Shown piece by piece: positions 1 through 64,000 of a stretch of 64,000 nucleotides of DNA. The notes under the pieces were generated by a model. The model had not been told where the DNA came from. It did not search any database and saw only the letters and a program-made list of their open reading frames with translations. How positions within the stretch are numbered: position 1 is the first letter of the stretch; each line of letters opens with the position of its first letter. The stretch is from Sulfurimonas sp. (GTDB lineage: Bacteria; Campylobacterota; Campylobacteria; Campylobacterales; Sulfurimonadaceae), in assembly GCA_016744115.1 (NCBI GenBank), contig JADGEZ010000003.1:1-64000 (forward strand). The letters are read 5' to 3'. A program made the position numbers and the translations under genes.

Positions 1-129
1 AAATTCTTTGCTTCTTTCTTCTGTAATCTTTCATATTTATTCATACAAATTTGATAGCATTTTTAGTTCCTACTTTTAGAGTTTTGCAAGAAGTCTAATC
101 AAAGAACATGTAGCAAAAGTATTTAAGAG

Positions 130-210
130 ATACTAAGCTATGGATATATGAAGGCATATCATCAACTGCTTGAAGATGGTTTTAGCATCAGTCCTAACAA
201 AGTAGAGACA
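130..210 (+). pseudogene. Possible remnant of an IS3-family transposase OrfB
   Basis: Short reading frame translates to LSYGYMKAYHQLLEDGFSISPNKVE, resembling the IS3 OrfB segment 'YGYRKIYHELKEQGFHISPNTV'; truncated on both sides, no intact ORF. Confidence 0.4.
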
Positions 211-477
211 TAAGTAATAGGGCATAAATAACTTCATAGCTAACATCATTTAAAAGGTTTAGATTCAAGGCGAATTTGACTTGGCGATACTAGTATAGTT
301 AAGTTAAGTTCAACGAAGAAGATAATCCTTTTAAATGATGCCGTAGGGTGAAAAGATACACTACAATCTACTGCGTTAAAAGTTCTTAAAGCTACTAGTA
401 TCTCCTGCGAACTTTCGCCTTGTACCTTGCAGTGTATGTTTTCATTAGCTATGAAGTTATTTATGCCCTATTACTTA
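211..477. mobile_element. MITE-like palindromic element with perfect 33-bp terminal inverted repeats
   Basis: taagtaatagggcataaataacttcatagctaa (211-243) is the exact reverse complement of 445-477; internal inverted repeats 244-257/327-340 and 266-274/414-422; no ORF. Confidence 0.75.
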
Positions 478-567
478 TCAAAATTAAAGGTGTATGTTAT
501 ATCCAACGAAACCAAAAAATAGCTCCAATAAATTATTAAGTTTAAAGGATTAATATGCTATCATCTA

Positions 568-885
568 TTAGGTATGACAGATAGTTGGCTTGAATATTCA
601 AGAGGAAAGTCCGAGCTGCTGTAAGACAGTGTTCCATTTAACGAATGGCCGTAGTAATACGAGGGAAAGTGCAACAGAGATTAGACTGCTAATAATAGTA
701 ACGGTGAAAAGGTGGAGTAAGAGCCTACCAGTCTTTATAGCGATATAGAGAGCTTGTAAACCCAACATGGCAGCAAGAAACAGATGGTCAGCGTCTTACA
801 AAGCTACTGTTTCGCTAGAGATATGATGTGAATTATATAGTAGATTAATGCTATCTATACAAAACTCGGCTTATGTTATACCTAA
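568..885 (+). ncRNA. rnpB: RNase P RNA, bacterial type A
   Basis: Conserved GAGGAAAGTCCGAGCTGCT, GGTGGAGTAAGAGCCTACCAG and late ACAAAACTCGGCTTA segments; ttaggtatgaca (568-579) pairs with tgttatacctaa (874-885) as P1. Confidence 0.93.
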
Positions 886-889
886 CTCT

Positions 890-940
890 CTTTAAAGCCT
901 ATGTACAAGGCTTATAATCACCCTTTATTTTTTAGTGTAA
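890..940 (+). terminator. Possible terminator of rnpB
   Basis: aagcct..aaggctt hairpin followed by a T-rich stretch (ctttattttttag). Confidence 0.4.
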
Positions 941-1104
941 CCGTATTGTCACAGAATAAAGAAAAATTATCACCTAAATTTATCTTCTTTGACTCGATAA
1001 TTTCTGCATAATGTTCAAGATATACAGAAAAGACAGATAATATATATTGTCCGATCATATTGCTAAGAATTGGTATTTAAGCTGAACTTAATTATAGTGT
1101 ATCA

Positions 1105-1141
1105 TGGAAAAACCCCAATATAAAGGGATTTGGAGTTTTTT
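1105..1141 (-). terminator. Probable terminator downstream of fliL
   Basis: Minus strand AAAACTCCAA...TTGGGGTTTTT hairpin just after the fliL stop. Confidence 0.5.
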
Positions 1142-1163
1142 AATTAAATTTACTTACATTAGC

Positions 1164-1700
1164 CTACTGAATGACAAATTCTGTAAAATAAATACCTTTT
1201 ATTTCACCATCTGAAATCATAGCATTTAGAATATCCATAACTTGCATAGATACTTTTCCTTTTCCTTTTTTAGAGGATATTTCTTCTAAAGTTTTTGATG
1301 ATAGGATGCGAATGATTCTATCTCTTAAAACAGGGATTTTTGCGTCTAGTTCTACACTTAATTCATCACCCTCTAGTTCTAGCGACATAGTTACTTTTAA
1401 ATATCTTCTTCCTGCGTCACTTTTGAGGTTTACCGTAAATGTATCAAGAGGGTATAAGATTCCTATTTCACTTAATGATCTAGAATCATCCATAAAAGCG
1501 GTACTAGTTCTTTTTTTAGACCTTTTTTCTTTGATTTTTTCAACTGGAGCAGAACTCATCTCTTCTTCATCACCACCAATTAATAAAAATGCTATTGCAC
1601 CCAATAATATCAATAGTACTAAGACAACGATAATAATGATGAGTAATATATTGTTGGATTTTTTTTCGATAACTTCTTGGGGTTTTTCTTCTTCTGCCAT
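1164..1700 (-). CDS. fliL: Flagellar basal body-associated protein FliL
   Basis: N-terminal TM helix plus FliL-like domain (YPLDTFTVNLKSDAGRRYLKVTMSLEL). Confidence 0.9.
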   Translation of the reverse strand: MAEEEKPQEVIEKKSNNILLIIIIVVLVLLILLGAIAFLLIGGDEEEMSSAPVEKIKEKRSKKRTSTAFMDDSRSLSEIGILYPLDTFTVNLKSDAGRRYLKVTMSLELEGDELSVELDAKIPVLRDRIIRILSSKTLEEISSKKGKGKVSMQVMDILNAMISDGEIKGIYFTEFVIQ

Positions 1701-1787
1701 GATAGCTTTCCTTGATAAATATTAATTGCGAGTATAGCTAAATAATTATAATTAGCGATTAGAGTTTTGTATATTCTACTTAATACT

Positions 1788-1975
1788 AGGTAAATCCGAT
1801 GAGATTTCTATAAAATAATTTTTTTAAAAAAAATAGATTTAAAATGCCTTATTTTAGGGCTTTATGTTTTTAGAAAAAGAAAATAACTAAAAGTATAATT
1901 CTTAAAAATAGCTTATAATGAATCAGTAAACATCCTGTTTATGGGCTTCATGAAACACTTCATCGGATTAACCTG
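1788..1975. mobile_element. MITE-like element copy 1 with 9-bp target-site duplication
   Basis: Near-identical to 59683-59871; ends TAGGTAAATCCGATGAG / CTTCATCGGATTAACCTG are imperfect TIRs; flanked by acttaatac at 1779-1787 and 1976-1984. Confidence 0.88.
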
Positions 1976-1977
1976 AC

Positions 1978-3324
1978 TTAATACCATTCCAAAAGTTTTC
2001 TTACTTCATCAACAATATATATTTTCATTTTAGTTTTTTCGCGTGGTTTTTTTGCTAAAAGTACTTTTGAAATATTTTGAACTTTTACTTCTTTTAACCT
2101 TGCATCAAGTTCATAAACTTCTCTAACATCCCCAACAAGTGACACTTCCCCAATAAATACAGTTTCTTTTGAGATAACACGGTCTCTAAAACTACTAAGT
2201 ATCGCAGCTAGAACTGCTAAATCTGCCGCTGTTTCTGTGATTTTTATACCACCTGTAATATTTATAAATACATCATATCCAGAGAGTGGAATATCAAGTT
2301 TTCGCTCTAGTAAAGCGAGAAGCATATTTAACCTATTGTTATCATATCCCGTTGCTTGTCGCTTTGAATTTGGCGAATGAGACATAGATACAAGAGCTTG
2401 AACTTCAAGTATTATAGGACGAGATCCTTCCATTATGACTGTAAGTGCTGAACCGGATTGTTGTGAAGTGGGGTTAAAAAATCGTGATGAAATATTTGTA
2501 GCAGACACAAGTCCCTCGGATTTCATCTCAAAAACACCAATCTCGCTTGTAGCACCAAAGCGGTTTTTATATCCTCTGAGTATTCTTAGTTCTTGTGAAC
2601 TATCTCCCTCAAAATATAAAACAACATCAACCATATGTTCAAGTACTCTCGGACCAGCGATTGAGCCTTCTTTTGTAATATGTCCAATTATAAATATAGC
2701 AATACCTTTTTCTTTGGCTATTCTCATAAGTTCAAAAGTAGTTTGTCTTACTTGAGTGACAGATCCAGGTGCAGAGCTTATATTTTCAGAGTAAATAGTT
2801 TGAATAGAATCAATGATTAAAAAATCATAGTGTTTATCTTGTAATTCAAGCAAAATTTGTTCAAGTTTAATCTCACTTAAAAGATAAAGTGTATCTTGAT
2901 TTGCCTTGAGCCTATTTGCCCGAAGTTTTATTTGTCCAGCAGACTCTTCTCCGCTTACATAGAGTACATTCTTGTTTTGTGAAGAAATATTTGAGGCAAT
3001 TTTAAGAAGTAGGGTAGATTTACCAACACCTGGGCTTCCTCCTAGAAGGGTAAGAGAACCAGGTACTATACCTCCTCCCAATACACTGTCTAGCTCCTTA
3101 TCTAGGGATGAATATCGATATACTTCACTTTCTTGTATATCATTGATACTGATAGCTTTGACACGAGGATTAGGATTGGATTTAATATTTTTAACAACTT
3201 CTTGCTGATGCTCTGTTAGTTCTATGAGTGAATCCCATGTTCCACAGTTTGTACATTTTCCCATCCATTTTGGTGTAGTTAGCCCGCAATGCTGACATTC
3301 AAATAGTATTTTTTTTTTAGCCAT
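1978..3324 (-). CDS. radA: DNA repair protein RadA
   Basis: N-terminal CxxC zinc finger, Walker A GGSPGVGKSTLL, KNRFG motif, Lon-like C-terminus. Confidence 0.97.
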   Translation of the reverse strand: MAKKKILFECQHCGLTTPKWMGKCTNCGTWDSLIELTEHQQEVVKNIKSNPNPRVKAISINDIQESEVYRYSSLDKELDSVLGGGIVPGSLTLLGGSPGVGKSTLLLKIASNISSQNKNVLYVSGEESAGQIKLRANRLKANQDTLYLLSEIKLEQILLELQDKHYDFLIIDSIQTIYSENISSAPGSVTQVRQTTFELMRIAKEKGIAIFIIGHITKEGSIAGPRVLEHMVDVVLYFEGDSSQELRILRGYKNRFGATSEIGVFEMKSEGLVSATNISSRFFNPTSQQSGSALTVIMEGSRPIILEVQALVSMSHSPNSKRQATGYDNNRLNMLLALLERKLDIPLSGYDVFINITGGIKITETAADLAVLAAILSSFRDRVISKETVFIGEVSLVGDVREVYELDARLKEVKVQNISKVLLAKKPREKTKMKIYIVDEVRKLLEWY

Positions 3325-3412
3325 AGTTTACTGCCTTTATATTAGAAGTTTAGTAGTATAAAGTATTTTTGAGATTAAATGAAAAAATATTGCAATATGA
3401 TATATTTTAAAG

Positions 3413-5533
3413 TTATTTTTTTGTTATTACTATACAGTCAAAAAAATTATTACTTTTGAAGCCTGTAGGATTTGGAGGATATTTAGGAACTTGATTATGA
3501 AAGTTTAATTTTTTTGAAAGTAAATGTAACTCTGAGTCTATACCAAAGAGTAAAGCGTACCTTTTTACACTTGCTGGGATATTTACATTTTTTGGCACTG
3601 ATTCCATAGCTGATTCAAGCTCAACTAAATAGGAAAGTTTAAAAATAACAGCGATAGAATTAACTAGATAGTTTATATTTAAATGATCCTCAAATATTTT
3701 TTTTACTTCTGAGGATTTTCCAAGATTTGCAAAATCATTAGCTTCATCTCTTTTTGCTTCAAAAATTTTATGATACTCTATAAAAGATGATAAAAGTTTA
3801 AGTTCATCAGATTGTGAAATCAGATTATAAATTTTATGTGTATTATTTGTTTTTATGAGTCTAATTAACTCTATTTTGGAATCTATAATATGTTGTAACT
3901 CAACAACCTTATCTTCAAATGGAGTGAAGTCTTTGAGATAAGTAGCAATTTCACTTGCCTTTTCATAGTCTTGAGATTGTTCAAAACTCAGTAGTTTTAA
4001 ATATGTTTGATTGCCTACTTCTAGCACTTTTGAGTAGAGAATCTCTTCTTTTAAAAATTCATTATGTTTGACTAGTCTAAAATAAACTTTAAAGTTTCTC
4101 GACTTTATGAGTTTAAGTGAACGGGTAAAAATTTTATAATGTAAGAGTAGATTATGAACCAAATTTTTTTTAGATGCAACTTTGAGATAAGGATCCATAA
4201 TATTTTTAGCATCTTGTATATTTATGTGTGTATCTTTAGAAAATAGAGTTTTTGCTACTTGAAATTTTTTGTAAAAATCTGTTTGTATTATTTGAAAATT
4301 TGTTAGAGTTTGTAAATATTTTTTTTCATCTGCTAGTATAAAAGTTTCTATATAGTTATCCTGAGAAATTAAATTTTCAAAATGTTTTATATCTTTAAGA
4401 TTGATTTGTAAGGTCTTGTATTGATCCTTCTTATCCTTATCCCAAATAAATGGATTTACAATATTGTCCGCTTCTTCAGTATTATGCTCAAGTAAGGTAT
4501 CTTTTGCTATTTCTAGTACTTCCTCCCAAGTGTCATTATATATTTTTATAATATCTTTAGTCATCAGAAAAACATTTTTTTTCATTAATTCATTAGCTTG
4601 GGAGAATTTGCTATCTTTTAATTTTAGCTCAAATTCTTGATAGAGGTGATCCATATCTATAATTTTAAGTTCACCGTTTAAATAGCCAATGTACAAAATA
4701 TTTTCAGATACTTCTAAGGAACTTACACCAAAGTTATCAACTTTAAAGCGTTTGACTAAGGATAAACTATTGATTTCAAATATATATAATACATCACCTT
4801 TTGTTCCAACTAAAATATAATTTGAATTTATTTGTATAATATTTGTAGGCCACTGTGCAAAAAGCATACTAGCATACTCTAGGGAGTTTTCTTTTATGAG
4901 GTAAGAAAACAATTTTCTATCTCTAGTGATTCCAAGAACTTTTTTATTATCATCTGTAAAGATTAAATCTTCAGGTGTATCGCTAATCTTGCACTCTGCA
5001 ATATTTTCATGTAGCTCAATATTATGTATCTTAATCGCCTTGTCGTAAGCACCGATACACACAAATTCATCAGATTTTGAAAATACAGCACTGCTAATAT
5101 AGTCTGAGCGAGCTTCTAGGCTAAAGCTTAAGCGCTTAGATTTGAAACTGTAAAAGCTAGAATACCCATCCTCCCCACCAACAAGAAGAAGTTTTGCATT
5201 ATTGGAAAATTTTGCATAGGAAATATTTCCAACATGTAGTCTAATATCTAAACTTTTATGCATAGTATTTTCTTTAAGAGTAAATATTAAACCATTGGAG
5301 CTTTGAGTATAGGAATGATAAAAATTTAGATTTTTAGAGATAGATAAAGTATTTTCATAAAGATGTTTATCTTTTTGATTTTGAAGTAAAATATGTTTGT
5401 CTATAGAGCTGAAAGTATTGTTTGAATATATAAGCAAAATAAATTTATTGTCTAAAATATAAATTTTATCATCAATAATTTTAATGCATAAAATTGAACC
5501 TGGTAATTTTAAAATTTTTAATAAAGAAATCAT
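3413..5533 (-). CDS. WD40-repeat-like protein, 706 aa
   Basis: Beta-propeller-like repeats (SYAKFSNNAKLLLVGGEDGYSSFYSFKS; SSAVFSKSDEFVCIGAYDKAIKIHN) then a helical C-terminal half. Confidence 0.7.
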   Translation of the reverse strand: MISLLKILKLPGSILCIKIIDDKIYILDNKFILLIYSNNTFSSIDKHILLQNQKDKHLYENTLSISKNLNFYHSYTQSSNGLIFTLKENTMHKSLDIRLHVGNISYAKFSNNAKLLLVGGEDGYSSFYSFKSKRLSFSLEARSDYISSAVFSKSDEFVCIGAYDKAIKIHNIELHENIAECKISDTPEDLIFTDDNKKVLGITRDRKLFSYLIKENSLEYASMLFAQWPTNIIQINSNYILVGTKGDVLYIFEINSLSLVKRFKVDNFGVSSLEVSENILYIGYLNGELKIIDMDHLYQEFELKLKDSKFSQANELMKKNVFLMTKDIIKIYNDTWEEVLEIAKDTLLEHNTEEADNIVNPFIWDKDKKDQYKTLQINLKDIKHFENLISQDNYIETFILADEKKYLQTLTNFQIIQTDFYKKFQVAKTLFSKDTHINIQDAKNIMDPYLKVASKKNLVHNLLLHYKIFTRSLKLIKSRNFKVYFRLVKHNEFLKEEILYSKVLEVGNQTYLKLLSFEQSQDYEKASEIATYLKDFTPFEDKVVELQHIIDSKIELIRLIKTNNTHKIYNLISQSDELKLLSSFIEYHKIFEAKRDEANDFANLGKSSEVKKIFEDHLNINYLVNSIAVIFKLSYLVELESAMESVPKNVNIPASVKRYALLFGIDSELHLLSKKLNFHNQVPKYPPNPTGFKSNNFFDCIVITKK

Positions 5534-5563
5534 TTAAAAACCTGTATGGAATTTTAAAAATCA

Positions 5564-6454
5564 TTATAGCAAAATATTTTCCTCTTCTATAAAAAGAGCA
5601 TCTAAGAGGCTATCTACAAAGTTATATTTGTCAAACTTTACAAGGTCTTGAACTTGTTCACCAGTTCCTATATATAAGATAGGAAGTTCAAGAGCATAAG
5701 CGATACTAAAGAGACTACCACCTTTTGCTGTACCATCAAGCTTTGTGATTATGATGCCATCTATACCTATCATCTCATGAAAGGCTTTTGCCTGAGCTAT
5801 AGCCGAGTTTCCTTGTGTACCATCAAGGATTAAGAGAGTTCTGTGAGGTGCATTTTGATGTGCTTTATTGCAGATTTTATTTATCTTTATAAGTTCATTT
5901 GCTAGATTTTTTTGAGTATGAAGTCTCCCCGCAGTATCTATGATAACATGATCAAAACCTTTTGATTTTGCAGAATTTATTGTGTCATAGGCAACAGCTG
6001 AGCTGTCATGACCTTGTTTTGAAGAGACTATAGGAATATCTAGTTTTTTAGACCAGAGCGTTAGTTGCTCGATGGCAGCAGCCCTAAAAGTATCTCCAGC
6101 ACCTAAAATAACTGTTTTGCCTTCGTCTTTATATTTTTGAGCTAGTTTTGCAATAGTTGTAGTTTTACCAGCTCCATTAACTCCAATAATGAGTTCAACA
6201 AAAGGACTTGTGAATTCTGCTTCTTTGTAAGAGGTATAAGCAAGAGTTGCTAGGAGTTTTGAGCGTAAAATTTCTCTAGTAATTTTATCTTGATATGTCT
6301 GCTCAATAATAATCTCTACTAAATCATATTCTACATCAGCTTCAAGTAAGATATCTTCAAGTTCATCTTTTGTAAAAAATGTTTTTTTCTTTGGTGCTAC
6401 AGTTTTTATTGCATTGACAGTTTTATCGAGAGATTTTTTTATAAAGCCAAACAT
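5564..6454 (-). CDS. ftsY: Signal recognition particle receptor FtsY
   Basis: SRP GTPase motifs [32 protein letters not shown]. Confidence 0.97.
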
Positions 6455-6457
6455 AAA

Positions 6458-7006
6458 TTATTTTCCTAAAGCTCTTTTTATATCACTCTCAACAAATTCT
6501 TCTTCGACAGCACCTATATAATGAGTAATTAGTTTTGCATCTTTAAATAACGCCATAAGTGGGATGGGAAATCTACCATTCAAATCTAGTGAACTAGCTA
6601 TAGCATCTATTAAAGGGCGGTTATCACTTGAATTAACGAGAGCATATTGTGCATCATATTCTTTTTTAAATTCTATCAGTTTAGCATTAGAAATATTTTC
6701 TTCAATTGTTATACCTATAATCACTAAGTCATCTTTAAATTTTTTTTCTAAGGATGTTAAATGTGTTGCAGATGTCTTACATGGAGGACACCATGTTGCA
6801 AAAATATCAAACATTATAAGTTTATCAGGAGCATCTTTAAGTATAAAACCATCCTTCTCTTGTATTATAATATATTGTTTATTATCGGTAGAGGTAAGCA
6901 CGAATTGATTAGGAGCTGCTATATTCTGTTTTTCTTGATTATCTCCACAAGCTTGAAATAAGAAAGAAAGACTGATAAGTGACATGAAAATTATTTTTTT
7001 TAACAT
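6458..7006 (-). CDS. TlpA-like thioredoxin-fold lipoprotein
   Basis: Lipobox-like SFLFQACG and redox motif WCPPCK. Confidence 0.88.
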   Translation of the reverse strand: MLKKIIFMSLISLSFLFQACGDNQEKQNIAAPNQFVLTSTDNKQYIIIQEKDGFILKDAPDKLIMFDIFATWCPPCKTSATHLTSLEKKFKDDLVIIGITIEENISNAKLIEFKKEYDAQYALVNSSDNRPLIDAIASSLDLNGRFPIPLMALFKDAKLITHYIGAVEEEFVESDIKRALGK

Positions 7007-7069
7007 TAAAATACCTTTGTTTTTATTATTTGAGTAAAATGTTTGAAATTATAGCCATAAAGATTTAAG

Positions 7070-7639
7070 ATGACTCTTACAAAAGTACAATTTAGAAGAA
7101 AATGCTTAGACAAATTGGAAGCATTACCTTTGCATAACAAATATTATAGAGATTTACAAGTAAGTAGAAATCTTCTCCTTGAATTAGGAAAAATTAAAAA
7201 TAAATCTATATTATTTTATTACCCAATAAGATTTGAATCTGATATAAGAAAAGTGATGCATTACTTAAGACGAAAGAATAAGATATATCTGCCATTTATG
7301 CAAGGGCAAAGTTTTAAGATGGTAACATATAGATTACCGCTGAGTAAGAAAAAATATGGTATTTTTGAAGCGGGAAATTCATTAAAAGATATAAAAAAAA
7401 TAGATATAGCTATAGTTCCTATGCTTGGTGTAGATGGTAACTTACAAAGAATAGGCTTTGGAAAAGGGATGTACGATCGTTTTTTTTCAAGGGTAAAAGA
7501 GAAGCCATACACAGTTTTTATACAAGCAAGTATTTGTTACACAAGAGAAAAAATATGTGATAGTCATGATATTTCGTGTGATGTTCTCATCACACCAAGA
7601 ATAAGAAAATTAGCTAAAAATGTAAAAATAGGACAATAA
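7070..7639 (+). CDS. 5-formyltetrahydrofolate cyclo-ligase
   Basis: VPMLGVDGNLQRIGFGKGMYDRFF matches the family signature. Confidence 0.9.
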   Translation: MTLTKVQFRRKCLDKLEALPLHNKYYRDLQVSRNLLLELGKIKNKSILFYYPIRFESDIRKVMHYLRRKNKIYLPFMQGQSFKMVTYRLPLSKKKYGIFEAGNSLKDIKKIDIAIVPMLGVDGNLQRIGFGKGMYDRFFSRVKEKPYTVFIQASICYTREKICDSHDISCDVLITPRIRKLAKNVKIGQ

Positions 7640-9208
7640 ATGTTTAACGAAATACTAGTAGGTGGTGGTATAGCTACTGTTAGTGGGGTCGTTGGCTTTT
7701 TTATTTCAAAAAAATTAATTAGTGCAAGTTTTGACATCTATACGGATCAAGCAAAGGCAAAAGCAAGCGTCATTGAAAATGAAGCGCACATACTTTTGGA
7801 AAAAGCACACTTTAAATCTAAAGAACTTAAACTAGAAGCTACAAAGAGTTTTCAGAGTGCAAAAGACAGAGCTAAAGTAGATCTAAGTCAAAGAGAAAAT
7901 GATGTAAAGAGGAAAGAAAATAGTTTTAATAAATATAAAAGAAATGAAGAAAATAAAATTCATCAAAATCATACTATTATTAAAGCAAAACTAATTGATA
8001 TACAAAGAAATGAAAAGTCACTGGAATCACTAAAAGAAAAATATGAAGAAAAAATTGATGAGGCACTGCACAACATAGAAAACTGTTCAGGAATGACAAA
8101 AGAAGAAGCGAGTGTTATTTTGCTTGAAAAAGTGGAAGAAAGATCGCGTATTGAAATATCACATATCGTAAGAAAATGTGAAGAAGAAGCAAAAAAGGAA
8201 GCAAAAGAGAAAGCAAATTATATATTAGCACAGGCAACAAGTAGATTTGCTGGAGAATTTGCTCAAGAAAGGTTAAGTAATTTAGTCCATTTAGATAATG
8301 ATGAATTAAAAGGTCGTATCATTGGAAAAGAGGGTCGAAATATTAAGGCTTTAGAGACAATTTTAGGTGTTGATATTGTGATTGATGATACTCCAAATGC
8401 AATTTTAGTAAGTTCCTTTAACCTTTATAGACGAGCGATAGCGACTAAAACACTAAAACTTCTCATACAAGATGGAAGAATCCAACCTGCAAAAATTGAA
8501 GAAATTTTTGCAAAAGTTTCAGATGAGTTTGAAGCAGGAATTTTAGCAGAGGGTGAAGAGATAATTTCTGATTTAAACATTGGGGTAATGCATCCTGAAC
8601 TAGTTAGGCTTATAGGAAGGTTACGATACCGTGCAAGTTATGGGCAAAATGCCTTGGCACATACACTAGAAGTAGCACATTTAGCGGGTCTAATGGCATC
8701 AGAGATGGGAGGAGACTCTATATTAGCAAAAAGAGCAGGTTTATTGCATGATATAGGTAAGGCTCTTACACATGATTATGATGGTAGTCATGTAGATTTG
8801 GGTGCTGATATTTGTAATCGCTATAATGAAAATAGTGTGGTAATAAATGCAATATATGCTCATCATGGGCATCAAGAAATTGAAACGATAGAGTGTGGTG
8901 CTGTGTGTGCTGCTGATGCACTCTCAGCTGCAAGACCAGGTGCAAGGCGTGAAGTCTTAGAGAGTTTTTTAAAAAGAGTAACCGAGATAGAAGAGATAGC
9001 ATCTTCTCACCATGGTGTAAAACAAGCCTATGCTATTAATGCAGGGCGAGAGGTGCGTGTTCTTGTTAATGCTACTCTTATAACAGATGATGAATCTATC
9101 TTACTCGCTAAAGAAATAGCTAAAGAGATAGAACAAAGAGTTCAGTACCCAGGTGATGTAAGAGTGAATGTAATTAGAGAAAGTAGGGCTGTAGAGTATG
9201 CTAAATAG
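7640..9208 (+). CDS. rny: Ribonuclease Y
   Basis: N-terminal TM, coiled coil, KH domain (GRIIGKEGRNIKALE), HD domain (LLHDIGKA). Confidence 0.97.
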   Translation: MFNEILVGGGIATVSGVVGFFISKKLISASFDIYTDQAKAKASVIENEAHILLEKAHFKSKELKLEATKSFQSAKDRAKVDLSQRENDVKRKENSFNKYKRNEENKIHQNHTIIKAKLIDIQRNEKSLESLKEKYEEKIDEALHNIENCSGMTKEEASVILLEKVEERSRIEISHIVRKCEEEAKKEAKEKANYILAQATSRFAGEFAQERLSNLVHLDNDELKGRIIGKEGRNIKALETILGVDIVIDDTPNAILVSSFNLYRRAIATKTLKLLIQDGRIQPAKIEEIFAKVSDEFEAGILAEGEEIISDLNIGVMHPELVRLIGRLRYRASYGQNALAHTLEVAHLAGLMASEMGGDSILAKRAGLLHDIGKALTHDYDGSHVDLGADICNRYNENSVVINAIYAHHGHQEIETIECGAVCAADALSAARPGARREVLESFLKRVTEIEEIASSHHGVKQAYAINAGREVRVLVNATLITDDESILLAKEIAKEIEQRVQYPGDVRVNVIRESRAVEYAK

Positions 9209-9330
9209 CTAAAGTATCATTTATGAGTTTACATAACTATACTAAAGTTTATGCCCTATTACTTATTGATAAATATAGTTTCATCACAAATCAAGATGAA
9301 AAAAGTCCTTGTCTATATTTTAGGTAAATA

Positions 9331-9744
9331 TCAGGATGGATAAATCTCTAACTCTTTAAACAAGCTAAACGCACATAAAAGCCATCCTACAATCATAAAA
9401 AATCCACCGATAGGGGTGATGGCTCCTAGCCACATTATTTTTGTTATTGCTAAAATATATAATGAAAATGAAAAAATCAATGTTCCTATCCATATAAGAT
9501 AAAATGATTTTACTATTTTTGTAGATTTTGGCAATAGATAAGATACAAAGGAGATAAAAAATAATCCCAAAGTATTGTAAAACTGGTATGAAACAGCTTT
9601 TTGATATATGTCTGTTGAATATTCATCTAAATACGGCTTCAATCCATGTGCTCCAAATGCTCCGATAGCTATTGTTAGTGCCATCATTAAAGATGCTACT
9701 ATCATAAAGTATTTTGTATTTTTACTTATCATTTTATTCTCCAT
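9331..9744 (-). CDS. DUF423 family membrane protein
   Basis: GAFGAHGLKPYL and YQFYNTLGLF typical of DUF423. Confidence 0.88.
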   Translation of the reverse strand: MENKMISKNTKYFMIVASLMMALTIAIGAFGAHGLKPYLDEYSTDIYQKAVSYQFYNTLGLFFISFVSYLLPKSTKIVKSFYLIWIGTLIFSFSLYILAITKIMWLGAITPIGGFFMIVGWLLCAFSLFKELEIYPS

Positions 9745-9769
9745 AATTTATTTCAAAGAAGTTGATTAG

Positions 9770-9876
9770 ACTTCTTGCATAACCTAATAACTAGATTCCA
9801 AATCAAGTTTGGAATGACGGAAAACTAGAACTTTCGTCACCCTAAACTTGATTTAGGTCTAGGTTATGCAAGAAGT
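9770..9876. repeat. Palindromic element with paired REP-like units
   Basis: acttcttgcataaccta (9770-9786) inverted at 9860-9876; inner units ctagattccaaatcaagtttggaatgacgg and cgtcaccctaaacttgatttaggtctagg. Confidence 0.75.
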
Positions 9877-10772
9877 TTATTTACTAAACTCTCTATCTCT
9901 TCATCTTTATTTAGTTGTTTGACAAAAGATCCCTCTAGGACTTCTTTTGAGTGTACTATTGCTAGTATCGCACCAATTATCATTCCTCTTGCTGATGAGT
10001 CTCCTCCTGCTAACATATTTGCTTTTAGTGCTTCTTTAAAGTTGTCTTTGTGTTTTAAAAGTATGTAAATTGTACTTGCAAATGCACCGTTTACACTACA
10101 TGATTGACCTAGTTTGAGTATAGCTTCTTTGGTATCCAATGCTTGTGCCCACTTAGCTTCTTGTATCCATTTTGAGATATTATCACCAAAATTTTCACAT
10201 GAAGAGTTTATCACTTCTTCTAAGTCTAGTCCAGCTAATACTCCCATAACTAGTTGACTAAAAAAGTAAGCAACTTGGATTAAATCTTTGTTTGTGTGAG
10301 TTAAGATAGTGTGTATTTTTATGCTATCTTTCATACTCTCTATAGAGTTACGGTACTTTAAAATTATTGGAAACATTCTACTTACTGCACCTAAGTCAGA
10401 TGATTTTGAACCACAAGTAAAATAGTTTTTATGAATGTCAAGCTGTTTCATTGTATGTTTTGTAGCACCATCAATATATCCAGTATATTCTTTCATATTT
10501 TTATGCCATTTATTACCAAAACATGTAATACAAAACATACCCTCTTCTACAAGGTCTTGAAGTAACCATAACATCTGATCACCGTAGTGAGTAAAATCAC
10601 CCTTGTGTTTTGTTGGGTGGTAAGAGCTTATTGGGTCATTGCAAGTATCTAAAGAAAAGGAGGCATCTTTGAGTGCTTGAGTATCATATATCCAATGCCC
10701 TCCTAGAGAATAAGCATCACCATAAAAAGCACCATAAATCATGGCTCTTAGTTTTGTCTTATTTGTTTTCAT
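9864..10772 (-). CDS. ADP-ribosylglycohydrolase family protein
   Basis: AMIYGAFYGDAYSLGGHWIYD and LAGGDSSARGMIIGAILA motifs; start at MKTNK chosen over the longer ORF. Confidence 0.85.
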   Translation of the reverse strand: MKTNKTKLRAMIYGAFYGDAYSLGGHWIYDTQALKDASFSLDTCNDPISSYHPTKHKGDFTHYGDQMLWLLQDLVEEGMFCITCFGNKWHKNMKEYTGYIDGATKHTMKQLDIHKNYFTCGSKSSDLGAVSRMFPIILKYRNSIESMKDSIKIHTILTHTNKDLIQVAYFFSQLVMGVLAGLDLEEVINSSCENFGDNISKWIQEAKWAQALDTKEAILKLGQSCSVNGAFASTIYILLKHKDNFKEALKANMLAGGDSSARGMIIGAILAIVHSKEVLEGSFVKQLNKDEEIESLVNKLLA

Positions 10773-12408
10773 ATAAATATCTTTTGATTTTTTTTGTAGG
10801 TGTTTTGAGAAATGGCTCAACTTCTTCTATAAATTTTACCATTCTTGAAAATGACGATATTTGAGCATTAACAGTTTTACGTATATTTTCTAGATAATTT
10901 TCAATGTTTTCTTTATCAGCTTCAGAAATTATTTCATAGTCTAGGTTTATTAAAGCGATGAGTTTAGCATCTTTATCCATCATAACTAAAGAGTCTAAGA
11001 CAGTTTCATCTTGATTGATAGTTGCTTCTATTTGTTCAGGGTAAATGTTTTCACCACCTTGACCTATAAGAACATTTTTACTTCTTCCATTGATAAATAA
11101 GAAACCCTCATCATCTATGTAGCCTAAGTCACCTGTTAAAAACCAGCCATCTTCTATAACTTCAGCAGTTTGTGCTTCATCTTTAAAGTATCCCATCATG
11201 ATACTAGGTGATTTAGCGATAATCTCACCATTACCTGTTTTTGGATTTTTGTTTTTAATCTTTAACTCAACCCCTGCCATAGCGATACCAGTAGAGCCTA
11301 GTTTCATTTTTTTCCCTAGAACTGAACCAGCTAAAAGAGGAGCTGTTTCGGTTAAACCATAGCCTACGACATATGGAAATTCTGCTTCGATTAAAAATTG
11401 TTCAACATAAGGGGAGATTCCAGCACCACCGATACCGTAAAATCTCATTCTCCCACCAAAGGTTTCAATAAGTTTTTCTCCAGCAGTTTTGTTGAGTTTT
11501 TTTCTGATAAAACATACCCTATAAAGAGTTTTAATCCAAAAAGATTCTTTAAACTTAGGAAGTATTTTACTTTTATATATCTTCTCAATGATAAGGGGAA
11601 CACTTACCATCATCGTAGGTTTCACTACCTTAAAGGCTTTCATTAAAACACTAGGAGTTGGTGCTTTATCTATATAATACACGCTCGCCCCATGAAGCAT
11701 AGGAACGATTAAACCAACAGTACACTCCAAAGTATGAGCCATAGGAAGTATAGATAAGAACACATCATCTTGTGTGATAGTAACTTGAATATAAGCACTC
11801 ATAGCATTTGTAACAAGGTTTTTGTGAGAGAGCATAACGCCTTTTGAATTACCTGTAGTGCCTGAAGTATATATAAGTGAGGCTAGGTCATCTTCTTGTG
11901 GTTTTGTAAGTTCTCCTGAAGATTGAGAGTTTTGCTCACTCATATACTTAGCATCAGATAATATCTCAACTATGTTAAGGGTATCAAGATTAATTCCAAA
12001 TTTTATATTTGAATCTTCGCACTCCTCTATAGTTTTTTGAAATTTATTTGAAACAAATACAGCCTTAACTTCGGAGTGCTTTATAATGCGATGAACATCA
12101 GCGGGATGAAAATCTGGAAGTATGGGAACGATTACGCCGCCAAAATATGTGACAGCAAAATAAGCTACACCCCAGTTTGGCATATTTTCACTAAGAAGAA
12201 GTACTTTATCCCCTTTTTTGATGCCATTATCTTGAAGAAGCTTTATAGTTGAATATACAAGGGTGTTAAACTCTGAATACTTCATCGCTTCTTGTCCAAC
12301 TTTAGCAAAAGCATCAGCATCAGCATATAAATCAAGTGAACGATTAAGTAAAGAAGGCAGTGTAAAGTTTTCTAAATTTTCATAAGGATAAGTCATATCT
12401 AATCTCAT
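10759..12408 (-). CDS. AMP-binding long-chain acyl-CoA synthetase
   Basis: YTSGTTGNSKGVMLSH, GYGLTETAPLLAG, TGDLGYID motifs. Confidence 0.93.
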   Translation of the reverse strand: MRLDMTYPYENLENFTLPSLLNRSLDLYADADAFAKVGQEAMKYSEFNTLVYSTIKLLQDNGIKKGDKVLLLSENMPNWGVAYFAVTYFGGVIVPILPDFHPADVHRIIKHSEVKAVFVSNKFQKTIEECEDSNIKFGINLDTLNIVEILSDAKYMSEQNSQSSGELTKPQEDDLASLIYTSGTTGNSKGVMLSHKNLVTNAMSAYIQVTITQDDVFLSILPMAHTLECTVGLIVPMLHGASVYYIDKAPTPSVLMKAFKVVKPTMMVSVPLIIEKIYKSKILPKFKESFWIKTLYRVCFIRKKLNKTAGEKLIETFGGRMRFYGIGGAGISPYVEQFLIEAEFPYVVGYGLTETAPLLAGSVLGKKMKLGSTGIAMAGVELKIKNKNPKTGNGEIIAKSPSIMMGYFKDEAQTAEVIEDGWFLTGDLGYIDDEGFLFINGRSKNVLIGQGGENIYPEQIEATINQDETVLDSLVMMDKDAKLIALINLDYEIISEADKENIENYLENIRKTVNAQISSFSRMVKFIEEVEPFLKTPTKKIKRYLYENK

Positions 12409-12688
12409 TTTGTTGGTTTTACATAAATAAACAAAAGCACTATGTTTATTTTATGTATTTGTAGTGCCATTATACATATAAATAGTTACATGACTAAGAT
12501 ATGAGCAGACGAAAGAATAATTAACAAGATTTGTAGAGGTGACTTATTATGATTACTGCTAAGATAAGCTTAAATTACCTATGAAAATAGGGTGAAGTGA
12601 AATGTTTAGAAAGTAGTTATATAGAGAAATTTAATATTTTTAGCTCCTATTTAGAGCATTGAATTTTAAGGAATACGGTACTAACCCT

Positions 12689-12855
12689 TAATGCGAATTA
12701 GCCTATTAAATTCTCCATTGAGTTTTATAAAGAGCTTAAATAACTTTTTAGATAGCTTCTTATTTTTGAGGTTCTCCTTACAGAGCCATATAGTCTTCTC
12801 ATCTGTAGGTAAATATCTATTACTTATTCTAATGTAATAACTAGACAACAAGTAA
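12689..12855 (-). pseudogene. Possible remnant of a decayed coding sequence
   Basis: Minus-strand open frame without a start: LSSYYIRISNRYLPTDEKTIWLCKENLKNKKLSKKLFKLFIKLNGEFNRLIRIKG*; family not recognised. Confidence 0.3.
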
Positions 12856-12979
12856 TTATTTATTTTATTTTATGCAAAATCTGATTAAGATTTAAATTAT
12901 TTATAAAAGACGCTATAAAATTTGAAATGATTTTAACTTTTAAGTGTTTTTAAACAAGAAATAAGAAATTTTATCTCGT

Positions 12980-13915
12980 TCATTTAATTGATGTAGCGGT
13001 TAAGAAAATATAATCTTTTCCTGTTATGCTAACTCTAAACTTTTTTTGTTGAAGATATTTTTTACAAAATATTACATCTTTATACACTAATGACATTTCA
13101 GAAAATGGATAATGTTTAACTCTCGCTCCATAGACCATCTCGCCATCAAGCCAACGACAATTTGGAAAACCTAAAATAATAGCTCCATCTCGCTTGAGTT
13201 GATTTTGTACTATGGACATAAAAAGTGGGTTAAATTCTAAGTTTGAACTCTGTAGCGTGCCTATGCTTATAATCAAATCAAACTTACCTAAATTAAGTGA
13301 TGCTAAATCATTAATATCTTGAGTATAAAAGAATACATTTTTATTTGATACAAATTTCTTTTTAGCACTCACAATTGCAGAGTTACAATAATCAATCCCA
13401 ACTAACTCTAAATCAGAAAAATTTGATGCAAATTCTCGTATAAATTCAAACTCATCACCACTATTTATACCAAGATTAAGAATTTTTATTCTTTTGTCTA
13501 TATGCACATTTTGGAGGGCTTGTTTGTAGTAATGCACAAATGAGGGTTCTTGCATCTTATATATTTTTGAAAATATAGAGTCACTTCCGTATTTAAATTC
13601 AAGAGAATCTGTATTTTTGTGAAAGCTACAATCAGGATTTAATTTTTTATATTTTATGCGTACTATATCGGGACTAGAGAATTGAGGTGTAAGCATTTTA
13701 CATTGTAATATTTGAGCTAAATCAGTCCAAGATTTATAGCCATGATAAATATAATCTTTTCCCTTAATACTCAATACATTTCCTGCATAAGTAGAATCGA
13801 CAATGTCAGGATTAAGTACTTCGAATGTTACTATTTCATGGGCTTCTAAGAGGCTTAGCTTTTCTTCAAGACTTTGGATGATTTGTATCATAGAATGGGT
13901 AGTAAATTTTAACAT
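12980..13915 (-). CDS. Class I SAM-dependent methyltransferase
   Basis: KILNLGINSGDEFEFI and LELVGIDYCNSAI SAM-binding pattern. Confidence 0.8.
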   Translation of the reverse strand: MLKFTTHSMIQIIQSLEEKLSLLEAHEIVTFEVLNPDIVDSTYAGNVLSIKGKDYIYHGYKSWTDLAQILQCKMLTPQFSSPDIVRIKYKKLNPDCSFHKNTDSLEFKYGSDSIFSKIYKMQEPSFVHYYKQALQNVHIDKRIKILNLGINSGDEFEFIREFASNFSDLELVGIDYCNSAIVSAKKKFVSNKNVFFYTQDINDLASLNLGKFDLIISIGTLQSSNLEFNPLFMSIVQNQLKRDGAIILGFPNCRWLDGEMVYGARVKHYPFSEMSLVYKDVIFCKKYLQQKKFRVSITGKDYIFLTATSIK

Positions 13916-14033
13916 TAAAGTGTCTTTTTAACATCTAATGCAAAAAATGTTCCAACTCTTAGATTATTTTTAGTTGTAATATCTTACAATAAATAAAAAT
14001 TACACAAAGAGCGTATAAGAAAGAGAGTTAAAA

Positions 14034-14282
14034 ATGAGAATAGATAAGTTTTTAAATTCAGTAAACATAACAAAACGGCGTTCAGTTGCACAAGATATGA
14101 TAAAAAATAAAGTAGTGCTTATTAATGGTGTTGTTGCTAAATCTAGTAAGAATGTGGAAGTTGGAAGTATCATCATTATCAATTACCTTGAGAGTTCTAA
14201 AGAGTATGAAGTTTTACAAATTCCAAATACAAAATCAACACCTAAATCTCTACAGCATGAGTTTATCAAGGAAGTATCATGA
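14034..14282 (+). CDS. S4-domain RNA-binding protein
   Basis: MRIDKFLNSVNITKRRSVAQDMIKNKVVLINGVVAK S4 motif. Confidence 0.9.
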   Translation: MRIDKFLNSVNITKRRSVAQDMIKNKVVLINGVVAKSSKNVEVGSIIIINYLESSKEYEVLQIPNTKSTPKSLQHEFIKEVS

Positions 14283-15265
14283 ACTATGAAGAATCTAAAG
14301 TAGCTTTTACTACACTTTTTGAACATAAAATGAGTGATGAAGAGATGAGAGAATTTTTACTTAGTATGAGCTTAAATGAGCATACTCCAGTGGATGTGAT
14401 TGCAGGAGCCGCAGAAGTGATGAAAAACTTTGCAATCTCTTTGCCTATATCTGATGAGATTAGTAAGAATGCTCTTGATGTAGTAGGAACAGGAGGGGAT
14501 AAAATAGGAAGCTTTAACATCTCCTCAACCGTTGCAATTTTAAGTGCAGCCTGTGGATCTAGTGTAGCAAAGCATGGCAGTCGTTCTGTTACTTCAAAAT
14601 CAGGAAGTGCAGATATGTTTGAATCCCTAGGGCTTAGACTTGATTTAAGCATACAAAACTCAGCAAAACTTCTTGAAAAATCAGGTTTTACTTTTATGTT
14701 TGCACAAAATCATCATCCCTGTATGAAATTTATTATGCCTGTAAGAAAAAGCATAAGTGATAAAACAATTTTTAATATTTTAGGTCCATTAACAAATCCA
14801 GCAGGAGTTAAAAAATCACTTCTGGGTGTTTTTGATAAGGCTTTTGTTCCAAAAATGGCAGAAGTATTAAAAATTAACGGTGCTACTTCAACGATGGTTG
14901 TAAGTTCTAAAGAGAAGATGGATGAGATTAGTATCTCAGATATTACTTATGCCTCGCAGTTAAAAGATGGGGTAGTGCATGAGTTTATAATCGACCCCCA
15001 AGAATATGGAATAAAAAAAGTACCGCTTAAAGCTATTGTTGGTGGAGATGCTAGAGAAAATGCACAAATTTTGTTAAATATTTTTAACTCTACATCTACT
15101 CCAGCCCAAAGAGATATAGTACTTATAAATACTGCTTGTGCTTTAATAGTAGATGGTTTAGCTCGTGATATTCAAGATGGCTTAGAGATGGCGAAGGAAG
15201 CGATACAAAACAATAGAGCCAAGATTAAGTTACATCAAATTATAGATATATCAAATAAATTATGA
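14279..15265 (+). CDS. trpD: Anthranilate phosphoribosyltransferase
   Basis: DVVGTGGDKIGSFNISS and KHGSRSVTSKSGSADM motifs. Confidence 0.95.
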   Translation: MNYEESKVAFTTLFEHKMSDEEMREFLLSMSLNEHTPVDVIAGAAEVMKNFAISLPISDEISKNALDVVGTGGDKIGSFNISSTVAILSAACGSSVAKHGSRSVTSKSGSADMFESLGLRLDLSIQNSAKLLEKSGFTFMFAQNHHPCMKFIMPVRKSISDKTIFNILGPLTNPAGVKKSLLGVFDKAFVPKMAEVLKINGATSTMVVSSKEKMDEISISDITYASQLKDGVVHEFIIDPQEYGIKKVPLKAIVGGDARENAQILLNIFNSTSTPAQRDIVLINTACALIVDGLARDIQDGLEMAKEAIQNNRAKIKLHQIIDISNKL

Positions 15266-15675
15266 AAAGTTACAGTTTAGCTCTTAATGATATAGATATT
15301 GTTGTTGATGATATTATACAAGAGTTTCCCTCAGGAATAGTTCTATTACAGGGTGATTTAGCCTCAGGAAAAACAACATTTGTAAAAGCGATTGTTATAA
15401 AGCTAGGTATTAAAGATGAAGTTACATCGCCAACATTTTCACTTCAGCAATGTTACGCAAAGAACATTTTTCATTATGATATATATAATCATGGACTAGA
15501 ACATTTTATATCACTCGGAATGCTAGAAGAACTGCAAAAAGACGGGCTTCACTTTGTGGAGTGGGGAGATGAAGAGTTATATAAAATTTTAAACAATGCT
15601 GGGATGGATGTAATGAAGATAAAAATTAAAAAAACTTCCAATGAAAAAAGAGAATATAGGGTAGAGTATGCATAA
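15262..15675 (+). CDS. tsaE: tRNA t6A biosynthesis ATPase TsaE
   Basis: [15 protein letters not shown] Walker [19 protein letters not shown]. Confidence 0.93.
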
Positions 15676-16390
15676 GTTACAAGCAAAAAATTTAGAAAAA
15701 AAAATTAAAGATTTAGAGATAGTAAAAGGGATGAGCCTTGAAGTAAATAGCGGTGAAGTGGTTGGACTTTTAGGACCAAATGGAGCAGGGAAAACTACAA
15801 CATTTTATATGATATGCGGACTTGTTGAAGCGACTAAAGGAGAGGTTTTTTTTGATGGAGAAAACCTTTCAAGTATGCCCCTCCATGAAAGGGCTTTAAA
15901 GGGGATAGGTTATCTTCCCCAAGAAGCTTCTATATTTAAAGATTTGAGTGTTGAGGATAATCTTATGGTAGCGGCACAGGTTGGAATCAAGGGTAAAAAA
16001 GCTCAAGAAGATAGAATTTTAGAACTCCTAGATATGTTTAATATCGAGCCAATTCGTTATAGAAAAGGTATCAGTTTAAGTGGAGGAGAGAGACGGCGTG
16101 TTGAGATAGCTAGAGCACTTGTAAATGAGCCAAAATTTTTGCTTCTTGATGAACCGTTTGCTGGGGTTGATCCAATCGCTGTTATGGATATACAAAAGGT
16201 TATCAAACAGCTAGTATCTTATGATATTGGTGTTCTCATAACTGATCATAATGTTCGTGAAACCTTAGCTGTTTGTGATCGTGCGTATGTCATCAAAGCA
16301 GGAGAGTTGTTAGCAAGTGGAACAAGTGAAGAGATTGGAAAAAATGCAGATGTTCGTACGCATTATCTAGGTGAGGGCTTTAAGCTTTAA
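15668..16390 (+). CDS. lptB: LPS export ABC transporter ATPase LptB
   Basis: [42 protein letters not shown]. Confidence 0.95.
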
Positions 16391-16405
16391 AAAGCGATAA
16401 ATATT

Positions 16406-17674
16406 ATGGCAGGACTTAGGCAAGCTCAAAGTGTAGAGAATAAGCATACACTCTCAAATACACTAAGAAATTGGCTTCCGATACTACATTCAAGTTTATC
16501 TGATTTAGATGAGGCGATGGCTCCCTTTATTGATGGAAATCCTGTAGTTGAAGTAGAATCAGGATATGAAGAAAATTTTGAGAAAAAAATTCCAAAAAAA
16601 GTGATTTCAGGCTCAGTAAGTAACTCAAGAACTGAGCAAATAGAAGCATTAACTATAGCCTATCGTTCTTTACACGATGTTTTAGATGAACAAATGGGTA
16701 TGCCACTTTTCCCAACTCCAATTTCTCAAAAAATTGCTGATTATGTAATAGCTAATCTTGATGATGGAGGCTATTATGAGGGTGATAGCGAAGAGTTTTG
16801 TAGAAAATATAGTATAAGTTTAGAACAGTTTGAAAAAGTTAGACTTCGTTTTGCACATGTTGATCCAGTTGGTATTGGTGCAAAAGATTTAGCTGAGTCT
16901 TTTATTTTTCAGTTAGATTCAGCGCAAATTTCTGATACTGGGTATTCTTTAGCCTGTGAAGTGATAGCAAATATAGAAGAAATTCATAGTTTTTCTTCAA
17001 GAGATGGATTTTTAGAAGTTATGAAAGTGATAGGAAGTTTTAAAAATCCTCCAGCAATTGAATATCAAGAAGAATCTATGCAAGTTGTACCTGATTTAAT
17101 GATATTTTTTAATGAGGATAATGCCATTGAAGTTGAGTTAAATGATGCCTATTATCCAAAGATAAAAATAGATACAAATTATGGAGTTAATCATGAGTTT
17201 ATTCATGCAAAAATAAAAGAAGCCAAGTCCTTAGTAGATGCCCTAGATATGCGTAAAGCTACTCTATACAAGGTTGGACTTATGATAGTTGAGTATCAAT
17301 ATGAATTTTTTACAGGTGGTTCTATAATGCCTCTAACCTTAAAAACATTAGCAGATGAGTTTGGTCATAACCCATCTACAATTTCTCGTGCCATAGCAAA
17401 CAAATACATAGCCTGTGCTAGAGGTGTTATATCAATGAAAGAATTTTTTACAACTGCTATTGATGAGGATGTTTCTAATGCTGCGATTAAAGAATTTTTG
17501 CTCACTCTCGTAAAAGAAGAAAATCGTGAAAAACCTTTAAGTGATATGAAGTTTTTAAAACTAATTCAAGAAAAATTTAAAGTAAAAATGGTGAGAAGAA
17601 CGATAGCAAAGTATCGTTATCAGTTAAATATCGCTGGTTCTAGCGAGAGAAGAAAGCTCTATAAACTACGATAA
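16406..17674 (+). CDS. rpoN: RNA polymerase sigma-54 factor
   Basis: LKTLADEFGHNPSTISRAIANKYIACARGVISMKEFFT and C-terminal ARRTIAKYR-type RpoN box (VRRTIAKYRYQL). Confidence 0.95.
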   Translation: MAGLRQAQSVENKHTLSNTLRNWLPILHSSLSDLDEAMAPFIDGNPVVEVESGYEENFEKKIPKKVISGSVSNSRTEQIEALTIAYRSLHDVLDEQMGMPLFPTPISQKIADYVIANLDDGGYYEGDSEEFCRKYSISLEQFEKVRLRFAHVDPVGIGAKDLAESFIFQLDSAQISDTGYSLACEVIANIEEIHSFSSRDGFLEVMKVIGSFKNPPAIEYQEESMQVVPDLMIFFNEDNAIEVELNDAYYPKIKIDTNYGVNHEFIHAKIKEAKSLVDALDMRKATLYKVGLMIVEYQYEFFTGGSIMPLTLKTLADEFGHNPSTISRAIANKYIACARGVISMKEFFTTAIDEDVSNAAIKEFLLTLVKEENREKPLSDMKFLKLIQEKFKVKMVRRTIAKYRYQLNIAGSSERRKLYKLR

Positions 17675-17698
17675 TATCACCTTTTTTCTCAGCCTATA

Positions 17699-17722
17699 AA
17701 GTTATTTTTACTCTCTTACTTA
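17699..17722 (+). repeat. Diverged copy of the 211-477 element end
   Basis: aagttatttttactctcttactta, 20/24 identical to aagttatttatgccctattactta. Confidence 0.4.
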
Positions 17723-17731
17723 TTGAAGACT

Positions 17732-18772
17732 TTATAAACTTAGTTCTTTTTCTCTCTTTATCAAAGCCACAACACCATCATACATATCTTGAACACATTC
17801 TACTTCACTCACTCCTAGTCTTCTTTTATTTGAGATGTCGTAAACTCCACCCTCACTATCAGAATGTTCTCCGTGTATGCCTCTTATTTGAACATTGTGT
17901 TTATCTGCTATAGATTTAAACTCATCCATATTTTCACCAAGTTTAGGAAGCTTTATATGGACACTTGCTCTCAGAGCAGTTCCGAGATTTGTAGGACAAC
18001 TTGTTATAAAACCTAGATGCTCATCATAAGCAAATTTTACACTTTTTTGTATCTCTGCTATGGCAGTAGTAAGACGAGTAAAAACCTCTTTTATATCTCC
18101 ACCTGCTTGCATTGAGATAATTCTTAGTTCATCTTCTTCATTTATCCATACTAAAAATGTTTTATCATCATTATGAAAAATTCCTCTTGCGTTAGGCCAA
18201 TCTTTATTTAGCCCTGCTGCTTCTAAAAATCTATCTCCAGCCTTAAATAAAAAGTGCTCAGCTATCAAAGATTGGCTATCTGCTTCACTCATATTGTTTA
18301 GCGGATAATATTTACCTGCTAGAGAACCACTAAAAGAAATTAAAACTTTTGAAACATCTTTTTCTATCTTTTGTCTTTGATCTTTTAAAATAGCAGTACC
18401 AAGTGGAATATCTGCAACATTTCTACCAACTCTTATCCTAGTAGAAAGAATGTACTCTCCGTTGCTATCAGGGTTTAGTGCATCTAAATCATTAGGGTTT
18501 AGGTTACTTATATGCTTATCATTTTTAGTAAACCCATGATAATCTTCTATGATTTTATCAAAAAGTGGAGCAAAAACTTCATAAGACTCTTCATCCCCTG
18601 CATAAACACCTATCCCACTATCTGGGTTTTGAACTCCAGAGTTTATCGCATCACTAAGAGTAAAGCCATTTGATGTTTTTTTATCCTTTAACTCTTCAAA
18701 CATCTCTGGTGTAAGATATTTAGCTAAAAGTGACTTTGAGCCTTTTAAACTATCTGGATATTTTTCTGTCAT
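17732..18772 (-). CDS. Arginine kinase / ATP:guanido phosphotransferase, full length
   Basis: N-terminal phosphagen kinase domain (SLLAKYLTPEMFEELKDKKT; GIGVYAGDEESYEVFAPLFDKII), YILSTRIRVGRN, FLVWINEEDELRIISMQAGGD, and ITSCPTNLGTALRASVHIKLP active-site region. Confidence 0.93.
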   Translation of the reverse strand: MTEKYPDSLKGSKSLLAKYLTPEMFEELKDKKTSNGFTLSDAINSGVQNPDSGIGVYAGDEESYEVFAPLFDKIIEDYHGFTKNDKHISNLNPNDLDALNPDSNGEYILSTRIRVGRNVADIPLGTAILKDQRQKIEKDVSKVLISFSGSLAGKYYPLNNMSEADSQSLIAEHFLFKAGDRFLEAAGLNKDWPNARGIFHNDDKTFLVWINEEDELRIISMQAGGDIKEVFTRLTTAIAEIQKSVKFAYDEHLGFITSCPTNLGTALRASVHIKLPKLGENMDEFKSIADKHNVQIRGIHGEHSDSEGGVYDISNKRRLGVSEVECVQDMYDGVVALIKREKELSL

Positions 18773-18914
18773 GAAACTTCCTTTTAAATTATATGCTTTT
18801 CATAATTTTACCATTTTATAAATTTAAGTTTTATTTTAATGTGATTATTTTAAATAGTGTGAGTTCTTGGAACTACTTTATTCTTTTGAAGTCTTGTTTG
18901 ATATAATCCCATTT

Positions 18915-19328
18915 ATGATTGAACTTGACAATAGAACTTCTTTAGAAATTAATGACAAACTTCTTAATGAAATAACTCAAACACTTACAGATAAAGAGAT
19001 TGAGCTTATTATCACTACACAAGAAGAGATACAACACATTAATTACCAACACAGAAATATTAACAAAGCAACAGATGTACTTAGTTTTCCTTATGTAGAT
19101 ATGCCAATTGCTGGAAGTATCGTTATTTCAGCTTGGCATGTTTTAGATAAATCAATAGAGCTCGGTCATACAAATGAGGATGAACTTTGCTTATTATATA
19201 TTCATGGATTACTGCATCTCTTAGGCTATAACCATGAAATAGATGATGGGGAAATGAGACAAGAAGAAGAAAGATTAATCACTAAGTTTAATCTACCAAA
19301 AAGTTTAATAATTAGAACACAAGGATAA
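18915..19328 (+). CDS. ybeY: Endoribonuclease YbeY
   Basis: TDVLSFP and HGLLHLLGYNHE metal-binding motif; start at MIELDN. Confidence 0.95.
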   Translation: MIELDNRTSLEINDKLLNEITQTLTDKEIELIITTQEEIQHINYQHRNINKATDVLSFPYVDMPIAGSIVISAWHVLDKSIELGHTNEDELCLLYIHGLLHLLGYNHEIDDGEMRQEEERLITKFNLPKSLIIRTQG

Positions 19329-19333
19329 TACAG

Positions 19334-20269
19334 ATGGATTTCATGATTTTTATAGTTGCTATGTCAGCTTTAATATATGGAGCAGATTTTATAATCAAAG
19401 AATCAGAAAGAATTGCTTTACATTTTAAAATATCGCATTTTGTCATAGGGGCTACTCTTATAGCATTTGGAACATCTTTACCTGAAATGGCAGCATCAAT
19501 GATGGCATCAAACCAAGGTAAAAGTGATATGGCTGTAGCAAATGTTGTAGGTAGTGTGATTTTTAATATCACCTTAGTTCTAGGTATTGTGTTTTTTATT
19601 GCTAAGAAAATGCAGCCTAAAAGAAATTTATTTGCACAAGATAGTGCATGGGTTATAGTTCCTTTAGTGATGTTTTTTATAATGGTTGAAGATGGTGTTA
19701 TAGGAAGAATAGATGGTGTTTTATATCTTTTGTTAATGGTTTCTTTTCTAGTATATCTCTTTAGTGATGCAAAAGATGATTTAGCAGGTGAAGTTGATGC
19801 GGAGTTATCATCTCAAAAATTTAAATGGGGAAAAACAATACTTTTATTAGCCATAGGTTTTACTCTTACAATAGGCGGTGCGAGTTTCGTAATTGAAAGT
19901 GGCTCAAACATAGCAAGAGAGTTTGGTATTAGTGAATGGATTATAGGAATATTTTTAATTTCGCTTGGAACATCATTGCCTGAACTTGTAGTTTCTTTAG
20001 TAGCCGTTAAAAAAGGCAATGCTGAGATGAGTATAGGAAATATCATAGGTTCTAATGTAGCAAACTTTTCTATGGTTCTAGGTGCTGCTTCCCTCGTTAA
20101 TCCACTTACAGTAGATTTAGTAGCTACACAATTTGATATGCTCATTATGCTTGGAGCTTCAATTACACTACTCCTTATCCTAGCCAATAAACTTTATAAC
20201 AAAGCTGGAGCGTTTTTTCTACTTATTATACTGGGTCTTTTTATTCAAAATTCTCTTAATTTAGTATAA
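19334..20269 (+). CDS. Sodium/calcium exchanger family protein (CaxA/YrbG type)
   Basis: Two repeats GTSLPEMAASMMAS / GTSLPELVVSLVAV and VGSVIFNI / IGSNVANF. Confidence 0.92.
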   Translation: MDFMIFIVAMSALIYGADFIIKESERIALHFKISHFVIGATLIAFGTSLPEMAASMMASNQGKSDMAVANVVGSVIFNITLVLGIVFFIAKKMQPKRNLFAQDSAWVIVPLVMFFIMVEDGVIGRIDGVLYLLLMVSFLVYLFSDAKDDLAGEVDAELSSQKFKWGKTILLLAIGFTLTIGGASFVIESGSNIAREFGISEWIIGIFLISLGTSLPELVVSLVAVKKGNAEMSIGNIIGSNVANFSMVLGAASLVNPLTVDLVATQFDMLIMLGASITLLLILANKLYNKAGAFFLLIILGLFIQNSLNLV

Positions 20270-20354
20270 TTTTATTATTGGTTTTTAGACTATTTCAGTA
20301 AAAATTGATAGTTTTTTATACTTCAAAGTCTCATGAAATCTTCTATAAACCCTA

Positions 20355-20525
20355 TTACTTAGTATCTAAAGATTTATTCTTCTCTATAAGAAAGGTTCTT
20401 TTTTTTATTTCTTTGATATCGTGAAAAAGTGTTGCAGCTATAAAAAATAAAACCATAATGAGTACAATAACACTGTATAATAATAAATAATTTTTTATAT
20501 GTCCTGATTCAAAGGGATTTTCCAA
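20355..20525 (-). CDS. Possible small single-TM protein, 56 aa, TTG start
   Basis: Not in ORF track: LENPFESGHIKNYLLLYSVIVLIMVLFFIAATLFHDIKEIKKRTFLIEKNKSLDTK*, beginning directly after the stop codon of the upstream gene; hydrophobic core plus basic tail. Confidence 0.4.
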   Translation of the reverse strand: MENPFESGHIKNYLLLYSVIVLIMVLFFIAATLFHDIKEIKKRTFLIEKNKSLDTK

Positions 20526-20825
20526 TTATAAGTCATCTTTTAAATTTTTGAAGGCTTTCTTAATATCGTCTTCAGCTTTTTCATAAGTTTTTTTAGAATC
20601 CTCTCGCTCACGATTTCTTTCAGCTTTTAAATCATCTTGGATCTCTTTTCTATCTTCTTTCCAAGTTTTTCTATCTTCTTTAAAATCACTCCAAACTTCT
20701 TTTCTATCTACCTTAAAGTTATCCCATATTTGCGTTAAATCATCTTTTACATCGTTCCATAGTCCTGCATTAGCAGAACTTGAAAGTGCTATAATAAGTA
20801 TAATTGTAAAGACTACAGCTTTCAA
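20526..20825 (-). CDS. Small secreted charged coiled-coil-like protein
   Basis: Signal peptide MKAVVFTIILIIALSSSANA followed by repetitive DFKEDRKTWKEDRKEIQDD. Confidence 0.6.
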   Translation of the reverse strand: MKAVVFTIILIIALSSSANAGLWNDVKDDLTQIWDNFKVDRKEVWSDFKEDRKTWKEDRKEIQDDLKAERNREREDSKKTYEKAEDDIKKAFKNLKDDL

Positions 20826-20837
20826 AATTGCATCCTT

Positions 20838-21419
20838 TTAAATTTTTGATTGAATAAATTCATGAAGTTCTTTTACTATTATTTCTAAAGAACCCTCACC
20901 AGAAATAACTACAAGCATCTTTTTGAGTCCATAAAAAGCTTTTATAGAAGGCAAAGGTTTTAGATAAAGTTTTATTCGGTTATCAAAAACCTCACTATTA
21001 TCATCTTTACCTCTTGACCTACCAAGCACTCTATCTCTAGCTGTTTTCTCACTTACTTCAATTTCAATCACATGTAATAAGCTAATGGAATCTTCTTTTT
21101 CTAAATAAGAATCAAGTGTATTCATTTGCTCAACACTTCGAGGAAAACCATCAATTAATATAACTTCAGTAGGTGATTTTTTAATGGAATTAATAATAGT
21201 TTCCATCACCATGTCAATTGGAACAATATTTCCCTTAGACATATAAGTATCCAATTCAAGTCCTCTCTCACTTCCTAAGGCAACTTCTTCTCTAAGTACA
21301 TCACCCGTAGAGTAATGAGTAATATTTTCATTTTCTTTTGCTATTAACTCAGCATCAGTAGTTTTTCCACTCCCTGGTGCTCCGATGATAAGAAATAGTT
21401 TTTTATGTGTATTTGGCAC
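20838..21419 (-). CDS. Adenylate kinase-type nucleoside monophosphate kinase (short form)
   Basis: LIIGAPGSGKTTDAELIA, YSTGDVLREEV, LIDGFPRSVEQM; resembles the Campylobacter-type Adk. Confidence 0.85.
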   Translation of the reverse strand: MPNTHKKLFLIIGAPGSGKTTDAELIAKENENITHYSTGDVLREEVALGSERGLELDTYMSKGNIVPIDMVMETIINSIKKSPTEVILIDGFPRSVEQMNTLDSYLEKEDSISLLHVIEIEVSEKTARDRVLGRSRGKDDNSEVFDNRIKLYLKPLPSIKAFYGLKKMLVVISGEGSLEIIVKELHEFIQSKI

Positions 21420-23188
21420 TAATTGCCTCCTTGAGATTTTTTTTGTTCACGAAGTTTAATATGTAAATCACGAAGCTGATTATTATCAACAGGACTTGGA
21501 GCTTTGGTTAGGATACAAGAAGCTTTTTGTGTTTTAGGAAATGCTATGACATCTCTAATGCTTGGCGTTTTAGATATAAGCATCATCATTCTATCAAAGC
21601 CAAGAGCAAACCCACCATGGGGAGGTGCGCCAAATTTAAGTGCATCAAGTAAAAAGCCAAATTTTTCTTGAGCTTCTTCTTCCCCAATCCCTAATAGTTT
21701 AAAAACTTCATTTTGTATATCTTCTTTGTGGATACGAATAGATCCACCGCCAAGTTCTGTACCATTGAGTACAATATCATAAGCGATAGACTCTATCTCT
21801 TGAACATCATCTTTATCGGTATCTTTTGGCATTGTAAATGGATGATGAAGTGCTTTAACACGACCATCTTCAACTTCAAACATTGGAAAATCTACAACCC
21901 AAATAAATTCATAAGCATCTTTATCAACGAGATTCATTTTTTCATGTTCTGCTATAAAGTTTCTAAATCTACCCATGTAATCAAGCACGGTTTTTTTATC
22001 CCCTGCACCAAAGAATACCACATCACCGACTTCAAGTTCAGTTCTCTCTATTAGTAGTGCTATATCTTCTTGTGAGAAAAATTTTACAAGTGGACCTTTA
22101 AGCCCATCTTCTTTCATTTGGAAGTAACCCAGACCATGCGCACCAAACTTACGAACAAACTCTTCAAAACCTTTCATCTCTCGCTTAGAAAAAATCAAAT
22201 CCGCGCCAGGAACTTTTAAAGCTTTGATACGGTTCTTATGTGGCTGTTTTGCAATATTTGTAAATATTTCATTATCACATCTCTCAAAAATATCAATAAC
22301 ATCTACCATCTTAAGGTCATACCTCATATCTGGCTTATCTGATCCATACCATTCCATAGCATTATTATAAGTGATGCGGTTAAATGGAGTTTGTGTTTGG
22401 ATACCACAAGACTTAAACATAGCAACAAGCAGGTCTTCTGCAACTTTAATAACATCTTCTTGAGTACAAAAACTCATCTCAACATCTATTTGAGTAAACT
22501 CTGGTTGTCTATCAGCTCTTAAATCTTCATCTCTAAAACACTTTGCAATTTGAAAATATCTATCAAAACCACCAACCATGAGAAGTTGTTTAAAAAGTTG
22601 TGGAGATTGAGGAAGTGCGTAAAATTCACCATCATGGACACGAGAAGGCACTAGATAATCTCTAGCACCCTCTGGAGTTGATTTTGTTAAAATAGGAGTT
22701 TCAACTTCTAAAAAACCATTTGTATCAAGTATATTTCTTGCGGCAATGGCTGCTTTTGAACGAAGACGAAATACTTCATATAAGTCTGGGTCACGAAGTT
22801 CTAAGTATCTGTACTTAAGAGTTGTCTCTTCCCCAACACTTTTATCTCCAATAACAAATGGAACAGTAGCGGACTTATTTTCAATAATAAGTTTTTCAAC
22901 TATAATCTCAATAGATCCAGTTTTTAAACGAGGGTTTGTTAAACCCTCTCCACGCAAACGAACTCTACCATGGGCGATAAGAACAAACTCATCACGAACG
23001 CTATTTGCTATTTTATGTGCTTGCTCGCTATCTGCTGGGTCACAAGTGAGTTGAACTAAACCACTTTTATCACGCAAATCAATAAAAATAATCCCACCAT
23101 GGTCACGATGATTGTTAGCCCAACCAGCTAAAACAACTTTGTCGCCTACATTTGCTTCATTTAAATCTGTACAATAATGACTTCTCAT
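21419..23188 (-). CDS. aspS: Aspartyl-tRNA synthetase
   Basis: Class II motifs [18 protein letters not shown] and [12 protein letters not shown]. Confidence 0.97.
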
Positions 23189-23299
23189 ATATATAGAATC
23201 CTAGTTAATTAATTTTTAAAAATTATATCAAAGCTAGGCTTATTTCTTTATTATCAAGAAGTGAGTATAATTTGTTAAATTAATATAAGTGATATTCTC

Positions 23300-24154
23300 T
23301 TGCAAAATAAATGTATAAAAAGTGTTGGTGTAATTTTACGACCATCTACCCCTGAGCTTAAAAGTAGTTTTTTTAAACTTCAAGATACTTTTATAAACTA
23401 TGGGATTGAAGTTCATATAGAGAGTATTAGTGGTGCTATGATTGATATTATGGGTATGGAATTTGATTTACTTTGTAAGCAATGTGACGCACTAGTTAGC
23501 CTTGGTGGCGATGGAACATTGATTTCTGCGGTAAGAAGAAGTTTTAATTATGAGATTCCTATATTTGGTGTATATGCTGGAAACCTAGGTTTTTTAGCTG
23601 ATGTTAGCATGGATGAGCTTGATGAATTTGTCAAAAAACTCAGTAGAGGTGATTACCGTATAGATGAGCGTTCAGTACTTCAAGCAACTCTTATTAAAGA
23701 CAAGCAAGAGATACAAGTACATGCTTTTAACGATATAGTATTCACTAGACCCTCAATCTCAAACATGATTCATGTTGAAACGCTAGTGGATAATAAAGCT
23801 TTTAACACCTACTACGGAGATGGGGTTATCGTTTCAACTCCAACAGGCTCAACAGCCTATAACCTCTCAGCTGGTGGACCTGTTTTGTTTCCTCTTACTA
23901 AAGTGTTTACGCTTACACCAATTTGTCCTCATTCTTTAACACAAAGACCTGTTGTCTTACCAGGTGAATTTTCTATAGAGATGAAAACATCAGACTCTAA
24001 AGCTTTGATTATTGTTGATGGGCAAGATATACATGAGTTCAATGAGGGTGATAGCATACATATAAAGTTGTCAAGAAATTTTGCAAAACTTATACATAGA
24101 AATGAATTTAATTATTTTGATGTACTGAAAGAAAAATTAGGCTGGGGTGAATAA
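23300..24154 (+). CDS. nadK: NAD kinase
   Basis: SLGGDGTLI and TPTGSTAYNLSAGGP motifs. Confidence 0.95.
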   Translation: MQNKCIKSVGVILRPSTPELKSSFFKLQDTFINYGIEVHIESISGAMIDIMGMEFDLLCKQCDALVSLGGDGTLISAVRRSFNYEIPIFGVYAGNLGFLADVSMDELDEFVKKLSRGDYRIDERSVLQATLIKDKQEIQVHAFNDIVFTRPSISNMIHVETLVDNKAFNTYYGDGVIVSTPTGSTAYNLSAGGPVLFPLTKVFTLTPICPHSLTQRPVVLPGEFSIEMKTSDSKALIIVDGQDIHEFNEGDSIHIKLSRNFAKLIHRNEFNYFDVLKEKLGWGE

Positions 24155-24212
24155 AAGTATTATTTAACTCTATCACACTATAATATGGGCAATTAAATAC
24201 TTAGGATAATAA

Positions 24213-24860
<648 letters not shown>

Positions 24861-25058
24861 AAGTATTGACTAATAGTATTGGTTCTTCTTCCTTAGAAGC
24901 CTCTGCTATTAATAGTTTGTTGAGTTATGGTACCTAAAATGGAAATGATGCAAGATTAGTCTCAAAAACATCAACTTATTTCAACTTCAAACTTTTAATA
25001 TATAAAAAGACAGACCACCCCGACATCTAATAACTCAAGCTAAGTTGATGCAAATATT

Positions 25059-25235
25059 TTAAGCAATTATATTTATATTGCTACCTATGCCTGTTTTTTG
25101 TGCGGTTACTTGTTTGGATTGTTCAGTTGCACTCTCTAAAACGCTCAGAGTAGCTTTTTTTTCTACTTCCATTGACTTCTTAAGTGCTTCGACTTGAACT
25201 ACTGCCATATTTGAACTTGCTGATGATACATCCAT
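25059..25235 (-). CDS. YjfB-like putative motility protein
   Basis: MDVSSASSNMAVVQVEALKKSMEVEKKATLSVLES resembles the YjfB family; start at the internal Met. Confidence 0.6.
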   Translation of the reverse strand: MDVSSASSNMAVVQVEALKKSMEVEKKATLSVLESATEQSKQVTAQKTGIGSNINIIA

Positions 25236-25318
25236 GATTAATCCTTTACACATAGTATATACTAAATTTGATTAGTAAAGTTATTAAACTTTTTTATTAG
25301 TTATGATAAAATCATATC

Positions 25319-25990
25319 ATGAAAAATATAAAAAAAGCCGTATGTGTGATGAGTGGGGGGATGGACTCTACTCTGAGTGCATATATGATGCAAAGTGATG
25401 GATACGAGATTATTGCTGTTCACTTTAACTATGGGCAAAGAACGCAAAAAAAAGAGTTAGAATGTTTTGAAAAAATATGTAAATCTTTAAAAGTTCAAGA
25501 CAAATATATTTTAGACTTAGATTTTTTTAAACAACTAGGAGCATCGGCTTTAATAGATAAAACAATAGAAGTTCCAACTATAGGAGTTCAAGAGGGTGTT
25601 CCTAATACTTATGTGCCTTTTAGAAATGGTATATTTTTAAGTATGTCAGCTGCTATTGCTGAAAAAGAAGGAGCAGAGGCTATTGGTATAGGGGTCGTAG
25701 AAGAGGATAGCAGCGGTTATCCAGATTGTCGTAAATCTTATATACAAAGTATGGAAAAAAGTATTAACCTCGGAACTAAAGATGAAACAAATATTAAAAT
25801 CTATATGCCCTTAGTAAGTTTACAAAAATCTCAAATAGTACAAAAGTCTCTAGCTTTGAATGTACCACTTCATTTAACATGGAGTTGTTATAAAAATGAG
25901 TCCAAAGCTTGTGGAGTTTGTGATAGTTGTAGATTAAGATTAAATGGTTTTAAGTTAGCTAATAAAGAAGACCCTATAAAATATGAATAG
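25319..25990 (+). CDS. queC: 7-cyano-7-deazaguanine synthase QueC
   Basis: SGGMDSTLSAYM PP-loop and CGVCDSCRLRLNGF zinc site. Confidence 0.95.
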   Translation: MKNIKKAVCVMSGGMDSTLSAYMMQSDGYEIIAVHFNYGQRTQKKELECFEKICKSLKVQDKYILDLDFFKQLGASALIDKTIEVPTIGVQEGVPNTYVPFRNGIFLSMSAAIAEKEGAEAIGIGVVEEDSSGYPDCRKSYIQSMEKSINLGTKDETNIKIYMPLVSLQKSQIVQKSLALNVPLHLTWSCYKNESKACGVCDSCRLRLNGFKLANKEDPIKYE

Positions 25991-26639
25991 TTTTTCTTTT
26001 AAAGATTTAGAGATAGAGCATATCGTTAAAAAAGGGATGAAAAATAGTTATATAAGCATCAAAGATGAGGCTAGAGTTATTTTAAAAACGCCTGAAGTTT
26101 CTAAGGAATTTGTCTTAAAATTACTAGATGATAAAGAGCTATGGATACGAAAAAAACTTCTTTTTATTAAAGAACATACTCCTATTAGAGTTAAAATTGA
26201 AGATGAAGTACTTTTATTTGGAGAAATTTATTCTGTTGATGAGCTAGTAAGTCTTAGACAAAAATTACAAAAAATTAAAATAAATTCACATGACAAGATA
26301 CACAAGTGCTATAATGATTTTTATAAAGAATCTGCTTTAGAATATATCGTCCCAAGGGTTAAATATTTTTCAAAAGTTATGCAACTTGATTATAAAGAGA
26401 TAAAGTTTAGAAAGATGAAAAGTAGATGGGGTAGTTGCAATTCAAATAAAATTTTAACTTTTAATACAGAGCTTATGAAAACAAAAAAAGAACTTATTGA
26501 TTATGTTGTAGTGCATGAATTAGCTCATTTAAAATATATGAACCATTCTAAAAAATTTCATGCACTTGTGGAAGAATTTTTGCCTAACTCTCAATACTTT
26601 TCTAAAGAGTTAAAAAAAATAAGGCTTGTTAGTTTCTAA
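25983..26639 (+). CDS. M48/YgjP-type metallopeptidase
   Basis: KMKSRWGSCNSNKILTFNTELM and VVHELAHLKYMNHSKKFH. Confidence 0.93.
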   Translation: MNSFSFKDLEIEHIVKKGMKNSYISIKDEARVILKTPEVSKEFVLKLLDDKELWIRKKLLFIKEHTPIRVKIEDEVLLFGEIYSVDELVSLRQKLQKIKINSHDKIHKCYNDFYKESALEYIVPRVKYFSKVMQLDYKEIKFRKMKSRWGSCNSNKILTFNTELMKTKKELIDYVVVHELAHLKYMNHSKKFHALVEEFLPNSQYFSKELKKIRLVSF

Positions 26640-26666
26640 AAAAAAATAAGCTAGCATCAACGATTA

Positions 26667-27719
26667 TCAGCCCATCAATCTCGTAATATCATTAAATAAA
26701 CCAAGCCCCATAAGTGAGAAAAGTATTACCCATCCTGCGATTGTTAAATTTATAAGAACCTTTTCACTAGGCATTTTCTTTGTTATCATCTCATAAAGAT
26801 TAAACATGATATGTCCACCATCAAGTGCTGGAATTGGGAGAAGATTTAAAACACCAAGATTTACAGAAATTAGTGCTGCAAAAAACAAAACACTCATCCA
26901 CCCAACATCTGTAGCATCTGCTGTAATTTTGACAATGGATATAACACCACCAAGCTCTTTAGCAGGGACATCACCCATAATGAGTTTTTGTAAACTTGTA
27001 AATATCATAGTTGATGCAAAAATAGTTTGCTCACTTGCATAAGAAAATGTTTCACTTACACTCAGTTCTAGTGTGTGGAAAACTCCTGCGCTACCTATTC
27101 CTATCATCTTTTTTTGGATAATTTCATTAAACATATTTTTAGTTTCAGTGACTTTTGGAGTAAGTGTTTTATATTCTATAAATCCAGCTCTTTGAATTTC
27201 AAGATTTAAACTATCTTGTGATGCTGATATCATTTGAGCCATCTCTTTCCATGTACTGATAGATACGCCATTAATCGAGCGAACGGTGTCATTTGATTCT
27301 AGCCCTGCAATAAAAGCAGGAGAGTCTTTGACAACTTTACCGATAACTGGAGACAAAATATTTGGTCCACCAAGAGCGATGATAAAGTAAAGCACAAAGG
27401 CTAAAATAAAATTTGCAAAAGGACCTGCTAGAAGTATAAAAATTCTTTGTAAAGGCGTTTTAGTATTGTAACTATCATCATCAAGACTTACTTGCCCTGG
27501 ATCAGCGTCACTTTGACCTTTCATCTTTACATAACCGCCAAGTGGGATTATCGCTATTCGCCATTCTGTTCCAAACTTCTTAAACGAGGCTATTTTTTTA
27601 CCAAAACCTATGCTAAAAACTTCCACATACACACCCATCAATCGAGCAGCCATATAGTGACCTAGTTCATGAAAAAAGATTAAAGCACTAAGTACTAAAA
27701 GTGAAACTATCATACCCAT
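26667..27719 (-). CDS. rseP: RIP zinc metalloprotease RseP
   Basis: FFHELGHYMAARLMG, PDZ domain, NLLPIPALDGGHI. Confidence 0.95.
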   Translation of the reverse strand: MGMIVSLLVLSALIFFHELGHYMAARLMGVYVEVFSIGFGKKIASFKKFGTEWRIAIIPLGGYVKMKGQSDADPGQVSLDDDSYNTKTPLQRIFILLAGPFANFILAFVLYFIIALGGPNILSPVIGKVVKDSPAFIAGLESNDTVRSINGVSISTWKEMAQMISASQDSLNLEIQRAGFIEYKTLTPKVTETKNMFNEIIQKKMIGIGSAGVFHTLELSVSETFSYASEQTIFASTMIFTSLQKLIMGDVPAKELGGVISIVKITADATDVGWMSVLFFAALISVNLGVLNLLPIPALDGGHIMFNLYEMITKKMPSEKVLINLTIAGWVILFSLMGLGLFNDITRLMG

Positions 27720-28270
27720 TATTTACCATCCTTTGCAAATGCTTGTTTAAATCCCCAAAGGTATTCTAAACCAGAATATACAGTAAGTGCAACTGCAAAC
27801 CAAAGAAGTGCGTCTCCTAGTGACCAGTGCATGAGTAAGAAGCCTATAGCTATCATTTGTGCTACTGTTTTTACTTTTCCAGCCCAAGAAGCTTTAACTG
27901 AGATACCCTCACTCATAGCAACCGTACGAAGTCCTGTAATAAAAAGCTCTCGAACAACGATGATATAAACTGCCCAAGCAGATGCCTCGCCTATCATCAT
28001 AAGACCTAGAAAGGCTGCAAGGGTAAGCATCTTATCTGCGAGGGGGTCGAGTATCGCCCCTAACATTGTCATCTGATTCCACTCTCTTGCAATGTAGCCA
28101 TCAAAAAAGTCAGTAGCAGAGGCTAAGACAAAAAGAAGTGATGCAAAGTAGTAGTTCCATGAGATGTGGAAACCATTATCTGTAAATATTTGTGGATTTA
28201 AAATAATCCAAAACATAAAAGGAGCGATAAGTATGCGAATGGATGCAAGTGCATTAGGTAAATTTAACAT
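27719..28270 (-). CDS. pgsA: CDP-diacylglycerol-glycerol-3-phosphate 3-phosphatidyltransferase
   Basis: CDP-alcohol phosphatidyltransferase motif SATDFFDGYIAREWNQMTMLGAILDPLADK. Confidence 0.95.
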   Translation of the reverse strand: MLNLPNALASIRILIAPFMFWIILNPQIFTDNGFHISWNYYFASLLFVLASATDFFDGYIAREWNQMTMLGAILDPLADKMLTLAAFLGLMMIGEASAWAVYIIVVRELFITGLRTVAMSEGISVKASWAGKVKTVAQMIAIGFLLMHWSLGDALLWFAVALTVYSGLEYLWGFKQAFAKDGK

Positions 28271-28404
28271 TTGGAATTTTAACTTTTTGGCTCTTAATCT
28301 AGGCTTGACTTACAAATATATTTAGATATTGGGTTTAATGTGCAAAAGTTGAGGATGATTGATTAGACTTAAGTGTTTGTGTCTTTGTTTTGCTAAAGTA
28401 TTAA

Positions 28405-29691
28405 ATGAAAATTTTACTTACACTCTTATCTCCACTGATTATATATGCTTCTAGCAATGATTTCTCAGGTCTTTATGAAAATGAAGATACAATGATTTAT
28501 ATTAAAAATGAAAATATTAAAACAAAACAAATTAATAAAACAAACTTTATAAAGATAAATATAGACAATAAAATCTCAACTTTCAAATATAAACTTAAAA
28601 ATACTCAGTTGATTTTATACAGGATTGAACCAGATAAGAGTGTATTTGATATAGAATTTATTTATAAATTGTGTAAAAATATAAATTTTGAATACTCATT
28701 TTTATGCAAAAATGCTCAATACTATTTTATTGATGAAAATGAAAAAGCTTTGAATGATTATCTTTATCGTTATGCAGATAGTTTTACTAAAGTAGATAAA
28801 ACATTATTTAAAAAAGATCTCTCACTGGAAATACCAGAAAATTTAAATAATACCGAAGATACATCTTTTAGCCTTGTTTATAAAAGTACAAATAAAAATG
28901 AACCTGATTTTGACACAGCAAAAAAGAGTCTTTGGTTTTTGTCATATACCAATACTAATGTAAATATTTTCATAAATGGTCTTGATTTTCGAGATGGGAC
29001 ACCAAGTAATGAGAGGCGACATATTAAGCATAAAGAAGAATGGAAAGCATATTATAAATCAAACTTATTCAGAGATAATTTTAATATTGTCTATAGTTGG
29101 GACTCTTCATTAGGCATTTCTAAAAATAATACAAAACAATTAGAATCCTTGATTAAATTTATTTTAAAAAATAATACTAAAAATAGTATAACTCTCATAG
29201 CTCATTCTCATGGTGGCAACTTATCTAAAGAAGTATTAGTAAACTTATTTGAAGAGAATATCAATTTGAAGAATATAAGTTTAATCACACTAGCAACACC
29301 ACATAAAGGGGTTGAAAACATTGATGATACTTTAAAATATATTATGCCAGTAGCTGAGATTATGTATGATATGTTTTCTCTTGATTTTGATAAACATAAG
29401 CAAATGATTCAGGCGAGTAAGCGTTTGTATAGTGGTGCTTATAATCAACTTGAAGCATATAAAGATAATGCTTACTTACAAAACTTAAATAAAAAATTTA
29501 TAATCTATGATTTGCATAAAAACACTCTTTTTATAGCAGCAAAGCATGATGAAATACTTAAAACAGATAGTAGTTTATGGAAAGATATTTCTAATACAAA
29601 AAAAATTATAAATAACAAGCATGGAAACATTGTAGATAAGCCTGATATAAAGATATTTGAAATAATTTTTGAGTTTAAAAATAGAAAATAA
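28405..29691 (+). CDS. Putative secreted alpha/beta-hydrolase (lipase-like)
   Basis: N-terminal signal-like MKILLTLLSPLIIYASS; nucleophile elbow LIAHSHGGNLSKEV. Confidence 0.6.
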   Translation: MKILLTLLSPLIIYASSNDFSGLYENEDTMIYIKNENIKTKQINKTNFIKINIDNKISTFKYKLKNTQLILYRIEPDKSVFDIEFIYKLCKNINFEYSFLCKNAQYYFIDENEKALNDYLYRYADSFTKVDKTLFKKDLSLEIPENLNNTEDTSFSLVYKSTNKNEPDFDTAKKSLWFLSYTNTNVNIFINGLDFRDGTPSNERRHIKHKEEWKAYYKSNLFRDNFNIVYSWDSSLGISKNNTKQLESLIKFILKNNTKNSITLIAHSHGGNLSKEVLVNLFEENINLKNISLITLATPHKGVENIDDTLKYIMPVAEIMYDMFSLDFDKHKQMIQASKRLYSGAYNQLEAYKDNAYLQNLNKKFIIYDLHKNTLFIAAKHDEILKTDSSLWKDISNTKKIINNKHGNIVDKPDIKIFEIIFEFKNRK

Positions 29692-29737
29692 TTTTTCGAT
29701 ATAATCATGCTCAATATAAATAAATTAGGATACTTTT

Positions 29738-30736
29738 TTGCAATATACAAATGAAGAATTAAAAGAAAAAATAATTGATTTAAAAACCAAACTAGATGTA
29801 ACAGTTGTAGCCCATTTTTACCAAAGAGATGAGGTATTTGATATTGCTGATATTACAGGTGATTCTCTTGAGTTAGCAACAAGAACCAGAGATGATGATG
29901 CAGAGTTTGTATTGTTTTGTGGTGTTGGTTTTATGGGACAAAGTGTCAAAGTATTAAGTCCGAAAAAAAGAGTAGTGATGCCAAAAATCGCATGTTGTGC
30001 TATGGCAAAAATGATTGATGCCATCTATTTTGATGAGTCTATCGCTTTTATGGAGGAAAATGGAATTTCTAAAGATAATATTCTCCCAATTACATATATC
30101 AATTCAAATGCAGATGTTAAGGCAAAGGTAGGCGAAATGGGAGGGCTTGTTTGCACGAGTTCAAATGCGAAGTTTATTATTTCTGATGCCCTTAAAGTTG
30201 GCAAAAAGATTTTGTTTGTTCCAGATAGATGCTTAGGACAAAACATTGCTAATCAAATGGGACTTAAGTCTATGGTAATTGGGGATGGTGCTAACCCACA
30301 AGACAATGACATAATCTGTTATGATGGATTTTGTTCTGTGCATCAGCTATTTTCTCTTGAAGATATAGGATTTTACAGAAAAAAATTTCCAGGTATTTTG
30401 ATAGCTGTTCATCCTGAATGTGATCCTAAGATATGCGATGCCTCAGACTTTGTAGGCTCAACATCTCAACTTATCAAGTACATAAAAGAGTTGCCTCTTG
30501 AGCAAAAAATAGCTGTTGGAACTGAATTTAATATGGTTAATCGTCTTAGAACTAAAAATACCTATATCTTATCCTCCACAAAACCAGAATGCCCAACGAT
30601 GAATGAAACAACTTTAGAAGATGTTTATGTCACTTTAAAAGCGATAGAAGATCTTAAACCGATTAATGAAATTCACATTGATGAAAGTACCCAAAAATGG
30701 GCTAAAATTGCACTAGAGAGAATGTTAGCATTATGA
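29738..30736 (+). CDS. nadA: Quinolinate synthase
   Basis: VVAHFYQRDEVFDIADITGDSLELA, HPECDPKICDASDFVGSTSQ; TTG start. Confidence 0.96.
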   Translation: MQYTNEELKEKIIDLKTKLDVTVVAHFYQRDEVFDIADITGDSLELATRTRDDDAEFVLFCGVGFMGQSVKVLSPKKRVVMPKIACCAMAKMIDAIYFDESIAFMEENGISKDNILPITYINSNADVKAKVGEMGGLVCTSSNAKFIISDALKVGKKILFVPDRCLGQNIANQMGLKSMVIGDGANPQDNDIICYDGFCSVHQLFSLEDIGFYRKKFPGILIAVHPECDPKICDASDFVGSTSQLIKYIKELPLEQKIAVGTEFNMVNRLRTKNTYILSSTKPECPTMNETTLEDVYVTLKAIEDLKPINEIHIDESTQKWAKIALERMLAL

Positions 30737-31548
30737 TAGAAGCATTTGTAAAAGAGAGTTTAGCTCAAGATGTTGGTCGTGGTGATTTATATGCTTTAGT
30801 TGAGCCTAGCATTGATTGTAAGGCAGATATTATTGCAAAGAGTGAAGGAGTTATGGCAGGAGTTCTCTATGTAAATGCTTTAGCAAAGTTAGAGAATTTT
30901 GAAATTATTTGGGGAAAAAAGGATGGCGAATCTTTTGTTCATAGTGATATATTAGCAGTTCTAAAAGGTAATTCTCATACTATCTTAAAAGTTGAAAGAA
31001 CAGTTTTAAATATTTTGCTTCATGCAAGTTCAATCGCTTTTTTAACAAAACAATACGCTCAAATCATAGAACCTTATGGAGTCAAGCTTTTAGACACAAG
31101 AAAAACAAGACCACTTTTAAGAGTTTTTGAAAAATACGCTACAAGGTGTGGAGGTTGCATAAACCATAGAATGGGGCTTGATGATTGTTTAATGATAAAA
31201 GATACCCACTTAAAAACTATAAAAAACTTAAAAGAGTATATTAAAAAAGCGAGAAAAAAGATACCCTTTACTTCAAAAATAGAAATAGAAGCACAAACAT
31301 TTGAAATAGCCTGTGAAGCTATGGAAGCAGGATGTGACATAGTAATGTGTGACAATATGATAGCGAATCAAATCTTTGAAATAGTAAAGTTTAGAGATGC
31401 TAACTTTAGCCATATACTTTTAGAAGCGAGTGGAAATATCTCTTTAAGTACTATAGAGTCCTATGCAAAATGTGGCGTTGATGCAATAAGTAGCGGTTCT
31501 TTAATTCATCAAGCAAACTGGATTGATCTTTCTATGAAAATGGATTAA
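30733..31548 (+). CDS. nadC: Nicotinate-nucleotide pyrophosphorylase
   Basis: LLDTRKTRPLLRVFEKYATRCGGCINHRMGL, EASGNISLSTI. Confidence 0.96.
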   Translation: MIEAFVKESLAQDVGRGDLYALVEPSIDCKADIIAKSEGVMAGVLYVNALAKLENFEIIWGKKDGESFVHSDILAVLKGNSHTILKVERTVLNILLHASSIAFLTKQYAQIIEPYGVKLLDTRKTRPLLRVFEKYATRCGGCINHRMGLDDCLMIKDTHLKTIKNLKEYIKKARKKIPFTSKIEIEAQTFEIACEAMEAGCDIVMCDNMIANQIFEIVKFRDANFSHILLEASGNISLSTIESYAKCGVDAISSGSLIHQANWIDLSMKMD

Positions 31549-31559
31549 AATCTTAAATT

Positions 31560-32609
31560 ATGGCTGATGATGCTGAAAAAACGGAAGAACCCACCCCTAA
31601 GAAAATAGAAGATGCTCGAAAAGAGGGAAATGTTCCAAAGTCTCAAGATGCATCAGGTGTTATCACTCTTTTTGTTGCAATTTTAGCGGTGTTGATGTTG
31701 TTTCCTTTTATGGCGAAACAAGTTATTCTACTTTTTAAGTATTATTTTTCCCTCATTGGAATGCCATTAGATAAGTCGTTTATGATAGATATTGCAATTG
31801 TGACCTTTGAGCATTTGATGTTAATTATTTTACCTTTAGCTATTGCCGTTGCTATTGCTGGTGTAATTGCTGCTTTAGCCCAGTTTGGATTTCTTTTTAC
31901 ACTTGATGCAATTCAACCAAAGTTTAGTAAAATTGATCCCATTAAAGGAACTAAAAATCTTTTTTCTTTGAAGAAAATAATTGAAGGTGTAAAAATTACA
32001 TTTAAATCATTTACAACACTCGGTGTTGGATTTATGTTTTTCTTCATATTTATAAAAGAGTTGCCTACAGTTGCTCTATTTTCTTTACCTGATCAGCTTG
32101 AGTGGCTAGTCGAAAAAATGATTATAATTGCCTTTGTCATGTTATTTGTAATATTTATTTTTGCAATTATAGATATTATTATTGTTAGAAAGCAGTACTT
32201 TGATGGGCTTAAAATGAGTAAGCAAGAGGTAAAAGATGAGATGAAAAATATGGAGGGTGATCCATTAATAAAGTCAAAAATCAAGCAAAAGCAGATGGAG
32301 ATGTCACGCCAAAGAATGATGTCTTCAGTTCCAGATGCGGATGTAGTTATCACAAATCCAACACATTATGCAGTTGCTTTAAAATATGATGAAAACAAGG
32401 CAGCACCTGTCGTTGTAGCCAAAGGAATGGATGTTCTAGCAGGAAAAATTAAAAAAATAGCCCGTGAAAATAATGTACATATAGTACAAAATCCACCTCT
32501 AGCTAGAAGTTTGTATCATGATGTAGAAGTAGAAAAACCAATACCAGAAGCACTTTTTGAAGCAGTAGCTGAAGTTTTAGCTTATGTATATAAAATGAAT
32601 AAGAAATGA
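31560..32609 (+). CDS. flhB: Flagellar export protein FlhB
   Basis: AEKTEEPTPKKIEDARKEGNVPKS and NPTHYAVALKY autocleavage motif. Confidence 0.96.
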   Translation: MADDAEKTEEPTPKKIEDARKEGNVPKSQDASGVITLFVAILAVLMLFPFMAKQVILLFKYYFSLIGMPLDKSFMIDIAIVTFEHLMLIILPLAIAVAIAGVIAALAQFGFLFTLDAIQPKFSKIDPIKGTKNLFSLKKIIEGVKITFKSFTTLGVGFMFFFIFIKELPTVALFSLPDQLEWLVEKMIIIAFVMLFVIFIFAIIDIIIVRKQYFDGLKMSKQEVKDEMKNMEGDPLIKSKIKQKQMEMSRQRMMSSVPDADVVITNPTHYAVALKYDENKAAPVVVAKGMDVLAGKIKKIARENNVHIVQNPPLARSLYHDVEVEKPIPEALFEAVAEVLAYVYKMNKK

Positions 32610-32631
32610 AATTAGTGTATAATTTCAAATA

Positions 32632-33570
32632 ATGAATAATATAACAAAAAGAATTGATGCAGCAAAACATATAGTTGTTATTGCCCATATTAACCCTGAT
32701 GCTGATTCGCTTAGCAGTGCAAGTGCTATGTACACGCATTTATTGAGATTACACAAAAAAGTATCCTTTTTCTGCGTGAGTAAAAATATTCATAATAAAT
32801 TGAGTTTTTTGCCGTGGTTTGAAAAGATTAGAAATACTTTTCCTAGTTCTGCTGATTTAGCAATTTCACTTGATTGTGCTTCTATTAGTAGAATTGGAAT
32901 AGAGTTAGAATGTGATTTAATCAATATTGACCATCATGAGACAAATACAAATTTTGGTGATTTTAATATTGTAAATTCAGAACTCATTAGTACTACCCAT
33001 GTTTTGTTTAATTATTTTAAAATTAATAATATACAAATAAATAAAAAAATGGCAACAGCACTATATGCTGGATTATTAGATGATTCTGATGGATTCTTAT
33101 CTGATAAAGTGGATGCTAGTATTTTTATTATGTCTAGTGAACTTATAAACCTAGGAGCAGAATATAAGCTATGCAATAAATTTATAATGAAATACCAGTC
33201 TTTAGCGGGTTTAAGATTAAAGGCTATAATGTTAGAAAAAATGGATTTATGTCTTGAGGCAAGAGTGGCATTGTTTTTAGTTTCTCAAGATGATATGAAA
33301 AAAAGTGGTGCAAGAGCAGAGGATTGTGAAAATCCTTTAGAAGAGGCTTTATTTTTACCTAGAGCTGAAGTATCTCTCTTGATAAAACAAAATGTTGATT
33401 TAAGGCTTAAAGTGTCTATACGCTCCAGTGGTGTGTTAAATGCTTCAAAAATAGCTATTAAATTTGGTGGTGGTGGGCATCATGGTAGAGCAGGGTTTAA
33501 TCTAAGTTCAAAATATACCTTGCAAAGTGCTTCAGAAGAAATTTTACAACTAATAAATAAGGAAATATAG
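32632..33570 (+). CDS. DHH-family phosphoesterase (NrnA-like)
   Basis: HINPDADSLSSASAM, INIDHHETNTNFGD, GGGGHHGRAGF. Confidence 0.9.
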   Translation: MNNITKRIDAAKHIVVIAHINPDADSLSSASAMYTHLLRLHKKVSFFCVSKNIHNKLSFLPWFEKIRNTFPSSADLAISLDCASISRIGIELECDLINIDHHETNTNFGDFNIVNSELISTTHVLFNYFKINNIQINKKMATALYAGLLDDSDGFLSDKVDASIFIMSSELINLGAEYKLCNKFIMKYQSLAGLRLKAIMLEKMDLCLEARVALFLVSQDDMKKSGARAEDCENPLEEALFLPRAEVSLLIKQNVDLRLKVSIRSSGVLNASKIAIKFGGGGHHGRAGFNLSSKYTLQSASEEILQLINKEI

Positions 33571-33572
33571 AT

Positions 33573-34937
33573 TTGGGAAAAAATAAATCAAAGTCAAAAC
33601 TAAGCATAATACTTTTAATTTTAATTATTGCAGGTAGTTTTTTTGTATATACCTCGGAAATATTTGAAAGAAATAAACCTACAATAGAACTCAATAATAA
33701 TGGATATTGGAATTTAAAAAAAGCACTAAATATTTCTATTACTGATGAGAGCGGTGTTAAATTACACAAAGTAACTCTTGTAAGTGCTAATGGAAAAGAA
33801 ATACTAAGTTATGAGCAATACATAAAGCCTCAGCAATTATTAAATATTGAAGTAAAACCTCCAAGAAGTATATTCTCCATAAAGGAAAAAGTGATACGGC
33901 TAATAGTAGAAGTACATGATGTAAGTTCATGGAATTTTATGAAGGGCAATAAAACTATTAAAGAGTTTAAGTTTATTATAGATAAAAAGAGACCGCAATC
34001 AAGTATTTTAAGTAACTCTTATAAAATAACTAGAGGTGGTTCAGCCTTAGTTATTTTTAAGATTCAAGATGAAAACTTAGAAGATATTTATATAGAATTA
34101 AATAATAAGAAAAAGTTTAAAGCACAAACCTTCTATGGAGAGGGTTATTACATAGCATTACTTGCATGGCCACTTAAAAATAAAACTTTTAAGGCAACTA
34201 TTGTAGCAAAGGATTATGCTGGCAATATTTCAAAAACACATATTCCACTCTATATAAAGCAAAAAAAATATAAGGTATCTAAAATTAAAATTAGTGATAA
34301 TTTTTTAAAGGGTAAGATTGCAGATTTAGCCGAAGAGTTTGAAGAAACACAGGGTTTAACTGACTCAGTAGAACAGTTTAAAATGATTAATGAGAATGTA
34401 AGAGCTAAAAATGAAAAATTGATTCATGATTTATCGTCAATTTTGCCAGATACTATAGTTAAAGGCTTTAATATCAAAAAAATGTATCCATTGAAAAATG
34501 GAAAAGTTGTTGCTTCTTTTGGTGATCATAGAAAGTATTTGTATAAGGGTAGAGAAATAAGTGAATCTTATCATCTTGGATTAGACTTAGCTTCAAATGC
34601 TATGGCAAGTATTAAACCACAAAATTTTGCTAAGGTTGTTTATTCTGATTATAATGGCTTATACGGAAATATGCCAATGTTGTATCATGGACTAGGTTTA
34701 TACACCATTTATGGACATTGTTCTAGTACAAATGTAAATGTAGATGATATGGTTGAGGCGAAAATGGATATTGCAAAAACAGGTAAAAGTGGGTATGCTA
34801 TGGGCGATCATCTTCACTTTGGTGTATTAGTTCAAGGTATAGAGGTCCGTCCTGAAGAGTGGATGGATAGAGAATGGATTAAGTTAAATATTTCAGATAT
34901 AATTGAAGATGCTAAAGAGATAATCAATAAGAGCTAA
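33573..34937 (+). CDS. M23-family metallopeptidase
   Basis: ESYHLGLDLASNAMASIKP, GHCSSTNVNVDDMVEAKMDIAKTGKSGYAMGDHLHFGVLVQG. Confidence 0.93.
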   Translation: MGKNKSKSKLSIILLILIIAGSFFVYTSEIFERNKPTIELNNNGYWNLKKALNISITDESGVKLHKVTLVSANGKEILSYEQYIKPQQLLNIEVKPPRSIFSIKEKVIRLIVEVHDVSSWNFMKGNKTIKEFKFIIDKKRPQSSILSNSYKITRGGSALVIFKIQDENLEDIYIELNNKKKFKAQTFYGEGYYIALLAWPLKNKTFKATIVAKDYAGNISKTHIPLYIKQKKYKVSKIKISDNFLKGKIADLAEEFEETQGLTDSVEQFKMINENVRAKNEKLIHDLSSILPDTIVKGFNIKKMYPLKNGKVVASFGDHRKYLYKGREISESYHLGLDLASNAMASIKPQNFAKVVYSDYNGLYGNMPMLYHGLGLYTIYGHCSSTNVNVDDMVEAKMDIAKTGKSGYAMGDHLHFGVLVQGIEVRPEEWMDREWIKLNISDIIEDAKEIINKS

Positions 34938-34966
34938 AATAGCTTCTTTAATGAAGGAGACAGAAA

Positions 34967-35851
34967 ATGTACCAGACTACTATAAAAAAACCTGTTGAAC
35001 TTGTTGGAATAGGCTTACATAAGGGTTCACCTGTTAAACTTAGACTAGAACCCTTAGAAGATAATAGTGGAATAATTTTTTACCGAAGTGATGTTGATGT
35101 TGCTATACCTTTGATTCCTCAAAATGTAGTAGATACAAAAATGGCTACAGTGATAGGAAAAGATGGTTTTGTTATCTCAACCATAGAACATATACTCTCG
35201 GCTGTATATGCTTATGGTATTGATAATTTAAAAATTATAGTAGATGCTGATGAAGTGCCTGTAATGGATGGAAGTTCTGCTAGTTTTTGTATGCTTTTAG
35301 AGGAGGCAGGTATAAAAGAGCTTTATTCCCCAAAAAAAATAATGAGAATTAAAAAAGATGTTATAGTTCAAGAGGGTGATAAGTATGTTAAATTATCTCC
35401 ATCTCCTGATTTGAAATATGACTTTAGAATTAAGTTTCCTCATCCAGTAATTCAAAAACAAGAATATATTTTAAAATTTACTAAAGAATCTTATAAAGAG
35501 GAAATTTCTCGTGCTAGAACTTTTGGCTTTTTGCATGAAGTACAGTATTTGCGTTCTAAAGGTTTAGCTCTTGGTGGTTCTCTTGAAAATGCAATAGTCT
35601 TAGATGAAAAAAAAGTACTAAACCCTGAGGGGCTTAGATTTACAGATGAGTTTGTGAGACATAAGATTCTTGACGCTATTGGGGATATGTCGCTCATTGG
35701 TATGAACTTTGTCGGAAATTATGAAGCGATGGCAGGAAGTCACGACTTAAATCATAAGCTTACCTTAAAACTTTTAAAAAATGCGGATAATTTTGAAGTA
35801 ATAGAACTTGTTGATGAAAAAACAAAGGAACTTGAAAAAGCATATGCCTAA
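34967..35851 (+). CDS. lpxC: UDP-3-O-acyl-N-acetylglucosamine deacetylase
   Basis: [42 protein letters not shown]. Confidence 0.97.
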
Positions 35852-36305
35852 AAATATAGATGTACTCCTTATAGCACTTAGTTCTCCTATACAAATTGGA
35901 ATATACGAAAACAAGAAACTCATTGATACTATTGTTTCAAATGAAAAAAGTTCTCAAATTCTTCCTAGTGTCTATAAAACAATTTTAGATTCTTATAATA
36001 TTGAAAAACTTTTTTTTGCAAATGGTCCTGGAAGCTTTATGGCGATAAAAGTTTCCTATATATTTTTAAAGTCTTTAAGTATTTTAAAAAAAATACCACT
36101 TTTTGCAAGAGATGCCTTTTATTTTAATAATAATCAAGCAATAAAAGCGATAGGAAAGCTATATTTTGTTAAAATAGATTCAGAAATAAAAACTCAAAAG
36201 TTAGAAACAGTACCTGAAGCCACATTTGAGCTTCCAGTTGTGCTTGATTATACTGAGTTTAAAGAAAAATCAACACCGCTTTATTGTATAGGTGCTGTTG
36301 CTTAG
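35844..36305 (+). CDS. tsaB: TsaB-like t6A biosynthesis protein
   Basis: [23 protein letters not shown]; start overlaps lpxC stop by 8 bp. Confidence 0.75.
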
Positions 36306-36328
36306 ATTACAATAAAGGTGCTTTAAGC

Positions 36329-37210
36329 ATGACAATAAGCGTTCCTGCGACTTCAGCAAATCTTGGACCTGGATTTGATTCTTTAGGTTTAGCGGTTGAT
36401 TTGAGAAATCGTGTAGAGTTTCATCAATCAAAATTTTTCAGTGTATCTATCAAAGGTGAGGGTGAAAATAATCCTAGATTAAAAGGAAATAACCTTTTTA
36501 TTAGTATATTTAACGAACATTATTCACGCCTAACAAAGAAAAAACAAAACTTTAAATTTACATTTTACAACTCTATTCCAATGTCTCGTGGTTTAGGTTC
36601 TTCTTCTGCTGTGATTGTTTCAGCAATTGCGTCAGCACATGAAGCAGCAGGAATAAGAGTTTCAAAAAGAAGAATTTTGAATCATGCCCTTGTATATGAA
36701 TCTCATCCCGATAACATCACGCCTGCCGTAATGGGTGGCTTCAATGCTGCTACAGTTGAGAAAAATAAAGTTTTTTCACAAAAAAAACATCTTCCAGATT
36801 ACATTAAGGCTATTGTAGTTATTCCAAATAAGCAAATGAATACAGCAAAGGGAAGAATGCTTCTACCTAAATCATATTCTAAAGAAAATGCTACTTATAA
36901 TTTATCTCACACAGCCTTAAGTGTAGCTGCATTTTTCAATGAAGATTGGGAGATGTTAAAATTAGCATCGCAGGATAGGTTTCATCAAAAAGCAAGGATG
37001 AAAACACTGTCAGAACTTTTTTCAGTTCAAAAAATTGCTTATGAGAGTGGAGCCTTGATGAGTACGCTATCAGGGAGTGGATCTACATTTTTCTCAATGG
37101 CTTATGATGAAGATTCCCCAATGATAGCAAATAAATTAGCTCAAAAATTCCCAGACTTTACAGTAAGAATTTTAGATTTTGATAATAATGGCTTAACAAT
37201 AGAGAAGTAA
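36329..37210 (+). CDS. thrB: Homoserine kinase
   Basis: [40 protein letters not shown]. Confidence 0.96.
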
Positions 37211-37240
37211 CTCTATTAATTAAAGTAAGTTTTAGATATA

Positions 37241-37504
37241 ATGTCAAAAAAATTTCACCAAGCAATAAGAATGTGTGTTTCTTGTAGAGAAAGAGTTGAA
37301 CAAAAGCTTTTAGTAAGACTTCAATGTATTGAGGGCATACTAAAAGCTTTTAACAATAATGGAAGAAGTTTTTATATATGTAAGACTTGTCTTTTGAATG
37401 AAAAAAAAATCATGAAATCACTTATGCGACAATGCAAAAGTGGTGATAAAGATAAACTTGCAACCAGACTAAAGGAGATCATCACTGATGATAGAGAAAG
37501 TTAA
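37241..37504 (+). CDS. YlxR (DUF448) family protein
   Basis: [18 protein letters not shown] and [11 protein letters not shown]; directly upstream of infB. Confidence 0.88.
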
Positions 37505-40052
37505 AGTAAGTGAGATAGCGGCAGAATTAGGAATAGCATCAAAAGATGTTGTTAAAAAAGCACAAGATTTGAATATAGCAGTAAAAGCTGCCAATAGTAC
37601 TGTAACAGTGGAAGAAGCAGATAATTTAATGAAATTCATTATGAATGGAGAAGTTATCCCAGCGGAAACTTCAATAGAAAAAGAGCAAAAGAGTTCAACT
37701 CCAGTAGAATCTGTTGGTGAAAAAAATATAGAAGAAAAAACTAAAGTTCTTGAAGAAGTGAAAAAGGAAATAGTAAAAGAAGTTCCTCCTAAAACTCCAG
37801 AAAAAGAAACTAAAACTCCAGTGACTAAAACGAAGTTAGGTATCATTAAAATTCAAGCAAATATTATGCCTAGGGTTAAAAAATCAGGTCTTAAAATTGT
37901 TAAAAAGAGAAAGCCTAAGGTTGAAGAAAATTATTCTATGCCCACAAAGCAAGCTTCAGTATCCTCTTATGGAAAAATGAGTGCAAAAGTATTAGAAGAA
38001 TTAGCTCAGAAGAAAAGAACAAGGTCATCTTCCTCGACAGCTAGAAAACAAGAGCAGGGTATTCGTATGGATATTTTTGGCGGTTCTATGGCTGATGTGT
38101 CTATGGATATGGACAATCAAGTTACATTACTAGATTTAAATTCAACTGAACGAGCACCTCTTCCAGTAGAAGAGCCAAGAAAACCACGCGCACCAAAACC
38201 AGCAGGAAGAAATGCAAATAAAAAACAAGCTCCTCGTGGTAGAAAAGTTCGTAAAGAAAGAAAAACAAAATACGCGAAAGCTAAACAAGAAGAAGAGATT
38301 GTAACTCACGTAGAAATTCCTGAAGATATTCGTGTTTATGAATTTGCAGAAGCTCTTAATCGTCCGATGTCAGATATTATAAAAGTTCTTTTTGATCTTG
38401 GTATGATGATGACAAAAAATGACTTTCTTGGAAACGATGAGATAGAAATTCTTTCTGAAGAGTTTGATGTTGAAGTAACCATTATCGATCCTAAAGATGA
38501 ATTTACACATATTGAAGATGATATTGAAGAAGATACAGATGCAACACATAGAGCTCCTATTATTGCTATCATGGGTCATGTTGATCATGGTAAAACTTCT
38601 TTACTTGATGCTATTCGTGAAGCAAAAGTTACTGAGGGTGAAGCTGGCGGTATTACACAACATATTGGTGCTTATACTGTTAAGCAAGATGGCAAGGCGA
38701 TTACATTTATAGATACGCCTGGGCATGCAGCTTTTTCATATATGCGTCAAAAAGGTACTGATATTACAGATATTATTATTATTGTTGTTGCTGCTGATGA
38801 TGGTGTAAAACCTCAAACTCTTGAAGTTATTAAACTTGCAAAAGAATCAGGTGTTACAATAATTGTGGCATTAAATAAAATGGATAAAGAAACGGCACAG
38901 CCAGACATGGTTAAAGGTCAAATGGCTGAGAATGGAATTAATCCTGTTGATTGGGGTGGAGATGTTGAGTTTATCCCAGTATCAGCAAAATCTGGAATGG
39001 GTATTGATGATTTACTTGAAAATATCCTTACTACAGCTGAGATATTAGAACTCAAAGCAAATGTAAATGCTCCAGCTAAAGCATCTGTTATTGAATCTTC
39101 TTTAGAAAAAGGGCGTGGTCCAGTAGCTACTGTGATCGTTCAAAACGGTACACTTAAAGTTGGTGATTATGTTGTTTGTGGTGCTGCCTATGGTCGTGTT
39201 AAAGCGATGATAGATGAGCATAAAAAACAGATAAAATCATTGTTGCCAAGTCATACAGCGGTTATAGCAGGTTTAAATGAAGTTCCAGCATCTGGTGAGA
39301 CTATGATGGTTATGGATTCTGATAAAGAAGCAAAAGAGTTCGCAATGAAGCGTCATGAATATGACAGACATAAAGAACTCTCAATCTCTACTAAATCATC
39401 ATTAGAAGATATGACAGCAATGATTGCAGAGGGTAAACTTAAATCTCTTAAAGTAGTTCTTAAAACTGATGTTCATGGTACTTTAGAAGCTATTAAGTCC
39501 TCTATTTCAGCATTAAGAAATGATGAAGTCAAGGTAAGTATTATCAGTTCTGGTGTTGGTGGTATCACTGAAAATGATGTAGAACTTGTGAATAATTCTG
39601 AAAACTGCATTCTTTTAGGATTTAATGTTCGTCCAACAGGTGCAGTCAAAGCCGCAGCTAAACAAAAAGGTGTTGAGATTAAAACATACTCAATTATTTA
39701 TCAATTAATTGATGATATTACTGGAATGCTTACGGGTATGATGTCTCCAAAATACACTGAAGAAAATACTGGTCAGGCAGAAGTTAAAGAAGTATTTAAA
39801 ATTCCTAAGGGTCTTGTCGCTGGTTGTATTGTTGTTGATGGTAGGCTTATTCGTGGTGGTATGGTTCGTGTTATTCGTGAGGGTATTGTTCATTATGAGG
39901 GTGAGCTTACTTCACTTAAACGCTTTAAAGATGATGTGGATGAGATTGGTAACGGTTATGAATGTGGTGTTGTGATTAGTGGATACGATGATGTTATCCC
40001 AGGTGATATACTAGAAACATTTAAAAAAATAGAGCAAAAAATTTCATTATAG
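37488..40052 (+). CDS. infB: Translation initiation factor IF-2
   Basis: [29 protein letters not shown] GTPase motifs. Confidence 0.98.
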
Positions 40053-40078
40053 GTAATATGTGAAGGATACTTTGATTT

Positions 40079-40441
40079 ATGACTGAAGCACAAATAAAAT
40101 TAAAAAGAACAGAATCAGTTCTTAGTGAGTTGATACCTCAAGCACTAGGGGCTATGAATGACAAACGCCTTCATGATTTAAATGTCATAGAAGTTAAATG
40201 TTCTCGTGGTAAGAGTGATGCTAAGGTGTATATAGATCCCGTAGAGTTCTCAGAGCAAGAAAAACGAGATTACCTCAAGTTACTTCGTAAAGCTCGTCCT
40301 ATTATTGAAACATATTGCTTGAAAGATCAGGGCTGGTATAGATGCCCTACATTTACATTTGAATTTGATGAGCATTTAAAACAAGCACAAAATATCGATG
40401 AATTATTTAAAAAAATTGCTCAAGATAAGGGAGAAGAATAA
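40079..40441 (+). CDS. rbfA: Ribosome-binding factor A
   Basis: Position in infB-rbfA-rimP cluster and RbfA-like sequence. Confidence 0.85.
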   Translation: MTEAQIKLKRTESVLSELIPQALGAMNDKRLHDLNVIEVKCSRGKSDAKVYIDPVEFSEQEKRDYLKLLRKARPIIETYCLKDQGWYRCPTFTFEFDEHLKQAQNIDELFKKIAQDKGEE

Positions 40442-40890
40442 TGTCTTTACAAAGCGATATAAACTCACTTGTAAAATCAGTTGATTTAGAACTTTATGAT
40501 ACATCCATAGTGAATGAAAATGAAGAGACAATTTACCGCATAAGTGTTATCTCTACTAAGATAAATGGTGAGAAACGAGCGAGTGTATCTCTTGATGCTT
40601 ATGTAGGTTTGACCCATCTTTTATCTCCCCTTTTAGATGTGACACCTCCTGTTTCAGGTGAGTATAGGTTAGAAGTAGGAAGCCCAGGAATAGAGAGAAA
40701 AATAAGCACTATAAATCATTTTAAAATGAGTATTGGTGAAAAAGTCTCAATTTTAGCTGATGAAAAACAAAAATATAGAGGAACTTTACTGAAAATTGAA
40801 GGTTTAAATATCTTTTTAGAAATAGAAGATGAAGAAGTTGAAATTAAATTTAACGATGTTATCAAAGCAAAAACTTATTTTGAATGGTAA
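40441..40890 (+). CDS. rimP: Ribosome maturation factor RimP
   Basis: YRLEVGSPGIERKI motif, cluster context. Confidence 0.93.
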   Translation: MSLQSDINSLVKSVDLELYDTSIVNENEETIYRISVISTKINGEKRASVSLDAYVGLTHLLSPLLDVTPPVSGEYRLEVGSPGIERKISTINHFKMSIGEKVSILADEKQKYRGTLLKIEGLNIFLEIEDEEVEIKFNDVIKAKTYFEW

Positions 40891-41894
40891 TCAACGATAA
40901 TTTTTTTATGCGTCTGGCTATTGAAGAGGCGTGGAAATATCAAGGTTTAACTTATCCAAATCCAGCAGTTGCTTGTACTATTGTTAGTAAAAGTGGTGAA
41001 ATTCTAGCGATTGAAGCCCATCATAGAGCAGGGGAAGCTCACGCAGAAGTGAATGCACTAAAATCTGCTTATTACAAACTTACTAAAGATAAATATATAT
41101 TATCTTTAGTAAGTTCATTAGATATTCATACACACCTTTTAAGTAATCATAATAATATTTTTCATAATTGCACTCTTTATACAACGCTAGAACCTTGTTC
41201 ACACTCAGGAAAAACCCCATCATGTGCCTATCTCATCAGTGATCTTGGGATCAAAGAAGTTTATGTTGGAAGTTATGATACAAACAAAGTCGCAGAAAAT
41301 GGGAATATGATTTTATCAAAAAATAATTGTGTCGTATATAATGAAGTGATGAAAAATGAGTGTGATGCACTTCTAAAGCCTTTTAATACTTGGAGAGAGA
41401 AAAATTTTGTATTTTTCAAATGGGCTCAAAGATTAAACGGCACTACAGACGAGGGCGAAATAACTTCACAAGAATCAAGAAAAAATGTTCATGCAATGCG
41501 TGATGTTTGTGACTTACTTGTTATAGGTGGCAATACTGTTAGAGTAGATAGACCAACTCTTGATGCGAGATTAGTCAATGGAAAAGCTCCAGATATTTTG
41601 ATCGTATCTCGTGAAAAAGAGTTTGATACATCAATACCGTTATTTCATGTTGGAAATAGAAAAGTATTTATACAAAGTGATTTTTCAAAACTCAAAGAGT
41701 ATAAAAATATCGTGATAGAGGGGGGTTCAAATATGTATGAACTCTCACGAGAGTATGTAGATATGTACCTTTGTTACATTGCCCCAAAACTTGGTGGAAA
41801 TGAAGTATTTAAAAACAATAAAGATGATTTTGAAATTTTAAATATACAAAAAAATACTCAAGATATAATTATGTGGATGAGAAGGAAAGTATAA
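40884..41894 (+). CDS. ribD: Bifunctional riboflavin deaminase/reductase RibD
   Basis: HAEVNAL, TLEPCSHSGKTPSCAYLI, GGNTVRVDRPTLDARL. Confidence 0.95.
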   Translation: MVINDNFFMRLAIEEAWKYQGLTYPNPAVACTIVSKSGEILAIEAHHRAGEAHAEVNALKSAYYKLTKDKYILSLVSSLDIHTHLLSNHNNIFHNCTLYTTLEPCSHSGKTPSCAYLISDLGIKEVYVGSYDTNKVAENGNMILSKNNCVVYNEVMKNECDALLKPFNTWREKNFVFFKWAQRLNGTTDEGEITSQESRKNVHAMRDVCDLLVIGGNTVRVDRPTLDARLVNGKAPDILIVSREKEFDTSIPLFHVGNRKVFIQSDFSKLKEYKNIVIEGGSNMYELSREYVDMYLCYIAPKLGGNEVFKNNKDDFEILNIQKNTQDIIMWMRRKV

Positions 41895-41897
41895 GTT

Positions 41898-42608
41898 ATG
41901 CAAAAACAAGAAAAGATAGTTTCAATGTTCGATGATATTGCCCCTACTTATGACACAGCCAATCGTGTAATGAGCATGGGTATTGATAAGTCTTGGAGAA
42001 GAAAAGCCTGTGATTTATCGTATAAATTTTACGCTAAAAAGCAAATTGACAAAATTGTAGATGTTGCTTGTGGCACAGGCGATATGATGGATTTCTGGAG
42101 TTCTAGAGCGAATAAACAGCATATTGATATAAGTGAAATAGTGGGTGTTGATCCATCTGTAGGCATGCTTGATGTTGCAAGAGGAAAATACCCTACATTC
42201 AAGTATCACATTGCAAAAGCTACGCAAATTCCCCTTGCGGATGCTAGTAGTGATATAGTGAGTATAACATACGGAATTAGAAATGTTGTTCAACGCACAG
42301 AAGCACTTGAGGAATTTAATAGAGTACTCAAAAAAGATGGACTTCTTGTAATATTAGAATTTATGAAAAATGAAAATCCATCTTTACTAGGGAAAATCAA
42401 AGATTTTTATATGAACAAAATATTACCTAAAGTAGGGGGTGTTATCTCAAATAATCTTGAAGCCTATGAGTATCTTCCAAATTCTATAAAAGATTTCTCT
42501 ACGGTGCAAAATTTGCAAAAGGAACTCCAAAGTGCTGGATTTGAGATGCTCTATACAAAAAGCTTTTCCATGGACATATCAACACTTCTTATTGCAAGAA
42601 AAAAGTAA
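41898..42608 (+). CDS. ubiE: UbiE/MenG methyltransferase
   Basis: MFDDIAPTYDTANRVMSMGIDKSWRRKA, DVACGTGDM, YGIRNV. Confidence 0.93.
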   Translation: MQKQEKIVSMFDDIAPTYDTANRVMSMGIDKSWRRKACDLSYKFYAKKQIDKIVDVACGTGDMMDFWSSRANKQHIDISEIVGVDPSVGMLDVARGKYPTFKYHIAKATQIPLADASSDIVSITYGIRNVVQRTEALEEFNRVLKKDGLLVILEFMKNENPSLLGKIKDFYMNKILPKVGGVISNNLEAYEYLPNSIKDFSTVQNLQKELQSAGFEMLYTKSFSMDISTLLIARKK

Positions 42609-42645
42609 CATTAAAAGCTATTATAACTATCAAAAGGACTTTTAT

Positions 42646-43026
42646 ATGGGTCAAATAATTTATGAAGATAATGAAATTTATGTTGAAAAAGAAGAAAGTG
42701 AAATTCCTTGGTTGAAGATATTTACTAAAGAGTCTTATATAGAGTTAGGTGATGTTCCTAAAAATCTTCGCTTAAAACTTTGGCAGACTTACGATATTAT
42801 TGAATACGAAATGAAAGATTATTATAAACCTAAAAAAATAAATATGGCATCATTTGCGAATATGCTTCCTCGTGTGCATATTCATGTTATGGCTAGATTT
42901 GAGCTAGATAGCTATTTTCCTAACCCTATGTGGGGTAAAAAACTTCGTGACTCTAAGCTTCAACTGAGAGATGAAAAAGAGTTTAACTCAAAAGTTTTTC
43001 AAGCCTTAAATAGAATTTTCTCATAA
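42646..43026 (+). CDS. HIT-family hydrolase-like protein
   Basis: LPRVHIHVMARFELDSYFPNPMWGKKLRD resembles a HIT motif; start at MGQIIYEDN. Confidence 0.7.
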   Translation: MGQIIYEDNEIYVEKEESEIPWLKIFTKESYIELGDVPKNLRLKLWQTYDIIEYEMKDYYKPKKINMASFANMLPRVHIHVMARFELDSYFPNPMWGKKLRDSKLQLRDEKEFNSKVFQALNRIFS

Positions 43027-43086
43027 AACTACTTGTTACCATCTTTTAACTATAATGTCTCTTTAAAATCAATTATGGATGTGTAT

Positions 43087-44412
43087 ATGAAAAATAAAAA
43101 ATACCTTAGCTTAGGGTTTGCTTCAGTTATTCTTTCCTTAGGCTTAGTCTTAACTTCAAGCCTTTTTGCAAAAGAAACTACAGACCCCCAAGATAAAGAG
43201 ATGTCAAGGCTTGAATCTTTAGCAAAATTTACAAAAGTAATCAGCATTGTAGAACAATACAATGTAGATGATTTAAGTATAGAAGATTTAATAAACAAAT
43301 CTATAGAAGGAATGCTAACAAACCTTGATGCTCACTCTAACTATCTCAAAAAAAAAGATTATAAAAAGTTAAAGGTTCAAACAGAAGGAGAATTTGGTGG
43401 TCTTGGAATTACCGTTGGAATGAGAGATGGTGCATTAACTGTAATTTCTCCTATAGAGGGTACTCCAGCAGATAAGGCAGGCTTAAAAGCCAAAGATATT
43501 ATTTTAAAAATAAATGATAAATCTACTATAGATATGACTATAGATGACGCTGTTACAATTATGCGGGGTAAGGTTGGAACACCTATTGAACTCATGATTG
43601 TAAGAGAAGGTGAGATTAAACCACTTCCAATTCATATTGTGAGAGGTATTATCTCCATTCAGTCAGTCTATGCAAAAAATATTGGTAAAGATTTTTTATA
43701 TGTACGAGTTACGAGTTTTGATAAAAAAGTAAGTGAAGATGTTAGTAAAGCGATTAAAAAGAAAGAAGGAACAATGAAAGGAATTATACTTGATTTGAGA
43801 AATAATCCAGGTGGACTTCTTGATCAAGCCGTTGGTTTAACAGACCTTTTTGTAGATAAGGGAGATATCGTTTCACAAAAAGGAAGGAATGAGGTTGATA
43901 ATAGATCTTATACCGCATCAAAATATAAAACTATCACAAAAGTTCCAATGGTTGTTCTTATAAATGGGGGAAGTGCGAGTGCAAGTGAAATTGTTAGTGG
44001 AGCATTACAAGATCATAAACGAGCTATACTTTTAGGAGAAAATACTTTTGGAAAAGGAAGTGTACAAGTCGTCCTTCCTATAATAGATGGAGAGGCAGTT
44101 AAACTTACAATAGCTCGTTACTATTTACCTAGTGGGAGAACTATTCAAGCTGTGGGTGTGAAGCCTGATATTGAAGTATTTCCAGGTGAGGTAAAAACTA
44201 AAAAGAATGAGTTTGCAATCAAAGAGGCTGATTTAAAAAAACACTTAGAAGAAGAGCTTAAAAAAGTTGATAATGAAGGTACTCAAAAAGATTTAGATAA
44301 AGCAGATGCAAAAGCTAAAAAAGATATAATTACACAAGAGATGATGCAAAAAGACATTCAACTTAAAGAAGCAGTTGATATATTAAAAGCTTTAGTAATA
44401 GTACAAGGATAA
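43087..44412 (+). CDS. ctpA: Carboxyl-terminal processing protease (S41)
   Basis: PDZ domain, [31 protein letters not shown]. Confidence 0.95.
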
Positions 44413-44420
44413 GGATTAAG

Positions 44421-45134
44421 ATGCAAAAGAGAGAACTACTTTACGAGGGAAAAGCAAAAAAGCTTTTTTTAACAGATGATAAAAACTTAGTTATTTCAGA
44501 ATTTAAAGATGATTTAACTGCGTTTAATGGTGAAAAAAAGTCTAGTGAATCGGGTAAAGGTGCGTTAAATAATAAGATTTCAACTGAACTTTTTAAACTT
44601 TTAGAAGCAAATGGAATTCAAACTCACTTTGTAAAGATGCTAGATGATAATCACATGCTACATACTAAGGTTGATGTTATATTAATCGAAGTAATCGTGC
44701 GTAATATTGCCACAGGTTCATTAACTCGTAATCTTGGAATAAAAGATGGTACGATACTTCCCTTTACTCTCGTAGAGTTTGATTATAAAGACGATGATTT
44801 AGGAGATCCTAAACTCAATGATCAACATGCACTTATCTTAGGTTTAGTTGAGCATCAAGATGAACTTGATAAACTTCGTAGAATGGCTAGACAAATCAAT
44901 GATATTCTCCGTCCATATTTTTTAGAGCGTGGTCTTAATCTAGTTGATTTTAAACTAGAATTTGGAAAAGATTCTACTGGAAATATAATCCTAGTAGATG
45001 AAATATCACCTGACAATTGTCGCTTTTGGGATGTGCAGAGTGGTGAAAAGATGGATAAAGATAGATTTCGTCAAGGTTTAGGCGGTGTGAAAGTAGCGTA
45101 TGAACAAGTATTAAATAGAATTTTAGGAAAGTAA
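44421..45134 (+). CDS. purC: SAICAR synthase
   Basis: [23 protein letters not shown]. Confidence 0.97.
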
Positions 45135-45137
45135 AAA

Positions 45138-45380
45138 ATGATAAAAGCCATTGTAAATATATCTCTTAAAACGGGTGTTTTAGATTCTCAAGGAAAAGCT
45201 GTTCACCACGCACTTGATTCTCTTGATTTTAAAGGGGTTAGTGATGTCCGTATTGGGAAACAAATCATTTTAAAACTAGACACAGATGACAAAATGAAAG
45301 GTATGAAAGATGTAGAAAAAATGTGCGAAGAACTTTTAGCCAATACTGTTATCGAAGACTATGAGATAGAGCTAGTATAA
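45138..45380 (+). CDS. purS: FGAM synthase subunit PurS
   Basis: KTGVLDSQGKAVHHALDSLDF; between purC and purQ. Confidence 0.95.
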   Translation: MIKAIVNISLKTGVLDSQGKAVHHALDSLDFKGVSDVRIGKQIILKLDTDDKMKGMKDVEKMCEELLANTVIEDYEIELV

Positions 45381-46051
45381 TGAAAGTATCAATCGTCCAA
45401 TTTCCAGGTACGAACTGCGAGTATGATACACGAGATGCTTTTCAAAGATTAGGTGCTACTACAGAAATTGTATGGCACAAAGCACAAATTCTTCCTGAAA
45501 ATACGGATTTACTTGTGATTGCTGGTGGTTTTTCTTATGGTGACTACTTAAGATGTGGTGCTATTGCAAGATTTTCACCTATTATGAAAGAGGTGACTAC
45601 TTATGCAAATAATGGAGGGACAGTTCTTGGAATTTGTAATGGTTTCCAAGTTTTAACTGAGGCTGGATTACTCCCAGGTGCATTAAAAAGAAATGACAAT
45701 CTTCATTTTATCTCTAAGCACCATCATTTAAAAGTTATAAATAATGACAATATTTTTTTAAAAAAACTTCCTGTTAACTCTATTATAAATATTCCTATAG
45801 CACATCATGATGGAAATTATTTTATTGATAAAAATGGGCTCATAGAGTTGGAAAAAAATAATCAAATCCTTTTAAAATATACTAATGCCCATGGTGAAAT
45901 TCAAAATCCTAACGGTAGCGTGAAGTCTATCGCTGGAATTTGTAATAAAGATAAAAATGTTTTTGGTCTTATGCCTCATCCTGAGAGAGCAATGGAATTA
46001 ATCCTTGGCTCAGATGATGGTCTTGCTATGATTCAAGGATTTCTACAGTAG
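45380..46051 (+). CDS. purQ: FGAM synthase subunit PurQ
   Basis: FPGTNCEYDTRDAF, GGFSYGDYLRCGAIA, GICNGFQVL. Confidence 0.97.
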   Translation: MKVSIVQFPGTNCEYDTRDAFQRLGATTEIVWHKAQILPENTDLLVIAGGFSYGDYLRCGAIARFSPIMKEVTTYANNGGTVLGICNGFQVLTEAGLLPGALKRNDNLHFISKHHHLKVINNDNIFLKKLPVNSIINIPIAHHDGNYFIDKNGLIELEKNNQILLKYTNAHGEIQNPNGSVKSIAGICNKDKNVFGLMPHPERAMELILGSDDGLAMIQGFLQ

Positions 46052-47097
46052 TGAAGTATTTTTTTCTTTTAACTCTTTTCTTCTTCTCTGGCTTGAGTGC
46101 TAATAAGGTCTTATATCTAAGCCATACCGATATTCCACAAAGAGTGATAAAAGGTGAAGTATTCGCTATCACTATTAAAGTAATTTCAACAGTTAAAAAT
46201 TTTACTAATATTACTTATAAATTTCACAATAGAAGAGGTTTGAAAGTTTTAAATTCTACCCCTTATCGTGAAAAGTATGAGAAGTATTTTTTAGAAACTT
46301 TTAAATTTATTGCTACAAATAATTCTGCAAGGTTACCCGATATTACAGCAACAATAGGAAACTATGGAGAATTTAAATCAACAACATTAAAAGGTAGAAA
46401 ATTAAATATTATATCACTCAATCCAAAAAATGATTTTTCAAATATTATTGCTAACTCTTTAGAGCTTGGTGAGTATAAAACTACAAGTTATGACACCAAG
46501 CACAACATTATAATATTTACTGCCTTAGCACAGAACTCTAATCTTTCTGTTATGAAATTTAGTAATGTTTTTAAACAAGGTAAAGAATCCTTGAGAGATT
46601 CTTATATTGATCCGAGAATAACATATTTTGTAGTTATAAATAAAGAACTTGAAAATTTTACTTTTTCTTACTTTAATCTCATTTCAAATAAATTCACTAA
46701 AATTACAATTCCTATAATTGTAGATGATGATAGTGTAACAACGCAAACAGATTTAAAACCTAAGGATCAATCCAAAGAAAAGATAAAAATGACTATAGCA
46801 ATTATAGTTGCTGTGATTATCTTTATTTTAGCTGTATGGAAAAAACATTATTTTTATATAATATTAATCATTTTTCCTATTGTTTATATTCTATACTTTA
46901 CTATGCCATCTCAAGATATTTGTATAAAAAGAGCTAGTATGATACAACTACTTCCCGTACATAATGGAACGATTTTTGAAACAACAAAGGTGCAATATCA
47001 CTTATCAAAAGAGGGAAGAGTTAAAGATTTCACAAAAGTAAAACTAAAAAATGAAAAAATTGGTTGGGTGAAAAATGAAGATATTTGCTCGCCTTAG
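46051..47097 (+). CDS. Membrane protein with BatD-like N-terminus and SH3-like C-terminus
   Basis: Signal peptide, two C-terminal TM segments, then SMIQLLPVHNGTIFETT...KEKIGWVKNEDIC. Confidence 0.55.
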   Translation: MKYFFLLTLFFFSGLSANKVLYLSHTDIPQRVIKGEVFAITIKVISTVKNFTNITYKFHNRRGLKVLNSTPYREKYEKYFLETFKFIATNNSARLPDITATIGNYGEFKSTTLKGRKLNIISLNPKNDFSNIIANSLELGEYKTTSYDTKHNIIIFTALAQNSNLSVMKFSNVFKQGKESLRDSYIDPRITYFVVINKELENFTFSYFNLISNKFTKITIPIIVDDDSVTTQTDLKPKDQSKEKIKMTIAIIVAVIIFILAVWKKHYFYIILIIFPIVYILYFTMPSQDICIKRASMIQLLPVHNGTIFETTKVQYHLSKEGRVKDFTKVKLKNEKIGWVKNEDICSP

Positions 47098-47773
47098 TTG
47101 GCTCTATGCTACAAGCATAATTTTCATCGCAATCACCTTAGTAATTTTGACTTACTACTTATTGCCACGCCCTTATGCTAGAAAAATATTTGCATGGTTT
47201 ACAAGAATAGCTATCTTATTTTCAACTGATATTAAAGGAGAAGAAGACCCCTCTGCTCAAATGTATCTTATCAACCATCAAAGTGATTTAGATATTGGTA
47301 TCATGGAAACTATCTCAAGAAAAGATCTCTCTTGGGTTGCGAAAAAGGAGCTTTTTGATGTTCCTTTTTTTGGTTTAGTTATGAGTTTACCAGAAGATAT
47401 TCCTATAGAAAGACAAAGTAAAAATTCTCTTATTCGTCTTCTTAAGGCTTCTAAAGATAGACTCAATAAAGGTCGAGTTATTACAATGTTTCCAGAGGGA
47501 ACAAGATCAAGAAATTTAAGGATGCTTCCCTTTAAAAATGGAGCAAAGATTGTTGCAGATAAGTATCAACTCAAAGTACAACCTATCGTACTTATACAAA
47601 CATCTAAATATTATAATATTAAAAAATTCTACTACAAACCAGGAACTATAAAGGTTATTTTCATGGATTCATTTATCGCTAATAAAGATGATAAAAACTG
47701 GTTGAGTGACTTAAGAATAAAAATGCAAAAGGTATATGATGATGAGTTGGCAAACAATCCTAGCCATAGGTAG
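47075..47773 (+). CDS. plsC: 1-acyl-sn-glycerol-3-phosphate acyltransferase
   Basis: NHQSDLDIG and FPEGTRSR motifs. Confidence 0.93.
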   Translation: MKIFARLSWLYATSIIFIAITLVILTYYLLPRPYARKIFAWFTRIAILFSTDIKGEEDPSAQMYLINHQSDLDIGIMETISRKDLSWVAKKELFDVPFFGLVMSLPEDIPIERQSKNSLIRLLKASKDRLNKGRVITMFPEGTRSRNLRMLPFKNGAKIVADKYQLKVQPIVLIQTSKYYNIKKFYYKPGTIKVIFMDSFIANKDDKNWLSDLRIKMQKVYDDELANNPSHR

Positions 47774-48134
47774 TGGCGGTTTTATCGGTGCAGTTTTAAG
47801 AGCTTACCTTAACGGGCTTATCTCTCATAAAGTCCCTCATACACTACCCTTTGGAACACTCGGTGTTAATCTTATCGGTAGCTTTTTTATGGGTGTGCTA
47901 ATCGCTTACTTTATGCATACAACTCTTTTTTCTCTTCACACCAAATCTTTTCTCTCGACTGGTATTTTAGGAGCATTAACCACTTATTCAACATTTGCAA
48001 TTGAGAGTTTTTTACTCTTGGAGGGTGGATATATTTTCTTAGCTATGGCTAATATATCTTTGAATGCTTTTGGAACTATTTTCATGGCAGGAAGTGGTTT
48101 TTATTTAGTGAAGTTTTTTTTAAATAATAACTAA
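47736..48134 (+). CDS. crcB: Fluoride channel CrcB/FluC
   Basis: GSGGFIGAVLRAYL, GTLGVNLIGSFFMG, TGILGALTTYSTFAIE. Confidence 0.95.
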   Translation: MMMSWQTILAIGSGGFIGAVLRAYLNGLISHKVPHTLPFGTLGVNLIGSFFMGVLIAYFMHTTLFSLHTKSFLSTGILGALTTYSTFAIESFLLLEGGYIFLAMANISLNAFGTIFMAGSGFYLVKFFLNNN

Positions 48135-48153
48135 GATAGACTATGAAAAAAAC

Positions 48154-48181
48154 TGTCATTCGGTGCGTGACACGGAATCTA
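48154..48181. repeat. REP-like palindrome
   Basis: tgtcattcggtgcgtgacacggaatcta; same GTCATTC...GGAATCTA frame as the reverse complement of 9791-9820. Confidence 0.6.
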
Positions 48182-48210
48182 AAGTATTTCAATATGATAT
48201 TCTCAATGGC

Positions 48211-48231
48211 TAAGCAATAGGACATAAATAA
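48211..48231. repeat. Single copy of the 211-477 element end
   Basis: taagcaataggacataaataa, two mismatches to taagtaatagggcataaataa. Confidence 0.5.
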
Positions 48232-48801
48232 TTAAAGAGTTATTATCTCATCCGCACACCATGATGCCAGTTCCATATCATGCGTGATAAGCAGCATACC
48301 CATAGTGTTAAGATGTTTCATTAGCACACTCATAACCTCTAGTTGAATAACATTGTCAAGTGCTGATGTTGGTTCATCAAGTAGTAACAAAGCAGGCTTC
48401 ATCAGTATCGCTCTAAGAATTGATGCCCGTTGAAGTTGCCCACCAGAGAGTTCATGTGGTAATTTGAGTAATAATTCATAATCTAAATTAATCAATTCTA
48501 ATAGTTCATTTATAGTATCTATGGGTGCAACATCTTGAATTTGATTAAGTAGGTTATAGCTTGGATGAAAAGAACTGTATGGGTCTTGAAAAACTTGTGA
48601 ACATTTGGATTTAAGTATCGAACCAGAAAATGGTTTTAAATTTTTTAATATCAATTCAAAAAGGGTACTCTTCCCAGCTCCACTCTCACCGACTATCGCT
48701 TTAATTTCACCTTTTTTTAGGCTCATTGAAAAGTCATTAAAAAGTAAGTTATCTTTAGTATAGCCAAATGAAAGGTTTTTTACTTCTAGTATATTACTCA
48801 A
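48232..48801 (-). CDS. ABC transporter ATP-binding protein (Opp/Nik-type), no permease adjacent
   Basis: VGESGAGKSTLFELIL, HELSGGQLQRASILRAI, LLLLDEPTSALD. Confidence 0.9.
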   Translation of the reverse strand: MSNILEVKNLSFGYTKDNLLFNDFSMSLKKGEIKAIVGESGAGKSTLFELILKNLKPFSGSILKSKCSQVFQDPYSSFHPSYNLLNQIQDVAPIDTINELLELINLDYELLLKLPHELSGGQLQRASILRAILMKPALLLLDEPTSALDNVIQLEVMSVLMKHLNTMGMLLITHDMELASWCADEIITL

Positions 48802-48803
48802 AG

Positions 48804-49496
48804 TTAGCTCTTGTTTAAGGCCAAATATAACTTTGTAAGTTCCTTATAAAGAGAGTCAGGCTTAATATTTGAATTCTTTTCCCACACTCTTTTCATCACT
48901 ACATTGTCTTCTTCCCCTGCCCATATTTTAATATATGAACCATCTTTATAGCCATTATCTTGACGAAATTGATTTAAGATATTTTTTCCAACATAAAGTC
49001 TATACAGTGATTCTAAGTTTAAGCCACTCATTACCACTAAATCAAAAAATTCTTGTATTAAGTTTTCTATATCTAAGCTATCATTATTTAAAGATATACG
49101 CATTATATTTTCAACTTTTTCAATGACTGTATCTTGTGTGTCAAAAGTATTACCTTGCACATCTATTACTCTAAAACTTTTAAATTCTGATATATTAATA
49201 GCTAAATCCTCAATGCCACCTTTGAAGTTTTGTGAGTAATTTTCAATTGCTAAAGAGATAATAAAATGCCAAACATCTACTACTTCAATTTGAAGATTAT
49301 CCCAATCAGCTTGAGCATTAATACTCTTCCAATGCTTCCAAGAAAAGCTATCAATCATCTCAGCACATTCCATATATATACACCTCTTCCAGTTAATAGT
49401 TTTACCAGTTTTAGTAAGACCCTTAGTCCAGTCTTCCCCATTAGTTGCATCATTGAGTTGCGATTGAAGTTGTAGCATTAAAAGTATTTTATCCAT
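48804..49496 (-). CDS. Dimeric dUTPase (all-alpha, Campylobacter-type)
   Basis: KRCIYMECAEMIDSFSWKHWKSIN and VEVVDVWHFIISL. Confidence 0.9.
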   Translation of the reverse strand: MDKILLMLQLQSQLNDATNGEDWTKGLTKTGKTINWKRCIYMECAEMIDSFSWKHWKSINAQADWDNLQIEVVDVWHFIISLAIENYSQNFKGGIEDLAINISEFKSFRVIDVQGNTFDTQDTVIEKVENIMRISLNNDSLDIENLIQEFFDLVVMSGLNLESLYRLYVGKNILNQFRQDNGYKDGSYIKIWAGEEDNVVMKRVWEKNSNIKPDSLYKELTKLYLALNKS

Positions 49497-49549
49497 ATTT
49501 AATTCACCTATTTCTTTAAAGTTTTATTTGTTTATTGTACAATAAATTT

Positions 49550-49723
49550 ATGAAAAGAATAAACTGTAGAGTATGTGAATATTATTTTGTAACATGGAAA
49601 CCTCAACACCCTCACGGATGTAAAGCGTATGGATTTAAATCGCATCAAATCCCTTCATTAACAGTCTTTCAAAGTAGTGGGATAGAATGTTCTATGTTTA
49701 AGCAAAAAGTTTTTGCCAAATGA
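49550..49723 (+). CDS. Small conserved Cys-containing protein, 57 aa
   Basis: MKRINCRVCEYYFVTWKPQHPHGCKAYGFKSHQIPSLTVFQSSGIECSMF; 3' end overlaps convergent gene. Confidence 0.7.
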   Translation: MKRINCRVCEYYFVTWKPQHPHGCKAYGFKSHQIPSLTVFQSSGIECSMFKQKVFAK

Positions 49724-50123
49724 TTTTTTCCCCAAAACCTAAAGTATTATCTGTCATCTTAAAATAGTGGACTTTAATCTGCCATAAGGGAGGATTCATA
49801 CTCTTAGCGTATCCAAATTTCTTAAAATAAAACTCTTTGTAATCTGGATTATTACAACTTAAAAACTCTCCCCTAAACTGCACACCTTGAATTTGAGCAA
49901 CCGTTTTGGTCTCCAAAAGTATATTGCCAGCGATCTTAGAGTTTTGCAATATATCTTGTATATGAGTAGTTTCATTACTACTAGCAACGATAAATGATTG
50001 AGATTCTTGGATATAAACATAAAAAAGACTGCATACGCTCAGTTGCTCGTTACTAAATGTTGCAAGGCTTAAAACATGATGCTTCTCTAAAAATGATGTA
50101 ATTTTTTCTAAATCGTTTTTCAT
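49698..50123 (-). CDS. Pyridoxamine 5'-phosphate oxidase-like (FMN-binding split barrel) protein
   Basis: HHVLSLATFSNEQLSVCSLFYVYIQESQSFIVASSNETTHIQDIL. Confidence 0.8.
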   Translation of the reverse strand: MKNDLEKITSFLEKHHVLSLATFSNEQLSVCSLFYVYIQESQSFIVASSNETTHIQDILQNSKIAGNILLETKTVAQIQGVQFRGEFLSCNNPDYKEFYFKKFGYAKSMNPPLWQIKVHYFKMTDNTLGFGEKIIWQKLFA

Positions 50124-50149
50124 TATATAAAACTATCTAAGTCCTATAA

Positions 50150-51373
50150 TCAGTCTGTACAATTACAAGGTAAACTATTTTCAAGATATTCTTGATTATT
50201 ACCATTTTTAATTATTTCATAAGACATTTTACCATTGACACCAAAAAAATTGATAAACGGATTTTCTTCTTTAGTTTTTATATCTCTATTCTCTGCTACT
50301 AAATCTCTTTGATATTTTTTTTCTATATCAATCCACCAATCAATATTTTCAGGGTTTTTATCATCTGTAGTTGTTTCTATCTTTGATAATTTATTTCCAC
50401 CCTTCATAAAACAGTAAACACAATTACCAAGACTTCCATCATACGGTAATCCCAAATCCCATTCTTTATTATCCCAATAATACTTAATGTCTTTTTGTAT
50501 CATATTAAACTCTACTAATGGGGCATAAACATGCTCATTATTTTCTCTTAAATATGCTACTTCTATATTATCATTTAGTTTAGAATCAATTCTTTTTTTC
50601 ATCTTTTCTAGCCTCATTGGTTCATCTGCTCTAAATCCAATAAAACTACAAAACTCTATCTTTTTTTTATGTATAAAAATTTCTTTATTTTTTAAATTAA
50701 CTCTTGTAAAATCTTTAAAATTCTGTTCTGGTCTAAATAGTGATCTTGTTAAACAATACTCTTTTTTATTCTGATAAATATCATAAGGAACTTTACCTCC
50801 ATATTTTTGATGTTTTTTTGTATATAAAATATCTTTATCTATTCTAGTTATTTTTCCATAATGTCCTAATCTTGATATATAATCTAAATTTGAAAACCAA
50901 TCATTTAAAAATTCATAAGTAACATCCATTTTCATTTTTTTAGTACAAGTTCTACCACTCATAAGACTAGGTAAATACATCTGCCAAGAAATAAGTTCTT
51001 CAAAGACTTCTCCTTTATGATGATAACCATTAGGATTATCCTCAGAATAAGGTTTTTCATTTACTAATCTATATGCTTGAAATCTATCATAAACACCATT
51101 TTTACAATCTTCAAATGTTTGAAACTCTGTAAGAAAAAAAGGTATATTATATTTTTCTTCACATCTTTTTTTACATTCAATGACAAAATTATAAGTTTTA
51201 CTGTGTTCTGCTGATGTATTGTTAAATATAATAACATCACCACGACTTGCTTTTAACATATTATTTTTAAGCATAGAAAAGAGTAAAGCACCACTAGAAC
51301 GACCACCTGAAAATTTTACAATATGTGGTATATTGGAGTGATAATCTTTAACATAATAATGCTCTAACTTCAT
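50150..51373 (-). CDS. PAPS reductase-like PP-loop protein with Cys cluster (cassette gene 4)
   Basis: IVKFSGGRSSGALLF PP-loop; RTCTKKMKMDV, GNCVYCF and LPCNC cysteine motifs. Confidence 0.85.
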   Translation of the reverse strand: MKLEHYYVKDYHSNIPHIVKFSGGRSSGALLFSMLKNNMLKASRGDVIIFNNTSAEHSKTYNFVIECKKRCEEKYNIPFFLTEFQTFEDCKNGVYDRFQAYRLVNEKPYSEDNPNGYHHKGEVFEELISWQMYLPSLMSGRTCTKKMKMDVTYEFLNDWFSNLDYISRLGHYGKITRIDKDILYTKKHQKYGGKVPYDIYQNKKEYCLTRSLFRPEQNFKDFTRVNLKNKEIFIHKKKIEFCSFIGFRADEPMRLEKMKKRIDSKLNDNIEVAYLRENNEHVYAPLVEFNMIQKDIKYYWDNKEWDLGLPYDGSLGNCVYCFMKGGNKLSKIETTTDDKNPENIDWWIDIEKKYQRDLVAENRDIKTKEENPFINFFGVNGKMSYEIIKNGNNQEYLENSLPCNCTD

Positions 51374-52203
51374 GCAACCAAACTTTCTATTATCTTTCTA
51401 TTATCTTCAATATCCAAAGAACCCATTGCTCTCCATGATGATTCAATCCCAATCATTCGTATAATTTCTTTAAAATCTTTTGTATTAGTTACTTCTTTTT
51501 CAATTATATATTTAAATAGTCCATCTCTAATATTTTTATCTGCAATAACTGTTAATTTTGAACTCATTCTCATTATTAACTCATTATAGTTTGTTGGGTT
51601 AGAGTTAAAATATTCATAAATAGTTTTTTCGTCAATTTTTGCTTTTTTGCTAATCTCTTTAGCAAGATAAATTTTCCACCAAGCTATAGCAAATGGAATA
51701 TCTTGATAAATACCTTTTTTACCTCGTTCTTGAATTGCACCAAACATATGCCTAAGTATTGCTCTACATGTATTAAATAATTGTTTATCATTTCCTTGTT
51801 CCGATAATCTTAATGCTTCAATAATATTATTTTTACCATTTTTACTATTTTCTACATAGGCTAGATAATATGGTTGAATAATATCATTTTGAATTGATTG
51901 AATAGTTATAGAAATCCATTTTAATGGATTTGAAGCATCAATAGTAGAAAAATTATTATTTTTTAGTACTTCCCATAAAGTAGGATAATGATATAAATAG
52001 TGAAGTTGTTGAAATTCATTTTCTGATAATTTTTCATTAAAATTAGAAAAATTAACTTCATTAAGTAATTGTTCTTTATCAAAATAAGTCAATAGATACT
52101 CTATAAAAGTATCTTTATCTAATGCTGATTCCAATAATAAAATAGATTCTACTCTATTTTTAGTAACCTTTTTTAATCTTTGTAGTCCATTATTCATTAT
52201 CAT
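51370..52203 (-). CDS. Uncharacterised helical protein (cassette gene 3)
   Basis: 277 aa, RAILRHMFGAIQERGKKGIYQDIPFAIAWWK; start overlaps gene 2 by 14 bp, stop overlaps gene 4 by 4 bp (ATGA). Confidence 0.8.
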   Translation of the reverse strand: MIMNNGLQRLKKVTKNRVESILLLESALDKDTFIEYLLTYFDKEQLLNEVNFSNFNEKLSENEFQQLHYLYHYPTLWEVLKNNNFSTIDASNPLKWISITIQSIQNDIIQPYYLAYVENSKNGKNNIIEALRLSEQGNDKQLFNTCRAILRHMFGAIQERGKKGIYQDIPFAIAWWKIYLAKEISKKAKIDEKTIYEYFNSNPTNYNELIMRMSSKLTVIADKNIRDGLFKYIIEKEVTNTKDFKEIIRMIGIESSWRAMGSLDIEDNRKIIESLVA

Positions 52204-53026
52204 TCTCCAACTTAATATTATGTTTTAAAAAATAACAAGCTACTTGATTAGGATTAAATTCATCATCTTCCCAAGTTTTAATATCTTTATTTTTTAATTC
52301 TAGTTTTATGCCTTTAAAATTTGTCAATTCACTATCATCATCTTTATATTCCTTAGCTAAGTCCATAAATCCAAGACATAGCATATGAATAACTATACTT
52401 CTAAGATGAGAATCATTTGTTGGAAGTTGTTTAATTTTATCATATAGATTAGATTCTACACTTGCTATAAATCTTCCACCTTCTTCTGAAATAACTGATA
52501 CATCAAAGCCATATTTAACCGTACCGTTATTGTCTTTTTGAATTGTTAATAAATCACTTGCTGTATTTTCTAATTCTCTCCATCCTGCTCTAGCTAATAT
52601 AGCACCTTTTTTAAGTTCTATTGTCGCACCATCCCAAAACTCATCTAATCCCATTTTAGAAGAATTTAAAATAACTTCTTTATCATCACCTGTATATATA
52701 ATAGCAGAGAAAAAACTTTGTGTTTCAAATGTTGTCTTTAATTGTATCTTTTGCTTAATATGTGTTGATGAAATCAGTTGTAAAATATTATCAGTAGTTT
52801 CTCTATACATTGAAGATTTTAATACAATTGTTGTAATAAACTTTGCTTCATTGTTTTGTAGTAATTGTGATATTAAATTATTACTAGTTAGTTTATGCTC
52901 AAAAATTATATCATTTGACTTGCTATCACTATCGACTTGATTTACTTCATAAATAACTTCATTAATATAATCGAATTTATCTTCTTCCAATACTGGAAAT
53001 GAATACGAACTTGTTATTTGATTCAT
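52190..53026 (-). CDS. Uncharacterised protein (cassette gene 2)
   Basis: 278 aa, GLDEFWDGATIELKKGAILARAGW; start overlaps gene 1 stop by 4 bp (ATGA). Confidence 0.8.
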   Translation of the reverse strand: MNQITSSYSFPVLEEDKFDYINEVIYEVNQVDSDSKSNDIIFEHKLTSNNLISQLLQNNEAKFITTIVLKSSMYRETTDNILQLISSTHIKQKIQLKTTFETQSFFSAIIYTGDDKEVILNSSKMGLDEFWDGATIELKKGAILARAGWRELENTASDLLTIQKDNNGTVKYGFDVSVISEEGGRFIASVESNLYDKIKQLPTNDSHLRSIVIHMLCLGFMDLAKEYKDDDSELTNFKGIKLELKNKDIKTWEDDEFNPNQVACYFLKHNIKLENDNE

Positions 53027-54873
53027 TTTTTATCCTTATTTGAAGTACTATTTAAAAACTCATAATCAATTATATAGTCTCCTATAATATTTGTATCATA
53101 ATCTATACTTAAATCTACAAGAGTATTCTTATTAACTTTTCCAATATCAATAGTATCATCATGAATAATTTTGCATTCTATTCCGTTGTTTAATGCTTTA
53201 TTGATTTTTAATCTTGGAGTAATCCCAACACTATCACAAGTTGGGTCTGTTCCGTCTTCAAGTCTCAAATAAAGGAGTAAATTTGAAGCATTTTTATCAG
53301 TAGCAAATCTTAATTTTGCTTCTTGTTTTTTAGCATTATGAAAAGAACTAAATTTTCCTACTTCAAATTGATTTCCAACTCTTTGTTTTGTATCACTTTT
53401 ATTCTTTTTTCCCTTGCCTTTATCAGATAAAGGTATATCACTATCGGGGACTACTCTTTTTTTTCTAGGTATTTTTTTTGTTTGTGTAGATTTTCTTTTA
53501 TTTTGTTGTTTTGATTTTGCATCACCAACCATACTAATAGATAAATTTGGAATATCATAATCAAATGAATCATTGTCATTTTTTTCAATAATATTCGATA
53601 AAAATTCTTTTATCTCTCTTAAAGAAGTTGATAATTTTTCTCTTTTAACTTTACCACTTTTATCATTACTAAATCTTTTTAATCTAATATCATTATGTAA
53701 ATTACTCTCTGCCTCTCTAATAAGTGTTGAAAAACCAGTTCTTTTCTGTGCTAAAATTAAGGCATTAAAGGCTTTACTTGATGGAAAGTTACCTTTGTTT
53801 AATGGACTAGGTATGGATTCATCTATCCACATACCATTTCTACAAAGTGCTAATTTTGTATCGCTTTGCGATAATTGATAATAAATTTTAACTTCATCTT
53901 CTAAAGTTTTAATAGTTTGTTTTTTACCATGGTTAAGCATATCATAAAATCGTTTTGCAGTATTGAAGTTTGGAGTACTTTTCTCGTCTTGTGTTTTAAT
54001 GAATATATTATTTAAAGTTTCATAATTTATATTTACTATATTGTCTTTAGTGATAATTTCAACTTCTAAATTATTTTCAAAAATCGCAACATAAAAATTT
54101 CTAACAATTGAACTTGAAATCAAGCTTGTAACTTGATCAATATCTTCTTCATTACCAAAAAAATTAAATCCAATAATTCCAACAACTGCTCCACTTTTTT
54201 CAATAAAATCTAGTTGATTATCTATAATATTTGGTATATTTTCATTTTTATAAAAAATATCATTTTCAATTTCAATTGAGTTTTGATTTGTAAGTAAAAA
54301 ACCTGTTCCAAGTTTTAGTTCATCATTTTGTTTATGTGTTCTAAGTAGTGCCTGTCCTGAACATAATTTTGTTCCATCTTCAAATTTACCACCATATAAT
54401 ACATATCTTAAATTTGAGATATTAAATGCTGAAAAATGTCCATTTCCATATGAACCACCAGAATCATTAGGATTATTTTTATTGCTTATACCATCACTCA
54501 GTATTGCCACTAATTTATCTTGAGTAAACCCTAGTCCATTATCTATGATATATAAAATGGGTATTTTATCAATTTCTAATTGTTCATCAATAACATTTAG
54601 AATACCTTGCTCTTTTGTAGATAAGTCTTCTACTTTTATAGACTGTAATGCTTTTTCATACTCTATTATTCCAGGTATTTGATTTTTATCTATATAATCT
54701 ATAATAAATTTTACTTTTGCAGTATCTCTATTAGCTTCATTTATAGCTGAATCATAAGAGTTTTGTAAAATCTCTCGTATGATTGTGGAACTATCTTTAT
54801 CATTAGAAGCTGATGTAGAAGCATTAGTAAAACCACTTTGGCTTATTGCTGAACTAAATATTAGTTTATTCAT
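53023..54873 (-). CDS. GHKL/Hsp90-like ATPase (cassette gene 1)
   Basis: IIREILQNSYDSA (N box), YIIDNGLGFTQDKL (G1), GGSYGNGHFSAFN (G2); basic linker and beta-rich C-terminal domain. Confidence 0.85.
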   Translation of the reverse strand: MNKLIFSSAISQSGFTNASTSASNDKDSSTIIREILQNSYDSAINEANRDTAKVKFIIDYIDKNQIPGIIEYEKALQSIKVEDLSTKEQGILNVIDEQLEIDKIPILYIIDNGLGFTQDKLVAILSDGISNKNNPNDSGGSYGNGHFSAFNISNLRYVLYGGKFEDGTKLCSGQALLRTHKQNDELKLGTGFLLTNQNSIEIENDIFYKNENIPNIIDNQLDFIEKSGAVVGIIGFNFFGNEEDIDQVTSLISSSIVRNFYVAIFENNLEVEIITKDNIVNINYETLNNIFIKTQDEKSTPNFNTAKRFYDMLNHGKKQTIKTLEDEVKIYYQLSQSDTKLALCRNGMWIDESIPSPLNKGNFPSSKAFNALILAQKRTGFSTLIREAESNLHNDIRLKRFSNDKSGKVKREKLSTSLREIKEFLSNIIEKNDNDSFDYDIPNLSISMVGDAKSKQQNKRKSTQTKKIPRKKRVVPDSDIPLSDKGKGKKNKSDTKQRVGNQFEVGKFSSFHNAKKQEAKLRFATDKNASNLLLYLRLEDGTDPTCDSVGITPRLKINKALNNGIECKIIHDDTIDIGKVNKNTLVDLSIDYDTNIIGDYIIDYEFLNSTSNKDKK

Positions 54874-54912
54874 GTATTAATTCCTTTTAAGTTATAGTAA
54901 AATAAATTGATG

Positions 54913-56103
54913 TCAATTCTTATTCCCTAATGCTTTGTCTAATCTTTGAATTATATCTAACATTGTAGCTGAAGATACTGCAAAATTCAGTCTCATAAAA
55001 CCGCTTCCCTCTTTTGAAAAACTGATTCCAGCATTGAGTCCAAGTTTTGCTTCATGGATAAAAAATTCTCTCAAACTTTTATCTCTCATCCCCATACCTC
55101 GACAATCTAGCCAGGCTAAGTATGTAGCTTCGATGGGTGTTATTTTTATTTTTTGAGGATAACGCTCACATAGTTTTTTTAAATCATTATAATTTTGCAT
55201 TAAATGAATTTTTAAATCTTCTAACCATTCTTTACCATGCGTATAGGCTGATTCAAATGCTACATGAGATAAGGTACTTCCTTGTGCAAAATGATTTTTT
55301 TCATACACCGTTTGAAACCTTTGTTTTAAATCTTTGTTTGGTATAGCTATAGAACTTATAGCAAAACCTGCCATGTTAAATGTTTTTCCTACTCCTATTG
55401 CGGTGATGGTAATATCTCTCGCCTTTTGAGAAAGGGAAGCAAAAGGGATGTGTATGTTTGGCTCATATACTAAATCAGAATGTATCTCATCTGCAAATAC
55501 TACAATATCATTTTTTAAACAAATTTCAAGTATCTCTAAGAGTTCTTTTTTTCTCCAAACTCTTCCAACAGGATTATGAGGAGAACAAAGAAGTAAAAGT
55601 TTTGTATCTTTATCAATCTTTGCTTTTAAGTCTTCTATATCAAAGGTATAATTTCCCTCTTGAGTGAGCTTAAGAGGGTTCTTTAATACTTTTCTTTTGC
55701 TCTGGCTTACTGAATGAAAAAAAGGTGGATATACAGGAGTTTGAACAATTATCTTATCTCCTATATTACTAAAAGCCTCAATACATACACTCATGCTAGC
55801 AACTACCGAATGAGAATACAAAATATCTTTAAGCTCAAATGATATACCATGCTCTTTTTTCATCCACTGTATTTGAGCCATAAAAGCACTCTTAGGAACT
55901 TCTTCATAACCCATAACAGGATGTTTTAAACGCTTCTTAACAGCCTCTAAAATAAAATCAGGTGTATCTATATCCATATCTGCAACCCATACAGGTATTA
56001 AATCTTTTGTTTTAAATAACTTTTCTCTTAAGGCGTATTTTTCAGCATTAGTATTTTCCCTTGAGGCTGATTCTCTAAAGAGATATTTTATTTTTTCTTC
56101 CAA
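54913..56103 (-). CDS. PLP-dependent C-S lyase (PatB/MalY-like), candidate OvoB
   Basis: VWVADMDIDTPDFILEAVKKRLKHPVMGYE, ADEIHSDLVY, GVGKTFNMAGFAISS; overlaps the ovoA-like gene. Confidence 0.85.
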   Translation of the reverse strand: MEEKIKYLFRESASRENTNAEKYALREKLFKTKDLIPVWVADMDIDTPDFILEAVKKRLKHPVMGYEEVPKSAFMAQIQWMKKEHGISFELKDILYSHSVVASMSVCIEAFSNIGDKIIVQTPVYPPFFHSVSQSKRKVLKNPLKLTQEGNYTFDIEDLKAKIDKDTKLLLLCSPHNPVGRVWRKKELLEILEICLKNDIVVFADEIHSDLVYEPNIHIPFASLSQKARDITITAIGVGKTFNMAGFAISSIAIPNKDLKQRFQTVYEKNHFAQGSTLSHVAFESAYTHGKEWLEDLKIHLMQNYNDLKKLCERYPQKIKITPIEATYLAWLDCRGMGMRDKSLREFFIHEAKLGLNAGISFSKEGSGFMRLNFAVSSATMLDIIQRLDKALGNKN

Positions 56104-58193
56104 ACACTTAACTCAGAGATAGTATGTTGATATTTTCTAGCAGTCTCTTTGATCACGAACTCTAAATCTTGAGTATGGATTAATTCAAACTCCTCTGATA
56201 GGATATTTTTTAATGAATCTAGTGTTTTAATCTCTTTACCATTATCATCCTTATATCCCCCGAGCCAAAACTCTTTTTTTGTTGAGCTTTCTTGCCAAGT
56301 ATAAGGCGAAGTTATCACTAAAATACCATCATCATTTAATCTCTCTCCTACGGTATCTAAAAAGAGTAGTGGCTGGTACAATCTATCTATAAGATTTGTT
56401 GCTATTATTAAGTCATAGGAGTTAAAATTTTGCTTCATATTACAAGCATCTCCCTGCCAAAAAGAGACTTTTTTTTTCAAATTTTCGTAGCCTAAATCTT
56501 TTATTGTAATTTTTTTACTGCTACTTAGATTACCCTCGTCAAGCGTGGAAAAGGCTACATATCCATCCGTTTGTAGTTTTGAACCTACTTGCACAAAACG
56601 AGCTGAAAAATCAATCCCCTCAACCTTATCAAACTCTTTTGCTAACTCAAATGTAGCTCTTCCTGTTGCACAGCCTAAGTCTAATGCTTTTGTTTTATTC
56701 TTAGTAAATTTTGACGCAATTTTTGCACAAGAAATTGCGAAATTTTCTACTCCAAAATGAGTGTCTCCATATTGAAATTCACAATATTGCGATACTAATT
56801 CATCTGTTTCATATATATCCATTCTTTCCTCTTTATTATCTTGTGTTACTACATATCTAAAACCTGCATTTTGGTGAAAATGCTTTCTAAAAGCATATCG
56901 TGACTTTTTCATAATCAAGTTACCACTACTAGCCCATGATGAACCTAGTATAAGGGCATGTTCATTATCAAATGTTGGTACTGTAAAATCATCATAAGCT
57001 GGATGTATTTTAAATCCTTCAAATGGTTTCATAGTGCTTCGAGACCACTGCCAAACATTCCCTACAACATCAAACAATTCATTGCCATCTTTAGCATAAA
57101 AACTATAAGTATCTACGGGTGTAGCACTCATATATTTTAAATTTAAGTTAGCGTCAGAATCTTTTACTATGTCTTTAATCCCAACATATTGGCATAATGC
57201 TTCATATTCATACTCACTTGGAAGTGTATAACTCAAAGAATTTTTTTGGCTTTTATACCTACAAAATGCTTCTGCCTCTAAGGCATTTACGTCTACAGGA
57301 AAACTTAAAGGGAGTTCAATCTTTGAACTAAGTGTTCTATAAAAATATTGAGAGTTTTTTTTCGACCAAAATATAGGATGTTTAGCCTTTGAGTATTTTA
57401 AAAAATCTAGTCCCTCTTTTGACCAAAATTCATCTTTTTCATATCCACCATCTAGTACAAACTCTAAATACTCTTCATTTGAAACCAAATATTTTGATGC
57501 TTGAAAACTTTTTACTTTTTGCGATGAGCTTCCATATTCATTGTCCCAGGCATAGTAATCATCATCTTTTTCTTTACCTAGAGTAACATTTATTTGTGGG
57601 ATTTTCACCAACTTATTTTTAGGTGCATCAGAATAATAATCACAAATTTTAAAAGCTTCAACATTTTGTATGAATTTTAAGGGCATTTGACGATGTAAAA
57701 CCGAGGATGTTTCAAGGTGAATCCTCTCATGCTCAATACCCATCAATATAATCCACATATCAGAGTCAAAAGTAATTGGCAGACTCAGAGGAAGCTCTTC
57801 TATAAGTTTTAAAACTAGTTTTTTTACTTTATCACGATATTTTTTTGTTTCATCAACACTAGGCCAAGTATAATGACTAGATTCAACATCATCCCAAGTC
57901 ATCTCATCCACGCCAACTGCAAAGATAGATTCATAATCTGGATTAATTCTTTCTTCAATGATTTTCATATTGATTAATTTATTTACATAAAATGTTGCAG
58001 TATGTCCAAAATAAAATATCATTGGATGACGAGTTAGCTCACTCTTTTTATAAAAAACTGTATCATCTTTTAAGAGTTCAAACATTTTTTCATAAAGTTC
58101 ATAAGTATTTAAAAAATATTCTTTAATTTCAAGGCGTTTATTTTCTATATTTTCTCCCCTAAGCGTAATGGGATGCATGCTTAATTTATTCAA
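56088..58193 (-). CDS. ovoA: OvoA-like 5-histidylcysteine sulfoxide synthase with C-terminal methyltransferase
   Basis: DinB-like FYFGHTATFYVNKL and EHERIHLETSSVLHRQMP, FGE-sulfatase domain (FDVVGNVWQWSRSTMKPFEGF, HFHQNAGFRYV), then SAM MTase (ALDLGCATGRATFELA). Confidence 0.85.
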   Translation of the reverse strand: MNKLSMHPITLRGENIENKRLEIKEYFLNTYELYEKMFELLKDDTVFYKKSELTRHPMIFYFGHTATFYVNKLINMKIIEERINPDYESIFAVGVDEMTWDDVESSHYTWPSVDETKKYRDKVKKLVLKLIEELPLSLPITFDSDMWIILMGIEHERIHLETSSVLHRQMPLKFIQNVEAFKICDYYSDAPKNKLVKIPQINVTLGKEKDDDYYAWDNEYGSSSQKVKSFQASKYLVSNEEYLEFVLDGGYEKDEFWSKEGLDFLKYSKAKHPIFWSKKNSQYFYRTLSSKIELPLSFPVDVNALEAEAFCRYKSQKNSLSYTLPSEYEYEALCQYVGIKDIVKDSDANLNLKYMSATPVDTYSFYAKDGNELFDVVGNVWQWSRSTMKPFEGFKIHPAYDDFTVPTFDNEHALILGSSWASSGNLIMKKSRYAFRKHFHQNAGFRYVVTQDNKEERMDIYETDELVSQYCEFQYGDTHFGVENFAISCAKIASKFTKNKTKALDLGCATGRATFELAKEFDKVEGIDFSARFVQVGSKLQTDGYVAFSTLDEGNLSSSKKITIKDLGYENLKKKVSFWQGDACNMKQNFNSYDLIIATNLIDRLYQPLLFLDTVGERLNDDGILVITSPYTWQESSTKKEFWLGGYKDDNGKEIKTLDSLKNILSEEFELIHTQDLEFVIKETARKYQHTISELSVWKKK

Positions 58194-58262
58194 TTATAAC
58201 CTTTTTATTTGCTATTATATGCAAATTATTCAAAGTAATTTATTAAATATTTCACAAGAATT

Positions 58263-59093
58263 TTAATCTAAAATTTCATGGAGCGTTTTACCATGGTTCA
58301 TAGCATTACTCACATTTTCCCAATTTTCTTCAACAATGTCGTCTTTTAATTTAGTTAATTCTTTTTCAAAAAGTTCTATAGCCTCAATGAGATTTGTTTT
58401 GTTTTGCCTAAAAATATCTTCCCACATAAGAGGAGAACTTTTTGCTAAACGACTCATAGAACGAAATCCACCAGCAGCTAGTGCTAAAATATTATGTTTA
58501 TTTTCTTGTTTCATTACGGTGTTTGCAAGGGAGTACGATATGGCATGTGGCATATGAGAGATAAAAGCAGCGTGTCGATCATGTTCAGTTGCCTTCATAA
58601 AGTACTTTTTCATTCCAAGTGCTTTATAAATTTTTTTTGCAACTAAACCTTGGAACTCACCACTCTCTTGGAGGTCACATAAAACCACAACCTTACCAGT
58701 ATATAAATTCTCTACTGCTGCTGATGGACCAAAATTTTCAGTTCCAGTCATTGGATGTGATGCAACAAAATTTTTTCTTATTTGTGGTGGGACAGAAGAC
58801 ACTATAATTTCTTTGGTACTTCCTAGGTCTATAATCGTTGTATTTGGAGAAACATCTATTAAGTCTTTAAGCACAGATATAACACCATTTACAGGAATAC
58901 AAAGAAAAATTACATCACACTTTTTTATTTGAGAAAATTCTACTACCTTATCCACTAGTTCTAAGCTAATTGCTTGAGTTTGATGCTCTTTATTAAGATC
59001 CAATCCAACTATAGAATTAATGAATGAAAGTTTTTTAAGACTAAGGGCGAGCGATCCTCCCATAAGTCCTAAACCAATAATAGCTATATTCAT
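58263..59093 (-). CDS. tyrA: Prephenate dehydrogenase
   Basis: IIGLGLMGGSLALSLK, HPMTGTENFGPSAA, FISHMPHAISYSLA. Confidence 0.95.
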   Translation of the reverse strand: MNIAIIGLGLMGGSLALSLKKLSFINSIVGLDLNKEHQTQAISLELVDKVVEFSQIKKCDVIFLCIPVNGVISVLKDLIDVSPNTTIIDLGSTKEIIVSSVPPQIRKNFVASHPMTGTENFGPSAAVENLYTGKVVVLCDLQESGEFQGLVAKKIYKALGMKKYFMKATEHDRHAAFISHMPHAISYSLANTVMKQENKHNILALAAGGFRSMSRLAKSSPLMWEDIFRQNKTNLIEAIELFEKELTKLKDDIVEENWENVSNAMNHGKTLHEILD

Positions 59094-59234
59094 GAAAAGT
59101 CTTTATGATGATTTTTGAAATTATACTTAATTTAATACACATAATCATAAATTTTGAATTAAAGTGATGTTTTTCACTATAATGATTGCATTAATTAGTA
59201 TATAATACATTAAAATAAAAGTTAAAGTGAAAAT

Positions 59235-59648
59235 ATGCAACTCAATAAAACATCTAAATATGCAATTAGAATTTTAAGCTACATGGCTAACCATCGTGGC
59301 GGAGAGTTATTAAGCGCAAGAGAAATTTCAGAAACTCTAAACATTCCTTATAAGTTTTTAACAAAAATAATGACTGATCTTGTAAAAGAAGGCTTTATTG
59401 TTTCTATTCGTGGTCGAGAAGGGGGAAATAAGCTTGCTCGTGATGCATCAAAAATAACTATTATGCAAGTTTTAAATGCATTGAATGAATTTAACAATCA
59501 ATCAGAGTGTATTCTTGGTATAGGAAGTTGTGATAATAGAAATAAATGCTCATTACATGATCAATGGATTAAACCTAAAAAAATTATTAATGATATGTTT
59601 AATAATACTACTTTTAAAAATTTAGATGGTGAAAAATTTAAAATTTAA
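59235..59648 (+). CDS. Rrf2-family transcriptional regulator
   Basis: TSKYAIRILSYMANHRGGELLSAREISETLNIPYKFLTKIM; CILGIGSCDNRNKCSLH cysteine cluster. Confidence 0.93.
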   Translation: MQLNKTSKYAIRILSYMANHRGGELLSAREISETLNIPYKFLTKIMTDLVKEGFIVSIRGREGGNKLARDASKITIMQVLNALNEFNNQSECILGIGSCDNRNKCSLHDQWIKPKKIINDMFNNTTFKNLDGEKFKI

Positions 59649-59682
59649 ATTGGCTTATATTTTACTTATATATAGCATCAGT

Positions 59683-59871
59683 TAGGTAAATCCGATGAGA
59701 TTTCTATGAAATAATTTTTAAAAAAAAAATAGATTTTAAATGCCTTATTTTAGGGCTTTATGTTTTTAGAAAAAGAAAATAACTAAAAGTATAATTCTTA
59801 AAAATAGCTTATAATGAATCAGTAAACATCCTGTTTATGGGCTTCATGAAACACTTCATCGGATTAACCTG
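59683..59871. mobile_element. MITE-like element copy 2 with 9-bp target-site duplication
   Basis: Near-identical to 1788-1975; flanked by agcatcagt at 59674-59682 and 59872-59880. Confidence 0.88.
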
Positions 59872-59910
59872 AGCATCAGTAATATAATTATCTTATGTAT
59901 AGTGCATTAT

Positions 59911-60013
59911 AGATTACAGTAGTCGTCATTTTCAGAACCATCAAATTTCAATTGCTCAAAAACAGCTACTAACTCCTTACTTCTAAGATCATAATTCAAT
60001 AATATTTCAGTAT
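59911..60013 (-). pseudogene. Possible gene remnant
   Basis: Minus-strand frame HYTEILLNYDLRSKELVAVFEQLKFDGSENDDYCNL* with a stop just upstream and no start. Confidence 0.3.
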
Positions 60014-60128
60014 AATGCTCCTAAAATCTAAGACACTAACTCAGTAAGGTTTATTTTTTATTTTAGTTCTATATGTAGAGTTTCTGAGCTAATATGATAC
60101 TGGTTCTCATTTAGGATTTGTTATAATA

Positions 60129-60524
60129 TTATAAGTCCAATAAAGTTATTTTAATTTCACACTCACTTCCATCTCTCCATTCTTCTTCGAGTTCATCATG
60201 AAGTTCTTCTATACAGAATTCTTCGTCCTCCTCTTTATCAACTAAAAGATAATAATGAAGTTCAATATTTCTACATAAATCTCCATGTTCATCTTCTCTT
60301 TGATCTTCAACATTGATTGCGTTTATAATTTTTTTATTCTCAGAGGGGAAAGAATACTTAATGGTTCTTCTTACATCAGAAACTGCATCTAGAGATTGTC
60401 CATGCTCATCTTCCAATGCTCCACCCTCTTTAACATCCTTGAACATATAACTATCATATATATTTAGTCTTATCTCATATATGAAATGTGTATCAAAATC
60501 TACAGCGTCGAGAATATTTTTCAT
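60129..60524 (-). CDS. Acidic hypothetical protein, 131 aa
   Basis: Intact ORF, very Asp/Glu-rich C-terminal half; no family recognised. Confidence 0.55.
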   Translation of the reverse strand: MKNILDAVDFDTHFIYEIRLNIYDSYMFKDVKEGGALEDEHGQSLDAVSDVRRTIKYSFPSENKKIINAINVEDQREDEHGDLCRNIELHYYLLVDKEEDEEFCIEELHDELEEEWRDGSECEIKITLLDL

Positions 60525-60564
60525 TAAAATTACCTTTATTTAGTATTGCTTAATTATGAATATT

Positions 60565-61572
60565 TTACCATTGAAAGTTTAATCTAAGTTGAGTTTTATC
60601 TGTTGTAGAAGTAGATAAGATTGATTTATCTACTCCTACAACTAGGGCAAAATTGAAACTTACATCTTTTAATATACTTATAATATCTTTTTTACTTTTA
60701 TATCCATAAGTATTTTTATAATCTTCATGCTTATCCATAAGATTATTTGGTAAAACATAAATTATATTTGCCCAATTAGCGTTATTTTGTAAAAATTTTA
60801 TTTCCGATTCTATGAGATTTACATTTGATTCAAAGATAAGAACCTTATCGCTTGTACCAAAATCTTTAATCTCGAATTTTTGATTTATAAACACTGCTTC
60901 AAAATGTTGTATATGAGTAAACTTTCCTAGTCTAAAATTAATATTTAAAGTTTTGTAAAGGTATAATAATTCTTCAAGATAAGGAATAAACAATGGAGAT
61001 ATTAATTGTCTTTCATAAAATATGTCATTATATATAAAAGATGTCTCAAATAGCGTTTTTTCCATAATTATAATGTTTTTTTTAAGATTTTTTGAAATTT
61101 TTTTTATATTTGTAAATATATCTTTATCAGATAAATCTTGACAAAAGAGCAGGGTGGATTTTTCTTCAAGATTCCATAACTGTTTATATATCTCTTGAAT
61201 ATTCCCATAAACTGTGATGAAATTCAAGTTAGTTATCACTCCAAGAGAAAGTTGTAACACTATTTCATTACATTCATAAACAACTATATTTTTACTAATC
61301 AGTCTAAAACGCAATATTCTTTTGAGTGCATCTTCACACTCTTGAACTTTTATCCAAGCTATTTCTGTATCACTTATTTGGGTGGGTTTATCAAAGATAA
61401 TACCATACGCACCATTTTGCACTGCTTCGTCAATCATAGTCTCATCAAAGGCAACAAAGAGATCACCTCTTTTTAAATACTTTACTTCAAAAACAATATT
61501 TTCAAATTTTTCTACAAATGGTTCATTTATTAATTTACCATTTATAAGTGCAAGGATATTTTTAAGTCTCAT
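60565..61572 (-). CDS. MurF-like N-terminal domain protein, degenerate peptidoglycan ligase-like
   Basis: LKRGDLFVAFDETMIDEAVQNGAYGIIFDKP resembles the Mur ligase N-terminal domain; no ligase GTxGKT loop seen. Confidence 0.5.
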   Translation of the reverse strand: MRLKNILALINGKLINEPFVEKFENIVFEVKYLKRGDLFVAFDETMIDEAVQNGAYGIIFDKPTQISDTEIAWIKVQECEDALKRILRFRLISKNIVVYECNEIVLQLSLGVITNLNFITVYGNIQEIYKQLWNLEEKSTLLFCQDLSDKDIFTNIKKISKNLKKNIIIMEKTLFETSFIYNDIFYERQLISPLFIPYLEELLYLYKTLNINFRLGKFTHIQHFEAVFINQKFEIKDFGTSDKVLIFESNVNLIESEIKFLQNNANWANIIYVLPNNLMDKHEDYKNTYGYKSKKDIISILKDVSFNFALVVGVDKSILSTSTTDKTQLRLNFQW

Positions 61573-63491
61573 CCAATAGGAGTTCCTACTTTTTTAGCTT
61601 TCTCTGGTCTAATCAAACATAAACCATGCTCATCCTTAGCCGCAAGTAACATCCCATCAGAAATCATTCCCATGAGTTTGGCAGGTTTTAAGTTAGCAAC
61701 TACGCATACTTGAGTGCCTATTAAAGAATCCGCACTATAAAACTCTTTTATTCCAGCTACAACTTGACGATTTGAATGCTCACCTAAATCTACTTGAAGT
61801 TTTAAAAGTTTTTTACTCTTAGGAACTTCCTCTGCTTGGACTATCATACCAACTTTGAGAGATGTTTGAAAAAATTGACCTATCTCTATGAGGTTATCTT
61901 CTTCTTTTTTTACACTTTGTTCTTCTTTGGGTGCATTTGGTTGAGCAACTGGAGCTTCTGGCATCAAGGGTTCTTCAACGCGTGGAAAAAGTGGAGGAAC
62001 TTTTTTGATATTAAATACTTTTAATAAATTTTTGCCTAAAACTAGGTCTTTGTAAGATTCGTGATTTATCTCAAAATTCAGAGCATCCGCTATGATATTT
62101 GTAGTTTTTGGCATAATTGGATGCAACATAATTGCAGCTTTTGCTAAAATATTGGCTACTAAGGCAACGGTAGCAAGAGCCTCGTCCTCTTTACCCTCTT
62201 TCATTTTTGCCCAAGGCTCGTAGCCTGTAATAGCACCATTTCCAATTGCAAATAGTTTCCAAAGCTCCTCAAGGTAACGATGTGTTTGCATTTGTTGCAT
62301 AAAAGCATCCAAATTTCCAAGTGCCTCATTCATGGCATCAAGTTCTTTAGAATGGTACTTTTGAACATCTACGCTATCTATTTTAAACTCGGAGTATTTT
62401 CCACTCATACCTATGATACGATTTAAAAGATTTCCAAGATCATTACTAAGTTCAGAGTTGATTCTATCTATGAATGCGCGTTGAGAAAAGTCACCATCTT
62501 GACCAAAGGGAACTTCTCTAAGCATAAAATATCTGAGGTTCTCAGCCCTATAAGCATCCGCTACTACTTTTGGAGCTATTACATTCCCTTTACTTTTTGA
62601 CATCTTCTCGCCATCTCTAGTCCACCAACCATGAGCACAAATATGTTTTGGAAGAGGTAAATCTAAGCTCATTAAAAATGCTGGCCAGTATATAGCATGA
62701 AAACGAAGAATATCTTTTCCAACAAACTGTGTTGATGCAGGCCAATACTTCATATTTGCATCATCTTTACCATATCCTAGTGCTGTAATATAGTTTAAGA
62801 GTGCGTCAAGCCATACATACATAACATGCTTATCATCATTTAAACTCTTTGGAATTTTTACACCCCAAGTAAAAGATGTACGAGTTACCGATAAATCTCG
62901 TAAACCACCTTTTACAAAGTTAATCACTTCATTTATACGAGAACGCGGTAAAATAAAATCAGGATGATCTTCATAATACTTTAAAAGTTTATCTTCATAC
63001 TTTGAGAGTTTAAAAAAATAACTCTCTTCTTTAATGATACTCGTACTCCTCCCACAATCAGGGCAGAACTCACCATCTTCTAATTGCGTTTCAGGAAAAA
63101 ATGTTTCACAACTTACACAATAATGACCCTCGTAAAAATCTTTGTATATGTCACCCTTAGCATACATCACCTCAAAAGCTTTTTGAACACCTCGTTTGTG
63201 GTTTTCATCGGTAGTTCTAATAAACTGATCATAACTTATATCAAACTCATCCCAAAGATTTTTAAATGTAGCAGAGATTTCATCAGCAAACTCTTGTGTA
63301 GGCTTAGCATTTTTTTGAGCTGATTCTTCAATCTTTTGACCATGCTCATCAGTGCCAGTTAAAAAGTAAGTATCTTCACCTTTTAGTTTTTCATATCTAG
63401 TCATGGTATCGGCTATAAAAGTAGTGTAAGCGTGACCAATATGAGCCTCGCCATTTACATAGTATATCGGTGTTGTAATGTATTTACTCAT
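61569..63491 (-). CDS. metG: Methionyl-tRNA synthetase
   Basis: TPIYYVNGEAHIGHAYT, KMSKSKGN, C-terminal tRNA-binding domain. Confidence 0.98.
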   Translation of the reverse strand: MSKYITTPIYYVNGEAHIGHAYTTFIADTMTRYEKLKGEDTYFLTGTDEHGQKIEESAQKNAKPTQEFADEISATFKNLWDEFDISYDQFIRTTDENHKRGVQKAFEVMYAKGDIYKDFYEGHYCVSCETFFPETQLEDGEFCPDCGRSTSIIKEESYFFKLSKYEDKLLKYYEDHPDFILPRSRINEVINFVKGGLRDLSVTRTSFTWGVKIPKSLNDDKHVMYVWLDALLNYITALGYGKDDANMKYWPASTQFVGKDILRFHAIYWPAFLMSLDLPLPKHICAHGWWTRDGEKMSKSKGNVIAPKVVADAYRAENLRYFMLREVPFGQDGDFSQRAFIDRINSELSNDLGNLLNRIIGMSGKYSEFKIDSVDVQKYHSKELDAMNEALGNLDAFMQQMQTHRYLEELWKLFAIGNGAITGYEPWAKMKEGKEDEALATVALVANILAKAAIMLHPIMPKTTNIIADALNFEINHESYKDLVLGKNLLKVFNIKKVPPLFPRVEEPLMPEAPVAQPNAPKEEQSVKKEEDNLIEIGQFFQTSLKVGMIVQAEEVPKSKKLLKLQVDLGEHSNRQVVAGIKEFYSADSLIGTQVCVVANLKPAKLMGMISDGMLLAAKDEHGLCLIRPEKAKKVGTPIG

Positions 63492-63530
63492 TTAAAAAAT
63501 TTCCTTATTTTGTAATTTTTTTCGTCTATT

Positions 63531-63728
63531 TTAAAACTCAAATCCACCAGTATCACCTTTGGACATACTGTTGTATACCGCTTTGATATAATCAGTTCTT
63601 AGCTCACAGCTTAAAAAATGTTCACAATCACTACAGCTTTTCATAGATTTTTGCACTTGACACTCTTGTAACTTTAAGAGCATCTCCTCTAAATGAAGCT
63701 GAAATTTGTCTTTAGCAGTTTCTTGCAT
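63531..63728 (-). CDS. Small Cys-containing hypothetical protein
   Basis: 65 aa, [43 protein letters not shown]. Confidence 0.6.
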
Positions 63729-64000
63729 AAACTTCTTTCACTCTTGCTATCTCATAGTTTGAACCAAAAAAGCAAACAGCTGTATCATGGATGTGTGAGT
63801 AGCCCAATGTCATTAAGTTATCTTTACCATCTATTGCACCACCACCAGATTTTTCATAAATAAAAGCAAATGGAAATACTTCAAACAAACGCCTTAGTTT
63901 TCCATCTGGCTTATCAGATGTTGCTGGGTAAGAAAATAACCCACCACCTTTAAGAAGTATTTGGTGTAAGTCAGGAACCATGCCACCAGAATAACGTAAA
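63712..64000 (-). CDS. fbp: Fructose-1,6-bisphosphatase, C-terminal part (truncated by window end)
   Basis: [58 protein letters not shown]; frame stays open to 64000. Confidence 0.93.

Follow-up and report, generated by a model that had tools for sequence, protein, structure and literature searches.

A horizontally moving four-gene cassette of a GHKL ATPase, two partner proteins and an SspD/DndC-like PP-loop protein as a candidate third phosphorothioation-type DNA-modification system

The literature searched describes two machineries for bacterial DNA phosphorothioation (PT), Dnd and Ssp. The window, i.e., the whole stretch of 64,000 nucleotides of Sulfurimonas sp. DNA that was analysed, encodes on its minus strand a PP-loop protein together with a GHKL ATPase and two further proteins, B and C. 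In our best reading, the cassette is a third PT-type DNA-modification system in which the GHKL ATPase and the two new proteins would replace DndD-DndE or SspC-SspB.

The cassette as a unit and its distribution

The four minus-strand ORFs (53023-54873, 52190-53026, 51370-52203 and 50150-51373; 616, 278, 277 and 407 aa) code for the GHKL ATPase (gene 1), proteins B and C (genes 2 and 3) and the PP-loop protein (gene 4), respectively. Successive ORFs overlap by 4, 14 and 4 bases, exactly as the sequence-only reading had described, and the co-conservation expected of a module was also found. The GHKL gene lies beside the PP-loop gene in 36 of the 37 related loci in which the latter has long flanking sequence on either side, and the complete four-gene set is present in 59 of the 66 GHKL-positive loci. 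In addition, the pairwise distances correlate with r values of 0.87–0.92, the permutation maxima being 0.13–0.28. The relatives are spread over at least 13 phyla, and the gene order has been flipped several times, 4–5 changes being needed and at least three of them being forced by well supported branches. The recurrence of this set of four in scattered taxa puts the arrangement far beyond chance, and the genes belong together as one unit.

The distribution of the cassette is sporadic, and the cassette is mobile, moving horizontally. None of 36 congeners holds it, and a clean empty site was seen in 28 of 29 congeners, which excludes that all close relatives hold the four genes at the same position in a housekeeping role. 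Most relatives are metagenome-assembled genomes (MAGs), and most seem to come from sponge symbionts of many phyla. The context of the cassette loci, which includes SoFic/PDC-S04, AbiE, type II restriction-modification (R-M) and integrase genes, is consistent with anti-phage defence.

The GHKL ATPase and proteins B and C

GHKL ATPases are Hsp90/MutL-like enzymes. The protein encoded by gene 1 belongs to the PDC-M33A family (PADLOC, 5e-36, residues 14-507); it also gave weak matches to HATPase_c_3 (0.34) and to a sacsin-type ATP-binding domain (8.6e-4), and its nearest PDB profile match was HtpG/Hsp90 (0.017). The three GHKL boxes, like the PP-loop and cysteine motifs of gene 4 described below, had been recognised from the letters of the sequence and are all present and conserved. 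In a comparison of seven sequences including a plasmid PDC-M33A, residues E34, Q37, N38, S39 and D41 of the N box EILQNSYD (E34-D41; 54751-54774, minus strand, as for all features given here) are invariant, as are D111 and G115 of the G1 box DNGLGF (residues 111-116; 54526-54543). G140, S141, G143 and G145 of the G2 box GSYGNGH (residues 140-146, GGSYGNGH in context; 54436-54456) are likewise invariant.

Genes 2 and 3 had been said to match no family, and this had to be corrected. Gene 2 belongs to PDC-M33B (PADLOC, 1.2e-10, residues 5-254). Gene 3 had no direct library match, PADLOC PDC-M33C included, and hhalign against two PDC-M33C sequences gave 8%; its family was identified through a relative, the homologue in locus L033, which matches DUF6339 (PF19866) at 3.3e-7, and the plasmid PDC-M33C genes are annotated as DUF6339. 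The AlphaFold model of protein B (pLDDT 92) shows N-terminal beta domains and C-terminal helices, and that of protein C (pLDDT 95) consists nearly entirely of helices. Foldseek matches of B were generic immunoglobulin-like beta sandwiches only, with TMq below 0.3, and were uninformative, and for C neither PDB nor BFVD contained a matching fold. Profile and fold searches recognised neither a nickase, a nuclease motif or fold nor a DNA-binding fold in B and C.

The sequence-only reading had also matched this gene set to no named system. This stands in part: genes 1 and 2 match A and B of PDC-M33, a PADLOC phage-defence candidate (GHKL, B and DUF6339) with identical gene order and with which the DUF6339 family of gene 3 is catalogued, but PDC-M33 is an unproven candidate, and no mention of it was found in the literature searched. 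Unlike the cassette, the plasmid PDC-M33 loci (in Ligilactobacillus, Lactococcus, Deinococcus and Arthrobacter) have no PP-loop gene and adjoin methylase R-M systems or nucleases and, as a consequence, the triad is not intrinsically sulfur-related.

These PP-loop-free triads favour a PT restriction-modification system with a reversal of roles, in which the PP-loop protein and a desulfurase, perhaps with an unrecognised nickase, would mark host DNA and GHKL-B-C would be a restriction or abortive effector against unmarked DNA. In other defence proteins, e.g., the Shedu-type VcSduA (PMC12137116), a nuclease-controlling role has been proposed for GHKL domains, and the window copy has no other restriction gene adjacent to it, both of which point in the same direction. 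However, in known PT modification the PP-loop enzyme depends on an ATPase and a DNA-binding partner (PMC10853773), and no candidate other than the triad is constant. Moreover, the triad is kept where dedicated PT-restriction genes are present, and nothing recognised as a nuclease was seen in B and C. We consider this reversal rather unlikely.

The PP-loop protein and its neighbouring sulfur genes

Direct library annotation of gene 4 yielded almost nothing beyond Pfam PAPS_reduct (3.6e-4) and phrog_424 (3e-27), and a PDB sequence search gave chance matches only. Profile comparison with hhalign matched the protein to SspD at 97–98% (E 3e-11 to 6e-14) and to DndC at 80%, whereas the CysH control reached 4.8%. 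The DndC/SspD likeness claimed beforehand is thereby well supported and, judged from its sequence, the PP-loop protein is clearly a distant relative of these DNA-phosphorothioation enzymes, a relationship new here. In the PP-loop SGGRSSG (residues 22-28; 51290-51310), S22, G24 and S27 are invariant (100% of 77 sequences). The RTCT cysteine C143 (50945-50947), aligned with RWCT of SspD and DndC, and the pair C318-x-x-C321 (CVYCF; 50411-50422), aligned with GCTFCF (CTFCF) of SspD, are present in 77 of 77. The C-terminal C403-x-C405 (CNC; 50159-50167) is conserved in 92 and 97% of the 77 sequences, respectively, and the end of SspD has a comparable CLxC pair; C403 and C405 together with CxxC may form an Fe-S ligand set.

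Of 80 loci, 31 have a cysteine desulfurase similar to SspA/DndA (about 1e-141; PADLOC SspA 4e-141) beside the PP-loop gene, and these include both gene orders. In 16 loci, PT-associated genes were identified, encoding a PT methyltransferase, PbeA, a PT-DNA-binding HNH nuclease, DndB-like (DGQHR) proteins and SspE. Among the scores obtained at these loci were 565 bits for the TIGR04096 methyltransferase (cut-off 150), 262 for the NF045808 PT-DNA restriction endonuclease (cut-off 180), 1e-148 for PbeA and 1113 bits for the full-length SspE of L064; a direct scan did not find SspE at L100 or L048. Locus L064 carries SspE and PT-HNH, and L058 carries PbeA and the PT methyltransferase. Since the genomes of L064, L058, L089 and L100 gave no match to DndC and SspD, the cassette is the only detected candidate modifier there, although this apparent absence could reflect incompleteness because the relatives are mostly MAGs. 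DndC is also present in 7 of 20 sponge carriers, so that some PT-reader genes could serve Dnd there; DndD (TIGR03185) exceeded the cut-off in only 2 of the 20, elsewhere in the genome. In L095 and L096, two divergent triads (GHKL proteins 32–39% identical) flank a single PP-loop gene, an arrangement fitting exchangeable target modules.

In the window copy and the three other Campylobacterota carriers, whose whole genomes were searched, neither a desulfurase nor a PT-restriction gene was seen next to the cassette. A distant desulfurase (37–38%) occurs elsewhere in three of these four carriers, including the window genome, and unlinked GmrSD_N proteins occur in three of the four. As the window copy has no adjacent PT gene, we infer its function from its relatives. 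The kinship with SspD, the adjacent desulfurase and the PT-associated neighbours in relatives give good support to the earlier proposal of a defence or nucleic-acid-modification module.

The PP-loop family forms a separate branch, about 120–130 residues longer than SspD (407 versus 279–285 aa). The DndC model did not match the cassette protein in 24 carrier genomes, PADLOC SspD matched neither the window protein nor the window genome, and TIGR03183-type DndC had no match in the window genome and the three other Campylobacterota carriers. The separate branch, the greater length and the failure of the DndC model would agree with sulfur going to a base of the DNA or to a different phosphate position instead of the standard PT linkage, which would still be self-marking immunity. 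However, the neighbouring genes are annotated specifically as reading or accompanying backbone PT, making this improbable. Thiolation of tRNA, other RNA or a small metabolite, with the triad sensing the loss of thiolation, would share the logic of a PP-loop protein plus a cysteine desulfurase, on which tRNA thiolation also runs. Nevertheless, the profile similarity is to SspD/DndC, the neighbours are DNA-phosphorothioation genes and the set is sporadic and mobile, and this explanation appears highly improbable. Finally, housekeeping sulfur metabolism by an assimilatory PAPS reductase and its accessory genes, to which the PAPS_reduct domain assigned by Pfam would point, can be dismissed given the CysH control, which rules out sulfate assimilation, the clean empty sites and absence among congeners, and three partners that are not sulfate-assimilation genes.

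Proposed function and comparison with known systems

Our preferred reading is that the cassette is an immune module which probably sulfurates the DNA backbone. Persulfide sulfur would come from a cysteine desulfurase, for which many relatives have a dedicated enzyme and the window genome a housekeeping one, and would be passed to the PP-loop protein, which would activate a DNA phosphate with ATP and insert the sulfur, as is thought for SspD/DndC. The GHKL ATPase would be an ATP-gated dimeric clamp that, with B and C, locates the target site and opens it in place of DndD-DndE or SspC-SspB. With self DNA labelled by the PT mark, invading DNA would be attacked or nicked by separate nucleases that read PT (PbeA-type, PT-binding HNH, SspE and perhaps GmrSD-type). 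More tentatively, GHKL-B-C could be a DNA-scanning core for the chemical self-marking of DNA, unrecognised so far and the third of its kind after the ABC-type DndDE and the AAA+-type SspBC. Its partner would be a sulfur-transfer enzyme for PT here and DNA methylases elsewhere among PDC-M33 loci, and two triads of different specificity could be served by a single PP-loop enzyme.

A third, GHKL-driven PT machinery, if true, would make the sulfur-transfer enzyme a plug-in that works with DNA-handling motors unrelated to one another, assign a function to the orphan PDC-M33/DUF6339 families and add a protein of no known fold (C) to immunity. Sponge metagenomes are enriched in phosphorothioation genes, although the system known from them was termed 'not functionally complete' (Horn et al., 2016, PMC5099237); the cassette, most of whose relatives seem to be sponge symbionts, may bear on this puzzle.

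BrxP of BREX type 4 and phage phrog_424 proteins likewise have a PP-loop/PAPS-reductase-like domain and belong to a defence or mobile context. However, the BrxP match, seen in one relative, was just 9e-4 and covered about 65 residues, and the viral contigs searched with the PP-loop profile gave four distant matches (28–31% identical) with no GHKL-B-C alongside. With Ssp (SspABCD-SspE, single-strand PT), the PP-loop enzyme has in common SGG(R/K), R-x-C-T, CxxCF and the terminal cysteine pair, and relatives share the SspA-like desulfurase, the SspE of L064 and GmrSD/DUF262 proteins in 16 loci. The cassette differs from Ssp in its ATPase, which is GHKL and not AAA+, and in its longer PP-loop protein. 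The SspA-like desulfurase is absent from the window operon, and SspB and SspC had no PADLOC match among the window genes, nor did either appear among the 25 families that were listed when 123 proteins from the flanks of relatives were scanned. With Dnd (DndABCDE, double-strand PT), relatives of the cassette share a DndA-like desulfurase, DndB-like DGQHR proteins, the PT-associated methyltransferase and the PbeA-type helicase. DndD and DndE had no match among the GHKL, B and C genes beside the window PP-loop gene; the GHKL protein would replace the DndD ABC ATPase, and B and C would replace the ribbon-helix-helix DndE, within a shared logic of a PP-loop enzyme, an ATPase and a DNA-binding partner.

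Organization and distribution of the cassette

The four minus-strand ORFs described in the sequence-only reading lie exactly where it had placed them, with overlaps of 4, 14 and 4 bases, and its description of the GHKL boxes, of the SGGRSSG loop and of the cysteines also holds; these features are conserved. Gene 1 (GHKL ATPase, 53023-54873) matched component A of the PADLOC phage-defence candidate PDC-M33 (PDC-M33A, 5e-36) and gene 2 (B, 52190-53026) matched PDC-M33B (1.2e-10). Gene 3 (C, 51370-52203) had no direct family match in the profile libraries and was related to DUF6339 through its homologue in locus L033 (3.3e-7). The third PDC-M33 component is a DUF6339 protein (PDC-M33C), as was confirmed in a Ligilactobacillus plasmid relative; comparison of the gene 3 family profile with PDC-M33C, represented by two sequences only, gave no clear result. 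The name PDC-M33 was absent from the literature searched. Gene 4 (PP-loop, 50150-51373) gave a weak match to PAPS_reduct and resembled phage PAPS-reductase-like proteins. The G+C content of the cassette ORFs (24-26%) is lower than that of the flanking genes (30-32%). Also flanking the cassette, at 54913-58193 on the minus strand, is what we take to be an ovothiol-like pair: an OvoA-like gene for an EgtB-like sulfoxide synthase/methyltransferase and an OvoB-like gene for a PatB-type C-S lyase.

The GHKL gene was found in none of 36 other genomes of the genus. Across the phylum, 4 of 397 genomes have a full copy, and strong PP-loop matches were confined to these same four (hypergeometric p ~1e-9). 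The other three copies keep the gene order of the window at different genomic places: one comes after an integrase gene and AbiE-like genes, another separates alaS from exbB/tolQ-like genes, and the third, in a Nautiliaceae MAG (L029, 6717-11149), lies inside a housekeeping operon with rimP/ribD on either side (gene names assigned by eye). The PP-loop protein of this MAG lacks the C-terminal CNC pair. In the window, the cassette is flanked by an aminotransferase gene and a YhbP-like protein gene; in 28 of the 29 congeners that were inspected, only a short spacer separates these two genes and the cassette is missing, which makes this a clean empty site. In another Campylobacterota genome (L018 and L022, 8232-8726, minus strand) a truncated GHKL fragment, apparently the remnant of a lost cassette, lies beside a glycosyltransferase-like gene.

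A PP-loop profile scan over 84,980 species genomes yielded 80 loci covering at least 13 phyla, which are intermixed on the tree, indicating frequent transfer. The GHKL gene accompanies a full PP-loop gene in 66/74 loci, is present in 36/37 with long flanks on both sides, and is accompanied by all the other cassette genes in 59 of the 66 GHKL-positive loci, in the order GHKL-B-C-PP or PP-(desulfurase)-GHKL-B-C. This order requires 4-5 changes on the PP-loop tree (17.8 with shuffled labels), and branches with strong support force at least three of them. Between the four proteins, distance-matrix correlations are 0.87-0.92, in part through shared species history. The cassette is real, co-conserved and mobile. 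In a Sulfurimonas MAG (L102, 1-3069) the PP-loop gene, a fragment with 84% identity, belongs to a defence island: after it come genes for a Fic-like PDC-S04/SoFic protein, a type II restriction enzyme and a C5 methyltransferase.

Links to DNA phosphorothioation

A cysteine desulfurase adjoins the PP-loop gene in 31/80 loci, mostly as the next gene, and both gene orders are represented among them; one representative matched SspA and DndA at ~1e-141. In profile alignments the PP-loop family matched SspD, the PP-loop enzyme of the Ssp phosphorothioation (PT) system, with a probability of 97-98% (E 3e-11 to 6e-14), the alignment taking in the PP-loop, R-x-C-T and CxxCF motifs; the probability was 80% for its Dnd counterpart DndC and only 4.8% for Escherichia coli CysH. 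Five cysteines are conserved (C143, C318-x-x-C321, C403-x-C405), and we infer that the last four hold an Fe-S cluster. The DndC model gave zero matches among the new PP-loop proteins and the SspD model did not recover that of the window; as judged by sequence, the family is distinct from both despite this kinship.

At least one PT-associated gene occurs within the fetched flanks of 16 loci: TIGR04096 methyltransferase (7), PbeA (6), NF045808 PT-DNA-binding HNH endonuclease (5), DndB-like DGQHR proteins (5) and SspE (1). BLAST clustering served to assign the non-representative proteins; in L100 and L062, the DGQHR proteins were identified by motif alone. GmrSD-type DUF262 proteins were also found in 16 loci. 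The clearest case is L064, where the PT-HNH gene abuts GHKL-B-C-PP-desulfurase and the next gene encodes a full-length SspE (1113 bits); SspBCD were not seen in the vicinity. Neither DndC nor SspD was found in the genomes of L064, L058, L089 and L100, so the new cassette is the sole candidate modifier detected there. This argument is limited by the possible incompleteness of MAGs and by the presence of DndC in 7/20 sponge carriers. A protein of 670-800 aa that combines sigma-70 region 4 with an RNA polymerase alpha-CTD-like domain (L044, 17874-19940; orthologues in L046, L049, L058 and L061) is located between cassette and PbeA, and is possibly a transcription-related sensor of the PT locus.

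The window cassette has no adjoining desulfurase or PT reader, so its function as a candidate PT-type modification system is deduced from relatives whose PP-loop proteins are 34-77% identical. Elsewhere in its genome are genes for two GmrSD_N proteins and for a desulfurase that is distantly related (37%). Dnd systems are known to have lost their dedicated desulfurase in some cases, with IscS substituting (PMC10853773; PMC3519819).

Sixteen of the 80 loci, as read off isolate names, come from a single sponge (Ircinia) MAG study (binomial p 3e-21), which reported 426 dereplicated MAGs (PMC9531527). A sponge origin, in part suggested by the names, is presumed for many others (AqS, Entotheonella, Cymbastela, SB06xx and more bin series). 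In sponge metagenomes, Horn et al. observed an enrichment of PT genes "even though not functionally complete" (PMC5099237), and the new system may supply part of what that machinery lacks.

Role of the GHKL-B-C triad

According to Rakesh, Aravind and Krishnan (PMC10853773), PT systems combine a desulfurase and a PP-loop enzyme with an ATPase and its partner for DNA recognition, either DndD (ABC) with DndE or SspC (AAA+) with SspB; the DndDE core can also occur with cytosine methylases in place of the sulfur enzymes. HATPase, MORC, HSP90, gyrase and DUF6339 are absent from that text, and nothing pertinent linking phosphorothioate to GHKL came from the literature searched. By analogy with these systems, GHKL-B-C would provide a third ATPase/recognition core. 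Three observations argue for this role: plasmid PDC-M33 triads without a PP-loop gene lie near methylase R-M genes (few cases), the triad is retained in loci with dedicated PT readers, and L095 (6087-15059) and L096 (421-9179) hold two divergent triads around one PP-loop gene. In L059 (1036-10236), too, two divergent triads lie around or beside a single PP-loop gene. Corresponding proteins of all these paired triads are only 22-39% identical (GHKL, 32-39% in L095 and L096), which suggests two specificities with one sulfur enzyme in common.

On the plasmids of L010, L012 and L013, R-M genes adjoin PP-loop-less PDC-M33 genes, and a Shedu nuclease gene comes after an Arthrobacter plasmid PDC-M33 locus. 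The Lactococcus record ends soon after the GHKL gene, beyond which B and C would lie.

The triad may instead be a restriction arm. AlphaFold models and fold searches revealed no known DNA-binding or nuclease fold in B and C, which counts against a recognition core. All in all, the cassette most likely represents a third way of building a DNA phosphorothioation-type modification system, predicted to be based on the PDC-M33 triad, in which GHKL-B-C would stand as a third core beside DndDE and SspBC.
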